NCBI GenBank assembly: GCA_008802785.1
Contig: VUYT01000004.1
Location: 558,001-622,000, forward strand
Length of the DNA: 64,000 nucleotides
Source: Symmetrospora coprosmae
Lineage: Eukaryota > Basidiomycota > Cystobasidiomycetes > Symmetrosporaceae
Direction: 5' to 3'
This document shows positions 1-64,000 of the stretch, piece after piece. The notes under the pieces were generated by a model. The model saw only the letters and a program-made list of their open reading frames with translations, ran no database searches and had not been told where the DNA came from. Position 1 is the first letter of the stretch; every line of letters starts with the position of its first letter. Position numbers and translations under genes: made by a program.

Positions 1-1629
1 CGAGACGAGTCCAAGGAGGCAGCTGAGTGGACAAAAGACGTCGGACGGGAGACGTGGAAGGAGACGAGCGCCGCTGCCCGCGAATTTGGCCGGGGTGTCC
101 GCGGTGAGGCTCGGGTTGTGGGCGAGGTCGCTGAGGATGCTTGGCGGCAGAGCAAGGCGGCCGCTAGGGAGTTCAGGCACGATGTCAAGGAGGAGTCCAA
201 GGAGGCTGCTGCTTGGGGCAAGGACGCCGGCCGGGAGGCATGGAAGGAGACGAAAGACGCTGCAGCCTGGACGAAAGATGTCGGCGAGGAGACTTGGCGA
301 CAGACAAAGGCTGCCAGCCGCGAACTTGGCCACGACATCAAGGAAGAGTCGAAGGACGCTGCTGCGTGGAGCAGAGAGCACGGGCGTGAAGCATGGAAGG
401 AGACCAAAGACGCTGCCGCCTGGACTCGGGACGTTGGGGCGGAGACCCTCAAGCAGACCGAGGCGGCTAGCCGCGAGATCGGCCACGACATCAAGGAAGA
501 ATCTCGACAGGCAGCTGGCTGGACGCGCGATCTGGGACGCGAGACGCTGCGTCAGACAAGCGCGGCCACGCGAGAGCTTGCGGCCGACCTGCGCAAGGAC
601 GTCAAAGCGACTGGAGCACTCGGAGAGACGGTCTGGCACGATGCTAAGGCGGCTTTCCGCGAGCTCGGGCAGGACGTCCGCGACGAGTCCAAGGTTGTCG
701 GGGGTGTCGCTCAGAACGCAGTCCAAGAGTCAACATCCGCATTCGGCCAGGCCGGACGTGACATCCGGGACGAGTCTAGGGCGGCCGCCCGCTGGACGCG
801 AGATGTCGGGCGTGAAACTGTGCGCGAGACCAGTGCAGCCACGCGAGAGCTCGGTGCTGATCTTCGGAAGGATGTCAAGGCGACCGGCGCGCTAGGAGAG
901 TCCGTCTGGCACCAAGCCAAGACGGCCTTCAACGAGCTCGGCCGAGAGGTCCGTGACGAGTCAAAGGAGGCTGCCAGCTGGACGCGCGATGTCGGCCGGG
1001 AGACGCTGCGGGAGACCAGGGCTGCGACACAGGAGCTCGGTCAAGACATCAAGGACGATGCGAAAGCAGCCGGATCCGCCAGCGAGAGCATCTGGCAGCG
1101 AGCAAAGGCGGCTTTCGGCGAGGTCGGGCGCGAGGTGAAGGAGGAGTCTAAGGCCGCTGCGGACGTGGGCAGGGATGCTGTGCGCGAGTCCACGGCAGCG
1201 TTCTCCGAAGCCGGCCGGGAGATCCGCGACGAATCCAGGACTGCCGGGCGCGTCGGCAAAGAGGCCACGCGTGAGGCAGGGCAGGCTTTCTCCGAGCTTG
1301 GGCAGGATGTCAAGCAGGAGAGCGTGCCCATTGCCGAGATCACCAAGGACGCATTCAGGCAGGCGGGAGAGGCATTCCGCGAGCTCGGCCACGAGATCCG
1401 ACATGATCCCCTGTTGCACAAGGCTCAGGAGGGCGTCGACAGTGCAAGGAGGGAGGCGCGTAGCGTCGGGGCCCAACCTGCAGGCGAAGGAGCCAGGTAT
1501 CAGGACCAGACCGCGCGGCCAGCGCCTGCAACGCCCCGAGCTGTGCCTGTCGGCCAGGGCTTGGGATCGCTCTTCAGCACGTTTGGCGAGCGGAGAAACG
1601 TCACCGAGAACAGCAAAAAGATAGTCTAG
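1..1629 (+). CDS. 11-residue-repeat amphipathic protein (LEA/perilipin-like), 5' truncated by window edge
   Basis: The reading frame is open from base 1 to the TAG at 1627-1629, so the start lies upstream; the first in-window ATG is not taken as the start. The visible 542 residues are almost entirely tandem units of 11 residues, with recurrent pieces such as DESKEAA, WTRDVGRET, AATRELG and QDVRDESK. Small residues (A, G) alternate with E/K/R/D in the pattern of a long amphipathic 11/3 helix. The last ~60 residues leave the repeat and are Pro/Ala/Gln-rich. There is no membrane segment. Group 3 LEA proteins, perilipins and synuclein-like proteins share this periodicity, so membrane or lipid-droplet coating or desiccation protection is plausible. 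This is inference from the pattern only; a family assignment needs a profile search. Confidence 0.8.
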   Translation, partial: RDESKEAAEWTKDVGRETWKETSAAAREFGRGVRGEARVVGEVAEDAWRQSKAAAREFRHDVKEESKEAAAWGKDAGREAWKETKDAAAWTKDVGEETWRQTKAASRELGHDIKEESKDAAAWSREHGREAWKETKDAAAWTRDVGAETLKQTEAASREIGHDIKEESRQAAGWTRDLGRETLRQTSAATRELAADLRKDVKATGALGETVWHDAKAAFRELGQDVRDESKVVGGVAQNAVQESTSAFGQAGRDIRDESRAAARWTRDVGRETVRETSAATRELGADLRKDVKATGALGESVWHQAKTAFNELGREVRDESKEAASWTRDVGRETLRETRAATQELGQDIKDDAKAAGSASESIWQRAKAAFGEVGREVKEESKAAADVGRDAVRESTAAFSEAGREIRDESRTAGRVGKEATREAGQAFSELGQDVKQESVPIAEITKDAFRQAGEAFRELGHEIRHDPLLHKAQEGVDSARREARSVGAQPAGEGARYQDQTARPAPATPRAVPVGQGLGSLFSTFGERRNVTENSKKIV

Positions 1630-1804
1630 AGAGCGAGGGACTTAGCGAGTTTCTGTAATTCAAACCAAATACATGAGGAAAGAATCGCGTCTTGCTTGAC
1701 CGACGGAAAGGACCGCACGTGCCGCTCTCAATACTGCGCGCAACCTCCCAACCTCCGCTTCCTGAATGAGTCATTCCGCTTTCTCTCTTGCTGACGCGCG
1801 AACC

Positions 1805-2765
1805 ATGGAATACGAGAAGACTTCTTACTCGACAGTTGGAGGTGTGGAGCCGCATGCACTGACGCAGTCTACGTAATCCACCGCTAATGCTTTTTCCCAG
1901 GCCGACTGAAGCAACGCGGCTCTTACGACAAGGCCACCGTTCATGCCATCGTCAACACTGCTCTGCTAGTCAACGTTGCCTTTATCGATGATGAGGGCCT
2001 GCCGCAAGTCATCCCGATGAATGGCATGGTCGTCGATGAAGCGACCGACGAAGCGGCCTACGTCCTTCTGCATGGTGCGGCACCCCGCCTATCCCGCCAG
2101 ACGCCCGCGGCACTAACAGCTGATGTATCTACACAGGCTACCAGAACGGCCGCTTCATCAAGCAGTGCTCGGAGCCGAACATGCGCCTATGCGTCTCGGC
2201 AACGCACGTTGACGGCCATGTTCTCGGGCTGAGCGCGCAGGCGCACTCCCTCAACTACCGTTCCGCGGTGCTACACGGCTACGTCGATGAGCGCGTCGAG
2301 AAGAAGGACGTCAAGACAAAGCGCGAACTGGCTCGCCTTGTGACGAACCATATCAGTGCGTACACGCCGACATTTGATCGTCCTCGTGATGCCAGCTAAA
2401 GCCCCATCTGCTGCAGTCCCTGAACGGTGGAGCGAGGTTAGACAGCCTACAGACGTCGACCTCGTCGAAGTGGGCTTCATCAAGATGCGGATAGAGACCG
2501 CCTCAGCCAAGATTCGCAATGCCGGTCCAGGGGACTTCCAGTCTGTGCGTGTCTTGAGGAGCAAAGAGTAGATCAAACGGAGGAGAGGCTGTTTCGCTTA
2601 GCGTTCTACCCGCAGGACATCGACAAGCCACAATACCGCGACAACGTCTGGGCTGGTGTGATTCCCCTGCGTCAGCTCCACGGCGAGCCACAACCAGCGG
2701 ACTACAACAAGGCAACCCACCCACCAGAGTACTGGGGCAGCCGGTACCGGGAGAGGGGTAGCTGA
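1805..2765 (+). CDS. Pyridoxamine 5'-phosphate oxidase-related flavin-nucleotide-binding protein
   Basis: Five exons (1805-1841, 1901-2074, 2137-2355, 2417-2544, 2616-2765) join in frame to 235 residues, with GT-AG introns of 59-71 nt. The protein begins MEYEKTSYSTVGGRLKQRG, then SYDKATVHAIVNTALLVNV and FIDDEGLPQVIPM. This is the N-terminal signature of the split-barrel FMN-binding family related to pyridoxamine phosphate oxidase. The conserved HGYVDE and the C-terminal YRDNVWAGVIPL follow. Family members bind FMN or other flavin/heme cofactors and few have a known substrate, so no reaction is assigned. It converges with the downstream aminotransferase, leaving a 206-bp gap. Exon phases all close, which makes the model firm. 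Confidence 0.9.
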
Positions 2766-2971
2766 GCGCGACCAAGCCGTTGACTTTGTCCGTGTCAGTA
2801 TACTGCGGTAGTGCAGTCTAGTAGGGGCTTCTCTGACTTCCTTGGACTTCCGAGCCAGAAGCAGGCGGGAGAGTGGCAGCAGGATTAGCGGTCGTGCATG
2901 CTCTGAACACCTTTTCAGCAGTGCATGCTAGACTAGGGCTACATGCGCATAAGGCCCTATGCGTAGCGCCA

Positions 2972-4825
2972 TTATGCGGGGAACTTGTAGCCAGCCTCCT
3001 CGAGTGCCTCCCTGAGCGCCTTCAGAATGGTGTCAATGTCGCCCCTGCTCTTATCGACGGCGGTGATGCCGAGCGAGCCGATGCGGAAGTACGAGTTCTT
3101 GATGTCTTTGTGCAGACCGGCAGCAACAATCACGCCGCGCTTGAGCATCTTGGGCACAATGTCGGCGGGCGTCATGCCCTCGGGCGTGTACACGGCCGTC
3201 ATGCCGTTGGCAGCTGCGTCCGAGGATTTCGTGACCTGGAGGGAGTACAGACGATGTGTTGGTGGACTGCGACCGTCGGAAGAGGTACACTCTCGAAACG
3301 TACCAGCTTGAGACCCCAGCCCTGAACCGTGTCCTTGATCTTGGCGGACGCCTCCTTGTGGAGTGCGAACCGCTCCTCAAGCGACGGCGACTTTGTCGTC
3401 ATGGTGGTAAGAGCAGCTTGCAGAGCGTAGATAATTTGCTGATCGCATATGCCAGGACTGACGTCAGCCAGAGTGACGGCGTAGCTCAAGAACGGAAGTC
3501 CCGAGAACTTACGACGGGTGGTGTGGCAAAGTATGCTGCGGCTCCCTTGTTGTAGGCCTCCATGATGGGCAGCCACTTTACCCACGAGGCGAAATAGGAT
3601 GTGGGCGGCGCCTTGCGGGCCTTGAAGACGGAGAGGGCTTTCTGCGAGACGCAAGCGACACAAAGTCCAGGAGGAACGCCCAGACCCTTTTGGGAAGCGG
3701 CCAAGACCTGTCATGCCAGAAGGGGAATCAGCGAGCTGTAAGCGGCACCTACGTTTCCTTTCATCTACAGACACTCACGACGTCGACGCCCCACTCGTCC
3801 ATGCGGATCTCTTCGCTTCCGACAGAGCAGACACCGTCGAGCACTGTCAATGTATCTGGGCTGACGCGCTTGACAGCTGCGCAGATCTCTTTGGCGTCGC
3901 TCAGTACACCAGTGGCTGGATGTGCGCGAAGGACGAAGAGATAGTCAGTATCGCTCAAGACATCGCAGCGCTGGGAGAATCACTGACAGGTGTCAACATG
4001 CGTGAAGGTGAGCATCTTGTACTTGCGCTTCTTGAGGGCCTCCTCGATCTGCTCAACGGTTGGCTTGTCGCCAACGGGTGCACCGAGCTGCTCGACCTTG
4101 GCGCCGTAGATGGCCAGGCATTCGGCGAAAGAATCGCCAAAGTAGCCAGAGTTGAGCACGAGGACATCCTCTCCGGGCTCTACCAAGTTCGATGCGGCCA
4201 TGTCCCTGTGTGAAGCGAGAAGGCGTATGGTCAGAAGGATGGAGCTGCTACGGTGTCGTCGAAGAGACGGCGCACCAGCCCAAGGTACCGCTACCAGCGA
4301 TGAGGAAAGGCTGAGCCGTCTCCGTGTACAGAACTGTCTTTGTCTTGACGATGCAGTCCTGTATACCGTTTCATGCGAGAGCTTCAGCCATGCTATGCTT
4401 TTCCGTGGATGTCTCCGCAAGGCGGCCGTGTGCGCACCTGGAAGACGGCAGCAAAGTCCGGGGACATGTGCGACATGGAAGGGTGCGCATTTGCGTAGAG
4501 GACTGCAAGAGCGCCAGCCTGTGAGTCTGCATGATCCGGACGCAGTACCTCTCGAGCGTTTCGCTTCACTCACCATCATCGGCGACCTCGACTGCGGGCG
4601 AGAGGCGGACGAGACGTCGCGGTCAGTCGGACAGAGGACGGGCTCGCACTCAGACAGACACTCACTAGGACCGGGAATGACTGCGATGGAGGGCAGAGAT
4701 GCAGTGCCGTGTCAGCCCGAGCTGCTCTCACACAGATTGCCGGCGCAACCGTGCAGCCGACGTATGGCTCTTTCTCGCGCACCGAGCAGCTTGTGGGGTT
4801 CCTGCTTGAAAGTGGATGCGGCCAT
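2972..4825 (-). CDS. AGX1: Alanine-glyoxylate aminotransferase (class V, PLP-dependent)
   Basis: This class V aminotransferase would convert glyoxylate plus alanine to glycine plus pyruvate. It starts at the ATG at 4825-4823. Exons 4783-4825, 4666-4680, 4574-4591, 4438-4502 and 4276-4358 are followed by several more, ending at TAA 2974-2972. The spliced protein reads IPGPIEVADDVLYANAHPSM, then GSGTLGW, VLNSGYFGDSF, THVDTSTGVLSD, DGVCSVGSEEI, and the PLP-lysine region ASQKGLGVPPGL. The C-terminus is GVIVAAGLHKDIKNSYFRIG. These are family hallmarks. Two successive micro-exons of 15 and 18 nt encode the conserved substrate-binding loop. I see no clear peroxisomal C-terminal tripeptide (it ends KFPA). 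Serine-glyoxylate or serine-pyruvate activity is an alternative within the family. Confidence 0.92.
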
Positions 4826-5428
4826 TGTGCGCGGTGAATGTGGTCGTGCGTGATGTGAAGATGATGAAGTATTGATATTGCAGCTGCACGGTGAGCTCGT
4901 TGATGGTATCGCAGACGTCGAGGAGATGGAGGAAGGGCCAGCGGAGGCGGCGGCGGCTGCCAGCAGTCGCGGTGGTGGTGCAGCAGCAGCTCCCGCGGCG
5001 CCAGCGCTGCAGCCGAGGTGGTGGGCGACGGCGCCGAGACGAGCAGAAGCTCGAGAGTAGGAAGGGCGGGACATGCGAGTATACGCTATGACAACTATGT
5101 ACGAGGTAATAACTGACACGGGCAAACCCGTGGCTGCTTGATGTATCTGGAGAGATGCAGGACGGAGCGCAAAAGGACATGCAGTCGCGCAGAGGCGCCA
5201 CTTCAACCAAAAAACGTGAGAAGGCGAAGGCCCAGACGTGTCGACCGGAGTCGGTCTTTTTCCGCTTGAGGTTTCTGCTCATCAGTAAGGTCCATCGCTG
5301 ACACTCCATCACTGCATTGCTGCCAAAGAAGGGCACAGATGGAAACTGTGCTATGTATGTATGCAGAACTTTGGGTATCCCGATCGTCCCGGTCGCCCCG
5401 CGCTCGCAGAGAGAGCACGTCAACCCTC
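4826..5428. other. Intergenic: aminotransferase promoter and ubiquitin-protease 3' region
   Basis: This gap of about 600 bp lies between two minus-strand genes. Positions about 4918-5050 are rich in GGC/GCA-type triplets and produce open frames on both strands. None shows conserved domains, and I read this as 5' untranslated or promoter sequence of the aminotransferase. No RNA gene was seen. Confidence 0.5.
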
Positions 5429-8400
5429 CTACTCCAGCTCATCCATATCTCCCCCGTCCGCCTCCATCTCGACATCGCTCGCTGCTTTAGCCATCGCTTG
5501 GGGGTCAAGCCGGATCTCGCGAACGGATTCCTCCGCCTCGGCCTGACTCGCCGGAGTGTCTGGCGTGCTGAAGCTGCTGAATTGCCAATCGTCGGACGGC
5601 TTCCTGAGACTGTTGATGCCCCACTTCACGGGCACGGACGGCAGACTGCCGTCGCTGACATTTCCAGACCCTCCAGGAGAAGCGGGCGGCGAGTTGATCC
5701 CAGCAAACATTTCAAAGTCGTCGTCTGCGTACGGCCTCCCATTTCCGCCCCCAATCAGTGCAGGATCGATGCCATTGCCCGAGTAAGGTAGCCCATCACC
5801 GTAGCTTTGGCTTCCACCGGCGTACTGTCCAGCAGGCTGGTAGCTCGGCGGTGCGTCGCTGCCGTCCCCCCGAAAGGATTGGTCCCCATCGGGGCTGTTT
5901 TCTTTCGAGAGGTTGGGTGTCACCCCTTGCGAGGTGAGAATATCGTGCGTCTTGCCGCCCAGCTTTTCTGCTCGCCGCTTGTAGAAGAGCAGGTAGGCAG
6001 CGGGCGTCTTGACGGAGTCTGGGTTGGTGACTGGCGAGACGCGGGACTGTACAAGATGGCAAGTCAGTTCCGCTCCGGGGAAAGGAGTCACCGCATCGAA
6101 TCGCAGATGTCGTAGACTCACATCGTCAAAGTTGTACCACTTTCCGTCATTGACGTTGGAGCAGAAGCTCGTGTAGTGGCCGCCTCCAACTGCGGACAAC
6201 GTAATCAGCCAGAGTGCAAGCAGCGCAGCATGGAGGAAGAGCAGACTCACGTCCACCAAAGTGGTTGTCCACAGCAAAGAGGTCGTAGATCAGACTCTCA
6301 TCCTCTTTGACGTCCTCTCCGTCCACCGCCGCAGTCTCGCCAGACTCTGCCAGCCTCTTTGCTACCTGCTTGCCCTCGACGCGCGAGGAGAGGTCGAGAC
6401 CGTCAATGGGGAAGTCGATGAATGTATCGATCTTGTCGCGGAAGGCGCGCTCGTTGCTGAAGCGCTTGAGGTGGATGACGAGAACGTCGGGCATCTTCCA
6501 CAGATCAAATTTCTTTTGCGCCTCTTGGTGCTTCTTGCACGTCGGGCAGTACCACATGTTGTCCTCGCTGAGCTTCTCCTCGGTCGTGAACTCGTCCAGG
6601 AGGTCCTCGACACCAAGCTGCTTGGCCTTGTTGCCCTTCCCGCCAGCGCGCTTCCGCTCCTGGATACTCTCGGCAATGACAGCCTCCTGTGCGCTCAGGC
6701 ACTCGACATTGTCTGTCCGGCCCTTGTTGATGTCATCTCCGAAGACCTCGGCTGCGAACCCGTCCTCCCATTCGACAGAGATGACCTCTCCCACGTCCAC
6801 GATGGGTTGCCTGCACGCCGTGTCGGACGAACTCTGGGGAGAGGTAGAAGGTTCATCGGTGGTGCCGTTCGATTGTGCGGCATCGTCGCCGTAGAGGTCG
6901 GGGCTGGCCTCTGCAGTGAAACCTCCGGGCATGGTAGTAGGCGCTTCCCGCTTCTTGCGTTCAGCGAGGCGCTCTTCGAGCTTTTGTCGATATCTGAGTG
7001 CAGGAACTTCCGCGGTGAAGGATTTGTGAGGACCCTCTCTCTCGACATGAAAGATGATGCGATTTTCGTCGGGTCGTCGGGGACCGCTAGTGGCTGCTTT
7101 TGACGTCGAAGCATTTGTTGCAGGCTCCCCGGAAGGTGCAGCAGCCTCGCCCTCCTCATCATCGGGAATCACATCCTTTCGTGTCGACTTGGCGTTGGTC
7201 TGTGCACCGCTGACTGACCCAGAGGACGCTGCGTCTGCCCAGATCTTCTCGCCTACTCCCCGCCAGCTCGCCAGCCTCTCGCAGATCTTTGCCTGGATTA
7301 CGCGCATATCGCATGCCTCGTCCCGGGTCAGACCCAAGATGAACGGCTCCCCCAGCGCCTTGTCCGAATTGTGTCGGCTGATTGACGATTCGACCGATCG
7401 GAAGCTGAGCACGGTCACAACGATCTTGCCCTCCTGTTGCAGAGTCTTGGCCTTTGGCAGGCGGAAGCTGGGCTGCTCGACCTCGTACGGCATCTCGTAG
7501 AAGACGAAGAGATCGTCCTTCTGCCCAGAGCTCGGACTTTCCGAATCAGGCCAGATCTTGAAGAACTTGCGAGACCATTCTTCTGCCACAAAGAGCTGTT
7601 CAAGAAGGGCTCCAAACGTCAGTGCTGTCAGGGCCATTGGCCTGAAGATCGGACTGACCTTCTTGTGGTCGTAGCCAGTCATCTCTCCCAGAATCTGCTT
7701 GAGCTTTCTCATTGAAGTATTGAACGGGATCTCAACCGACACCTTGATTTGCGGTCTTTTCGGGTCGAGCGGGACGAGGTAGACATCGGATATCCACTTC
7801 TTGTTCTGTGGTATTGCCAAACTGAGGTACATGAACGGGTCGAATTTGATTGCGATCTGTGTGGAGCAGAGGCATGTCAGCAGGCTGACTCCTGACATCT
7901 AGTCCGGACGACAAGCTTGCTCACCTTGCCACACTCTGGGCACGTAAGCCGACTGCGGTACTGTCCCTGGAACAGGTCGACAATGACCGAGTCGTTGCGC
8001 TTCTTGTACAGCTCCCAGCTGGTCGTGGCAAGCGCCATCTCTTCCTTGTCGCCTCCGCCCTCCCAATCCGGGATCTCATCGTACGGCTTCTTCTTGATGC
8101 GATTGAGGTCTTCGTGCAGCCCATCAAGGAGGAAAGCGAGGAGCTCCTGGCTATCGTGCTGCTGCCAGCCGGAGAAAGCGGGAGCGAATTTGGACAGAGT
8201 CTGCTTGAACTCGCGAGGGGTGACTGGCGAGTTGCCGCCTGCCCAGATCCGCTCAATGAGCGTGCCAAAGGCTTTGGCAACCTCTCCGTTCATACCGAGC
8301 GGGTTGTCCGGATTGAGCTCCGTCCGGTAGAAGCCGGCTGTCGGGGACCGAAACGTAGAACGGGATTAGCTGGAGCTGGAGATTGTGTAAGCGGGCGAGG

Positions 8401-9745
8401 GGTTGCTTACAATGAAAGTACTGCTGTAGAGAAGGGGTATTGCTGAGACATTGAAGTGCGCTGTTCATCTGCAACTCCGCGCACGTTGTATCAGCATATG
8501 CCTCTCTCAATATATTGGCGAGACACGCACGAAACAGGTGTTGCCGAGATTGGTGAGGCCAACGAGCCCCCGCTTTCCGCCACTACTGCCTGTCTGGCTG
8601 CGCGTGACGCGCATTTCTGTTCCACCCTGGGCTTTTGGCGGTATGGGACCCAGGTTGGTGATGTTGGCCCGCTTCTTCTCATCATGTTGTGCCTGCATGT
8701 TGTCGATGAAGCTCGCTCCGCCAAAGATGGGCTTGGGCGCGGCACCTGCAGTAGGTGCAGCTGTAGCCGGAGCCGCTGCGAGCCAGGCTCCATCCTCGTT
8801 GGCTTGCTCGAGGGCGAGATGGTTGCCTCCCCGCAGCGTCGATGTACGTAGTATCTGGTCGTCCTCGGTCGTGTCTAGCTCCTCGGACGCCAGCTTGTCG
8901 GCTGAGATAGTTCCCTCCGTGTACTGATCGCTCACGAGCCACAGTCGCGACGGGACTGTTGTGTCCATGCCTAGCGCTTTGGCAATCTCCTTCTTCGTCT
9001 GCAGCATTGTCCAGCCGGACGAGGTCTGCAGCTTGACTGGCGCTGAAGGCTGATTCGTAGAGTTGGCAGGGACGACCTTGTGCAGGACAAACTCGGGTGG
9101 GTCGAGGTCCACGATGGGTCCATCTGACATCTGTATCACCTCGCGCTGGACCGCTTTGCCTGACGTGCCGTACCTAGGTCGCACGCGTCAGCGCGAGCAC
9201 GAGGCGTTCGGCGACAGCGTTGCAGCTCACCACGACACCAGGAAGTGCCATGCAGACACTGGAAGGAGCACAACATCCTGCCCTTCGGTGACAGGTTTCG
9301 TGAGCTTGCCTGTCACCGGGTCCGCAAAGGCCCGGTTGTCGATGGGCCCGACATCTTCGAGGGAAATGTCCTGCAGTTCTTTGTCGTCCGAGGTGCCGCA
9401 CGCTGCCTGCCAACGTCTGTACCAGTTCCTGTCGACGACGAACCAGTTGTCCCCTGCCCGGAGTATGCTGCCATTCCCTCGAAGTTCGGGCAGGACCGTG
9501 GCGAGTTGGGCCTGCCCGTCAGGGAGCTGCGCAATGGTCGGGGCAGATGCTACGAGCGGCTCTGTTACATTGCTGCTGCTCGACGTGCTGCTGCTGCTGC
9601 TGCTGCCTCCTTCGCCATCAGGCTGCGTGCCAATCTCCATTGCAGCCATGGCGCCCACCGAAGGGGATCCGCGCTTGGACGACGACTCAGTAGAGTCTGC
9701 GCTGTTGCTTCTCTGCCGCTTGATCAACGCAGCGGGGCCATGCAT
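5429..9745 (-). CDS. UBP12: Ubiquitin carboxyl-terminal hydrolase with DUSP domain (USP4/15, Ubp12 type)
   Basis: This large deubiquitinase starts at ATG 9745 and ends at 5429, with several short introns. In order it shows a Ser-rich N-terminus, a DUSP domain ([15 protein letters not shown], then [11 protein letters not shown]), and a ubiquitin-like linker. The Cys box [10 protein letters not shown] is followed across an intron by [14 protein letters not shown]. Zinc-ribbon cysteines follow in LTCPECGK and [10 protein letters not shown], and then [10 protein letters not shown] and [12 protein letters not shown]. The His box [11 protein letters not shown] leads into WYNFDD, and a disordered acidic tail closes the protein. 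Catalytic Cys and His are both visible. An insert between the zinc-binding and His parts is long and low in complexity. The domain order is that of the USP4/11/15 and fungal Ubp12 group; substrates cannot be read from sequence. Confidence 0.93.
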
Positions 9746-11076
9746 GAAGTCCAGATATCACAACTCGCCCAAGGCTGGGCACTGTCGAGGATGGTCAAGA
9801 GTAAACTAGCCGTCTGACGCGTGCTTTGGCTCGACAACCTCGTGGATCCGCTCCATCCGCTCTGTCCGCAATACCCGGTCCGAAAGACCGGATACAGCTA
9901 TCCGCAAAATGCTCGAATCGAGCTCATCCTATGAAACACTAACATCCGCTGCTCATCTGATGCATCTCTTGCTGGACCTGCTAAGTCGCTGCTATTTGGA
10001 GTCGATACCCCCTCTCTCCACTCCTGGCCACACACGGCTTTCTCGCCCATCACGATGGCCAGAAATGATTCTGACTAACCTACGAAGAAGACTATGCCTC
10101 GACGCTGAGACCATTTCTTCGACAACTTCCTTGACTTCTGCATCTGCCGCACGCGCCCGCCCATAAAACAGCTCCCGATACGCCCTACAGCCAACATCGA
10201 TGTATCCGAAACACTAACGGATTGCCTGTTCCGCCATCAATCGAAGCAGGTCCAGATAGTCGGGTGTTGGGTCCAGCCTACTGATGGCGATCGATATCAA
10301 CCTATATGAGGGGGTGAGAGGGGCTGTAAGTCGCGGAGTATGGCATTGTGGGTTCCACAACCGTCGGACTCCAAGCGAGAAAGCGAAAGTAGCGCGACCG
10401 AGAGGCCATCCGCAGGCCTTTGACTAACCCTTGGCGGTCTATACTGCTGCAGTCGGGGAGTGCACGACCATGTCCAGAGAGGATCGCTGAAGCACAATCG
10501 GGAGGCCTGCGTCTCCGTGAAAGCGATTTCTATTCCGACAAGTTCACCGCCAAAGAATTCTATACACCTTACTTGTGCATAAATCCCAGGAAGACATCAT
10601 AAGCAGAAGGACTCGGCTAGATGCGCATGTGTACATACACGTGTGGTCGTACGAAGCGTCGAAAGCCACCCACTTCGGGAAGCGGCACGCAGGACGGGAG
10701 CGGAGCTATGAATGTAAGGTAGCCTACGTTGACCAGATCGTCGCAAGCCTTTCGGGGTCATTTCATCGGGCGAGGCTACTCGCGTACGGTACCTGGGCCT
10801 GTGTTGATCCCTGGCACGTGTCTAGAGGTGGCGTTTGTCCAGCAAGTCTTGCACCAAGGAAAGGAGACTTCTACCAGGCATGTCTTCTACTGATGACTAA
10901 AGCAAACTTCGAGAGTGGATCGCAGAATAGGTCAGCGGTTTTTGCGCGGTGACGCGGCGAGACTCTGGTCGGATGCGGCAAAGCACGGGCGGGGAGAAAC
11001 AGCTGAGAGCCTGTGGATACTCATTGTATCACATGATATATACGTAAATCGGCACGTTCGCGGTTCTGCGCATGGC
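9746..11076. other. Gene-poor stretch upstream of tRNA-Leu
   Basis: This stretch of about 1.3 kb has stops in all frames at short spacing. The longest open frames (around 85-125 codons, for example at 10575-10952) show no recognisable domain, no intron logic and no supporting context. It contains the ubiquitin-protease promoter and the leader of the tRNA gene. I see no second RNA gene here, but a structured non-coding RNA cannot be excluded by eye. Confidence 0.4.
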
Positions 11077-11091
11077 GGGCGGATGGCCGAG

Positions 11092-11156
11092 GTTTGTCTT
11101 ACGTTTTGGCCTGCGGCGTGGTGAACGCACGCTTACCTGCTTCACCCCATCGACAG
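11092..11156 (+). other. 65-nt GT...AG insertion in the D loop of tRNA-Leu (candidate ectopic intron)
   Basis: The insertion begins GTTTGT and ends GACAG. It falls exactly between GCCGAG and TGGTCTAAGGC of the D-arm. It contains CTTAC, with the A 21 nt before the 3' end, which resembles the branch-site position of the protein-gene introns here. Its length (65 nt) also matches them. TGTC near its start can pair with GACA at its end. It interrupts the A box after TGGCCGAG. Whether the spliceosome, the tRNA endonuclease or nothing removes it cannot be told from sequence. Confidence 0.8.
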
Positions 11157-11179
11157 TGGTCTAAGGCGCTACGTTTAGG

Positions 11180-11197
11180 TTCGTCAAACGAAACAAT
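11180..11197 (+). other. Canonical 18-nt tRNA intron after position 37
   Basis: The anticodon stem strands CTACG and CGTAG enclose 25 nt instead of seven. Taking T32 T33 TAG G37 from the 5' side and C38 from the 3' side leaves 18 nt at the standard site of tRNA introns. TTCG and CGAA inside it can form a short hairpin, as is common for such introns. Confidence 0.82.
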
Positions 11198-11243
11198 CCG
11201 TAGTTCTTCGGAGCAAGGGTTCAAATCCCTTTCCGCTCATTTG

Positions 11244-11247
11244 TTTT
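11244..11247 (+). terminator. RNA polymerase III T-run terminator
   Basis: A TTTT run lies five bases after the discriminator base of tRNA-Leu, within a TTTGTTTT context. This is the expected Pol III stop signal and supports the gene being transcribed by Pol III. Confidence 0.7.
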
Positions 11248-12036
11248 GCGATCTCTGCGTCTTCCTGGTGTGTCGTACGTCAGTCTAGCAACTTTTTGGG
11301 CCGTCCGGGAGCCGTTACGCTGTACCGCGGCCGGAAGACGCCCAAATCTACTTCCCGACATATCATGACGTAGCCCTCACTCGCAGCTTCACAATGAACT
11401 ATCTTTCATCTTGATCCGACCTCATTTGCGCCTTCCGCGGCTCGGGCCTGAAAGCGGAGATGCAGTCGCACGCCGTCAATACCGGTGCATTTTTGCCGAA
11501 AGTATACATGAACGTGCTGGGAGAGTGTGCGCACATGTTGTGCATTTCTCTTGATCTTCAAGTGTGATGTGCGCCCGGTAGGCCGGTTTCTGTACGAAAA
11601 CACCGAGACCGCTCTTGCAGGCCCGAGACCAGCCGTTCTCAGGTCAGCGAAGGCGTGTAATCCATCAGAAAATACATAGTATGATAGCTCGTATCGCTTT
11701 AGATGCTATCGGATGCCGTACAGACGGCCGCGTTACGGGACCCGGCCCGGAGCTTCCGCACGCGTTGCTCACAGACCAAGCACAGGAGCAGCTCACCTTC
11801 TCGCATACCACGGAATCATAAACGCAAAAGGCTACTTTCGCCGCTGTAAGTGCATACGGCGCTTCGTGCGGACCTCGCTGACGCGTCTCCGCAATTTGCC
11901 ACCACCAGTTGCTTGAAAATCTCTCACAATTTGTGCCTTTGTGGCCCAACGTCAAGCTGACTACATTGTACTCTGCAAGATCTATGTCGTAACCGAACCG
12001 CTCTAATACCCAACAGCGCTAGCACACCGCATGGTC
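11248..12036. other. Spacer between tRNA-Leu and MFS transporter
   Basis: About 790 bp carry only short overlapping open frames on both strands, without domain or splice support. This is the 3' flank of the minus-strand transporter. I see nothing further. Confidence 0.4.
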
Positions 12037-13678
12037 CTACTCACCGGGCACAATGCTTGATCTTTTCGGGAAGCGTGATAAAGACAACCCGTAAAATGCA
12101 GCGGTGACAGCGAGAACAACCCACGCCAGCTGCCCTCCTAGTATATGCTTGTCTACTCCCCATGCGTACAGGCTGCTTGCGGCTGTCGGCACTGTCGATC
12201 TCCCTGCCATTGTGATGCAGAGTGCTAGACTGTTCATTCGACCTAGTGCTGCCGGACTGGGCGAATATTCGTTCACGGCAATCTGCGTGGCGACTGTGCA
12301 AAATAGTCAGCATACGTCGATTGTCGGCTCTCAGACGACTTACTGGACACCATTGCCTGGAGGCTCGCGGCAAATAGACTCCCGATGAAAGCGACGGCAA
12401 ACAGGGCAGTCTTGTCAATAGAACGGAAGAAAGCGCTGAGGAGGGGAAGGAGGAACGAAAAGAGAAAGGCGACGGTGCAGAAGTACATTGTCCCTCTCGT
12501 GCCGATGCGCTTGTGTAGCCGAGGAAAGATAGCCAGGCTGGTAACGACTTGCATGAGCGCCAGAATGGCGAGAGTCGCAGAGATCTGTCGGATGGTGAAG
12601 CCCAAACCGCCCAGCTTGATGTCCGTATAGCACCAAACAGGCTCAACTGCGAACACACGGATTAGTCGAGAGCGCAGGGTTCGCTGTCTCACCTGACTCA
12701 CCCGCCATCCAGGCAAACGTCATGCTGCCTGCCCATAAGCCGTTCATGAGGACATGCAAGACCCCAGGAGAGCGCAAGACGTCCATGTTTGATGTGCCAT
12801 CTTCGCTTGCCGCGGTCTTGACCTCGCTCGTCAGGGTCTGTAGGAGAATGCGAGATGTCAGCCTTATGTCAAGCGCGGCAGAGTCAACGCAGCTTGCCTC
12901 CTTGAGGAAGAAGATAGCCAGCAGGGTCGCGATGCCTCCAAGAAGCCCTTGAAGGAGCGAAGGGAGGAGGTAGGGGTAGTCGATGAAGACCTGCATTCGC
13001 TTGAAGAAGGCAAAGTTGTCCGCTGGCCTTGCCAACATGCCCCCAGCGACGGGCGCCAGCAGCATGCCGATGTTTCCTGCGGAAGTCCATATTGAGAACG
13101 CTTCGGCGCGGTTGTCTTCGGTACTGATCTCTCCCAGCATAACGCGCATTGTGCTGGTGGAAGCGGGATATCGTCAGTAGGAGCAGAATCCCAGACGATC
13201 AGCTGAATATCTGCGCACCCCAGGCAGCCCGAGAAGATGCCAGCCATAGCGCGAGTCGCCATCATATGCCAGACGTGAGTTGAGAGCCCGAATAAGGTGC
13301 CCGAGACAGCCAGGCCGCCGAGGCAGACGACCATGACGGGTTTCCTCCCGTATCGGTCAGACATGTCGGTCCAGAAGAACAGCAAGAACAGACATTCGGT
13401 TGCGGAATAGACGGACTCGATGATGCCGGAGTAGAAGCCGATGCGCTCTTGAGGTACGCCAGTGTCTTGAATCATGCGGGAGATGTACTTGGTGCCACCG
13501 TCGGTCGTTAGCTTCAGACTTACCGGAAGGGATGACACGGCAATGACCGAAGCACGGGGAAAATGGAAAAGAAGAACCAGTTATCGATCCATCGAGCGTA
13601 GCAGAGGATCGCGAGTTGTCCCAATGGCAGCTTGGCCGACACTCGAGACGCAAGAAGGGGAGTGCGCTCGGTCGTCAT
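12037..13678 (-). CDS. MFS transporter, copy A of a head-to-head pair
   Basis: Start ATG 13678 gives MTTERTPLLASRVSAKLPLG, then QLAILCYARWIDNWFFFSIF as the first membrane helix. After an intron come YISRMIQDTGVPQERIGFYS and the loop 2-3 signature WTDMSDRYGRKPVM (the MFS G-x-x-x-D/G-R-x-G-R motif). Later come AGNIGMLLAPVAGGMLARP and the C-terminal MNEYSPSPAALGRMNSLAL. The layout is that of a 12-helix exporter in the fungal YCR023c/ZIFL-like group. Several introns interrupt it. It shares most of its sequence with the diverging neighbour at 13970-15615. The substrate is unknown; related proteins are drug or metal-chelate transporters. Confidence 0.88.
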
Positions 13679-13759
13679 CGTCAGTGGTCGATATTGCGAT
13701 GCGAGTGAGCGGTGAGAGCGAAGATAAGACGCGTTGCCGGAGGGTGCTGATATCCTGAG

Positions 13760-13852
13760 ATGGCTGACGCGCCGGAGGACAAAGGCGCGAAGACGTCGCT
13801 GACGCCCACGACCGCGGCCGGCTCCGGCGACAGTACGGAGCGCAGACTCTGA
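13760..13852 (+). other. Short ORF (30 codons) in the shared promoter of the MFS pair
   Basis: An ATG-to-TGA frame starting MADAPEDKGAKTSL lies 118 bp before the start of the plus-strand transporter, itself MADETTPLL. It could be an upstream ORF in that gene's leader or chance. No transcript boundary can be seen, so it is recorded only as a possible regulatory uORF. Confidence 0.3.
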
Positions 13853-13969
13853 CGCCGGCGATGGTCCGGACGTCCATTCAGTCTGTTTGAGCTTTTGAAG
13901 TGCGCGCCATTACTACTCACACGAGCGAGGCTCTTCTCTTCTTTCATCAGCGTTCTGCTTCGACTCAGA

Positions 13970-15615
13970 ATGGCTGACGAAACCACACCCCTCCTGAAGT
14001 CCGGGACTGCGGCCAAGCTGGCCTATGGTCAACTCGCCATCCTATGCTACGCCCGATGGATTGACAGCTGGTTCTTCTTCACCATATTCCCGGTGAGCAC
14101 CACGCTGTTACATGCACTTGGTTGAAGGAATTTGACCTTGAGCGAGATTTGCGGCCTGTGCAGTACATATCCCGCATGATTCAAGAGACGGGCATCCCTC
14201 AGGAGCGTATCGGCTTCTACTCAGGATTAATCGAGTCCGTCTACTCTGTCACCGAATGCCTCTTCCTGCTTTTCTTTTGGACGGACATCTCAGACCGCTA
14301 TGGCAGGAAGCCCGTCATGGTCATATGTCTGGCGGGACTTACTCTATCTAGCACACTGTTCGGCTTCTCCACCCACATCTGGCAGATGATTGCTACACGT
14401 GCGATGGCTGGTGTCTTTTCAGGCTGCCTCGGGTACGCAATCGCAAACACCCTCGCGGGAGTGATCCTCGCTGAGTGCCAGTGCCCCTTGCAGTACCATG
14501 CGCGTTATGCTAGGGGAGATTACCACGGAAGGTAATCGCGCTCAGGCGTATTCAATCTGGGCAACAGCAGCCAGCCTCGGAACGCTGCTCGCACCGGTAG
14601 CTGGAGGTCTGCTCGCCAGGCCGTCGGATCACTACAGCCTATTCCGTGGCGTACAGATCTTCGAGAGGTACCCTTATCTTCTGCCTTCACTGCTGATGGG
14701 GCTTCTTGGAGGAGGCGCAACGATCGTTGCGATTCTCTTCCTCAGAGAGGTCAGTATTGTCAGCCTCTCAGCAGATGCGCCTACCACTAACCGTACCTAC
14801 AGACCCTTACGAGCGAAGTCAAGAGCGCTATGGACGATGGCGGAAATTCAACCGCGGAGGTCCTGCGTGCTCCGGGCGTGTCGCGCATTCTCGTCAATGG
14901 CCTTTGGTCGTGCAGCCTGCTTTTCGCCTGGATGGCTGGTGAGCGTCGCCGAGCGTCCGGAGACCCATCAGATATGCTGATGACTCATGACCTAACTTAG
15001 TGGAGCCCGTCTGGTGCTTCACGCTTATACGACTCGGTGGACTGGGCTTCACCATCCGGCAGATCTCCGCTACCCTGGCCGCCGTGGCAGTCATGCAGGG
15101 CATCGTCAGCCTGGTGATCTTCCCACGGCTGCATAAGCGAGTGGGCACCCGCGGAACCATGTACCTCTGCACCATCGCCTTCCTCCTGGCCTTCTCCTTG
15201 CCTCCCTTGAGCGCCTTCTTCCGAGCAAGAGGGATGCGCTTAGCTTTTGCGATCACCTTCTTCATAAGCTTGCAGGCTGCCAGCTTCCAGTCCATGGTCT
15301 ACAGTGAGTCTCACCTTACGCTCATCGCAATACTAGCCATGTTGACGCGTCGTCGCAGCCGCTGGGCAGATGGCCGTGAACGAGTACTCCCCGAGTCCCG
15401 CCGCACTCGGCCGAATGAATAGCTTATCCCTTTGCATTAACATGGCCGGAAGAGCAGTAACACTCAGCTCTGCAAGCAGTCTCTACGCTTGGGGCGTGGA
15501 TAAGCACATCCTAGGCGGTCAGTTAGCGTGGGTCGTTCTGGCGGTGGCGTCTGCGGGCTATGGAGCCTCGCTTTCGTACTTCCCCCGAAAGCCCACACCG
15601 GCATATGCGGAGTAA
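13970..15615 (+). CDS. MFS transporter, copy B of a head-to-head pair
   Basis: Start ATG 13970 gives MADETTPLLKSGTAAKLAYG, then QLAILCYARWIDSWFFFTIF. After an intron follow YISRMIQETGIPQERIGFYS, WTDISDRYGRKPVMVICLAG and ATRAMAGVFSGCLG. Then come TAASLGTLLAPVAGGLLARP, GGLGFTIRQISATLAAVAV and the last exon from near 15370, with NEYSPSPAALGRMNSLSL, ending at 15615. Every block has a near match in the minus-strand neighbour, so the two arose by an inverted local duplication. The loop motif DRYGRKP is intact. The starts are 291 bp apart and probably share a divergent promoter. Substrate is unknown. Confidence 0.88.
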
Positions 15616-15787
15616 GCTGGGACGGAGTCACTCTACTGGCGGGCAATACTTGCTCCGTGGAGCAGACCGCTCAGTTCCGTATGAAGGTGGGAACCCTTGC
15701 AGCAAAGCCGGCTTAAATGTAGGCGATTCTAGGCGGTCGCAGGCAGCGACGCGTGAGAAGCGAATGTTAAGCAAGTCGCTGGCGGCC

Positions 15788-16770
15788 TTATGCACCAATC
15801 ATGTTCAGAATGACACCACCGAGCGCTACTCCCTGATCGTGCAATGCCGCATCCTTCCTAGACTGCTCAGCAAAGTCTGCCGTGAGGATCCCCTTTGCTT
15901 CTCGGACGTTGATGATCTCGGTAACGATATCGGGCGAGAACTCGGGATGCCCTTGCAGCGTGAAGATCTTGGCCTCGGCGATGCTGCTCGGCTCCGCAGG
16001 AAGCACCATCCCGTGAACTGGGCAGACTGGCGTACTTCCGAGACCGCCGAATCCGTCTGGCAAGCTCGGGACGTAATCCTGGTGTACCTGATGGATGTCC
16101 TATAGAAGTACGGCGTGGCATCTCAGTGCTAGTGTAGGGCAGGTCCAGACTCGAGAGACACGCACCACGGTGTCGCCTCCGAGCAGCAACCTCTTCCCCA
16201 CGTCCGTCAGCTGTACCGTCCGCACGCCGAGCTCCCAGCCCTTCGCGTTCTTCTCCACAGTTGCTCCGTATGCTCGCGCGATTATCTGATGGCCATAACA
16301 GATGCCAATAAGCTTGAGTGCTGGGTGGGATGTGGCAAGCCCCGCGGTGAAGTCGACGAGTCGATTGATCCATGGTAGCTTTTCGTACGCAGAAGCGGCT
16401 GCAGTGTGGATGCACATCATGACTACGTGAACCAACGACGCTTGCAAGGCGTTGACGTACCACTGCCAGTAATAAGGAGGCCACTGGCACTTGCGAGCTC
16501 GTCCTCTGTTGGGTACTCCCACGGCTCGTTCACAACATCGTAGCTCCGGACTTCGATCTCGAGTGGTTCTTGAGGATGCAGATGCTGCAATGAACGCTGG
16601 AAGAGCGACGCAAAGACATCATGGTAGTCGCCGTGCTTCTGCTTGACGGCCTCGACGGGCGTGTCGGCGAGGAGGACGAGGAGGGTCAGGCGGCGGGGTG
16701 AGGTGGAGGAAGAGCCTTGACCGGGACTGGAGAGCAGCGAGACGTGATTGGACGATGGCATGATTGACAT
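15788..16770 (-). CDS. Class I glutamine amidotransferase-like protein
   Basis: The first ATG gives MSIMPSSNHVSLL (16770); a second in-frame ATG at 16761 is equally possible. The protein shows LTLLVLLADTPVEAVKQKHG, DYHDVFASLF, and the oxyanion-strand GLLITGS. The nucleophile elbow is GICYGHQIIARAYG (Cys), and the catalytic His-Glu pair is in LQGHPEF. The triad is therefore complete. It resembles stand-alone GMP-synthase-like amidotransferases of fungi (S. cerevisiae YLR126C type). No synthase domain is attached, so its acceptor is unknown. Introns lie around 16440-16490 and 16100-16160. The promoter is shared with ERG7 (about 190 bp). Confidence 0.9.
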
Positions 16771-16963
16771 ATGGATGTGTCTCTGATTGGCAGGAGCGCA
16801 CAAGAGAGCCGACTGCTTCATGGTGCCTGACGCCGCTGACAGCTCGGCGGGCACGTGCACTCCAAAGTCGGGCCACTCCTGCCGCTTTCCCTCCTGACGA
16901 GACGCAGGCAAGAGGTGCCTGGACTCACTGTCACTCCCACGTCAACCCGCTGGGATTGCTGGC

Positions 16964-19885
16964 ATGCCTCGGTCTCCAGGCATCGTCGACGGACCGCTCG
17001 GCCACACGGACCTCACGCGGTGGAGGCTCGACTCGACCGACCGCGGCCGACATGTCTGGTCCTACCAACCGTCGAGCGATGCTGAGAAGCAGGCTGGCTT
17101 GTGAGGCTGCGCTCATCACGGCTCTGGAGCGTATGGCTGCCTCCAAGCTGACCATCGAGCCCGCACAGGGGCGCTGCGAACCCGCTGATCCTGCCAGAAG
17201 CCGCCCGAGATCATCAAACGAACGAAGAAAAGTACTGGCTGGGACTGGAGACGGTGAGAGACCTCATCATATGAGCTCCGATGCGGCTCAAGCTTCGGCT
17301 GACCGTGGCTTGCCGGCTCACCTAGAACACGCCGAGTCTGAAGCACCATGGCGGCGACCCGTTTCAAGCCGCCAAGAATGGCTACAACTTCTTCAAGCAG
17401 ATACAGAGTCCCGACGGCCACTGGTCCGGCGAGTACGGCGGACCGCTCTTCCTGGTCAGTTCTAGGCGCAGTCTACGCGTGCCCGGAACGAGCTGACGAC
17501 AGGAAGCCCTTCCTGCAGATCCCTGGCATGGTCGTTACGCTATACGCGACTCGGACGCCCATACCCGAAGAGTGGAAGGTCGAGCTCGCACGATACCTCG
17601 CCAATGTGCAGCGGAACGGGGACAAGGATGACCAGGGTTGGGGCTTGTGAGCGGCGCGCACAGGCTATGTGACCCGCGTCATCAAGCGGCCTCTGACTTG
17701 CTTATCCGTTACAATAGGCACGACCACGGGCCATCGACCGTCTACGGTACGGCTCTCAACTATACCGCGCTCCGGCTGCTTGGTGTCAGTGCCGACCATC
17801 CCATGCTCGTGAGAGCGAGAAACACCCTGCACGTTCTAGGTGAGTGCCATCTTCCCCAGGCAATATACTTAGAAGATGGCTGATAGGAGGCATCGGCCTC
17901 CCAGGTGGCGCGACTGGCATCCCCTCCTGGGGCAAGGCATGGCTGTCTATCCTGAACGTATACGACTGGAGCGGGATGAACGCGATCCCTCCAGAGCTCT
18001 GGCTTCTTCCGAAGTGGATTCCAGTGCATCCTTGGAGATGGTGGACGCACACGAGAGCGGTCTATATACCCATGGGATACCTCTACGGCCGTCAGTTCAG
18101 AGTACCGCTCTCCGATCTGACAAGGTCCATCCGGGAAGTGCGTAAACACGCTCTCACTGCCTGACCTGCTCGATAGGGCTGACCCGCATACTTTCACAGG
18201 AACTCTACACGCAACCGTACTCCTCCATAGACTGGCCATCCTGCCGCAACAAGGTAGCCAAGATCGATCTTTACTGCCCGCACTCACGCGTGCTCGATGC
18301 CATGTACGTCGCGCTCGGCGCGTGGGAGAAGTTTGTGTGCCCGAAGTTCGTGCGAAATGCGGGAATACGCGAAGCGTACAAGCTCGTACAGATGGAAGAC
18401 CGCAACAGCAACTCGCAGACGATCGGGCCCGTCTCGAAGGCCATGAACATGCTGTGCGCCTGGGTCGAGGAAGGCCCCGACAGCAGCGCCTTCAAGAGCC
18501 ACGTCGAGACGGTGCGCGACTTCTTCTGGCAGTCGCCAAAGGGCATGCTCGTGTGCGGGACGAACGGCTCGCAGCTGTGGGACGCGGCATTCGCAGCGCA
18601 GATGCTGTACGAGACGGGCCTCGCCGAGCTCGAAGAGAACAAGGAGTCCGTCAACAAGCTCCTTGGATGGATTGACGACTGCCAGATGCAGGAGGATACG
18701 CCGTACGTCGAGGTAGCGCATCGGCATCCTAGCAAGGGCGCTTGGCCGTTCAGCACGCGCGAACAGCACTACACCGTTAGCGATTGCACAGCAGAAGGTC
18801 TCAAGGCAGTCATCTATTTGCAAAGTCTAGGGTGCGTTCCTCACACGAGTGGCACTGCATTCAGCCCTCTGATACATGATCCGCGTCTCACAGGTACACC
18901 ACCGACCTCGTCAGCAAAGAGCGCATGTGCTGGGCCATCGACATTCTCCTATCCCTGCAGAACGCGGATGGCGGCTTTGCATCGTACGAGCTCATCAGAG
19001 GCACGCGCTACATGGAGCTCATCAACCCGGCCGAGGTCTTTGTAGGTCTTTTGGCAGGCTGGGCCACCACGCGCTCGCTACGGCTTGCTGACGCATGCTG
19101 CAGGGCAACATCATGATTGAGTACAACTACCCAGAGTGCTCAACTGCCTCGCTCACCGCTTTGAGCGTCTTCCATCGTCTTCACCCAAGCTATCGCTCGA
19201 GGGAAGTAGAGTGAGTCGCCGCGCCTTCAAGCCATCCCATTTGCAACACGCTGAACTGCTCCCCCTAGAACCACAATCTCAAAAGCCATCGGATACATTC
19301 ACGCCTCACAGCGCAAGGATGGCAGCTGGTTCGGCAGCTGGGGCGTCTGCTTCACCTATGCCACCATGTTCGCCCTCGAATCGCTAGCGCTGAACGGCGA
19401 GACCTACGAGTCGAGCCAACGCGTCAGACGGGCTTGCGACTTCATCATTGGCAAGCAGATGGCAGACGGCGGGTGGGGCGAGAGCTGGAAGGTGGGTGGA
19501 TACTGCACCTTATCCAAATTCGGCACCGGCTAATCTAAGTTGCGTCTCGCAGGCTTGCGAAGTCGGGCACTGGGTGGACGCTGAGTCATCGACCGTCATC
19601 AACACTGCCTGGGCCGTCATTGCGCTTCTCGTTGCCAAGTATCCCCATGCGGAAGCCATCAAGCGAGGATGCAGAGTCATCATGGACCGTCAGCAGCCGA
19701 ATGGCGAGTGGCTGCTCGAGTCGACCGTGAGTGATGTGGAACGGTGAGTGCGGACAAGCTCTGATGTCACTTGGTCCCGACAGTGCGGCATCTTCAACAA
19801 GTCTTGCGCGATAGATTACCCTAACTTCAAGATGATTTGGACGACGTGGGCATTGGGCAAGGCAGCCAAGGAGCTTCAGTGGTAG
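16964..19885 (+). CDS. ERG7: Lanosterol synthase (oxidosqualene cyclase)
   Basis: This enzyme cyclises 2,3-oxidosqualene to lanosterol in ergosterol synthesis at ER or lipid-droplet membranes. ATG 16964 starts [20 protein letters not shown]. Exon 1 is 16964-17100 and exon 2 is 17169-17253; exon 2 contains [11 protein letters not shown], a family hallmark. Then come [34 protein letters not shown] and WKHP-like region [19 protein letters not shown]. The catalytic motif is VSDCTAEGL (DCTAE, acid Asp). QW repeats are [26 protein letters not shown] and [10 protein letters not shown]. The end is [14 protein letters not shown] followed by TAG at 19885. All major catalytic features are intact. About ten introns. 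The first ATG was chosen because it yields the conserved TDLTRWRL start. Confidence 0.95.
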
Positions 19886-19993
19886 TCGTGCGGGAGTACT
19901 CCGGTGCATGGCAGGTCAATTGCAGCAGTAGACCGTGTCGTTACAACAACAGATCGTGAGATACTCAAAGGTTGACATTGACGCCCCTTGCGC

Positions 19994-20662
19994 TCATGGC
20001 AAGGCCTCGAGGTGTTCTAGCCGGCTCAGTACGACCGACTTAGACGTCTCCTGAATCTCGCCCGCCAAGAAGACCTCGTCGAGGACGGAATAGACCTTGT
20101 GAAAGTTGAAGAGGAGGTCGAGCTCGCACACGTTGCCAAAGAAGGAGTCTGCGGGCAGCCAGAAGGGCGTCAGGTGCGCGTCTCTCTCGCCGCGTTGACC
20201 GAGTCGGACCGAGCACGCGCGCACCGAGGACCTCGACAAAGAGATGGATGGCTTCCAAGTACGCGAGCTCATTGTCGTTCGAGTCGATGCAGACCGAGAA
20301 GAAGAGGCCAGCGTAGCGCCTGTAGACGAGCTTGTTGCTGCGAAACTCGACAAAGTTGGACTGGTACTTTGAGTCTCTGGGCGCAATCAGGCGGTGGACC
20401 TCTCCGCGGATCCTGGCCTTCTCATCGTCCTCGAAGGGGTCGAAGCCCTTGAACAGGCGGGTCTGCGATACAGATTGAGCGAGATCAGCAGGTCTGTCCA
20501 ACCGGTTTAGAGGTGCTGCTGCCCTGCATGGGCTCGTCCTTCCGCACACACCTTGCCCTGACGGTTCTGGACAAGGATGAAGTGCTGCGGGAGGAGGGCG
20601 CGGCGGCTTAGCCGAGTACAGACGACTGTCATCCGGTGACGTGGAGAACCACCCACAATCAT
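19994..20662 (-). CDS. APS2: AP-2 clathrin adaptor sigma subunit
   Basis: Four exons (20657-20662, 20552-20584, 20225-20462, 19994-20148) give 143 residues, close to the family's 142. Exon 1 is only ATGATT, followed by [11 protein letters not shown], the family N-terminus. Then come [59 protein letters not shown] and [16 protein letters not shown]. The FVEFR and YRRYAGLFF wording fits AP-2 sigma better than AP-3 sigma. Small sigma subunits stabilise the adaptor core and help bind dileucine cargo in endocytosis; AP-1 sigma is the main alternative. It is tail-to-tail with ERG7 and head-to-head with the M3 peptidase. Confidence 0.92.
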
Positions 20663-20843
20663 GTCCTGATCCGAGTACTGCTGCTCCAAGAGCGCTGTGA
20701 AGGACAGAGGGAGAAAGACGGCGGTCTGTGCCGGCCGGCTGGGCTGGGAAACGTGACCGAGGACGACAACCGGCATGACGAACTCGCCCCTCCTCCTCCC
20801 CTCTCCCCTTTCCCCTTGTCCACCTTTGGCACTCGAGCAGCCC

Positions 20844-23548
20844 ATGCGCAGATCTGGGATCCTCTCTCTGCTTCACTTCGCCGCCTCAACTCCTGCCTGC
20901 CGAGCTCCATCATCCTCATCCCACCTCCTGCTCCACGCGTCCGGCTATTCGCCTCGTCATCATCACCACCCACTGCAGCATCCCCTCTGCACCTCCCTTC
21001 GAGCGTCTCCCTTCAGCACAATGCCTGCCAAAGTGACTGCGCCCCCGCTCCCTCAAGCGCCGCACAACTTCCACCACACCCCCGAAGACATCCTCGCCAT
21101 CGCCGACGGGGTCATTGCCAGGAACCGCGCGCTCGAGGACAGAATTGGCGCGCTCAAGCCGGAGGAGTGCACCTTTGACAGTGTCGTCAGGCCGCTTGCG
21201 CTTGATGAGGGCGCTTTCGATACCGAGAGCGACCCGGCGTGCTTCCTGAGCTCCGTCTCGACCGACAAGGCTGTCCGAGATGCCGCCACCGAGGCTACAA
21301 AGCGCATCAGCGTGGGTGAAACCGCAGGAGGCCGCTCCAAAGCGATCCTGTCTAATCCCCGTCATCTTCCTCTGTATGGCAGGATTACGGCATCGAATCG
21401 TCCATGCGCGAGGACATCTACCTCCGCTTGAAGGACGCCCAGCAGAACACGCCTGCCAACTCGCTCGACCCAGAGTCTGCCCGCTTGCTCGAGAAGATGC
21501 TGCAAGACAAGCGTAGAGCAGGTCTCGGACTGCCAGAGAAGGAGCAGGCAGAGTACAAGCGTTTCAAGACCGAGATCAGCAATAAGTGTATCGATTTCAG
21601 CAAGAACTGCGACGAGGAGGATGGCTTCCTCCTCTTCACGAAGGAGGAGCTCAACGGAGTGCCAGACTCTGTCATTGCGGGCTTCCCGAAGCAGGACGCA
21701 GACGGCACTAGCAAGCACAAGGTGACGCACAAGACGCCCGACATCATTCCGGTCATTCGGTATGCCAAGGTGAGGCGTGCGACAGACACGGGGAATAAAG
21801 AAAGCGAGACACAGCGCTGACGATGGTGCTGCACAGAATCCCGAGACGAGGAAGCGCGCCTACCTTAGCTACGAGAACAAGAACACCGTCAACACGCCGC
21901 TCTTCTCTGACATTATGAAGCTGCGAACGAAGGCAGCAAAGGTGCTTGGATACGACACGTGGGCCGACTACATCATCGAGCCCAAGATGGCAAAGACGGC
22001 AGCGACAGCTTCCGACTTCCTGAACGACCTGCTCGAGAAGCTCAAGCCCATCGGAGCCGAGGAACGAGATCGGCTGCTCGAGCTGAAGGAGTCCGAGTGC
22101 AAGGAGCTCGGCATCAAGTACGAGCCAGTGTTGTACGCTTGGGACTACCGCTACCTGGATCGCCTTTACATCGAGCGCAACCTCGACCTCGATGACGAAA
22201 AGGTCAAGGAGTACCTCCCCGCCGAGCACGTTGTCAACGAGATGCTTGAGATCTACTCGCACATCCTCGGCGTCACTTGCATCAAGATGGAGGACCAGAA
22301 GGTCTGGCATGAGGAAGTCACAGTCTTCAGCGTCTGGGACACCAAGCTCCTCGAGTCAGGTGCCGACGCCAAGGAGAGCTACCTCGGGCAGCTGTATCTG
22401 GATCTCTATCCGAGGGAGGCGAAGTACGGACATGCGGCTGTCTGGGGTCTGATTCCTTCGTGGGTGCTATAACACCCTATGCGCCGAAGCGGCAGGAGAG
22501 CGCTGACTGTTTACTCTGTGTCTACAGATACAAGCTGGCCGACGGCACTCGGCAGTACAGCACGTCTGCAATGGTCGCTAATCTGGCCAGTGAGTGAAGA
22601 TGTTCAGTTCGGCGCCAGGGACTGGTCTGATTCCTGCCCTCTGCAGAACCGACTGCTGAACAGCCGGCTCTTTTGAGCCACGACGACTTTGTTACGCTGT
22701 TCCATGAGGTGGGGCGGTCCCAGCTATCGGAGCAAAGGATCTCTACTGATCATTCCCGGGCTCCACAGATGGGCCACGCATACCACGGCTTGACTTCCAA
22801 CAGACCGCAGTACGCTCGTTTCCATGGCACCCGCACCGCACGAGACTTTGTCGAGTGCCCGAGTCAGTCGAATGAGAATTGGTGCTTCATTCCCGAGGTG
22901 ATGCGCAAGGTGTCCAAGCATTACAAGACGGGCGAGACGATTCCCGACGAGCTCATCAACAAGATCATCAAAGGCGATGCCATCAACAAAGGTCTCTTCA
23001 ACCTGCGCCAGCTCTATTTTGGGCTCTTTGACCTTGAGGTTCACACGAGCAAGCAGGACATCGACTACACCAAGCTCTGGAACGAGAAGCGTGAGGAGGT
23101 CGCGCTGACTAGCATCGGCGACGCTGAACTCCCAGCGGGTCAGGGCTCATTCGCTCATCTCGTTGGCGGTGCGTGTTTGCGGCTGCCTGATTCCCTGACG
23201 CCGCCTTCAGCTGATCGTTCACGCTTTCTATGCGGGCCATTGCGCAGGCTACGATGCGGGCTACTATGGGTGAGTCTATGGTACTGTTGCGAGCAGGCCG
23301 AATCGCCTGGCTGACCCTGCTGGCCTTTTTTGTACAGGTACATGTATTCGCTGTCGTTCGCGGCGGACGTGTTCGCGACGGTGTTTGAGAAAGACCCGCT
23401 CTCGCCTGAGGCAGGTGCTCGGTACCGCAAGTCCATCCTGTCGGTCGGCGGGAGCAGAGACGAGATGGAGAGCCTTACCGAGCTGCTGGGCAGAGCGCCC
23501 AACAACGAGGCCTTCATGAGGAAGCTGCTCCGGGGAGCGCGTCAGTAG
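20844..23548 (+). CDS. PRD1: M3 zinc metallopeptidase (saccharolysin/thimet oligopeptidase)
   Basis: This oligopeptidase degrades short peptides in cytosol and mitochondria. Coding exons run from the N-terminal block APHNFHHTPEDILAIADGVI through SHDDFVTLFHE. After an intron comes MGHAYHGLTS, which together gives the zinc motif HEMGH. Then come YARFHGTRTARDFVECPSQ, GYDAGYYG, YMYSLSFAADVF, ending at 23548. Three in-frame ATGs compete: 20775, 20844 and 21021. From 20844 the sequence begins MRRSGILSLLHFAASTPACR and is rich in R, S and H without acids before RASPFST, like a mitochondrial presequence. From 21021 (MPAKVTAPPLPQ) a cytosolic form would result. I list 20844 and consider dual use likely. 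Confidence 0.92.
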
Positions 23549-23800
23549 CATGAGAGTGTGACCAAACGGTGCAATAAAACCTGTAGCGTCTCATTGGCAA
23601 CATACCCTGAATCGTTCCTGCATTTGCCACCTTCGTGTTGCCTTGCCTCGAGCTTGCGAGCTCACCACCAGGCCCAGTCTCCGCCCGACTGCAGGAGCAA
23701 CAGCAACGGCGGGTGCGCGCGCCTTTACACGCATAGCAGAACAACGACTATCATTACTTCATGACATAGACGCTATACCAGCCGCTGCTTCGCGCACGCC

Positions 23801-26800
23801 ATGGCGTCGCGCTCGTTCTCGGATGCGCTGTCCAACCTGAGCAGCGACAAGATCAAGGACCGCACACAGGGCCTCGAGGACGTCCGCGTCTTCCTCTCGG
23901 TGCAGCGCAACCTCGAGTGGATCAACCAGGATGGCGGACAGCGCAAGTCCTGGCTCAAGATCCTCCAGGCCGTCTTCCAGATCGTCGTCGACGAGCAGAA
24001 GGCCTACGTCAAAAAGCCAGGGACGGCCGTCGTGCTCAAGCGCCTGCGGGACGCGGCGCAAGTCGTCCGGCTCATCATCGAGAAGGCCGCCGCGGACATT
24101 CCCCGCAAGGCCTTCAAGGCTGTATTCAGTCACATTGTCTCTGTGCTCGTCGTCAACAAGCGCCTCTTCGAGCCGGTCGCGCTCGAATACCTGAAAGCGC
24201 TCCGCACCATCATCGGCTACCAGCCCCACCTCGACCACCTCGAGCCGCGACAATGGATACACGGCGTCGCACTGTGCTTTAGTGCAGCTCTGGGCGATCC
24301 CATCATCAATTTGCACGAGATCGGAGACGAAGCGCGCATGGAGGATGATGATGAGACGGAATCAGCAACCGCCTCCTCCACATCGCGAAAACGCAAAGCC
24401 ACGGGGCTGGCGCGCGCTATCGAGGACGACGAAGAGGAAGCAGGAGCTCGCCGCTCGCCCTTCTCAGCTCCGCACAAGACTGCCGGTCAGGACATCATCG
24501 AGCTAATGTCGTGCCTGGAGGCGCTGTTCCGCTCGTCGGCTTCGCCATTCTTCGAGCACGGGCAGGCACTCCTCGCCAAATTTGTGCGCTTCTTTCGCAC
24601 ATTCCCTGCCGAGACGAGCGCGCATCTTCCCGCTCTGGGCGCCCTTAATCGCCTGGTTGCCGAGCTATACTTCAACTCGAAGCGCAAGATGGAGGCTGCT
24701 TCCGTCCAGCTTTGGCCCCTCCTTCTCACTCTCTGGCCGACCAAGAACAGCCTACTCAAGGAGCACCTCGTCGTAGCCTTCACATCGTTCTTTCCGTACC
24801 TCGTGTACAGAGATGGTCCCGCCCAGACGCCTCTGGTGCATGCCTTGTACACTAGCATCCTGGCAGAAACAGAGAATCGCTGGGGTGTCGAAGAGCTCGA
24901 CCTCGAGCATCTCGCTTTCACCGAAGCTGTTCCCGACTCGCAGACTGAGCGGGAGCCGTTCCGAGCAACGCTTGTCCGCGCCGGTCATTCGTTCACGAGC
25001 TCGCAGGCGCTTTCCTGGTCGGTCTTCGAGCTCGGCGCGTCATGCCTGCATCACCTGCAGACGGCGTCGCAGTCGCTACAACCCGCCATCCCGCCGACTC
25101 CTTCTTCTTCCGCCAAGGGCAAGAGACGCAAGGTGGGTCCGATTCTTTCCAGCATGATGGATAGATCTGCAAACTGACGTCCGCCTCCTTTGCCTGCCTG
25201 TCTCTCATAGATTGAAGCACCTTTGGACAATCTGCTCGACGATCTGCAGAGCACGACGCCTCGCCTCGCACTGCAACGACTGCAGCTTCTGCTCTTCTAC
25301 CTAGAACAGGATCAAGCATCGGCCTTGCGCCTCGAGGAATCGAACGATCTCCTCAAAGGGCTTGTATCGCTCGGCAATCACGAGAATCCGTCTCTACATT
25401 CATGGAGCCTTGTCGTCCTGGCCACGCTAGCCATGGCATCCATTCCACCCGAGCCTGCTTCCGGGAGTGGCTCGCAAGCAGAATGGCAGAAGGCGTGGAC
25501 AGTCGGCCTTCGCAGACTGTCACACTCTGCAGTTTCTCGCTCGGCTTGCGTCCTCGTGCGCATACTCATGCGACAGAACCGCATAGCGAAAGACCGTCTT
25601 CTACAAGATCTCGAAGCCATCGCGAGGGACATCGAGTTGACGGGACCGCCCCTGCCGTGCGACTCCGCATGCGACCTCCTAATGGCCCTCCTCGACCTGA
25701 CCAGCTCCGACATCAGGCTCTTCCGCCTCAATGTACACGAGAAGGTCTACAACCGCTTAGGCAACCACTGGGCTCTCTTACCCTCGCTCTCGAATGCGCC
25801 ACGTGCATTCTCGCAAAAGCCCCATTCGGATCCGCTGGGCGTGAACAAGCTATCCCGTTTGCTCGATCGCATCATCTCTATACCGCTTCACCAGGAGGAG
25901 CAGCAGGACGACGCTACGCTCCTGCCTGACTGCATCATAACAGACTGGAAGATTACAGAAGCAGAGAACTGGCTACCACGGGAATGGTTCTTCCACGCTC
26001 GTTTGCCTTCTCTGCGAGACTTGACGAACAATGCAAGTCAAGGGCGGTCTCCAGCAGGTATGACATCGGCAGCTGCCGCGGGTACCAACATGCTTGCCGT
26101 GCGCATCACCTCATACCTGCGCAAGACGCTCGACGCAGCGATGGGAGAGATCGAGGCAGGTGGCGAAATGTACTGGTCGAGCTTGAACATCGACAGGATG
26201 AGGAGGATGGCAGACTTGGCTGTGCTTGTTCTGCTATACGAGGCCAAGTTGGACGTAGCCAAGATCATTCGGGGCGATCGAAATCTGGTGCCTGCCATCG
26301 ACCTCCTCAGCCAGCTACTGCCCCGCTTCAATCTCACAAAGTGGTCCGTCGCCGAAAGAGCATATCTGCTGCTCGCCCTCGATCCGCTTCTCGTGCGATA
26401 CAAAGATCGCGCCGCTCCTTTCGAGGGTCTCATTTCGGCAGGAAAGAATTCCGGCATCAGGCGGGACGTCCTGGCGAGGGGTGAATCTTCCTGTGTCGAG
26501 GTCCTTTTGCAGCAGGGCCGAAAGGCTGACTTCTCCTGGGCATCCTGTTGTCAGTCAGGCCGCAGTCGCATGAGAAGAACGACTACGCAGTTCCGAGCTA
26601 CTTGCGCACATTGTGGATGACCGACAATTTCCGATCTGCCATGTCAAGGTTGTCCGAGGCAATCGAACGTCTTCTGGACTTGGATGTGCAGGAACCGCAA
26701 GCTGTCGCCGCGGCCGACGATGATGGCTTCGGTGCCATCAAATCGACCACATCGACGCAGATGACCGGTCGCGCTACCTTCGAGCTCGACAATGGTATCG

Positions 26801-29800
26801 CGCTACATAGCTGCATGGCCACCGGGATGCGCTTCCTGGTCACAACGTCCTACCTTAGCAGCGGGGCGCAGAAGGCGGGTCGGCTGCGGAATGTCGTCAC
26901 CAATCTGCTGGAAGGAAGCGGTACACACTTTGCCCTGCTAGGGCAGCATCTGTTTCAGGCCGTCGAGGCGGGCTACCTCTCGCTTTCGTCGAACGAACTC
27001 GACGAGATCCTCGAGCGCATCGGCGGGGAGCTCCTGCCCTCATATGAGTACGCTCGATCAGCCGAAGTGCAGCTTCTGGTCCTCCAATTCCTTCAGGCCA
27101 CTGTCAATACCTGGGGCAAGCACGAGACAATGGAGCTCAGCTTCGTAGACAACGCTCGGCGACTTAGCGCTTGGTTCACCGGTCAGCTCCGCACGGACAG
27201 CATTGCTCTTCACCGGATCCGAATGGCGTTCATCGACCTTCTAGACCGTTTCCTCTCTCCGGAGCTCGACTCGGGCGCGTGGGGCCACGAATCCGAAGCC
27301 ACGGGATGCGACGACGGAGGCGTACCTATCACGCCGGCCAATGCTCTGATTTTGATGATCAGCGACCGGGACTATCGTGTCCGCATCAAGAGCGCACCCG
27401 TGATCGGTCGCCTCTGCTCATTCATGCACGACAAGCACGAGCATGCTCAAGCCATGTGGGACAACATCGCACGTCAGCAGAAGTTCGACATCTCTGGCGA
27501 TAACTTCGAAGGCAACATATCCTTGTTGCTTACCTACGGCAATATCATTGTCGCAAGCGATTCGTTCCGGTCCAATGCGTACCGACCCATCGTCGTTTAC
27601 GCTGCACTCAACTCTAGCAAGAGCACCAGCCTGTATGTGAGCGCTACGCTCAGCACAGCAGCTTCCAGGCTTGGCTTGCAAGATCTCGCCCAGCTTTACA
27701 AGTTCCTGGCCACGTACACAATGGCAGAGCAGATGATGGATCGGCAGGAAGAGCTGGTCATACCAGATCCGACCGCTTTCGGCTTCGCAAAGAGGAGAGA
27801 CCTTTACGAGGCGCGCTTCTCCGAAGTGGGAGCTATGGTGCTTGCCGGACCCAGACGGGCGTTCTTCGATCAGATGTGCGCGTATGTCGGGAGGACGGTG
27901 GCGACTTGCCTGCGACAGTGTCTACCTGTCTTTATTGCGTATCGCTTAGCTCTGCCCGCCGGTGCTGCGGCTGCAGAAGGCTTGCAGGATGTCAACGACG
28001 ATATAGGAGAAAGAGTCCGACAGATTGCAAAGGATATCAACGTCAAACCATCAGTCCTACTTCAGGACACGCGAGACCAGGTGGTGGCAAAGCTCTTCAC
28101 CTTCATCTGGGAGCCGGAGTACGATGCCGCCACACTGTCAAAAGCTCTCGACGCCTCTTGGCCAGGCAGCGCAGCGACAATAACGGAGCTCCTGCGGCCA
28201 TTGCAGCTTTCCTTCCAGCCCAACATCCTATCTCCACCCGATGTGGCGCTCGGCCAGACTCTTTTGGCTCTGAAGGGATCGCATCCGAGCGTGCAGGGCG
28301 TTCTCGCCAGTGAACGCAGTCTCTACGGCGTCCTTCATCAGCTATTGGTGTCATCAGCCAGTCCTCCTTTTGTCTCGCAGCAACTCCGCCTGCTTTACAA
28401 CTCGGCAATCTGCATTGCCGCAGCGAACCAGTGCATCAGATCCAGCCCATCTCTCCTCTTTCTAATCCTCCATCGAAGCGTGCGCATCTTCCACCAGCCA
28501 GACCTCTTCTGCCTTGCGAGTTCTCTGTATCGCTGGGCCTTGCAGGTCTACGTACAGATCGCTCCCATAGACGATCATGCGAGTGATCTGGGTCAGACCA
28601 TGGTTCAAGCTGCGGAAAGCGCAACTGCGTATAAGCGGGACCCGGATCTTCGCTTGGCGGAGGCTGCGCAGGCTCTCCTCAAGGATTCCGAGGAGACGCT
28701 CGCTCGTCTTCTATCCAGCAAGTCCGTGGGACAGATCACCAACGCAAGGACTGCCCTCAGTCTCTGGCCGACATCCCTGCCCCTGCATAGAAAGCTCACG
28801 CTCAACATGCTTCAAAACACTATGGAGAAGCCAAGCACTCGGTTCCGCACTCACAGCACGATCCTTCATCTGTCTAGTTTGCTGGACTCGATGAAAGCAC
28901 CTGCAATTTCACCCGAGCGGCTATCCCGCCTGATCTGGCACTTCCTGGCCAAAGCCGAATTCTCAGCAGAAGCCGACCGCAGCGACTCCGCCGGCTTCGT
29001 CGCTCTTGCGGACCTCATCTCTCGAGCAGGCTGCACCATCCAGCCACCGAACCTAGCCCAGGAGGACGTTCAAAACCTTGGGCGCGTTGAGGTCCGGGAC
29101 CTTAGGCAGGTCCAGGAGCAAATTATCCAGGAGATTGCGGCGCTCCTAGACAGTCCGGATCTTGAGGTCGTCAGTCTGGCATACGACACCTTGCAACAGG
29201 TGTTCACACCTTCTCCTTCGCCATCAGCAGACGGTGCCGCACCCGAGCATTTCGCCGTCCCCGCTACAGCCACGCATATCCGGCCGCTTTCTATCGCAGC
29301 CCCCGGAACAGCAAGTGTCGACACGGGTATTCAGTTGCAGAATCTCGTGCAGGACGATCACTGGACGAAGAAGGCCAGAGACACAGCTGCATGGTGCCGC
29401 GATTTCTCCGTGCTTCTCGCCTGCGTCCTAGCCAGTACCGACATGTTCTTCCTGCACATTCACCCACTACTGGTGAAGCTGCCTAGCTTCGCGAGGACGT
29501 GCGTTAAGTACCTCGTCCATTGCGTGCTGCTGCGCGAGGCTGGCCAACCCAACAGAGATGCCAAACACATTATTTCGACCTACTTCCACCGCATCCTCAC
29601 AACCCCTTCGCCCGAGACGACATCGTACATCGTAGACATCTGCATCAAGCTACGAGGCTACGCGCGACCGGTTCCAGCGGGAAGTATCGCTCACCCGCTA
29701 GACAGGGACCTTTGGTTGGACCTGGACTATAGCACGCTGGCTAATGCGGCACTGCGGGTACGTGCTTTCGAAGCGGCACTCCTCTTCTACGAGCTCAGTC

Positions 29801-32800
29801 GTGAGCATTCCAAGCTTTCTCGAGTCTCGTCGGGAGAAGCTGCCGTCCCGCAGAGCAGCGCCACCCAAGATCTCCTGTACGCAATCTACTCGAATATCAA
29901 CGAGCCGGATAGCTTCTATAGCATCCACGCCATCAACGTCCAGCAAGGTCTGATGCGCAGACTCCATCACGAGGGGAGTTGGAGAGAAGCTCTGTCATGG
30001 CATGGAGCAGCTCTGGAGAGCGACAGTCCTGGGCTGGATGGGCGACCGTCGCGAAGTGGTCTCATCGAGAGTCTGGCGCTGTCAAGCTTGCCACATTTAG
30101 CATCGCACATGTATGCGCCGGCGACCCAAATCGGGAGCGGATCGCAGTCGAGGAGCGACGGACATCTCACCTCCGGCTTCCAGTATGATCTAGCCTGGAA
30201 GACCGAACAATGGGATATCCCCTTGACCTTCCCAGAGAGTACACACGCCATCTCCCAGGCCAGCGTTTTCTGGGCTCTCCGAGCGAGTCAGCGGGACTTC
30301 AATCGAGATCAAGCACAGACAAAGATTCTACACAAGCTGGCACTGGAGGCGTGCAAGCTGGCCAGAATCACGCCCGAAACGCCGGAAGTCGATCCTCAGG
30401 CACTCAAGGCTGCCGTCTGCATAGGGGAGATCCACGGAGCGTATGCGAACTTGATGCAAATCGGCCAGGAGGAGCGCGGAAAGCCACTTGATACGAAGTC
30501 GTTCAGTCACCTGCCGTAAGAACGATTCACGTTGCATGTGCGATTACGGATATAGCTGATAAAGTCCTCTCCTGCACAGGTACGACGTGGCCGATCAAGC
30601 AATAACGTCTCGAGCGATGATCTTCCGCAATGCGAGGCTTGCAGAGGGACGCGATCTCATCACTGATGAACCGACGCACAGTCAGCTCGCTCTTGCGGCA
30701 GCCGAGCGCCAGCATCTTCTTGACCTCGCCCGCCTCTCTCGCACCCGTATGCATCTGCAAACCGCCCTGAATGCGGTGCTCCGGGCTCAGCAAACGCACG
30801 AAGGCGATGCCCGAAACTGGCACGTGGACTTTGAGATGGCGAAGATTATCTGGAGCAAAGGTCATCACGGTACGGCGATCGAGATGCTGACCCGGACCCA
30901 CGACGAGTACCGCGCTCGGGGCGTCAGCATGGATCCGAAGGACGAGGCTTGTCTGCTGGCTCAAGCCGTAGGTTGCTGATATCCGTGTTAATGTGGGATC
31001 TTAACCCGCCTGACGTCCTCATGTATCCTGCCGTCGTTGCAGGGAGAGTGGATTGGCATCGCTAGACTCGAAGCAGCCACTGTCATCAAGGAGAAGTATT
31101 TCGAACCCAGCGAACAACTCCTAGCGACTGCCAAAGACTCCTCCAGCTTAGCGGCAATGTCCGTGGTCGCCATCAAGTACGCTCGCTTCGCCGATCAGCA
31201 GTACCAGGCAGAAACGCGCAAGCTGGAGGACATGGAACGCTTAGAAGCATATAGCGCCCGCATAGAAGCGGAAGCGTCGCAAGGGCGTCGGAATGGCAAG
31301 ACCTCTCAAAGTGACGACAGCGTCACCAGCCGGAATCGGCAGATGCTGCAGTCCCAGCAGGATCGGCAGGCCGTCGAGCAGTACAAGGGTACGCGGCGAA
31401 CTCTGCTCGAGATATCAGTAGAGATGTTCGGTCGGGCTTTGGCGCTGTCGGACGACAACGACGATGCGCTTTTCCGCTTCACCTCGCTCTGGTTGGCGAA
31501 CGCTGGTGACGATGCCATCAACGCAGTCGCTGGTGGAGGTATTGGTGCCATTCCGTCGCACAAGTTTGTCATTCTCGTCCACCAGCTTTCCGCCCGTCTG
31601 GCCTCCCAGTCTGCCGGAGCTGCATCCCCGATCCGTCCGGCCTTCCAGCTAGTCCTATATGACCTCGTCAGCCGACTGTGCGCGGACCATCCATTCCACA
31701 GCCTTTTTCAGATCTACTTCCTTCGCGCCAATGCCCCTGCAAATCAAGCCACAAAGTCTGGACGTCGATCCTCGGCGATTACGGCAGAGGCCGCCTCGCA
31801 GATACAGAGAGCCGACGCGGTCGGAGAGATTTTGCGGACCCTGCAGCAGACAGAGCGTCTCAAGACTATCACTCGCCATCTGGAGACTGCCATCATTGCG
31901 TACATGAGCTGGGCAGACTACGACGCCAGACCAGACCAAGGGAAAGGAAAAAAGACCAAGACCATTCCAGCAAACGAACCCATTCGCAAGCTCGTCGATG
32001 TACCTATCCCGGTCTCGACAGAGGCTCTCGCCCTGGACAAGACCACTCGGTATGATGCGGGATCCTTCGTCACCATTAAGCGCTTTAGCGATACATTCCT
32101 GCTCGCCGGCGGCATACATCTGCCCAAGATCACGAACTGCATTGGCTCAGACGGCAAACCGTACAAGCAGCTGGTAGGCAGAGTCTCTCGCTTCACTTGA
32201 TCCGGTGATCCGGCGATCTTGCTGACGCCTCTGACCTGCCAGTACAAGGGAGGTGATGATGTTCGGCAGGATGCAGTGATGCAGCAGGTCTTCGAAATCG
32301 CAAATGAGCTCTTGAGCCGGGATGAGCGCACACGCACCCGGAACCTTGCCATCAGGACCTACAAAGTTATACCCCTCAAGAGCAGTGCCGGTCTACTGCA
32401 GTTCGTGCCGAATAGTCTGGCTATCGGGAACTGGCTGATCGACGCTCATGGCAGGTGCGCCAGACAGTCAGTCTCATTCACCGGCAGTGCAGCGCGCTTA
32501 TCGCCTTTGACTCCCAGATACAACCCGACGGATGCGAAAGTGTCAGACGTCAGGTATAAGCTCAGAGATTATGCCGAGTCCCCCGCGGCGGAGCGCGTTG
32601 CGGTCTACAAGGAAGCGATGAAGAAAGTGCGGCCCGTAATGCGACATTTCTTCACAGAGAAGCATTACCTCCCCGCGCGCTGGTTCGAGATGCGCCTCCT
32701 CTATGCGCGAAGTACCGCAGTCATGTCGATGGTCAGGCACATTCTTGGGCTCGGGGACAGACACGTCTCCAACATTCTCATCGACACGGCCAAAGGAGAG

Positions 32801-33469
32801 CTCATCCCGATTGATTTGGGAATTGCTTTCGAGGCGGTAAGGCTGAAGATCGTATCTGGTGGTTTCCGATGATCCGCAGCTGAAGTGAAGCCTGATCGCA
32901 CGCGCAGGGACGGTATCTCCGCACCCCCGAGCTCGTACCTTTCCGCCTCACGAACGACATCGTCGACGGATTCGGCTCATCGGGTGTCGATGGGGTCTTC
33001 CGGAAGTGCTCGGAGGAAACCATGCGAGTCCTCCGGGCGGAGTCGGCCGTACTCATGACCATCCTCGAAGTGTTCAAGTTTGATCCTCTGCAGCAATGGC
33101 AAGTACAGCTGCCTCGCTGCGTGCCTCGCTTACGCTGACACCTGTTCGACACGCAGGTCCGCTTCAAGCCAGAAGGTGAAGCAGGCGCAGGGCAGCCAGG
33201 GCATGGACCATAGCAAAGTCGGCAGCCTCTCACGCGGCCACGAGGTGCTCACCGAAGCCGATCGCGCTATAGCAACGGTGGCAAGCAAGCTTCGTAATGA
33301 TTTGAGTGTTGAGCACGCAGTTAGCGAGTGAGTCGCTCTGGCGCCTCCTTCGCGGCCTCTGCTTCGTCGCTGGTTTGACTGATGCCGGTCCGGCCCCAGT
33401 CTGATCTCGAAGGCTAGAGATCCCGAGAATCTCGGCTCAATATACCACGGCTGGCAGCCACACCTGTGA
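23801..33469 (+). CDS. TEL1: Serine/threonine kinase Tel1 (ATM), PIKK family
   Basis: The largest gene here, sensing DNA double-strand breaks and telomere length. Ten exons join in phase: 23801-25132, 25211-26480, 26555-30515, 30580-30967, 31043-32173, 32243-32454, 32518-32836, 32908-33098, 33157-33327, 33400-33469; 3014 residues. The N-terminus ([19 protein letters not shown]) is the TAN region, followed by a long helical-repeat and FAT part. The kinase core has [14 protein letters not shown], the catalytic loop [13 protein letters not shown], and IDLGIAFE in place of [18 protein letters not shown] and [20 protein letters not shown] are ATM/Tel1-specific. The FATC end is [16 protein letters not shown]. 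Catalytic residues are intact. The intron after 33098 starts GCAAGT, a GC-AG intron. Another intron lies at 26481-26554. Confidence 0.96.
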
Positions 33470-34177
33470 TTAAAAAAATGCACAGCTCACCTATGAGGGC
33501 CTCCTCGCGAGTAGTAACATCCATACGTCATACAGAGGCCGCCAGCTTTCATCGCACGATGCAGTCATCCAGTCGTCCCATTCCGCCTGGTTGTTGTCGT
33601 TCGCACGGTCATCAGCAGTACTCTGGTCGTTCGCAATACATTCCTATTGAGGTCGCTCTGCTTAGATTCATTGCCTTCCGATGCAGGCTCGTCCTATACG
33701 CGTGCCTCGATCGCGTTTGGTGGCAAAAGGCATGCCGAGCGCGGGAGCACCGACCCGCAAGGCTGAGGCAGGCACACGAAGATGACGAGAAGAGCGCGCA
33801 AATGCGATGCCGTCCACGCCGTATCATGAGTGCCTGTGCCTGATCCCTTGCGGCTTTCTTTGTTGACTGTTTACGCGTCTCTTGTCAACAAGACCCACGG
33901 GCGGGACGGTAGCTGCATGGCACTTCCGTCCCGCTCTGCTTGCCTCTTCTCTCTTCTCTTCATCATACCGCATACTGAACTATCGAAATACTTCCCCTCC
34001 CCTCCCTGACTCGTACCCACACGGCCTTCGCCACCCCACATTCTCGCTCTAGAGACCACATTCATTTTACCCTTCCCTGAACATTCCTATTTCCCACTTC
34101 CACGAACGCCCTACTTCGTACCAAACCTTCCAACCAACACTACTGACTACTCACCTATCTTGGCATCCTCGCCAACC
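33470..34177 (+). promoter_or_regulatory. Promoter region of the secreted protein with CT-rich tract
   Basis: This gap of about 700 bp follows the TEL1 stop. From roughly 33930 to 34170 the plus strand is strongly enriched in C and T, as in fungal CT-box promoters, just before the start codon at 34178. No gene was found in the first half. Confidence 0.5.
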
Positions 34178-35060
34178 ATGTTCAAACTCGCTCCCACCCT
34201 TGCGGTCTTCGCGGCCCTATCGTACTCCGTTCGTGCCGACTTCTGGGACTTCAAGTGCAACGACCCAAATGCCAGTACTCCTGTACGTCAACCTATCTTG
34301 ACAGGATTAGTGTGGATTGCAGTACTTAGCGATTTGGCACGGTGGCTGACTTGCCTCCGCGCTACCGTCAGACACCTCTTCAATCCATGTGCACCTTCGC
34401 TGGCTCCGACGGCCAGTGCGTTCAGGAGCCGCGCACAGGCGACTACTACTGTGGTTGGAAAGGCGCGACGTGAGTGTCCTTGCTGCGTGTACGGATGCGC
34501 GGCATCGCTGACCCTTGTCCAACCGCGGTTCGACAGTTGCGACGATGTCAGCGGGACACTCTACCGTGATAACGCTGGCGCCTGCGACTTTGGAAGCTGT
34601 GTCTCTGGCGAATGTCACGGTGTACGTGCCAATCATGCTTTGCACGGCTTTGTTACCGCCAAGCGCAGAACTGACGCGTGCGCACTCTCTTTGACAGAGC
34701 TTCGGCGACTCCTGCACACCGAACGATGAGATGCTCGGCTGTCTCGGCTGGTTGCTCTGCTCTCCTAGCGGAGTGAGTCCCTGTCTGCCTGGCGCATTTC
34801 TGCATACAGATTCCTGACCCGTCTGTGATTGATAGGTCTGCGGGGGCGAAGGCGGAGCGTGCGGAGATGTCGACGGCTGCGCAGCTGGCCTTCAGTGCGA
34901 CTTTGCAAGCCCAACCGATGCTCTAGGCGTGTGCAGGCGCAATGCCCTTGGCGAGCCAGAGACAGATGTGTCGCCTCTGCCAACCACCACCCTCGGAGCA
35001 TCCGCAGGCGCCCGGAAGCGCTCGCTTGCCAAGAAGCAGCGACTCGACTACTGGAGTTGA
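34178..35060 (+). CDS. Cysteine-rich secreted protein, unknown function
   Basis: Five exons (34178-34282, 34372-34469, 34537-34621, 34698-34772, 34836-35060) give 195 residues. A signal peptide, MFKLAPTLAVFAALSYSVRA, is followed by a mature part with 16 cysteines. These occur in repeated short blocks such as GACDFGSCVSGEC, GCLGWLLCSPSGVCGGEGG and ACGDVDGCAAGLQCDF. The block layout suggests several small disulfide modules. Near the C-terminus dibasic sites (ARKRS, AKKQR) could be cut by a Kex2 protease. No known domain is recognised. An extracellular wall protein or host-interaction effector is possible, but only secretion and disulfide richness are seen. Exon phases close perfectly, and a CT-rich promoter precedes the gene. 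Confidence 0.85.
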
Positions 35061-35378
35061 GAGAAGGACGGTCCTCTGGCTAGATTGCGGACCGTTCGCT
35101 CCCGCTCTTTGTACGCTCGATCTTCGTGTTTCTGCCGTTAGTGCTCTCAGTCAATTCAGCCGTGCTTGCGAAGAAAAAGACGTGCAGTTTCCATGAGAGA
35201 TTGCTTCGATGGCTGGTGGCCTGTACAGCACAAGTAATTCGGTGGAAGACGGTTTGAGCTGCGGCCGGACTGGCAATCTCCGTGTACCAAAGTTGCGGAC
35301 TCCAACGTCTATGGCTTTGCGGCTGCCCTTCTCCTTCCTGTCCAGCATGCAGCGCCTTGCGAATGAACAGACAATGCG
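35061..35378. other. Spacer before the coiled-coil gene
   Basis: About 320 bp without a supported gene. It presumably holds the 3' flank of the secreted protein gene and the promoter of the coiled-coil gene. Confidence 0.4.
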
Positions 35379-37280
35379 ATGATCCTCGATGACATCTACG
35401 AGGAGCTACGCTCGTACCACTCTGTTCCGCTTCAAGACCTGGACGGGCTGACGCTGCAAAGCATCCTCGCCATCATCGAGCGGATCCGCGCCGAGCGAGC
35501 CGAACACAGTCGAGATCTCGCAGCTGCGAAACAGAAGGTAAGAGCCCTTCGCGTGCTGCCGAAACCGCGATGACGCGTCGCATCTAGTGGCATACGAGCC
35601 GCCCCTGCCTGGCTGAACTTCGGCTCCTGTCGTGGACCCCGCTCAGGAAGACCGTCTCAGTGGAGCCATCAAGCAGCTGTCGAGCGAGAATGCCGTGTTA
35701 AATGCTCGTCTCCTGGCCTGCTATGATCAACTCGACGTCGCTCGATATCGAGACCAATCAACGCGGGAGTTGGAGCAAGCCAACGCCGCTCTGGTGCTGT
35801 TGAACCAGAATCTAGCGCTGCGACTGCGGGAGTCGCAGGCCGATGGCGGACGACTGCGCGAACGTCTGAGCGCAGTCGACGAGCCTGGTACGTAGCTCTT
35901 TCGATCATAGTGTGCCTTGGTCCGCTCATCCTCGCTTGCTTGGCCCTTCTTCAGTGAGGTATGCAAATGACAACAGCGCGCAACGGGCATCTATGTCCAG
36001 GTCCCGACCGATTATGGGTGAGCATACCCTTACCGTGTACGGGCGTGATGTACTGAAGACTGACCGCCGAAACGACTACTATAGGCGCGCAGCGGTTCCA
36101 TCCGACCCAACAGGACACATCAGCTGACGAAGCACAGCCCAGCTCGGATACGCCAACCGAAGTCGAATATATCCAGCAGGCTCGTCATCGACCCTCTAGT
36201 ATGCGGCGTTCGTCATCAGATCATCGACTCCGAATACGGACGATCGTTCTCGAGCTCACTAACGAGCTTGAAGCGGTGTGTAAGCGTTCAGAGCTGGCAG
36301 AGGCCAAGAGCCAGGATTCGGTACGCAAGCGAACGCTGTCCGGTGGCTTTTCTTCTGCTCTGTTCTGATGCTTCTCACTCCGGCAGCTCGCTCTCCTGCA
36401 AGCACATCTAGAGAGCCGCGACCGAGAGCTCTCTTCGCTGTACGGACAGATGGATCGCTTCTTCAGCCTGGAAGGCCTACCCGGTGCGCAAGTGATGATA
36501 GCCGAAGCAAAAGAGAAGGCCGATCCTGCAGAAGAGGAGCGGGCAAACGAGAACGCCTCGGCGCATATCCTCTCCGAGCTCAATGAGCAAGTCAGCCAGA
36601 TGCAGCTCGATCTAGCGCGGTTGAGTGTCGAGCGTGACAATCTGCTCGTCGCCAATAGCGTTCAAGGGATAGACAACGCTACTGCCGGCGAAGGACAGCA
36701 GCAGGATACTGAGTGAGTCGCTGCATCCGCTCGTGCTAGCGATTCTGAGTGTGCTGACGTTTGTTGGCCAGCCTGTCAACTCAGCTCGCCCATGCCCAAG
36801 CCGAAGTCCGCTCGTTGCGCCTGCAACTGCAGGATCAGGAGGCCTCGTTCGACACACTCGCTTCGAGGGTGTCTGGCAAGCTCAGTGCCCAGAAGGCAGA
36901 CCTTTCTCACGCGCAGGACGAGGTAGAGGGACTGCATCGTGCTTTGCACGACATGGAGCAGCTCGCTGCACAAGCGAATAGTGCTTTGGAAAGCGAAAGG
37001 CGGCGGAGGGAGCTTGCAGAAGAGTCTCTGCTTCGCCGGGAGAGACTCGTCGCAGAACACGCTGTGAATGGAAATGCGCAGAGACCGCAGTCCGCTGGTG
37101 CGGGAACAGCGACCATCCGCCAGGCCTTGTGCTTCAGCAACGACACAGGCGCACTTCGAGCGCGTCGTCTCGGTTCTAGCAGATACCCGGCTTGTTGGAT
37201 TATCGTTGTGTTCGGAGTTCGTTGTTGTAGCAACAACATAGCAGGATCTGAAACTCATTCTCACGTCTCCTCGTCACTGA
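35379..37280 (+). CDS. Coiled-coil protein, unknown function
   Basis: ATG 35379 starts MILDDIYEELRSYHSVPLQD. Introns of about 50-100 nt separate helical, charged exons: SILAIIERIRAERAEHSRDL, then DRLSGAIKQLSSENAVLNAR and RELEQANAALVLLNQNLALR. A basic Ser/Arg-rich linker follows. Next are LALLQAHLESRDRELSSLYG with RFFSLEGLPGAQV, and STQLAHAQAEVRSLRLQLQD. Heptad-like leucines run through most of the chain, so it is probably a long coiled-coil scaffold. A cytoskeletal or spindle-pole role would fit but is speculative. The 3' end is uncertain: one splice path gives HFERVVSVLADTRLQDLKLI ending at 37280, while others stop at 37241 or 37324. It meets the minus-strand kinase-like gene tail to tail. 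Confidence 0.7.
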
Positions 37281-38524
37281 CCAGATTGACAACCTGTTGC
37301 GGCGCTTTCGAGGTTGTCATCTGAGAGTATCTGCCGCGCTGGCTTCGCTGCCCTGCTGTCCCTCCCCCTCTCGCTGCATATGGCCGGCTTCGGTCCTGAC
37401 CGCGAGACCAGGCTGGCGCACTACCGACTGAAGGTGTGGTGGAGCTGGAATTTCGCACAGAGCCGATACTGCTACCTGAAGAGACGGAGGCAGCAGGTGC
37501 TGCCAGCCAGGAGGACATGACACTCCTCGAGCCGACAGGGGCACCGCGGCCTCGAGCGGGGGAGCCGCGACCTCTGCTGCCGAACGGCTGTCCTCGTGGT
37601 CCTGAAGGCGGTGGGGCTGGACCAAGAATCCCAGCCAGAGGCGAAGACGAGTCCACTGAATCTAGAATGGAGTTGACATCCTGCACGCCGTAGCGTAGAG
37701 GCAGGCACGATGGTAGCTGTACTATGCGGTGAAAGCCCTGCAAGCGGTGAATTCGGTCGTCAGTCTGTAGCTATGCCAGATCACCAGGAGAGTGACCGGA
37801 CTCGCCTCAGCTTCCGTCGGCGGCTGCCACATCGGAGTTATCGACTCAAGCACGGCGATACCCTGCTCCGCCGACTTGATGGTCTCGTGGTTCCTCCGAG
37901 AGCGCAAGCGATCTGCGCAAGTCTGTGCGGGCGGCCGACTTGTCAGCTTGGCCGGCTCACGACCGACGTGGAGGGGTGCGCAGCTGACCTGCTTGGACGT
38001 TGAAAAGACGAGAGCCACGACTTCTACGCCCGTGCGATGACCGAGCTCAAGCCATGTGTACCGCTGTGAGACATTAAAGTTCTGCCTATCGACGATGACG
38101 CTTTTTCCCTGCCGGAGTGTAAGGTGTCAGCGCAACCGCCTGAGCGGACAAGTGGCGCGGACTTACCCTCGCAAGACTGTCTCGTGAGAGATCCTCGCAC
38201 TTCTTCCTGTTGCCCAGCGAGTCTTGGTTGACTCTGACGTAGTCGTTCGGGTAGATGGCCTCGAGCTGGACGGCCAGGGTGGACTTGCCGGAACCGCTGT
38301 GGAGAGATGAGCAACATGCCTGTCAGACGAGGTCTCACAGTGTGAGGAGCTCTGTGGTCATGCGCGTACACGACCCCGCAAAGCACGTAGACGCGCTGAG
38401 GATGCTCCAGTCGCGGAGAAGCCGATGCGGCCGCGGCGGGGCCGTTCTCCGCGGCAGTTGAAGTGCCAGTGGACGTCGAGGGAATATAGCGCTCCAGACG
38501 AGATTGCGATATTGCGGTGGCCAT
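37261..38524 (-). CDS. P-loop polynucleotide-kinase-like ATPase with disordered RG-rich tail
   Basis: ATG 38524 starts MATAISQSRLERYIPSTSTG. A Walker A motif spans the first intron (VLCG joined to GSGKSTLAVQLEAI). Then come NDYVRVNQDSLGNRKKCEDL and ARGKSVIVDRQNFNVSQRYT, the latter resembling the Walker B/D-R-x-N-F box of AAA_33/polynucleotide-kinase domains. Next is VVALVFSTSKQ, then CADRLRSRRNHETIKSAEQG with GFHRIVQLP. The C-terminal ~140 residues are Gly/Ser/Pro/Arg-rich with RGRGSPARGRGAP and SRPYAARGGG, typical of an RNA- or DNA-binding disordered tail. It ends VNLVSDEET at 37261. A 5'-OH nucleic acid kinase in DNA repair or RNA processing is the likeliest role. No phosphatase or ligase domain is attached. 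Confidence 0.78.
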
Positions 38525-39053
38525 GTTCGCGAGCGGTTGCTAGCCCTGTGTTCGCGACTGCTCGACGAGTGGCGTCCGGCCGCCGCACTTTCGGGAGATT
38601 CGAGGCGAAAGTCCGGCGCTCACGGGTCGCACATGGCGATTCGGACGTGTTTTGAGCTCGGCAATGGTTGCACAGTGTACGATCGCAGCAGCGTGTCCTC
38701 TCCTTTGCCGTGATTTGGAGTAAATGCGAGGGCGTGACGGCCGGCGCCTCCCCTCCCCTCTCAGGAAGTTGGCAGTGGCAGTCACGCTCCTGCAGATGAG
38801 AGAGCTTTCGGATGCTGCAGGGCGGCCACCCTCCTTTTGGATGCCACCAAATCACGTATAGAACAGGTTCCAGCTCGAACAGCTCGACTTGTGAAGGCTC
38901 ATCGCTCCCACTCTGCTGTAGTGCAGCTTCGGGACCGACCTACGCAGCCCCGCCGTTGGTGCTCACTCGCGGTCGACCAGACGAAGGCTTCACTGTCGAC
39001 TCCTGCCCGCTCGCTCGGCGCCAGACGCCGGATAACCAACGTAGCCAGCTAGG
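38525..39053. other. Divergent promoter between kinase-like gene and Y14
   Basis: About 530 bp separate the two start codons. Open frames on both strands here lack domains and splice logic. I see no other gene. Confidence 0.45.
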
Positions 39054-39987
39054 ATGGAAGACACACGCATGGAGGTTGACTCAGGTAAGGTCCTGCCTGC
39101 GCCCTGCTGCGGATATGCTGCGCTCGCAAGCTGAGCTTCCTGCGTGCTGCACATGCTCAGACCTGCAAGTGAAGCGCAAGGGCCGAGGCTTCAAGGCGAC
39201 AGAGAATGGTGAGACAGAGGCTTTGGACGAGAGTAGCGAGCAGCAAGAGACAAAGCACTCCCCTCTAGCAAAGCCCGTTCGCAATCTGACGGAGCCTTCG
39301 GTGCATCATCAGGCCGGGACGACCAGAACGCAACGTACGACAGTTTGCCAGATGCAGCACCCTCCGCAGCACCGGCAACGCAGGCGAAAGTGATAGCGGC
39401 AAAGTGTGAGTCTCTATGCTTCACTGCAAGGATGCGCTGCCTGGAGGCCCAGCTCACCACCGTGGCTTTGGCGCTTCACCTCACCGAAAAGCCGTCGAAG
39501 GGTGGATCATCATCGTCAGCGGCGTGCATGAGGAAGCGACAGAGGAGGACATCCAGGACAAGTTCTCAGAATATGGAGAGATCCGCAACTTGCATCTGAA
39601 CCTCGACAGGCGGACGGGTTACGTCAAGGTGGGCACACCCTCAGGTCCAAACGACATGTTCAGAAAGGCACCGAAGTTGATAACCATCTCATCGCAGGGG
39701 TATGCGCTGGTCGAATACGAGAAACGGTCACAAGCCGAGGATGCTATCAAAGACGCATCCGGGTCGACGTTGCTCGACCAAACGATCCAGTGCGACTTTG
39801 CCTTTGTCCGCCCGCAAATGCAGCCGCAGCAGTGAGTTCAGTGCTCGGACAGAGTCCTTGTACTGCCGGAGTCCGCATTCCGAGCTGATGACCGTATCCA
39901 CCTCTCTCCAGGCCAAAATCCGGCAATCAACGCCGAGGGAGATCAGCGAGTCCGCCCAAGCAGCCGCTCAAGACGCGCATCGACTAG
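39054..39987 (+). CDS. Y14: Exon-junction complex protein Y14 (RBM8A)
   Basis: Y14 with Mago forms the core dimer of the exon junction complex, deposited on spliced mRNA. ATG 39054 gives [10 protein letters not shown]. The next exon has [15 protein letters not shown], the family's basic KRKGRGF motif. After linker residues come [20 protein letters not shown], then [20 protein letters not shown] with GYVK, and after an intron [17 protein letters not shown] and FAFVRP. This is one RRM, nearly identical in wording to animal and fungal Y14. A final intron beginning GTGAGT at the apparent TGA near 39833 joins to an Arg/Ser tail, [18 protein letters not shown], with stop at 39985-39987. One linker intron (about 39210-39256) has a weak acceptor and is less certain. 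Presence of an EJC fits the high intron density. Confidence 0.9.
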
Positions 39988-40340
39988 TCTGCTCACTCCG
40001 CTCAGGCGACTTCGAGCTCGTCAGTCAGGCCTCGATATTGGTATACCCAAGCTGGAGTCGCGGTCCGTATGCGGTCTAGCGAATGCACTTTGTAGCGCAT
40101 CCTGTCAATCATATTCGAAACATGCTACGCTTGAAGAAGCACAAGGATGGCAGAGGCGAGCACTTGAAGAGTGATAGCGCGGGTGCACACGGTAGTAACT
40201 TGGCTCGAATCTCCGCCCCATCGCCGCGTCCTGCCGTCCTACGACGCGTCCGATGTCTACTCCCCGTTTCCCATGCAAAGTACTGCCGATGACCTGGCTG
40301 TCGGTCTCCTGCGAGCCTGGAAGATCCCTAGCAAGTAGAT
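39988..40340. other. Spacer between convergent Y14 and LC8 genes
   Basis: About 350 bp between two 3' ends. No gene or RNA was recognised. Confidence 0.4.
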
Positions 40341-41191
40341 CTAACCCGATTTGAAGAGTAGCTGGAGGATGTACAGGCCGTACGGATGCATCAGCCTTGA
40401 GTACGCTGAGAACAGGACATCGCCGACCGGCAACGCGGACTCACGATGGCGATGCTTCCGAGGTAGTAGTACATGAAGTTGCCGGTCTCTGTAGCATGTC
40501 ATATGGTCAGTCTGCGGGTCTGTGGCAGCAAGGAGACGAAGCTCACCATGCGTTACGCTGTAACGCGAGATGTTGAGTCGAGCATCAGCGCAAGCTTGGG
40601 ACAATCGAGCGAGACGAGGGAGGGAGACTCACTAGCTTCCGAAGGACTTGCCGACGATGCAGTGCCATGTAACGCCGTATTGCCTGTGTGAGAGCGGGTG
40701 TTTGAGCGTTAGCCGTCAGGCCCGTGATCTGGTCCAGACGCGTCGTTCAGCAAGCAAGCACGACGGACCTGCGAGCCGAGGAGCGAGGGGAGCAGCATTG
40801 GCATCAGCATTCACAGCTGGCACTCGTTTCTGTGCCGCCAGCTAGCCCAGCTTTACATGGAGCGCGTGCGTGCTGTCGGGTCATGTCCTCTCGCTACGCC
40901 GCGCTTCCGAGTCGTGCTTGCTCTCTGCACTCACCTGTCAAACTCCTTCTTGATGTACTGCGCAATGTCCTTCTCAACCGTAAAGTCCTCGAATGCCTTT
41001 TGCGCAATCTCGATGGCTGCCGCTTGCAGGCTGTCCGACATGTCGACCGCCTTGACCTGTTGTTACATGCGTCCGGGCCAGAGCCCGGCGTCAGTAGGAG
41101 ACCGCGACGACCGGGATGGGAACAGGTGGACCAAGGCTGAGCGACTAACGACCACCTTGGGCGTCTCGCCCTCTGTCTTTTCGATGGCCAT
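40341..41191 (-). CDS. DYN2: Dynein light chain LC8 (DYNLL)
   Basis: This small hub protein dimerises partners of dynein and many other complexes. ATG 41191 gives MAIEKTEGETPKVV; the next exon is VKAVDMSDSLQAAAIEIAQK with FEDFTVEKDIAQYIKKEFD. Then come YGVTWHCIVGKSFGS, YVTHETGNFMYYYLGS, and a last short exon LLFKSG with TAG at 40343-40341. The WHCIVG and YVTHET motifs and the terminal FKSG are diagnostic. The total is close to the family's ~90 residues with a slightly longer N-terminus. Several introns break a very short coding region. Confidence 0.93.
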
Positions 41192-41671
41192 GCTTGCTGG
41201 TCTGGTGTTGCAGTGGTGGAGAAGCTGGAGTTGACGTGCAGGAAAGACGCGGTCTGGCTGACCGCTCAGAGGCGAAGTGACAAACTCGAGGAATCAGGGA
41301 AGTAGGTCGAACAGACAAAAGCTGCCTCCGAGATGACTTTGAACGAGCGTCTCACACCTCTGACCAACGCAAATGACCAGCCCAGCGTGGTCATGCATGT
41401 GTCCCACCGTATCTCGCGCGATGGCGGTGAACCTGAAGCCAGGTCAGGCACAGGTACAGGTCCATGTCTCCGCAAGCACTGCCAAATCATAGTGTCAACA
41501 GGCGAGCATCCCTTAGAGAAGCACATTAATCCCTTTGAATTGCTAGAACAGAATCTGCGATACACATTTGACTCGTGGCCTGGCTACTAAGCCGGCGTCC
41601 GTCCCTATTTCCTTGCGTGAGGAGGACCACCCATCCCGGTGCGAGAACGATAGATACTACAAACCCTGCAT
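41192..41671. other. Spacer between LC8 and the Dal5-type permease
   Basis: About 480 bp between two minus-strand genes, containing the LC8 promoter and the permease 3' flank. No supported gene. Confidence 0.4.
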
Positions 41672-43983
41672 TCAGAGAGTATACTGGAAGCCAACGCTGT
41701 TCAGTAGAACCTTGCCCTCTGTGCGGACCTTGCGGTTCTCCGAGCGGAAGTGGAGCATGAGGAAGCTGGCGACGACGAGGATGACCATCTGGGCGGCAAC
41801 GGCGGTCCAGAGTCCCGGGCGATAGCCAGAAGCACGGTCCTGCGATCGGAAGGCGACAGACCTGTTGATTGTTTGTGTGTGGAGGCAGAGATGGATGAAA
41901 CAGTGGCGAGACGAGCAGCAGAGGCGTCAGCACTTCCGACTAAGACACTCGCACACACGCGGCCAACCGTGCTCGAGTATACTGACGCAATTATACCACC
42001 TATGCCACCACCTCCTACTGTCACGGCAGACGCGACGGCTCGGGCGGTGTAGCCCTGGATGCCAGGAGGGTCGATATCAGCCATTTGCCAATGGGGGAGG
42101 CCGGAAAGATCGACGCCTTACCCGAATGTTGTTCTGCGACCATGCCATGACTGCAGGGATGTTGCTCTGGCAGCCGATGATGGCAAGGAAGGATCCAAAG
42201 TACCTGGGGCCGGTGCCGGAGGTGTATCCGAGGATGATGGTTCCGGTGGCCGAGGTGATGGCGCCAAGGAGGATGTAAGGTCCACGCATCCTGGTCTTAT
42301 CAGATACCCATGCAGAGATCATGCCGACCACAACGGCGGTAATGTAAGGGGGTGCCGACAGGAGCTGTGAGTCCCGGGCGCTGTATCCGAAGCCGTTCAG
42401 GATGATGACGAGGAAGTAGCTGAATGCGTAGGCTGGAAGAGTGGAGCAAAGGAAGAGAAGGCCCTGTGACAATATGGATGCCCGTCAGTCTTCTGTTCGT
42501 GGAGTTAGATCCCATCTGTTCGTGGGGTAGATCCCATCTGAACAGGATTGGACAGCAACGTACGAATGCCCAGATCTTCCAGTTCTTGAGCGAGTCGATG
42601 ACGCCAGCTACGGTGAGGTGCTCATTCTCGAAATCGCGTCGGTCCACGTTGATGCGATCCTGGACAAGCTGTCGCTCCTCAGCAGAGAGGAAGGTAGCCT
42701 GATAGTGGGACATGCGATCAGTACCGTGTATTTGTACAGTATTGTGATACGCCTCTTGCCTACCTTTGCAGGGAAGTTGGGGACGACAGCGTAGCCGATG
42801 AAGGCCGAGACGACCGTGAGCAAGCCCATCACTGTCAGGTGAACGGAATCAGCTCCCCGCCCACTCATCGCCAATAGACCAAGGGGATAGAGAACGCACT
42901 GATGAAGATCCACCTGTAACCGAGCATCGGTCGACCGTTGTACGTGCCCAGGCCACCCATCTCAGACTGTTTGGGATGTTGGCGAGGTCAGCGATTGCCG
43001 CGGTGCGCACGCGCCGGAAAGGCGGATGAAATTTACGAAGCCGTAAGCAATGATGTTAGAGAAGCCGGACTGATTACGCAATGGAAAGGCATGCGTTTAG
43101 TCCCGATAATTCCAAGGGTCCGGCACTCATGGGGGATCTCCACTTACGAAGGAAGCGCCGGAGAGATAGAAAGCGGAGATACGCTTCTGCGTCTCGTAAC
43201 GAGGGTACCAGGAGCTGATGAGGAAGATGCTTCCTGGGAAGAGGAACCCCTCGAAAGCGCCTAGGGGCACTCGGAGCCCGGCGAGCGTCTGCCAGTTCTT
43301 TGCGAACCCGTGTCCGATCATTGCAACACCGAAGAGCAGGGTCGCAGTCGGAAGCCAAAGTCGCGGGCTTCAGGAGGATGGGAAATGGTGTCAGTGCGAG
43401 TTGATGCGACTGGGAGCGTGCGCGTTATTCAACTCACTGAACACCAGCCTTCAAAGCCATGTTTGCCGGGATCTCGGTGAGAATCTGCAGGACGTGTGGA
43501 GGTGTAGAGTATGAGCGGACGTCGCTTCGGGGTGGCCATCGCCTTCGGACTGCTGAGCATCACTCACGTAGGGGATGAAGAAGAGCATGACAATGATGGT
43601 GTACCTTGTACCGATGCCGGTACCGAGCTCTCGGTCCATTCCTGAAACTCGAGCGTTGGGCAAGTTGGTTCGGTCCATCAGAGAGCAGGCGTACATGAAT
43701 CCTACAGTGACGCGTGTAGCGGTAGACTGTGAATCAGTCGCAGTCGCATGATGCAGGTCAATAGGCTTTCCCGACGTGGCGCCGACTCACCGAGCGCAGG
43801 GACGAGGCGCAGGTCAATTCGGCGGAGGAGGCGCTTCTCCATGTCACTGCCCTTGCCTGGGTAGTCGGCGCTGCCATTGCCATCGTCGGCTGGGCTGCGC
43901 GTGCTGCCCGTCTCGGTTCCAGTACGCTCAAGGTACTGCTCATTTGGCTTCTCGAGTTCGTGCTCCTTGTGCTGGTGCTGCAT
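41672..43983 (-). CDS. MFS anion:cation symporter, allantoate permease (Dal5) type
   Basis: ATG 43983 starts MQHQHKEHELEKPNEQYLER. EKRLLRRIDLRLVPAL is the family's cytosolic lead into helix 1. Then come MDRTNLPNARVSGMDRELG, EIPANMALK, TLAGLRVPLGAFEGFLFPGS with WYPRYETQKRISAFYLSGA, and YRWIFI. A long central loop has LSAEERQLVQDRINVDRRDF. The second half has GYSARDSQLLSAPPYITAVV and MISAWVSDKTRMRGPY. The end, after RTEGKVLLN, is SVGFQYTL with stop at 41672. This order is typical of Dal5/Tna1/Vht1-type carriers for vitamins, allantoate or carboxylates. The substrate cannot be named. About eight introns. A CT-rich coding-strand tract precedes the start. Confidence 0.88.
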
Positions 43984-44110
43984 GATGGGCAGGCACGAGG
44001 AGGAGAGGGATGAAGTAACTTGTTAGATGACGAGGAGGAAGAAGAGAAGAGAGGAGAGGAGAGAAGAGATGGGAGAGGGAAGGGAAGAAGAGGGCTGGGG
44101 ACCCCAGAGA
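43984..44110 (-). promoter_or_regulatory. CT-rich promoter tract upstream of the Dal5-type gene
   Basis: Directly upstream of the minus-strand start codon, the plus strand from about 44010 to 44100 is almost pure G and A, so the coding strand is a C/T tract. Similar tracts precede three other genes in the window. Confidence 0.5.
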
Positions 44111-46044
44111 CGGGAGGATCCGCACGCGGAGAGTCCAGTCCGTGAGGGAGAGGGCCATCATGCATGAGTCTGGGGCTCTCACTCCGCTTAATCCGGGCCC
44201 CCGCGTGCCACCGCCTGCGATAGAAGCCGGGGTTCCCGAGTTGCCAAGGACGCACCGGGGCAAAGGCCGCGCTGCTCAAGAGACTCACGTGACCCGCATG
44301 TCAGGGCTCACTACTCGTACTGGCACGTCGGAGACATTCGGGAAGAGCGCGACGCGAGACAGTGACAATTGCAACCTTGTGCTTTTGCAGCTGTTGGCAC
44401 CGGTCGTTGGCGATTCTGTTCAAGGGGGTGTCCGTGCTGGTCCGTCTCCGGTCATCTTCGCTTCGTTCAGGAGGCCGTTCGGAGTGCGCATGCCGTGCGC
44501 GTCAACGGCGGATCTGGACACCCCGGGCGACTCGGAGTTCATGGCCATGACACCTCCGTCCTTCTTGATGCTTCGGATCTGCAGATCGCCATACATGCGC
44601 GCATCGCTGCTCTCGTCTCCGTCAGCTTACAGCACCGCAAGACCGTGCTCTGCTGACCTCGACGGTGTCGCTCATCCTCGGCCGAGCGCTTGGAAAAGGC
44701 GCTGACCACCGCGCCGAGGAACCCTCCCAAGCGCAACCGCAAGACCGAGCTCGACTCAGCTTCTTGACTCGTCCCTTGATCCTTCTTCGAAGAGGAGGCG
44801 ATGACGACGTCAACATGGAGGCTGTGTGAGGTACTTGAGGCCAGCTCGTCGGCGGTTGGCATACTTCGAGTCACGCAGGCCATATGCGTGTCAGCAATCC
44901 GACACCCTGCTGCGCATCAAACCTCGAGCCTGCTGGACGCATGCAGGCAGCGCGCTATAGGCTTCGCGAAGCATCCCACAAGATCTGGATTGGGTTGCCC
45001 TCCTGGCGAGCCTTCAAAGACACTGGCGAAAGCCTCGAGCCCGGCTGTCACGGTACTCAAGCGAAGACTACGTGGTTAGAGCACAGCTGAGCATCGCGCG
45101 ATGCGAAGAAGTGCTGCTCATCGCCGAGCTACCATGCTTGCGCATGCGGAACCGTGTACTCCAGGTGGATTCATGCCCGACTGGAGGCCTCACGCGCAAG
45201 CGAGCCTGCGCATGCTTCGAAGCGCCTTGGACCACGAAGAGCGCTATGCCCTCTCTGCGCTCGTGACTTTGCTCACGCTCTCGTAGGTAGAGCAGATTAC
45301 AGCATCGCATAGACGCGTATGCCTGCATAGCGCGAAGGAGGATGACTTCGTTCAGTGGTCGTTTGAGCCCGGGACGGCCTATGCAACATGATCTCGCTAG
45401 CCTGCTGTTCGTCGGGTTGTATCGCTAGGTGACTAAAGCAACAAAGTAGTAAAATCATGCCCATCTGTGCTCTTCGCTCTGATGCTGCCGTTGCAATTCT
45501 GGTGGCGTTCGTCAATGACGGCTCCCATGGAAGCGGCCCGTGCTCTTTTAGCTGCCTACTCGAAGAAAGGGCAGAAGGGCGGATAGACGAAGAGCAGAAG
45601 CTGCAGAAGCAGACGCACTCGTCATACGGACAGAGTCACAGAGCAGGAGTAGCGTGGTCATCTGCGGGCGGCAGGGATAGTGAACTCAAGGCAGAGAGCC
45701 TACGCAGCCGTCGTCAGGGCATTGAGCGGCCAAAGAGGTCCGAGACCGCCTACGGTACCACAGAGCGGCACAGGGCAACGGCACACGCGCTCAGGATTAG
45801 ATAGGTATCCATAACGTCGGACTAGCAGGCCACGCGTCGCCTGTCCCACGACTCGGGCGCTGCGAGAAGTGGCGACTCACCGACCTCGAGCTCGCAGGAC
45901 CCGGCACCCTTGTCTTCTCGTCCACGACCAAACGCCAAAGTCGGGCTACAGCGAGGCAGACCGCAGTAATCACCTCGCACTTACTTTATCAAGAGCGGGC
46001 CTCACCCTTCGTCGTCGCCCACTGCAGCCAGCTTGCCCACCCCG
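44111..46044. other. Unresolved 1.9 kb stretch; possible small gene around 44290-44885
   Basis: No domain was recognised. On the plus strand, frames around 44450-44640 (for example VLLDASDLQIAIHARIAAL) and 44690-44765 (KRNRKTELDSAS) look somewhat protein-like and could be exons of a small gene. On the minus strand 44539-44883 (starting MACVTRSMPTADELASSTSH) is an equally long frame. I cannot decide between them. From 44900 to 46044 nothing convincing is seen; the last part is the LARP1 leader. Confidence 0.3.
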
Positions 46045-48971
46045 ATGTCCTCGGTGGTGAACGGTAGCGGGGACGGCCAGGACGGTCAGTCCTCGAGGAC
46101 AACGTCAACGACGAGTCACACAGCACAGGAGAGCGGCCTTGCCTCGACCGCAGGGCTCTCGCAAGCAACGAGCGGACCAAAGTCAGCCATGACTTGGGCC
46201 GAGCGTTTAGCAGCAGGATCCTCAAGTGCCAAACGGGCCAACGCGGCTGTACAAGCACAGGCGACATCCTCGACGAGCACAAGCAAAGACACATCTGCGG
46301 CGGACATGTCACAACGGCTCTCGAATGTGCATCTCGACAGTGGGGCCGGGAGTGCGCGCCAGGGTCGCCCGGACCAGGCGGTGCCTGACACCAACATTAC
46401 CGTCGAATCCGCATCTGCAGCCACGGGGAGAACACGTACCGCTACAGACTCGGGCTGGGGAGAGTCGTCGGAGAATGGGAGTAAGAAGGATACAGCAGAA
46501 ATATCCTCCACGGGTGCGACGAGCGGTGCTGGCACCGGGCAGAGCATACCAGCCACGACAATGGAGCCTCCGCAAGCAGTCTCATCACCTGAGCCAGCGC
46601 TAAAAGCCTACCCAGCGCCTCCGAAGCCAAATATATGGCAAATACGGAGACAGGAAGCTGAGAAGAAGCTAGCTGAGCAGGCAGCTCAGCGCGAAAAGGA
46701 CGCCTCTGCCCAGCCGCCCTCGGCACCTGCAGATCCAGTCCCATCGCAGCAGTCAGAGGGAGCTACTGCATCGAAGAAGAAGACAAAAGCCCAGAGGAAG
46801 AAGGATTCGTCTCTCGAGAAGGGCAGTCCTGCAAATGGCACGCCTTCAGCCAACCAAGGCAACGCCGCATCTTGGCCATCGCCCTTGGAAGAAAAGGCAA
46901 GGGGGGAAGAACGGGAGAGTGGGGAGAGAGAATCCAGGGAACGGCAAAGAGAAGATAGCACTGCTCAAAGTGCTTCGAGCACTGGGACGTCGAGCCCAAG
47001 CGTGGAAAAGCGGAAACGTGCGTCAAGGTGTCCAGCCTGCGACTTCACCCTAGTTAGGTATTCACAACTGACAGGCGCATCGAGATTCCTTCTCTTTCAG
47101 CCAACTGGAAGAGTATTCAGCCCGAAATCTCTTTCACGTCGGCACTACCCTCCAGGCAATCAGCAACTGGCGCGACCGGCCAGCGTAACGGGTCGCGGAG
47201 TCCCCGTCAAATTAAGGCGCCCTACAGCAACAAGGCCGGTGACGGTTCCAGCAGTGCACCAGGTGTATCAAAGGCACCCGCAAAGGCGAAGTCTGCGCCG
47301 AGCAGTACCCAAGTGGTTACATTCGCCAGCAAGGATGGCCTGGAGGCTGACAGCGAATCGACCGCGAGGCCAACAGACGAGCTTTCGACACAGGTACCAG
47401 TGTCAGATGCACAGTCGAATGCACCCCAAGAGCCGGTCACAATGCAACGCGATGCACCGCAAAATGCCGGAACGGCCTCTACAGAGCAGCAGAACCAGCC
47501 TCCGTTCAACTCAGGACAGGCCCGCATGCAGCGAGGGCCTTACCCGATGGGGCCCAACTTCCAGTCACCAGAGATCAGTTCCCGCATGCAGCAGGCCGGC
47601 TTGCCTGCAAAGCCTGATTGGACAGCGCGGGCACCGTCAGGAGCAACCTCGCCCGCTCCACGTCCGCGTCTAGCGCCTGCCGGCCAGTCACATCAATCGT
47701 CCTCTTCCGCCTCGATAGCTTCTGCCACCTCGCAGAGCAACACCGGTCAGTCGACATCATCTTCGACGCCGGTTCCGGACGCGTCTGCAACCTTGTCGAC
47801 TGGCACCGAGACTGCACCAAGTAGCGATATATCGGCGACGGCACCCAGCACATCACACGCTCAGCACAGTCAGCCACATGGCCACTATCAGCAGCCTCCA
47901 TACTACAACCAGCGCGGTAGAAGGGGCATGTCGGGGATGGGTTCACGAGGAGGCCGCGGAGGCTTTGCTCAGACTGGCAGGAATTTGAGCATGTCTCGTG
48001 GGACCGACGGGCAGTATCAAGGAAACGTCCAATACCACGGATACCAGCAAGGGTATCCCAGCAACAAGTACCAATCCCAGCCGTATCGATGGAACTCCTC
48101 TCCTCAATCAGCTCCTTTCAGCCTGCCACCTCAGGATCCTCGCCAGGGCTTGCATCAGCAGGCACCATATTACCCGGAGCCTGTGCCAATCATGCCACCC
48201 TACCAGCAGCCATACTACCCGCAGCCTCATATGCAGCCGCCTCCCGGCGCGTTCTACCCTCCGCCTCCATCTTCCGACTTTGGCTCCCCTCCCTCGCAGC
48301 ACCAGATGCTGCCCAATACCGGGTTCAGCGGTATGCAGGGCTATGCTCCTCAGCCTGGTCCCTCCTCCAACAGCATGCAAGTACCGCAGCAGCCGCCACC
48401 CCCACCTTTCGCCTTCGAACGGCCAGCACCGCTGTACGATTACAGCGGGTACCCATTCCCAAACGATGGTGGCACGGCGTTCTTCGTGCTCGGGCAAATC
48501 GAGTTCTACTTTTCAAGCGATTCGCTTGCTAGAGACTCGTGGATGCGTCAAAGGGTGAGTCGGGGGTTGAAGAACTTACAGGGAGTGCCAGGCTGTACTG
48601 ACCTCCTCCTTCGCTTTGCTTTGCAGATGGACGCAGAGGGTTGGATCGATATTGGGCTTGTAGCCGCTTTCAAGCGGCTGAAGATGCTCACGAGCGACAT
48701 CGACCTCGTCAGAGAGATGATGAACGTCTCGTATATGTGTGAAGTGCGGGAGAACAAGGTCCGGACGCGTGACTGGCAGCGATGGATACTACCCGGAGCA
48801 GCGGCGCCCTCTTGGACGGCGAACGCCCAGCCAGTCAGCCAGACGTCTGACGAGGCGCAGAAGCAGTCATCGCAGGATGACCGGAGCGCAGTCGGCCAAC
48901 AACCAAATCCTGGGCCAGCTGCGTCCACAGGGATATCACCAGAATCAGGAGAGCCGGTCTCCTCCGCTTGA
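46045..48971 (+). CDS. La-motif RNA-binding protein, LARP1/Sro9 type
   Basis: ATG 46045 starts MSSVVNGSGDGQDGQSS. The long N-terminal half is disordered and Ser/Thr/Ala-rich, with MTWAERLAAGSS and PPKPNIWQIRRQEAEKKLAE. After an intron from about 47018 to 47100 comes NWKSIQPEISF. The middle is Gln/Pro/Tyr-rich with RGRRGMSGMGSRGGRGG (RGG-like). The La motif FFVLGQIEFYFSSDSLARDS is followed, after an intron, by MDAEGWIDIGLVAAFKRLKM and the strand ENKVRTRDWQRWILP. Stop at 48971. La-motif proteins of this group bind mRNA and ribosomes and control translation. No second RRM and no DM15 repeat is seen, so it is closer to the Sro9/Slf1 form. Confidence 0.9.
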
Positions 48972-49296
48972 AAGGACGCGGCAAGGCGGCCGGACGATAA
49001 CAGCGCTCGACTGGAGTGCAACCACCTTCAATCTGTATCGATAGTTGGCATATCTTCCAGGACGCCGTCCCTATCATCCCCGTTCCCAACGATAGGGTTT
49101 GGACACACGCGTGGCGATCAGTCCCTCTGCATTCTCTGTGCCTGCGGAGTCTTAGTATCGCAGTCGATTTGATGGCTACCAGGGTGTTTAAGGCTCAAGC
49201 GCCTTAGGAGAAAAGTGAAGCAGTAATGAATACAACATCAACGAGTGCCCATGTATGCGCAATGCGGGTATTCTATCGGCGTGAGAAGATGGCAGT
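48972..49296. other. Spacer between convergent LARP1-type and SOD-like genes
   Basis: About 325 bp of 3' flanks of two convergent genes; nothing else recognised. Confidence 0.4.
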
Positions 49297-50672
49297 CTAG
49301 AGAAGCGAGCTCGCGAGCAGACCAGAGGCGATGGCCAGGGCGGAGACAGCCAACGCTGCAGGTTTCAAGGCGACTGCCGCGCCAGTCTGTGCTGCCTTTG
49401 CCGCCGCGCCAACGCCGCTGGTCTGCGCACCGACAGTCACGACGGTCGTGCCAGGTGCAGCCGATGTCGAAGATGCTCCGTCCACAGCTTGAGTGGGCAG
49501 CGCCTGCCCTTGGACGTAATCAGTACCAGCGGCGACGGCCGTAAGCGCACCACCGACGGCGGTGCTGAGGACAATGTTGTCGGCCGCAGAGAAGGGCTGC
49601 ACGGCTGCCGGCACAGTGAGGCTGGCAGACTGGACAGCCGCCGAGTCGATCTGGCTTCCGTACATGCCGCCCTCGCCCAGGTAGACGGTCGTGCGAGCTC
49701 GGGGCGGGGCGGCCGCCTCGTAGGCGTTCTGATACGTCGAGTTCTGCCCCGTGGACTGCCCGTTGGCATCCGCTGTCCCATCGAGGGTCGAGATGATGTT
49801 GCCGCAGGCTATCCGGTCCCCAGCCGCGTTGTGGATCACGACGGAGCGCCCGAGGAGCGAGAATGGCTGCGGGAAGAAGCGCAGACGGGTCCGTGTAGTT
49901 GCGGTTGGGCGGCGAGCCGGAGGCGTAAGGGTTGATGCCGCCGTGCTTGCCGGAGAGATCGCCGACCTGGCAGTACGCGGCGAGGTTGCGGCTGCACGCA
50001 AAGTTCTCGGTGACTGTCAGAGGTGACAGGGCGAGACGGGCGATCAGCATATGTACGTTGGTGCTAGGCAGCACACCAGCAAGACAGCGCTCACCGTTGA
50101 GGGGATCCAGATGACCGAGAGCTTCGGCGCAGCGAGACGCTCCCGTCTCAGTCTCGCTGACGCGATTCGTGTGGATATGGTAGCTGCAATTTCCGAGGCG
50201 ACTCGTCAGCAAGGCAAACACAACAGGCTCTCCCCACAGAGCGGACGTGTGCTCACGGATAGCTGTACTGCGAGATGTCGGTGAAGCCAGACATCCCAAA
50301 CAGCTGAACGCTGACGCCCTCGTCCGGAAGGTAGGTGAAGTTGAAGCGGGCTGCGGAGGGGAGCAATACATTGGAAGAGGCGTCAGTGACGGTCTGGGTG
50401 AGGAAGGCGGCAGCCAGATGGACCCGCACGGACCTTCGACATCGCCCGTCACGTGCGCCGACGCGAAGAGGACGCCATCCGCTGGCACGGTTGATGATGG
50501 TCCGCCGTCCTGAGCTTGAGCGACGGTGGAGGTCAACAGAGCAAGTGAAACGGCTGCGCAGGTGATGCTGCAGCCGTGTACGGCTGTGTCAGCTCTTTCC
50601 GCAGCAGTTAGCGCGGACAGATATCGAGACCTGAAGGGGGCGGGCCAGGCTGGCGGGTGCTCACCGTGACAT
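49297..50672 (-). CDS. GPI-anchored Cu/Zn superoxide dismutase-like extracellular protein
   Basis: A first exon MSR at 50672 splices to ITCAAVSLALLTSTVAQAQ, a signal peptide, with an acceptor near 50570. Next are GVLFASAHVTGDVEG and FNFTYLPDEGVSVQLFGMSG. YHIHTNRV (the HxH copper pair), CAEALGHLDPLNGE, CQVGDLSGKHGGI and SVVIHNAAGDRIACGNI together match the Cu/Zn SOD fold with its metal-ligand histidines and disulfide cysteines. After the fold comes a Ser/Thr/Ala-rich stalk, then a hydrophobic C-terminus ALAVSALAIASGLLASSLL, typical of GPI attachment. It would therefore act at the cell surface or wall against external superoxide. The short first exon is the least certain part. Related fungal proteins are cell-surface SODs. 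Confidence 0.82.
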
Positions 50673-51031
50673 GGCTGTGGACGAGCTGCAGCGGGCTTGA
50701 AGTTTGCGTAGAGGAAGGTGGAGCGTTGACAAGCGAAGAGAGAGCAGATGTCGCAGCTCGAATTGCAGTGCTCGCGCTTTTGTGCCGTCCCGTCCGGTCG
50801 TCGAAGTTGAAACCAGAGCTTTTGAAGCTGGGGGAACCGACCTCCACCTCCTCGACCCCAGGCTGGCGAGCAGCGCGCTCAGGCCGCGATCGAAATGCAC
50901 GGGTCGCGCCTGGAATGGCCGTCATGCACAGCCAGCCGGCAGAAGAAAACAAGTCTGTCGGGACTCGAGAGCGATGCAAGAAGCATGCACTTTCCGCACT
51001 CCACCTCGGCTCCATCGCTGTGCCGCCGCCC
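50673..51031. other. Spacer: SOD-like promoter and VPS37 3' flank
   Basis: About 360 bp where long open frames occur on both strands, but they are GC-driven and lack domains. I found no gene in it. Confidence 0.4.
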
Positions 51032-51896
51032 TCAATCCCTCCACTCGACCTGGCCGTTGGCGAACTTGTCGGCGTGCGCGTGGCGGCGGTAGTAGACCCG
51101 CCTGATCTCCTTGAACTGCCTGGCGAACTCGTCCGGTGTAATTGTACCCTCGGAGAGAGAGTTGACGAGGTGCTCGGACAGTCTGTCGTGGTCTGACAGG
51201 GCTGTCCTGAGCCTAGCGAGCTGGACATTGGGAGCGAAGCGCTATACGCGTGCATGGAGGTGGAGCACGCGAGTAAGCCTCAGCGCTGTGAGGGATGCAC
51301 CTGATCACAGCATCGATGATGCCGCCCACCTTGTAGGCCTCTGCCTGTGTGGGCACGACGTGCTGATGCCACCGTGCCTGGAGCGAGCGGGCGTCATCGA
51401 AGGCTGCCTGCGTGTCGCGCTTGAGCGCTTCGTGCCCTTCGCGGAGCTGCATGTTCTTGTCTGCGGTGAGGTGACAGCACCGTTCAACAGATGCCTGTGG
51501 ACGGTGCAGGCTTGCAGAGCACGCACCTGCAAGAGCTTGGTTGCGCTCGAGAAGGTCACGGTGTTCCTTGCGGAGAGCCACGGTCTGGGGCAGCGAGCCC
51601 ATGAAGGCGTCAAAGTAGGCCGGAGTGCGCAGCATCTCCTCGATATCCTCGCGACTACATCGATATCATTGCATGGTCTGACAGTGTGAGCTGTTGGAGT
51701 GTGCTGCTGTCCAGATTGATGACGATTGGACCCACCTCAGCTTGCCCGCTTCCGGGAACTGCTCGAGAAGGAGCTCTGCCGGATCCTGCATGGCTGGAGG
51801 CTGCGTCTGATGCTGCGTCTGATGCTGATGCTGATGCTGATGCTGATATGCCTGATATGCCTGCTGCTGCTGCTGCTGCTGCTGATAGGGATCCAT
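51032..51896 (-). CDS. VPS37: ESCRT-I subunit VPS37
   Basis: VPS37 (Mod(r) domain) is the stalk subunit of ESCRT-I, which sorts ubiquitinated cargo at endosomes. ATG 51896 starts MDPYQQ and runs through a Gln/His tract (about residues 4-35). Then come DPAELLLEQFPEAGKL, EEMLRTPAYFDAFMGSLPQT and VALRKEHRDLLERNQALA. MQLREGHEALKRDTQAAFDD is followed by RSLQARWHQ, RFAPNVQLARLRTALSDHD and RLSEHLVNSLSEGTITPDEF. It ends at TGA 51034-51032 after KEIRRVYYRRHAHADKFANG and QVEW. The coiled Mod(r) core and the basic terminal RVYYRR motif are typical. It is divergent from SAM50 with 188 bp between starts. Confidence 0.88.
51780..51885. repeat. Trinucleotide repeat (CTG/ATG type) coding for Gln/His tract of VPS37
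   Basis: The plus strand carries runs of TGCTGA and CTG triplets. In the minus-strand gene they encode poly-Gln and Gln-His repeats near the N-terminus. Length variation between strains is expected. Confidence 0.8.
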
Positions 51897-52084
51897 GCTG
51901 TTCCTGTCAGAGAGAGCACGAGCACGGGGAGGGGAAGGGGAGGGGAAGGAGGAGGAGGAGGAGGAGGAGGACGCGGCTCAGCTCGCGAGAGATGTCCCCC
52001 TCTGCTTCGCTTCACCCCGACAGAACAGCACACAACAGCGACCACTGCAGCTACGATACACCATATCATAGGAGGAGACGCTCA
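51897..52084. promoter_or_regulatory. Divergent promoter VPS37/SAM50 with purine tract
   Basis: The 188 bp between the two starts contain, at about 51935-51970, a nearly pure G/A run on the plus strand (C/T on the VPS37 coding strand), including GGAGGAGGAGG repeats. It resembles the CT-rich core promoters of the other genes. Confidence 0.5.
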
Positions 52085-54089
52085 ATGTCCGATCCAGACG
52101 CCAAGCTCGGCGAAGAGCGCGCGACCGTTGCAGTCGATGACGGCGAGCTTCTCCGTGCAGGACAGACAAAGACAAAGCTCGAGCTCGCGCAGGAGCAGCG
52201 GCAGTGGAACGAGGATAGGATACGCAGGCGACTCATGAATGAGTACGAGCGAGCGGGGAAAGCACTCGGCGAGGTGGTGAGTCAGTCCGTCCTTCTTTCT
52301 GGCCGTGCGCCGCAAGCTCACAATGTCGCATGGCCGCATCCAACAGGTCTCGAGCAACCTGGACGCCCCGCTGCGCCTGAGCTCGATCCGCATCACTGGC
52401 ACAAAACACACGCGCCCTGGCTTCCTCGGCCGCATCGCTTCGCCCTACCTTTCCAGCCCGACCGTCTCGGCCACGTCCCAGGGAGCCGACGCTCTTCCAT
52501 CCCCCGAAACCCTACGCGACGTGCTGAAAAAGACTAGAGACATTACCGACCACCTCAACAAGCTTGACATCTTCAGCGAGGTCGAAGCGGGCCTCGAGAG
52601 CTCGACAGACGTCTTTGCCGGCCCGGAAGACGTGGACCTCGTCTTGAAAGTCAAAGAGGCCAGCCGCTACTTTTTGAGAACGGCAACGGATGTCGGCGAT
52701 GGGGAGGGTAATGCGGTGAGGAGCACCTTCTCTTGATTGAGTGGGTTGACGACGTTCCTCAGCTGATGCTATGCTCACCTGCACCATGCCAGACCGCCAC
52801 CGCGCGCGTCAGGAACGCCCTCGGAGGAGCTGAGACACTGGAAGGAAATGCCTCTTTCGGAACGCGTACCAAGTCATCCTTCAATGTGAGATGGGATCTG
52901 TCGCTTGGGCTGTAGACATCGACTGATCTTTCTATCTGCCCTCGCGCAGGTCCGCCTCAGCACACCCCTCTTTGCCGACCCCACAAAGCAGCTGTCCCTG
53001 AACGGCTTTGCAATAGAGCGTGATCTGTCTCACTTTGCGAGTTGTAGAGAGCGGCTACGAGGGGCGAAACTCTCCTTGAAGGTGCGAGAGCTGCACCTCC
53101 TGGCCTGCTCAGCCTCCCAGACCATCTGACGTTTCGTGATGCTCGCAACAACAGACGCTCAGCAGATTCGGCGATCATGAATTCGCATACGACAGCATTC
53201 TGCGCAACATCTGTGAAGTCGGATCCTCCGCATCCATGTCGTACGTTCTGCATTCCAGGTAGCGCTCCATCCATCCTGCTGACTGTGCCATCTCCAGCAT
53301 CCGCAACGCATCCGGCCTGTCGGTCAAGTCGGCCCTCTCGCACACTTTTCTCCGCGACACGCGGGATGACCCCTTCATCTCCACGCAAGGGTCGTATCTC
53401 CGCCTGCTGCAGGAGTACGCCGGGCTGGGCGGGGACGCAGCGTTCGTCAAGCTGGAAGGGGAGGGTCAGGTCGCACGTCCGCTGGGCGACACGGGGTGCA
53501 CCGTGTCCCTGTCCACCCGGGGCGGCTTGCTCTATCCGCTCAACGAGGGAGGAAGCAAGCTGCCAGACCGCTTCCAGCTGGGCGGGCCGACGAGCGTGAG
53601 AATGTTCAAGATGAGCGGGCTGGGGCCAAAAGATCAGAGTGCGTTCAGGTGTCTTCAAATACGTGCATGTCGACGCTGACATTTCCGTGATGTTTCCCTT
53701 CGCTCCGCAGACGATCACCTCGGAGGCGACTTGGTGTGGGCGGCCGGACTGAGCCTCATCACCCCGATACCGAAAAAGCCAGAATGGCCGCTCAAGGGGC
53801 ATTTCTTTGTGAATGCGGGTCGCCTCGTCGGCTTCAATAACGGTGGGCTTGTCTGTCGCTCGTCCCAACCGTTTCTATCCACGACTAACGGCTCTCGGCT
53901 TCTGCGGCAGATCTGAGCACATCCTTCGCGCAGCTCGTCAAGCAGCCGGCAGTGTCAGCGGGTCTCGGCCTCATGTACCGACATTCTATTGTGCGGCTAG
54001 AGTTCAATGTCGGCATGCCCATCGCAGCGCACAAGGGCGACGGCGTGCGGAAAGGGTTCCAGGTCGGGCTGGGTCTGCACTTCTTGTAG
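52085..54089 (+). CDS. SAM50: Mitochondrial outer-membrane beta-barrel assembly protein SAM50/TOB55
   Basis: SAM50 inserts beta-barrel proteins into the mitochondrial outer membrane. ATG 52085 starts MSDPDAKLGEERATVAVDDG. A helical stretch KLELAQEQRQWNEDRIRRRL follows. The POTRA domain has APLRLSSIRITGTKHTRPGF and DITDHLNKLDIFSEVEAGLE. The barrel includes ASFGTRTKSSFN, TFLRDTRDDPFISTQGSYLR and LGGPTSVRMFKMSGLGPKD, and ends LEFNVGMPIAAHKGDGVRKG with FQVGLGLHFL, a C-terminal beta-signal. Stop at 54087-54089. The domain order (POTRA plus 16-strand Omp85 barrel) is complete. About seven introns. No presequence, as expected for an outer-membrane protein. Confidence 0.92.
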
Positions 54090-54346
54090 CTAGAGGAGGG
54101 GCTGAGCAAGACATATACACAATGCTTGCGAGGATGTGGAGTTCCACTAAAGCTGCCTGGCTGTGATATCCGAGTAATACAACAGCTGAATGGTGCGGTA
54201 GGGGCCGACGGTAGCCACGGCGCCTGCACGCGGCTGAACCGGGAGAAGAGCCCGAGAGAGATGAAGGTATGCTAATGAGAGGTAACTAAATGAAGGCGGC
54301 GTAGCAAGTTTCCAGCGCGCTGCTGCTGGCGTGTAGCGTCGTAGGA

Positions 54347-54971
54347 CTACTCCGGGCCCACCCGGACCATCACCTCGCCTCCTTCGCCACGCCTGTGCGC
54401 ATCCCTCCCTTCCAACCAGACTTCCTCCTGCACAGCAGCGCGCCCTGTATCTGCAGCGCCGTCTGCAGAATGCCGCCGGCGTGGGGTATCGCGCATCTGA
54501 CGGACGAGGAGCATCTCGCCCATGCCCACGCCGCGGACGCCCTTGACTCTCCTTCCGCGAAGGAGGCGGCCAAGCTCCTCGTGGTCGACCTTGATGGGCC
54601 GGCTGGGTTTGGAGACGAGGTCGAGCGTGCCAATGACGCTCCGGTCGCCGCGGTATTTCAGATTCGCGACGAGGATCTTGGCTGGCGCGGGAGCAGTGAT
54701 GAACGCCAGCGGGTCGTGCGGCGCCTGGGACGAGCCGAGCGAGACGGACGAAAGGAAACCGTGCGCTGATAGGAGCGAGAGGATGGACAGATTCGCTTTG
54801 CTGTAGCCTAGGTGGGTCTGTGGATGGAGGGCCTGGGTGCGTGCGCGCATCGTAGCGAGAGCTTGCTCTTTCTCAGCGTCCATTTCAAAAAAGCGCGGGC
54901 GCATGAGGTGCGCAGTGCAGACTGACCATTGTGGCATTGCGCAGCGTCGTGAGCATGACATGAGGATGCAT
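54347..54971 (-). CDS. MRPS8: Mitochondrial ribosomal protein uS8m
   Basis: Two exons (54927-54971 and 54347-54871, intron 55 nt) give 189 residues. MHPHVMLTTLRNATM is the family N-terminus, followed by KANLSILSLLSAHGFLSSVS. The second half has IKVDHEELGRLLRGRRVKGV, GVGMGEMLLVR and EVWLEGRDAHRRGEGGEVMV. The last part carries the uS8 rRNA-binding loop and C-terminal sheet. The wording and length fit fungal mitochondrial uS8 rather than cytosolic uS8. It would sit in the body of the small mitoribosomal subunit. It has no long presequence; uS8m proteins are often imported without one. Confidence 0.9.
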
Positions 54972-55273
54972 GGCGGGCAGCGCTAGGATGCCTGACAGTG
55001 GCTTTGATGGGGGTGTTGGCCAGTCGCAAAGCTGCTCTCGACACTGCAGGTACGACAGCCGGGTCTCGTGCCACCGCCGGGAAACCAGAAAGAGCCACGC
55101 AGGGGGACACCGAAGAAAGGTAGCCAGTATTCTGTTTTGCGTTGCACTGCTCACTTGCACATATACAGAGAGCCCCTAGCGCGAAAATCTAGACAGTATC
55201 GACAGGACGACAGGAACCTATGCATTTTCGGGTGGCCAACCACCCTTGCTCTCTCCACTCTCATCAAGTCCCA
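54972..55273. other. Spacer between uS8m and sulfite reductase
   Basis: About 300 bp between two minus-strand genes: uS8m promoter and sulfite reductase 3' flank. Nothing else seen. Confidence 0.4.
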
Positions 55274-58200
55274 TCACTCGATGCACGAGTCCTTGTAGAA
55301 GTTCCTGCCCTCGTCAGTCGCCTTGACGTAGCCGGCGCGAATGGTCCAGTCACCGAACTTCTCGCCGTCCATCCGGTCCGCAGCGTAATGCTTGATCATC
55401 GGGCGCAGGATGTCCAAGATCTCCTTCTCGCCAACACCATCACGGTACGGCTTGCTGATCCGCTCGCCAGTGTACCCTCCTCCGAGCATCATGAGGTAGT
55501 TGTCCTTGGACTTTCCGACGAAAGAAGCCTCGGCGACCCATGGTCTCGCGCAGCCTGCGGTATTGCCAAGACGGATACGTCAGTTTCGGCGGCTGAGGGT
55601 ACAGAGAGCTGCGCCAGCCACTCACCGTTAGGGCAACCCGTCATGCGCATGACAATGCTGTCGTTTCGCAGACCGTTCTCCTCGAGGATTGTCTCAATCT
55701 TGTCGACCAGGACGGGCAGGTACCGCTCTGATTCCGCCATGGCCAGGCCACATGTCGGGAAGGCGACACACGCCGACGATGAAAGTCGGAGACCAGAGAA
55801 GTCGACGTTGTCGAGGCCGTACTTCTTGAGCAGCTTGGCGATTGTTGCCTCCTCGGACGGCCCAATGTCCGAGATGATGAGATGCTGGTTCGCAGTCAGG
55901 CGGAAGACGCCCTTGTGCACCTTTGCAATCTCGCGCAGACCCGTCTTGAAGTCCTTGCCCGGCTCGTCCTGCACTCGCCCGTTCTCGATGAAACACGTAA
56001 AGTGCTTCTTGCCGTCCCATCCCGTCTGCCAGCCGAAGGTGTCGATGTTACGCTCGAACTTGTAGGCACGCTCAGGGGCGAGCTTCCAGCCGAGGCGCTC
56101 TTCGACTGCGGCCTTGAAGCCCTCGACCGTCATGTCATCGACAGTGTACTTCAGGCGGGCGTCTGGAAGTGGCAGAAAAGTCCCGTGTCAGTGTATGCTT
56201 CGCCGATGTGTGCGTGGCTGCAGCATATGGACGTACGCTTCCTGTTGGTACGATCTCCGTGGTCGCGCTGGACGAGCATGATCTTCTCGGCGACATCGCA
56301 ACCCTGCTCCTTCGTCACGAAGCCAATCACGGATCCCAGACGCGGGTAGGTCTTCTTCATAGAGTGTGTGACACCCATCCCTCCTCCGATGGAGACGTTG
56401 AAGCCCTGGAGCTCTCCCTCTGGCGAGACGATGGCAATGAAGCCGACGTCGTGGCAGAAGACGTCCGTGTCGTTCGTTGGCGGGACGGCGATGGCGATCT
56501 TGAACTTTCGCGGGAGGTAGTACTTGCCGTAGAGCGGCTCGACATCCTTGACAGCGTCGCCTGCGACCATCTTCTTGTCGAGCCAAATCTCGGCGTATGC
56601 GTTTGTCCGTGGCATGAGGTGCTCCGAGATGTTCTTTGCAAACTCGGCAATCTGCGCGTGGATGGGTCCGAGCGATGGATTGCACGAGCACATGACGTTT
56701 CTGTTGACGTCTCCGCACGCTGCGATGGTGTCGAGCATGGCTTTGTTGATCATCTGGATTGCCGGCTTGAGGTCGGCCTTGATGATACCGTGGAATTGGA
56801 ATGTCTGCCGCGTCGTCAACTTGAATGTGCCGTTACCGCGCTTGTCCGAAATGTTGTCGATGGCGAGCCACTGGTCGGCCGTGCACACACCCGCAGGCAT
56901 GCGGACACGGACCATGAACGAGTACGCAGGCTCCATTCCCTGTGCTGTCCTCTCCTCTCGGATGTCACGGTCATCTTGCTGGTAGATACCGTGGAACTGC
57001 GAGTGGAGCATGAACGTCAGCATCCATCGATCCACAACCACACAAGCCTGGTCTAGTCACCTTCGTAAGCTGTCCGTCGCTCTCGGCGAGTGCGCCGGTG
57101 CTGGTGTCAACGAGACCCTCCTTGATGGTTCCTCGGAGGTAATTACTGGCGATCTTGATGTGCTCATTTGTGATCGGCTCTGGCTCGGCCTCAACAATCT
57201 CGACGCCAGCAACACCGAGAGCCTTCCAAATCTTCTGTTCCCAGATCTTGTAGCCCGTCATGTAGCCATCGGCGTCCTGGTCATCACCAAGACCGATCTC
57301 CTCCACCAAGCGAGTGGCAGAGATCTCTGCAAGGCGACGGTCGAGGTCTTTGGACGACTTGTTGTAGTAGTGGGCGTCCTCCGGGCGCGGCCAGTAGTGC
57401 GAGTCTCCGAGGCCGAAGACGGCATACTTGAGCATGGACCACGCTCCGTCACTTCCGTTAGGTGCGTTCTCGCCGCCGGCGGGGACAGCCTGCAATGCCT
57501 TCCACAGGCCTCGACCATTGAGAGGGAACTCGCCCTGACCCGCCGTGCTCGTCATGAAGACGACATTGTCCTCTTTCTGGTCCTTCAGGCTCTCGAGGTT
57601 GTCGCCTGCAAATTCGTCCATGACAACCAAGCGCGCATTGACGCCTCGTGCAGTTGCACGCGCTGTAAACTTCTTGGCCAGCTTCTCTGCGACACCGCCG
57701 TCGGATGCATACAGGACAAGTAGACCTGGTCCGCTCGTGAGCGCGCCGGAGAGGCGGTCGAATGCCTCGCGAGCCTTGCTCTGCTTAGCCTCCTTCTGCT
57801 TTGTGCCGAGCGAGATGGCGTTCATGTCGTACGATGGCAGGCGAGCGGCCAGCTGGGTGAGGAGATTTTGCCTGTCGAGGAAGTCGGCGAGGTCCGCCTT
57901 GACCTTGACCGAGTCGAGCGAGAATGCCTCTGCATCCGGCTTGGACGGGTCGTAGCGGTAAAGTCCCCAGAAACCGGACTCCATGGCCTGCTTGGTGCTC
58001 TTAAGCACCTCGAGGGCCATGGCGCTATCATCCTCTCCACCGGGCAGGTATGCCATAACGACGGACGGGCCCTTGAACCGCTCGGCTTCAACCACGGCGC
58101 GCACAGTCTGCGAGTAGTCGCCGTACACGGCCACAGAGGCGACGTAGGCGTTGCCGTAGTTGAGCGCGTAGAGACCGATGTCCTTCTTGCGCTGAGCCGT

Positions 58201-59745
58201 CCTCGGTGCCGGGTACGGTGCAGTGTCGATAACGAGAATGTTGCAGTCGACGCCTGTGCTGAGCAGAGTCTGGAGACCGCTCAAGCCGGTGTCGTATGCC
58301 CAAGCGTCGGATCCGATGATCCAGCTGGCCTTATCCGGGTTGTGACCAGAGGCCAGGTACTTGCCGATCGCGAGCGAAGGTGAAGGAGAGGTGAGATCGT
58401 TCAGAACATTGAGCCTATCCTGGAAAGCCTGGTCAAGGACCTTGTGGTAGGCCAGCTCGTGCTTTGGCACAGAGAGCGGGGCAGAAGGGTAGGAGAGGTC
58501 CGATGGGAGCTGCCCGACGACGGCGTCGTTGCTAGGCGTGGCGAAGAGGTGCTCGACCGTCTTGGCTGCCTCTGAAGCAGTAGCTGTGCCGACTGCGCCA
58601 AAGAGGGCGGAAGAGATGGCTGGCACCTCCCGAGGAGTCTCCTGTGCCGAGTGGAAGGCAGAGAGCACGTCGAGGTACAGTGGCGACCACTTGGTTGTCT
58701 TGCTGTAGGCCTGCTCAAGAACGACTACCGACTTGACGGACTCTGGAATGAGCGAGAGGAGAGTGGCGGGAGTAAGAGGGCGGTAGAGTGAGAGCGAGAG
58801 GATGCCAGTGTCGGAAATGTCGAGTGCGCCGGCAAGCGAAGAGATGGCGATGGAGTTGCCAAGCGTGACGACGAACCGGCTAGGGCTGGCAGGTCCCGCA
58901 GAGTGACTCGGCTTCAGATTGAGCTTGTGCTGCTCGGCCAGCTCGTAGGCCTCGTCAAGGGCGGACTGGAGCGAGTGGTGCTGCGAAGGGAGGTTGTCGG
59001 TGTCGGCATTGCCCGTCGTCTGGCCGTGCCCGTTGCTCATGCCATTGACGTGGCCATTGAGCTTTGCGCCGTGCTGCAGGAACTTATCTGCAAAGGGCAT
59101 GTGCACCTCGCCCCCTTGCTCTGCGCCTTCGAAGAAGTGCACGACCGCGCGCGAAGCGCTGACAGCAATCTTGCTCGCCAGGAGAGCATTCTTCTGTGCC
59201 TCTTCTGCGCTGGCAGAGTAGATGAGCACAAAGCCCGCGCTCTTGAGAACCTGCAAGCTGGCGTGGTCGCCGTTGGTGCTGAGGTGAAGGACGATGGGGA
59301 AGCCGAGGATGGCCTTTGCGGCTGTCGACACGAGGCGGCTGAGCAGAGCGGGCTCGGCGGATGCAAAGAGCGAGATGGGCTTGCTGAACCCGCTCGTTTG
59401 CTCTGTCTCCCTTGCGATCCTCAAGAGGGCATCGCAGGGATCGGATGAAGCGGCGGGGAGCTTCTGCGTGACTGGCGAGACGGCATTGGAAGACGATGCA
59501 AAGAGAGAAGGGTAGAGGAGGATGTTGCTGCTGCTCCAGCTGCTTGCACGTCGCCCTACGAGCGTCGCAGCGTTGTTGGACGACGTCCCGAGCATCGCTG
59601 GATATATTTTGCAAGTGCCCTGCTTGAAAGAAAGAACGCCACGCCCCAGGGAGGTTCGGACGCGCAGGGGAAGATGAGTGTGAGCCGGGACAGGCACACT
59701 GATGGACTGTTTGGACAGCGGAGAAGGAAGGACAGACGAGCTCAC
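55274..59745 (-). CDS. MET5: Sulfite reductase (NADPH) hemoprotein beta subunit
   Basis: This siroheme/4Fe-4S enzyme reduces sulfite to sulfide for cysteine and methionine. The first exon, about 900 codons, holds a pyruvate:ferredoxin-oxidoreductase-like region ([20 protein letters not shown]) and then a flavodoxin domain ([39 protein letters not shown]). The reductase part has [19 protein letters not shown] and VMCSCNPSL. The metal-binding cysteines are in [13 protein letters not shown] and in TGCPNG joined to CARPW across an intron. It ends FYKDSCIE. All four cluster cysteine regions are visible. Start 59745 ([14 protein letters not shown]) is the first ATG; an in-frame ATG at 59595 ([13 protein letters not shown]) may be the true start, because yeast Met5 lacks this extension. 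Confidence 0.94.
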
Positions 59746-60224
59746 ACGTACAAGGATGGAGGAGGGGGAATGTCCTGCCTGCAGAGGTTGGTGCAGAATC
59801 GCTGGAAGGTGTCAAGAAGATGGAGTACTGGCTTGCCGATGCTGGCTCCTTGCCCCCTTTTCTCTGCTGCTGCTGCCCGTTCACCCGTTTGCCGCGGCGC
59901 TGACTGGCCAGGCCAGCTCGCCCGCAAAGCTCCGTCTCGCCCGGGGCGGTGGCGCCTTCGACGGTCCCCAACGCCACACGCACAAAGAACCGCGACGGTC
60001 TGCATCGGCTGTGGCCTTTTTGCGATGCCTATTCGAGTACGGATTTGAGCCACACACACAGAACAACGACGAAGGGATCTGCAATCATGCACTGCTCCGC
60101 GTACTAGACCGTCCAGTCGTGCAACCTCTTCTGGCAGGAAACCCGGGCTTGCCTCGCGACAGATCCGCACGTGCCCGTGTGCCCAAGCCAGGCGACCGAC
60201 AAACTCCCATGAGCGACACGACAG
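59746..60224. other. Divergent promoter between MET5 and an orphan gene
   Basis: About 480 bp between the two starts. Frames on both strands are short and unsupported. No regulator site for sulfur metabolism could be identified with confidence. Confidence 0.4.
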
Positions 60225-61432
60225 ATGCAGGCAGCTGCTGCGAGCTCACCGAAGGACGTCGAAGGTGATGAGTCACTCAGGTCGTTTGTCGACGACCTCG
60301 ACCATGTCCTCGGCGCGCAGTGGCCGTCCGCCTCGCCCGCCGCAAGGGCGGAGGACTGGCTACCCACCTTGACGCGAGCCGTGTCCGTGAACAGGACAGT
60401 GAGGAGCCTTAAGGAGGAGAAGGAGGCGGTGGTCCCGCCGGTGCCGCCTGTCGTCTTGTTCAGCGCTAGGCAGCCCTTGGGTTACCATGGACGTCTGCTC
60501 CCTCTGCAGCACTCGGGCAGGGCTGCCCATCTCGACGCGTCCGGGCCGTCGCCTGCAGACCTGGTCGAGATCAGCGGCACAGAGGGAGCAATAGATGCGC
60601 GGCACCAGTTGCAATCGCCCATAGCCGCGGACGGCAGGCACGCTCCAGTACTTGCGAACGACGAGCCTTACAGTCGGCAGAACCTGGCTCTCTTCCAGGT
60701 CTTTTGCGAGCGGGTCCTCTCGCTGAGCCCGCTGATACAGCTCGCGTCTCCGCATCCAGACCGTCAGTGCCCTTCTCACTCCACTCCAGCTCTGTCGAGG
60801 CACGCAGCTCACATCTTACACCCTCAGTGGACCCCCTGTTTTGCGACCAGTCGGCGGCCTCTGCCAACGCGGCCTCGGCATACCTACTTCCTGCAAGTCA
60901 GCATAGCATCCTTGACAGCAAGCCTGTCGGGGCAGATGCGTCAGTCGCTGTCACCGGCCCGGCTTCAATCGCATACGCGCCATCGACAAGCTGCTCTCTC
61001 GCAGGCTTCCGCTCCGCTCACGATGTGCCAACAGCGGTGTCCACCGTCCGCACACCGTTGTCCGACCTCGTCCGTACCGAGCCAGCCTCAAGCGTTCCAA
61101 GGCTAGATGCTTACGCAGTCGCGAACGCCGATGAGACATCGAAGAGCAGTGGCCTCGTGCAATGGTCGTCTCCTGCCGCCTCCAGTAACCGCCCCATCGC
61201 TCGGGGCGCCCCGCAGCATCCCCATAGCGAAGTCGAGAAACTGCTCCGCCTCGCAGGAATCACCACGGTCCCGCAGCTCCAGCTCCTAGTTTCCAACTCA
61301 GCATGGCTCGACAAGCTCGTCGCTGAAATGGTCGTCGCGTTTCCCGACCACCTCCGCTCGTTCGGTGACAGATTCTACCTCAAGCAGGCCATTTCGCGGG
61401 TCTTGCGCATGTCGGATGCACAGTGGACATGA
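60225..61432 (+). CDS. Orphan protein, unknown function
   Basis: Two exons joined by a 65-nt intron (60763-60827; GTCAGT...CTTACACCCTCAG) give 380 residues. It starts MQAAAASSPKDVEGDESLRS, then FVDDLDHVLGAQWPS and VLFSARQPLGYHGRLLPLQH. A helix YSRQNLALFQVFCERVLSLS precedes the intron. The middle is Ser/Ala/Thr-rich and disordered. The last ~75 residues look folded and helical: EVEKLLRLAGITTVPQLQLL, SAWLDKLVAEMVVAFPDHLR and RFYLKQAISRVLRMSDAQWT. I do not recognise a domain, signal peptide or membrane segment. The intron is chosen because it alone restores frame with a plausible branch site. Confidence 0.6.
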
Positions 61433-61611
61433 CAACGATGCACGAGCGTCTGCAGGGTTGGAAGGTGTACACTCGTACATACAGCATGCACAGAGCAGGA
61501 GGACCGGCAAGCTAGCCGGGGGTCACAGAAACACAACGACAAAAGCGTGAGCAACAGCGCCAGCGTGTATTCTAGCGCGCATGTCGAGCATCTCGCAGGA
61601 GGATGCAGGCA

Positions 61612-62384
61612 TCACGACGGGCAGTCTCCCATGCACTCGCTAGGTTTGCTGGGTGGCTCGCAATCGCCGTGGCACTGCGCTCCTCCCGCTGGCTGCCTCC
61701 CGCAGTCTCCCGTGCAGGATGCGCCGGCGACGGAGACGTAGATGGGACCGATCGACTCGCCGCTGCCTGTCGCGCAGAATTCGGTGTCCCACTTCTTGCC
61801 AGCGGGCGGAGGGCAGGTCGGGCAGCGCTTCCGGCTGCGCGGCTGGCGTTCGCGGATGCCAAAGTCTGAGGCGCGCTCGAGATGCAGTCAGGTCCTGCTC
61901 GCAAGCGCCAACCAACACGCGGAACCTGCTCGACTCACAGTACGATCCGGGCTCAATGTGCGCTGGTATGTCGAGGCTGGTCTCGCACACGCGCCTTTCT
62001 CCGCCAGACTTGACGGTCTTCAAGTTCTTGCCGATCTGCGGTTCAGGTGTGATTCCAGCGAACGCGACACACAGCAGGCCGTACGGTACTCACGACGTAG
62101 ACTTCGCCCGTTGAAGCGGACACAAGCGCGACTCGGATGGATGCTGTCGTTGCGTCCTTTGTCTCGTAGTTGAAGGGCATGCTCTGCCCTGCCTCGACCT
62201 GCGTGCCGTTGGCTGGCTGCGAGAGGATGCCATAGTGCTGCGATTGGCTGCCTGAGGCGCCTCGCACGTTGACGTTGACGTGCAGATCGTCGGAGCTGGT
62301 GGGGATGGGCGCAGGGATGGGGTTGGCGAGCACAAGTGTTGCTGCGGTCAGGAGCGCGAGTACAGTGATGAAGGATGAATGCAT
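61612..62384 (-). CDS. Small secreted protein A with C-x-G-D-C repeats
   Basis: Three exons (62094-62384, 61939-62035, 61612-61865) give 213 residues. A signal peptide MHSSFITVLALLTAATLVLA is followed by a compact domain with HYGILSQPANGTQVEAGQSM, SIRVALVSASTGEVYV and SLDIPAHIEPGSYY. This looks like a small beta-sandwich. The C-terminus is cysteine-rich with three C-x-G-D-C units (CTGDC, CHGDC, CMGDC) separated by Pro/Gly linkers. Its first two exons correspond in sequence and phase to the neighbour at 63219-63836, including a middle exon of exactly 97 nt in both, so they are tandem paralogs. No known family is recognised; KRE9/KNH-like wall proteins have a similar domain shape. Extracellular location is the only firm inference. 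Confidence 0.85.
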
Positions 62385-63218
62385 TGCAGCGAGGGCTGAG
62401 ATCGGAACGGAGGGTAGGGAGAGGTGTCTGCGGAGGGGTGCACTCGCGCAACGTACGCCAAGGAGGGGGGTTCGGAGGGTGGGAGGATGGTGGCGAGCTC
62501 GAGCGAAGTCAAGAGGCGATCTGCTCCGACCCGAGAGGGCGCACTCGCTGAACGTCCTTACTCGCCCCGACTGCAACTCTGCAGGTCAGCAGGGCAAGTC
62601 TCAGTCCTTGGAGGAGGCGGAGGTAGCGATGTCGGACGGTCGTGGCGGTGCCTCGGGGTGCGTCATGCTTCGAGCGGCAGGACCAGCTGAGAGCGCGGAC
62701 TTCAGATGCCGTCTGTGCATGGCTATCCGTCTGCATTGGTCATCTGCAGCATTGTGCTGGTTTTGGATCATCGGGTATACAGAAGCCTACCGTCAGCGGC
62801 AGCCAGCCTGAGACTGCACCAGCCAAGCGCCTTTGTCTCATCCCATGCTTTTTCTGCATTTGCAGCATATCCAATTCGAGTGTCAGTCTCCCTCATGCGG
62901 TGTGGACTTGCTGAAGAGCTGTTCACGAGGCGGGAGGTGTGCATAGTGTCAGTCGTTCCAGCGGTACCCTGGTCAGCGTCACGTTTCGCCGGCTTTACGG
63001 GAACCATTTCATGACAGCTTGTCCGGCATCTCGTTTATGCTGAACGAGTGCAGGAGGAGAGGCGTAGTGGCTACAGGTGAGTTACAGGCGATTGTCCGTG
63101 AGATAGGTGGCGTGGGCTATTCGTAAGAGATATTCATAACTGCTATGCTAGAATGGTTGGGTCGTCAATGAGTCGTCCATGAGCGAACCCCTTGCTGCTG
63201 GCGCTGGGGCTCCCGTGC
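62385..63218. other. Spacer between the two secreted paralogs
   Basis: About 830 bp carry the promoter of secreted protein A and the 3' flank of protein B. Open frames such as 62642-62914 have no signal peptide or domain and are taken as chance. Confidence 0.4.
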
Positions 63219-63836
63219 TCAGGCGGCGGTGGTGTTGGCCACAGTCACGTATCGCCTGCGCTCATCGTCATCGTCCTCGCCAGGGGCGTGGAACTCAAAG
63301 TCCCAAGAGTCGTACTGTCCATCCTCGTCGTCTCGGTCGTCATCGTCGTCGTCAAGCTCGGAAACGGCGATGACTGCGGGGATGGCAGCGCGAGGAGCTG
63401 GGTCAGGCGGCTGCTCCTCGCTCGACAGTACGGCAGCGCTACTCACGGTAGTTGCCGGCAGTCAGGTTGGCAGGGAGAGCGATCTCTGCAGTGACGAGGC
63501 CGTTGCCATCAGAGCCTCGCGTGGTCGGCAGGTCTCGGGCGATCTATAAGGCGCGTTCGAGAGATCCGTCAGCAGGATCCATTGCAGGAGACGTGATAGT
63601 TCGCGAGAGCGACCCACCTCGAGGATTTGCACAAGAGCCACTCGAACTGCGCGCGCATCATCGTCATCCACGCGGTAGGTGAAGTTCAGGGTGCCTCCCG
63701 GTGTGATCTGGGTGTTGTTGAGCGGGCTGAAGAGGGTGTTGTCCTCGTCGTCGTTGTTCTGGCGGACCTTGAGCAGAGGCGACGCCAGTGCAGTCGAAGC
63801 CGTGAAGGCCGCAAGGAGCATGGTAGAGAATCGCAT
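63219..63836 (-). CDS. Small secreted protein B with acidic tail
   Basis: Three exons (63618-63836, 63447-63543, 63219-63373) give 156 residues. The signal peptide is MRFSTMLLAAFTASTALA, followed by SPLLKVRQ, where a Kex2-like KVR site may be cut. The domain has LFSPLNNTQITPGGTLNFTY and RVALVQIL, then IARDLPTTRGSDGNGL and EIALPANLTAGNY. The C-terminus is strongly acidic (DDDDDDRDDEDG, GEDDDDERRR) instead of cysteine-rich as in the paralog at 61612-62384. Exon phases and the 97-nt middle exon are the same in both. N-glycosylation sequons (NNTQ, NFTY, NLTA) fit a secreted protein. Function unknown; an acidic metal-binding tail is speculation. Confidence 0.85.
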
Positions 63837-64000
63837 GTTGGCTATATGAGGGAGAGCTGTGGTGTGGGGAGTGTGGAGTGCGTGTGTGGGGAAAGATGTG
63901 ACTGTGTTGAGGAGAGGAGAAAGAAGGGGAAGAAGAGCTGGCTTTTATGGAGAGACGAAAACCTGTCCCACAGCGTCCAGTCTGTCAAAAGCGGTGCGGA
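63837..64000 (-). promoter_or_regulatory. Promoter of secreted protein B with CT-rich coding-strand tract
   Basis: Upstream of the minus-strand start, the plus strand from about 63905 to 63950 is nearly all G and A, so the coding strand is C/T-rich, as before several other genes here. The region is cut by the window end. Confidence 0.45.

Follow-up and report, generated by a model that had tools for sequence, protein, structure and literature searches.

In the textbook division of labour, nuclear tRNA introns are removed by a protein endonuclease and a ligase, and mRNA introns by the spliceosome. A nuclear tRNA-Leu(UAG) gene of Symmetrospora coprosmae is interrupted twice, once at the usual place and once in the D loop. 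What is the D-loop insert, by what route would it be removed, and does it stand alone in this genome? The gene lies in a window of 64,000 nucleotides (G000:C44:558001-622000; "the window" means this whole stretch) of an assembly of 20.05 Mb. A basidiomycete host, as assumed in an earlier sequence-only reading, was borne out by the lanosterol synthase in the window, which is 70% identical to that of Cystobasidium minutum and 56% to that of the next named species; the best named match of the sulfite reductase was Tilletiaria anomala (58% over 46% of the query). The lanosterol synthase result was given more weight and places the host in or near the Cystobasidiomycetes. The parts of the locus are as follows.

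11037..11042, + strand: TATATA upstream element, 35-40 nt 5' of the tRNA gene
11077..11239, + strand: nuclear tRNA-Leu(UAG) gene, positions 1-73, with a type II variable arm (sequence, ARAGORN on the excised form, solver)
11077..11091, + strand: exon 1, positions 1-15, ending GCCGAG
11084..11098, + strand: A-box region, TGGCCGAG followed across the junction by GTTTGTC in the gene, and TGGCCGAGTGGTCTA once spliced
11092..11156, + strand: 65-nt GT...AG intron at 15/16, very probably of spliceosomal type (solver, shuffles, free-end excision)
11092..11097, + strand: 5' splice site GTTTGT (+5 = G, +6 = T)
11132..11136, + strand: branch-site-like CTTAC, with its A at 11135, 21 nt from the intron end
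11152..11156, + strand: 3' splice site GACAG
11157..11179, + strand: exon 2, positions 16-37, with the anticodon TAG at 11176-11178
11180..11197, + strand: ordinary 18-nt tRNA intron at 37/38
11198..11239, + strand: exon 3, positions 38-73, with the long variable arm, T arm, acceptor and A73
11218..11228, + strand: B box GGTTCAAATCC, uninterrupted
11240..11247, + strand: TTTGTTTT, a possible Pol III terminator, its longest T run (4) not above one within the intron

The order from 11077 to 11239 is GGGCGGATGGCCGAG, 65 nt, TGGTCTAAGGCGCTACGTTTAGG, 18 nt and the remainder of a type II tRNA-Leu(TAG). In the intact region the only ARAGORN call was tRNA-Arg(tcg), given an intron of 72 nt; the Rfam tRNA model scored 14.2 bits there (cut-off 29), on the T arm alone. 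When 11092-11156 was removed, ARAGORN reported an 80-base tRNA-Leu(tag) whose anticodon loop holds an 18-nt intron. It called Leu(tag) only after this excision, indicating that removal of the insert restores the tRNA-Leu fold, as had been proposed from the sequence. The two introns of that proposal, 18 nt at 37/38 and 65 nt between 15 and 16, were likewise recovered by the sequence, ARAGORN with excision and our solver, which tries zero to three excisions per gene with GT...AG ends imposed. We also scored 2574 free excisions (45-130 nt, any end letters). The 12 that scored within one point of the best all lay at most 4 nt from 11092/11156, and the sole GT...AG excision among them was exactly 11092-11156. 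The real score was 34.5, and the maximum among 60 dinucleotide-preserving interior shuffles was 24.5, none of them equalling it. Canonical Sen-endonuclease introns lie at 37/38, as the 18-nt intron does; the 65-nt insert differs from them in lying at 15/16 and in having GT...AG ends and a branch-like site. The Rfam search of the window gave no match above cut-off, group I intron cores included, and 65 nt is too short for a group I catalytic core. Judged from these sequence features, the D-loop insert is very probably a U2-type spliceosomal intron in a Pol III tRNA gene, whose transcript would go through both spliceosomal and ordinary 37/38 pre-tRNA splicing.

To obtain a yardstick for this reading, related proteins were aligned to two genes of the window with GT...AG ends imposed; an alignment near 26.5 kb was too uncertain and was excluded.

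16964..19882, + strand: lanosterol synthase gene, 11 introns of 57-72 nt
55289..59595, - strand: sulfite reductase beta gene, 3 introns of 64-74 nt

The 14 introns of these genes measured 57-74 nt; 13 of the 14 had G at +5, 13 of the 14 had a CTNAY motif, and in 12 the motif lay 13-32 nt from the intron end.

The sequence-only reading had treated one gene and asked whether other tRNA genes carry such inserts. They do. We searched the genome with B-box and T-loop patterns and with the Rfam tRNA model, and found 45 nuclear tRNA genes, of which 23 were interrupted by 31 GT...AG inserts at 14 kinds of position and 22 had no such insert. This census is not complete, as it lacks any Met or His gene and some of the Ser, Thr, Leu and Ile isoacceptors, and the interrupted share is therefore an estimate. 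The gene set was picked by the GT...AG-seeking solver, and the anticodon and intron number in the final list were set by hand from prior solver output. In two genes a hand choice went against the score: L105 was set to Glu(UUC) (32.0, over a rival at 33.5) and L087 to Gln(CUG) (30.0, over 31.0 unspliced). Gly(CCC) and Gly(UCC) were named from geometry, and these two labels are less secure. The interrupted genes were the following.

One insert each: Leu(UAG), Leu(AAG), Cys, Ala(UGC), Ala(AGC), Arg(CCU), Pro(AGG), Pro(UGG), Gln(CUG), Gly(UCC), Gly(CCC), Ile(AAU), Glu(UUC), Thr(CGU), Val(AAC), Val(UAC)
Two inserts each: Asp (two genes), Trp, Lys(CUU) (two genes), Lys(UUU)
Three inserts: Pro(CGG)

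The site 15/16 held 9 of the 31 inserts, including that of tRNA-Leu(UAG). The others lay at 13/14, 16/18, 24/25, 25/26, 27/28, 28/29, 31/32, 33/34, 34/35, in the variable arm, and at 51/52, 52/53 and 53/54. Many of the interrupted genes also have a 37/38 intron. Among the 45 genes of this incomplete census, every copy of Asp, Cys, Lys, Pro, Trp and Leu(UAG) carried an insert; for Ile(AAU), Leu(AAG), Val(AAC), Ala(AGC) and Gln(CUG), copies without a GT...AG insert were present alongside interrupted ones.

The coverage of the census can be given by source. The B-box search gave 129 places, 100 of them listed; where position 60 is a purine, the places were examined as far as C16:222356, and all 39 nuclear places with a pyrimidine at position 60 fell within examined stretches. 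Stretches picked by eye from the B-box and T-loop search rows held a tRNA gene in 6 of 13 cases. The T-loop motif search gave four places, and each held a tRNA-Val gene. All tRNA-Val genes found (L096, L115, L116, L117) have the T loop ATCGAAA, three of the four having been found by that motif itself; this loop is typical of initiator tRNA-Met. The genome-wide Rfam tRNA search returned 38 matches at E up to 0.001; contig C77, regarded as mitochondrial, accounted for 19. With the limit raised to E = 10, it listed 4 of the 23 interrupted genes (L037, L055, L099, L100) and missed 4 of the 22 uninterrupted ones (L047, L048, L106, L115); this search scores only its best candidates, and its counts were therefore not used as a census.

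The inserts had a uniform build. They measured 58-106 nt, 30 of the 31 being no longer than 82 nt. The +5 base was G in 31/31 (imposed solely for the three introns of L063), as against 323/1381 in the best solutions of shuffled genes, and CTNAY lay 13-32 nt from the intron end in 31/31, as against 264/1381; the distances in the real inserts were 15-30 nt. A strict set of 19 introns from 16 genes, from which we left out L063, the duplicates L076/L093, and L087, L103, L105 and L116 (an equal or better rival, or a hand choice), had both signals in 19/19. Not one of 1380 shuffles (60 dinucleotide-preserving interior shuffles for each of the 23 genes) equalled the real score; L063, scored with two introns only, reached 28.0 against a shuffle maximum of 25.5. 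The tRNA inserts match the protein-gene introns in length and in most signals. The two are not quite one population, since T stood at +3 in 11/31 tRNA introns and 0/14 protein introns (Fisher 0.0098; nonredundant 0.017).

When the end letters were left free, GT...AG was among the best excisions (within one point) in 10 of the 16 one-intron genes, with about 1.5 expected by chance, an expectation that comes mostly from L107 (265 such ties). For L099 and L111 the peaks lay at most 5 nt from the chosen ends. L087, L088, L091 and L105 had a higher-scoring rival excision elsewhere and are ambiguous by structure alone, so that their assignment rests on the splice-site letters and on family likeness. 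Three genes, L093, L103 and L116, have a GT...AG rival of equal score a few bases downstream that lacks +5 G; here the 5'-most was chosen. L055 has an odd 3' site, AAAAG. A shared mobile element was also looked for. Among 465 intron pairs only three exceeded 14, the maximum of 2000 shuffled pairs, and these were both Asp introns and one Lys(CUU) intron, each compared between paralogs; no introner-like family is thus evident among the inserts.

Natural pairs of genes fixed one insert independently of the solver. Once its 66-nt GTTAGT...CTAAC...TTACAG insert is taken out, L100 matches the uninterrupted tRNA-Ile(AAU) gene L009 at all 75 nt, and the flanks compared differ between the two genes. 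The bases adjoining the L100 insert (C/G...G/A, with the slash at the junction) do not allow the ends to slide, and the GT...AG is therefore set by this pair and not by the solver. Leu(AAG) offers a similar pair, L104 with an insert at 15/16 and its paralog L106 without. The two Lys(CUU) paralogs L040 and L093 are identical in the mature sequence (73/73), with inserts matching at 46/73 and 53/72 positions, and the two Asp genes are identical at 72/72 mature positions, with inserts matching at 59/63 and 57/61. This contrast, a conserved tRNA around drifting inserts, fits working genes from which the introns can be removed. In the Lys family the 3' intron lies at 51/52 in Lys(CUU) and at 53/54 in Lys(UUU) (L040, L093, L103), a possible case of intron sliding by two bases.

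We also looked at other Pol III RNAs. The U6 snRNA gene (L101) reads CATTAAAATTGG, then 72 nt of the form GTTAGT...CTTAC...AATCAG, then AACGATACAGAG. The 72-nt GT...AG intron occupies L101:1461-1532 (G000:C22, near the contig end), directly before AACGATACAGAG. The Rfam U6 match (65.5 bits) was good from AACGATACAGAG onward, with the end of the intron forced into the 5' hairpin by non-standard pairs. The one full-length 5S rRNA match, of 119 bases, had no insert, and a search for SRP RNA (RF01502) gave no match in the genome at E up to 1. Introns in snRNA genes have also been described in red yeasts. The U6 snRNA of fission yeast has an mRNA-type intron that is thought to have arisen by reverse splicing (PMC10484740). 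The likeness is a spliceosomal intron in a Pol III transcript, with U6 of S. coprosmae apparently carrying one as well; the difference is that in S. coprosmae the hosts are tRNAs (23 of the 45 found), with up to three introns per gene and, in many, a tRNA-type intron too.

An insert at 15/16 splits the A box. A TATA element at -50 to -21 was present in 29 of the 45 tRNA genes, that is, in 16/23 interrupted and 13/22 uninterrupted genes, compared with 3.1 and 2.3 in shuffles. Downstream, the 23 interrupted genes had T runs of 4-8 within 45 nt, several of these genes having been found by a pattern that requires TTTT. The 65-nt intron of tRNA-Leu(UAG) itself contains a TTTT run, and no T run in the 45 nt that follow the gene is longer, which makes premature Pol III termination conceivable. 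T runs of at least 5 occurred in 0/31 introns, but shuffles predict about 1.8/31, and this absence lends no support. The span from position 8 to T54 in the unspliced genes was 104-255 nt. A CATCAA motif starts 9-17 nt 5' of 8 of the 45 tRNA genes (L007, L009, L039, L055, L076, L097, L099, L100), beside a TATA-like element. According to a review, TFIIIC can be dispensable in vitro for the transcription of yeast tRNA genes that have a TATA box (PMC3978253), and the upstream TATA could make a split A box tolerable here. At 15/16 the end of the A box overlaps the 5' splice site (AG/GTNNG), and in Ala(AGC) and Lys(UUU) the final AG of the intron at 53/54 restores most of the B box; our guess is that such overlap of promoter and splice site favoured insertion at these two sites.

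Three other explanations were weighed. The inserts might be ectopic introns of the kind that archaea, red algae and perhaps nucleomorphs have, with the Sen endonuclease cutting at bulge-helix-bulge sites. This is very unlikely. Sites such as 25/26 and 53/54 are indeed also known in archaea (PMC4090602), the tRNA endonuclease family PF01974 matched two loci in the genome, and a 37/38 intron is present too in many of the interrupted genes; endonuclease cutting does not explain the mRNA-type +5 G, branch site and length. The central helix of a bulge-helix-bulge at the 65-nt insert had 1 of 4 pairs, in a simple test that most 37/38 introns, our positive control, also failed. The sequence-only reading had likened the insert to archaeal and red-algal introns; +5 G, the branch-like site and the length point instead to an mRNA-type intron. 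Some likeness to those systems is real: non-canonical sites, several introns per gene and a high share of disrupted genes (PMC3978253, PMC4090602, available parts), with 34 of 43 tRNA genes disrupted in Cyanidioschyzon merolae (PMC3978253). The introns of C. merolae, nucleomorphs and archaea differ in being attributed, in the same parts, to tRNA endonuclease or to a splicing mode given as unknown, and those of Guillardia theta measure 3-24 nt (PMC4090602), whereas the inserts of S. coprosmae measure 58-106 nt and have mRNA-type signals.

That the interrupted copies are pseudogenes, with intact genes elsewhere supplying the tRNAs, is highly improbable. In eukaryotes, insertions in the D or T arm mostly affect a single gene out of many synonymous ones, and such genes are regarded as pseudogenes (PMC4090602). 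The insert-free copies of Ile(AAU), Leu(AAG), Val(AAC), Ala(AGC) and Gln(CUG) would fit this, and L098 (G000:C44:23581-23644), a tRNA-Phe-like fragment without paired acceptor ends, is likely a pseudogene. The explanation fails to account for Asp, Cys, Lys, Pro, Trp and Leu(UAG), for which the incomplete census held no insert-free gene, for mature helices kept while the inserts of Lys and Asp drift, and for splice signals in 31/31 inserts. A BLAST-type search with the tRNA-Leu(UAG) gene returned this copy only, and the 45 genes (census incomplete) included no second intact one, which, together with a lack of RNA spliced at 11091/11157, would by the sequence-only reading mark this copy as a pseudogene. 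The helices of the gene are restored once the 65-nt insert is excised, and we found neither decayed helices nor lost identity features. It is barely credible that 11077-11239 is a different tRNA, for example the Arg(tcg) with a 72-nt intron that ARAGORN gives on the intact region: that fold has a D arm on two wobble pairs and turns the Leu variable arm into an overlong extra loop, whereas the Leu fold has all helices.

For the spliceosomal-intron explanation, the following course of events may be proposed. Pol III would transcribe the tRNA-Leu(UAG) gene from the upstream TATA, the partly preserved A box and the intact B box. The spliceosome would remove 11092-11156 in the nucleus as a lariat, which would allow folding of the D arm; the 18-nt intron at 37/38 would be taken out by the Sen endonuclease and a ligase. 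Such two-pathway processing would extend to about half of the tRNA genes found. The introns may have been inserted long ago, probably through intron transfer or reverse splicing, those at 15/16 into an AG/N site at which the 5' splice site and the internal promoter overlap. We further consider it likely, from the same gene models, that the spliceosome is an obligate tRNA-processing enzyme in this lineage: roughly one nuclear tRNA gene in two, with all the Asp, Cys, Lys, Pro and Trp copies found among them, would need mRNA-type splicing of uncapped Pol III transcripts together with Sen splicing, and their introns would form a class of their own, with the 5' splice site shifted to GTTAGT, as in U6.

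Spliceosomal introns are known in non-coding RNA genes, but in nuclear tRNA genes they apparently are not. Titles and the opening parts of abstracts, in a literature whose scope leaves most subscription journals and all of bioRxiv outside, held no description of them; the main text of two reviews contains no word beginning with "spliceosom" in the parts available (PMC4090602, PMC4033280), and papers on nucleomorphs and others report none in theirs. If many tRNAs need both pathways, the spliceosome would act on uncapped Pol III transcripts at scale, and translation would be tied directly to spliceosome activity. This would also account for tRNA finders missing genes in this genome. The genome would also lend itself, as a natural system, to work on the entry of introns into non-coding RNA genes and on their tolerance by internal promoters. 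The features of these genes suggest that in this fungus the mRNA-splicing machinery also has to finish many of the tRNAs.
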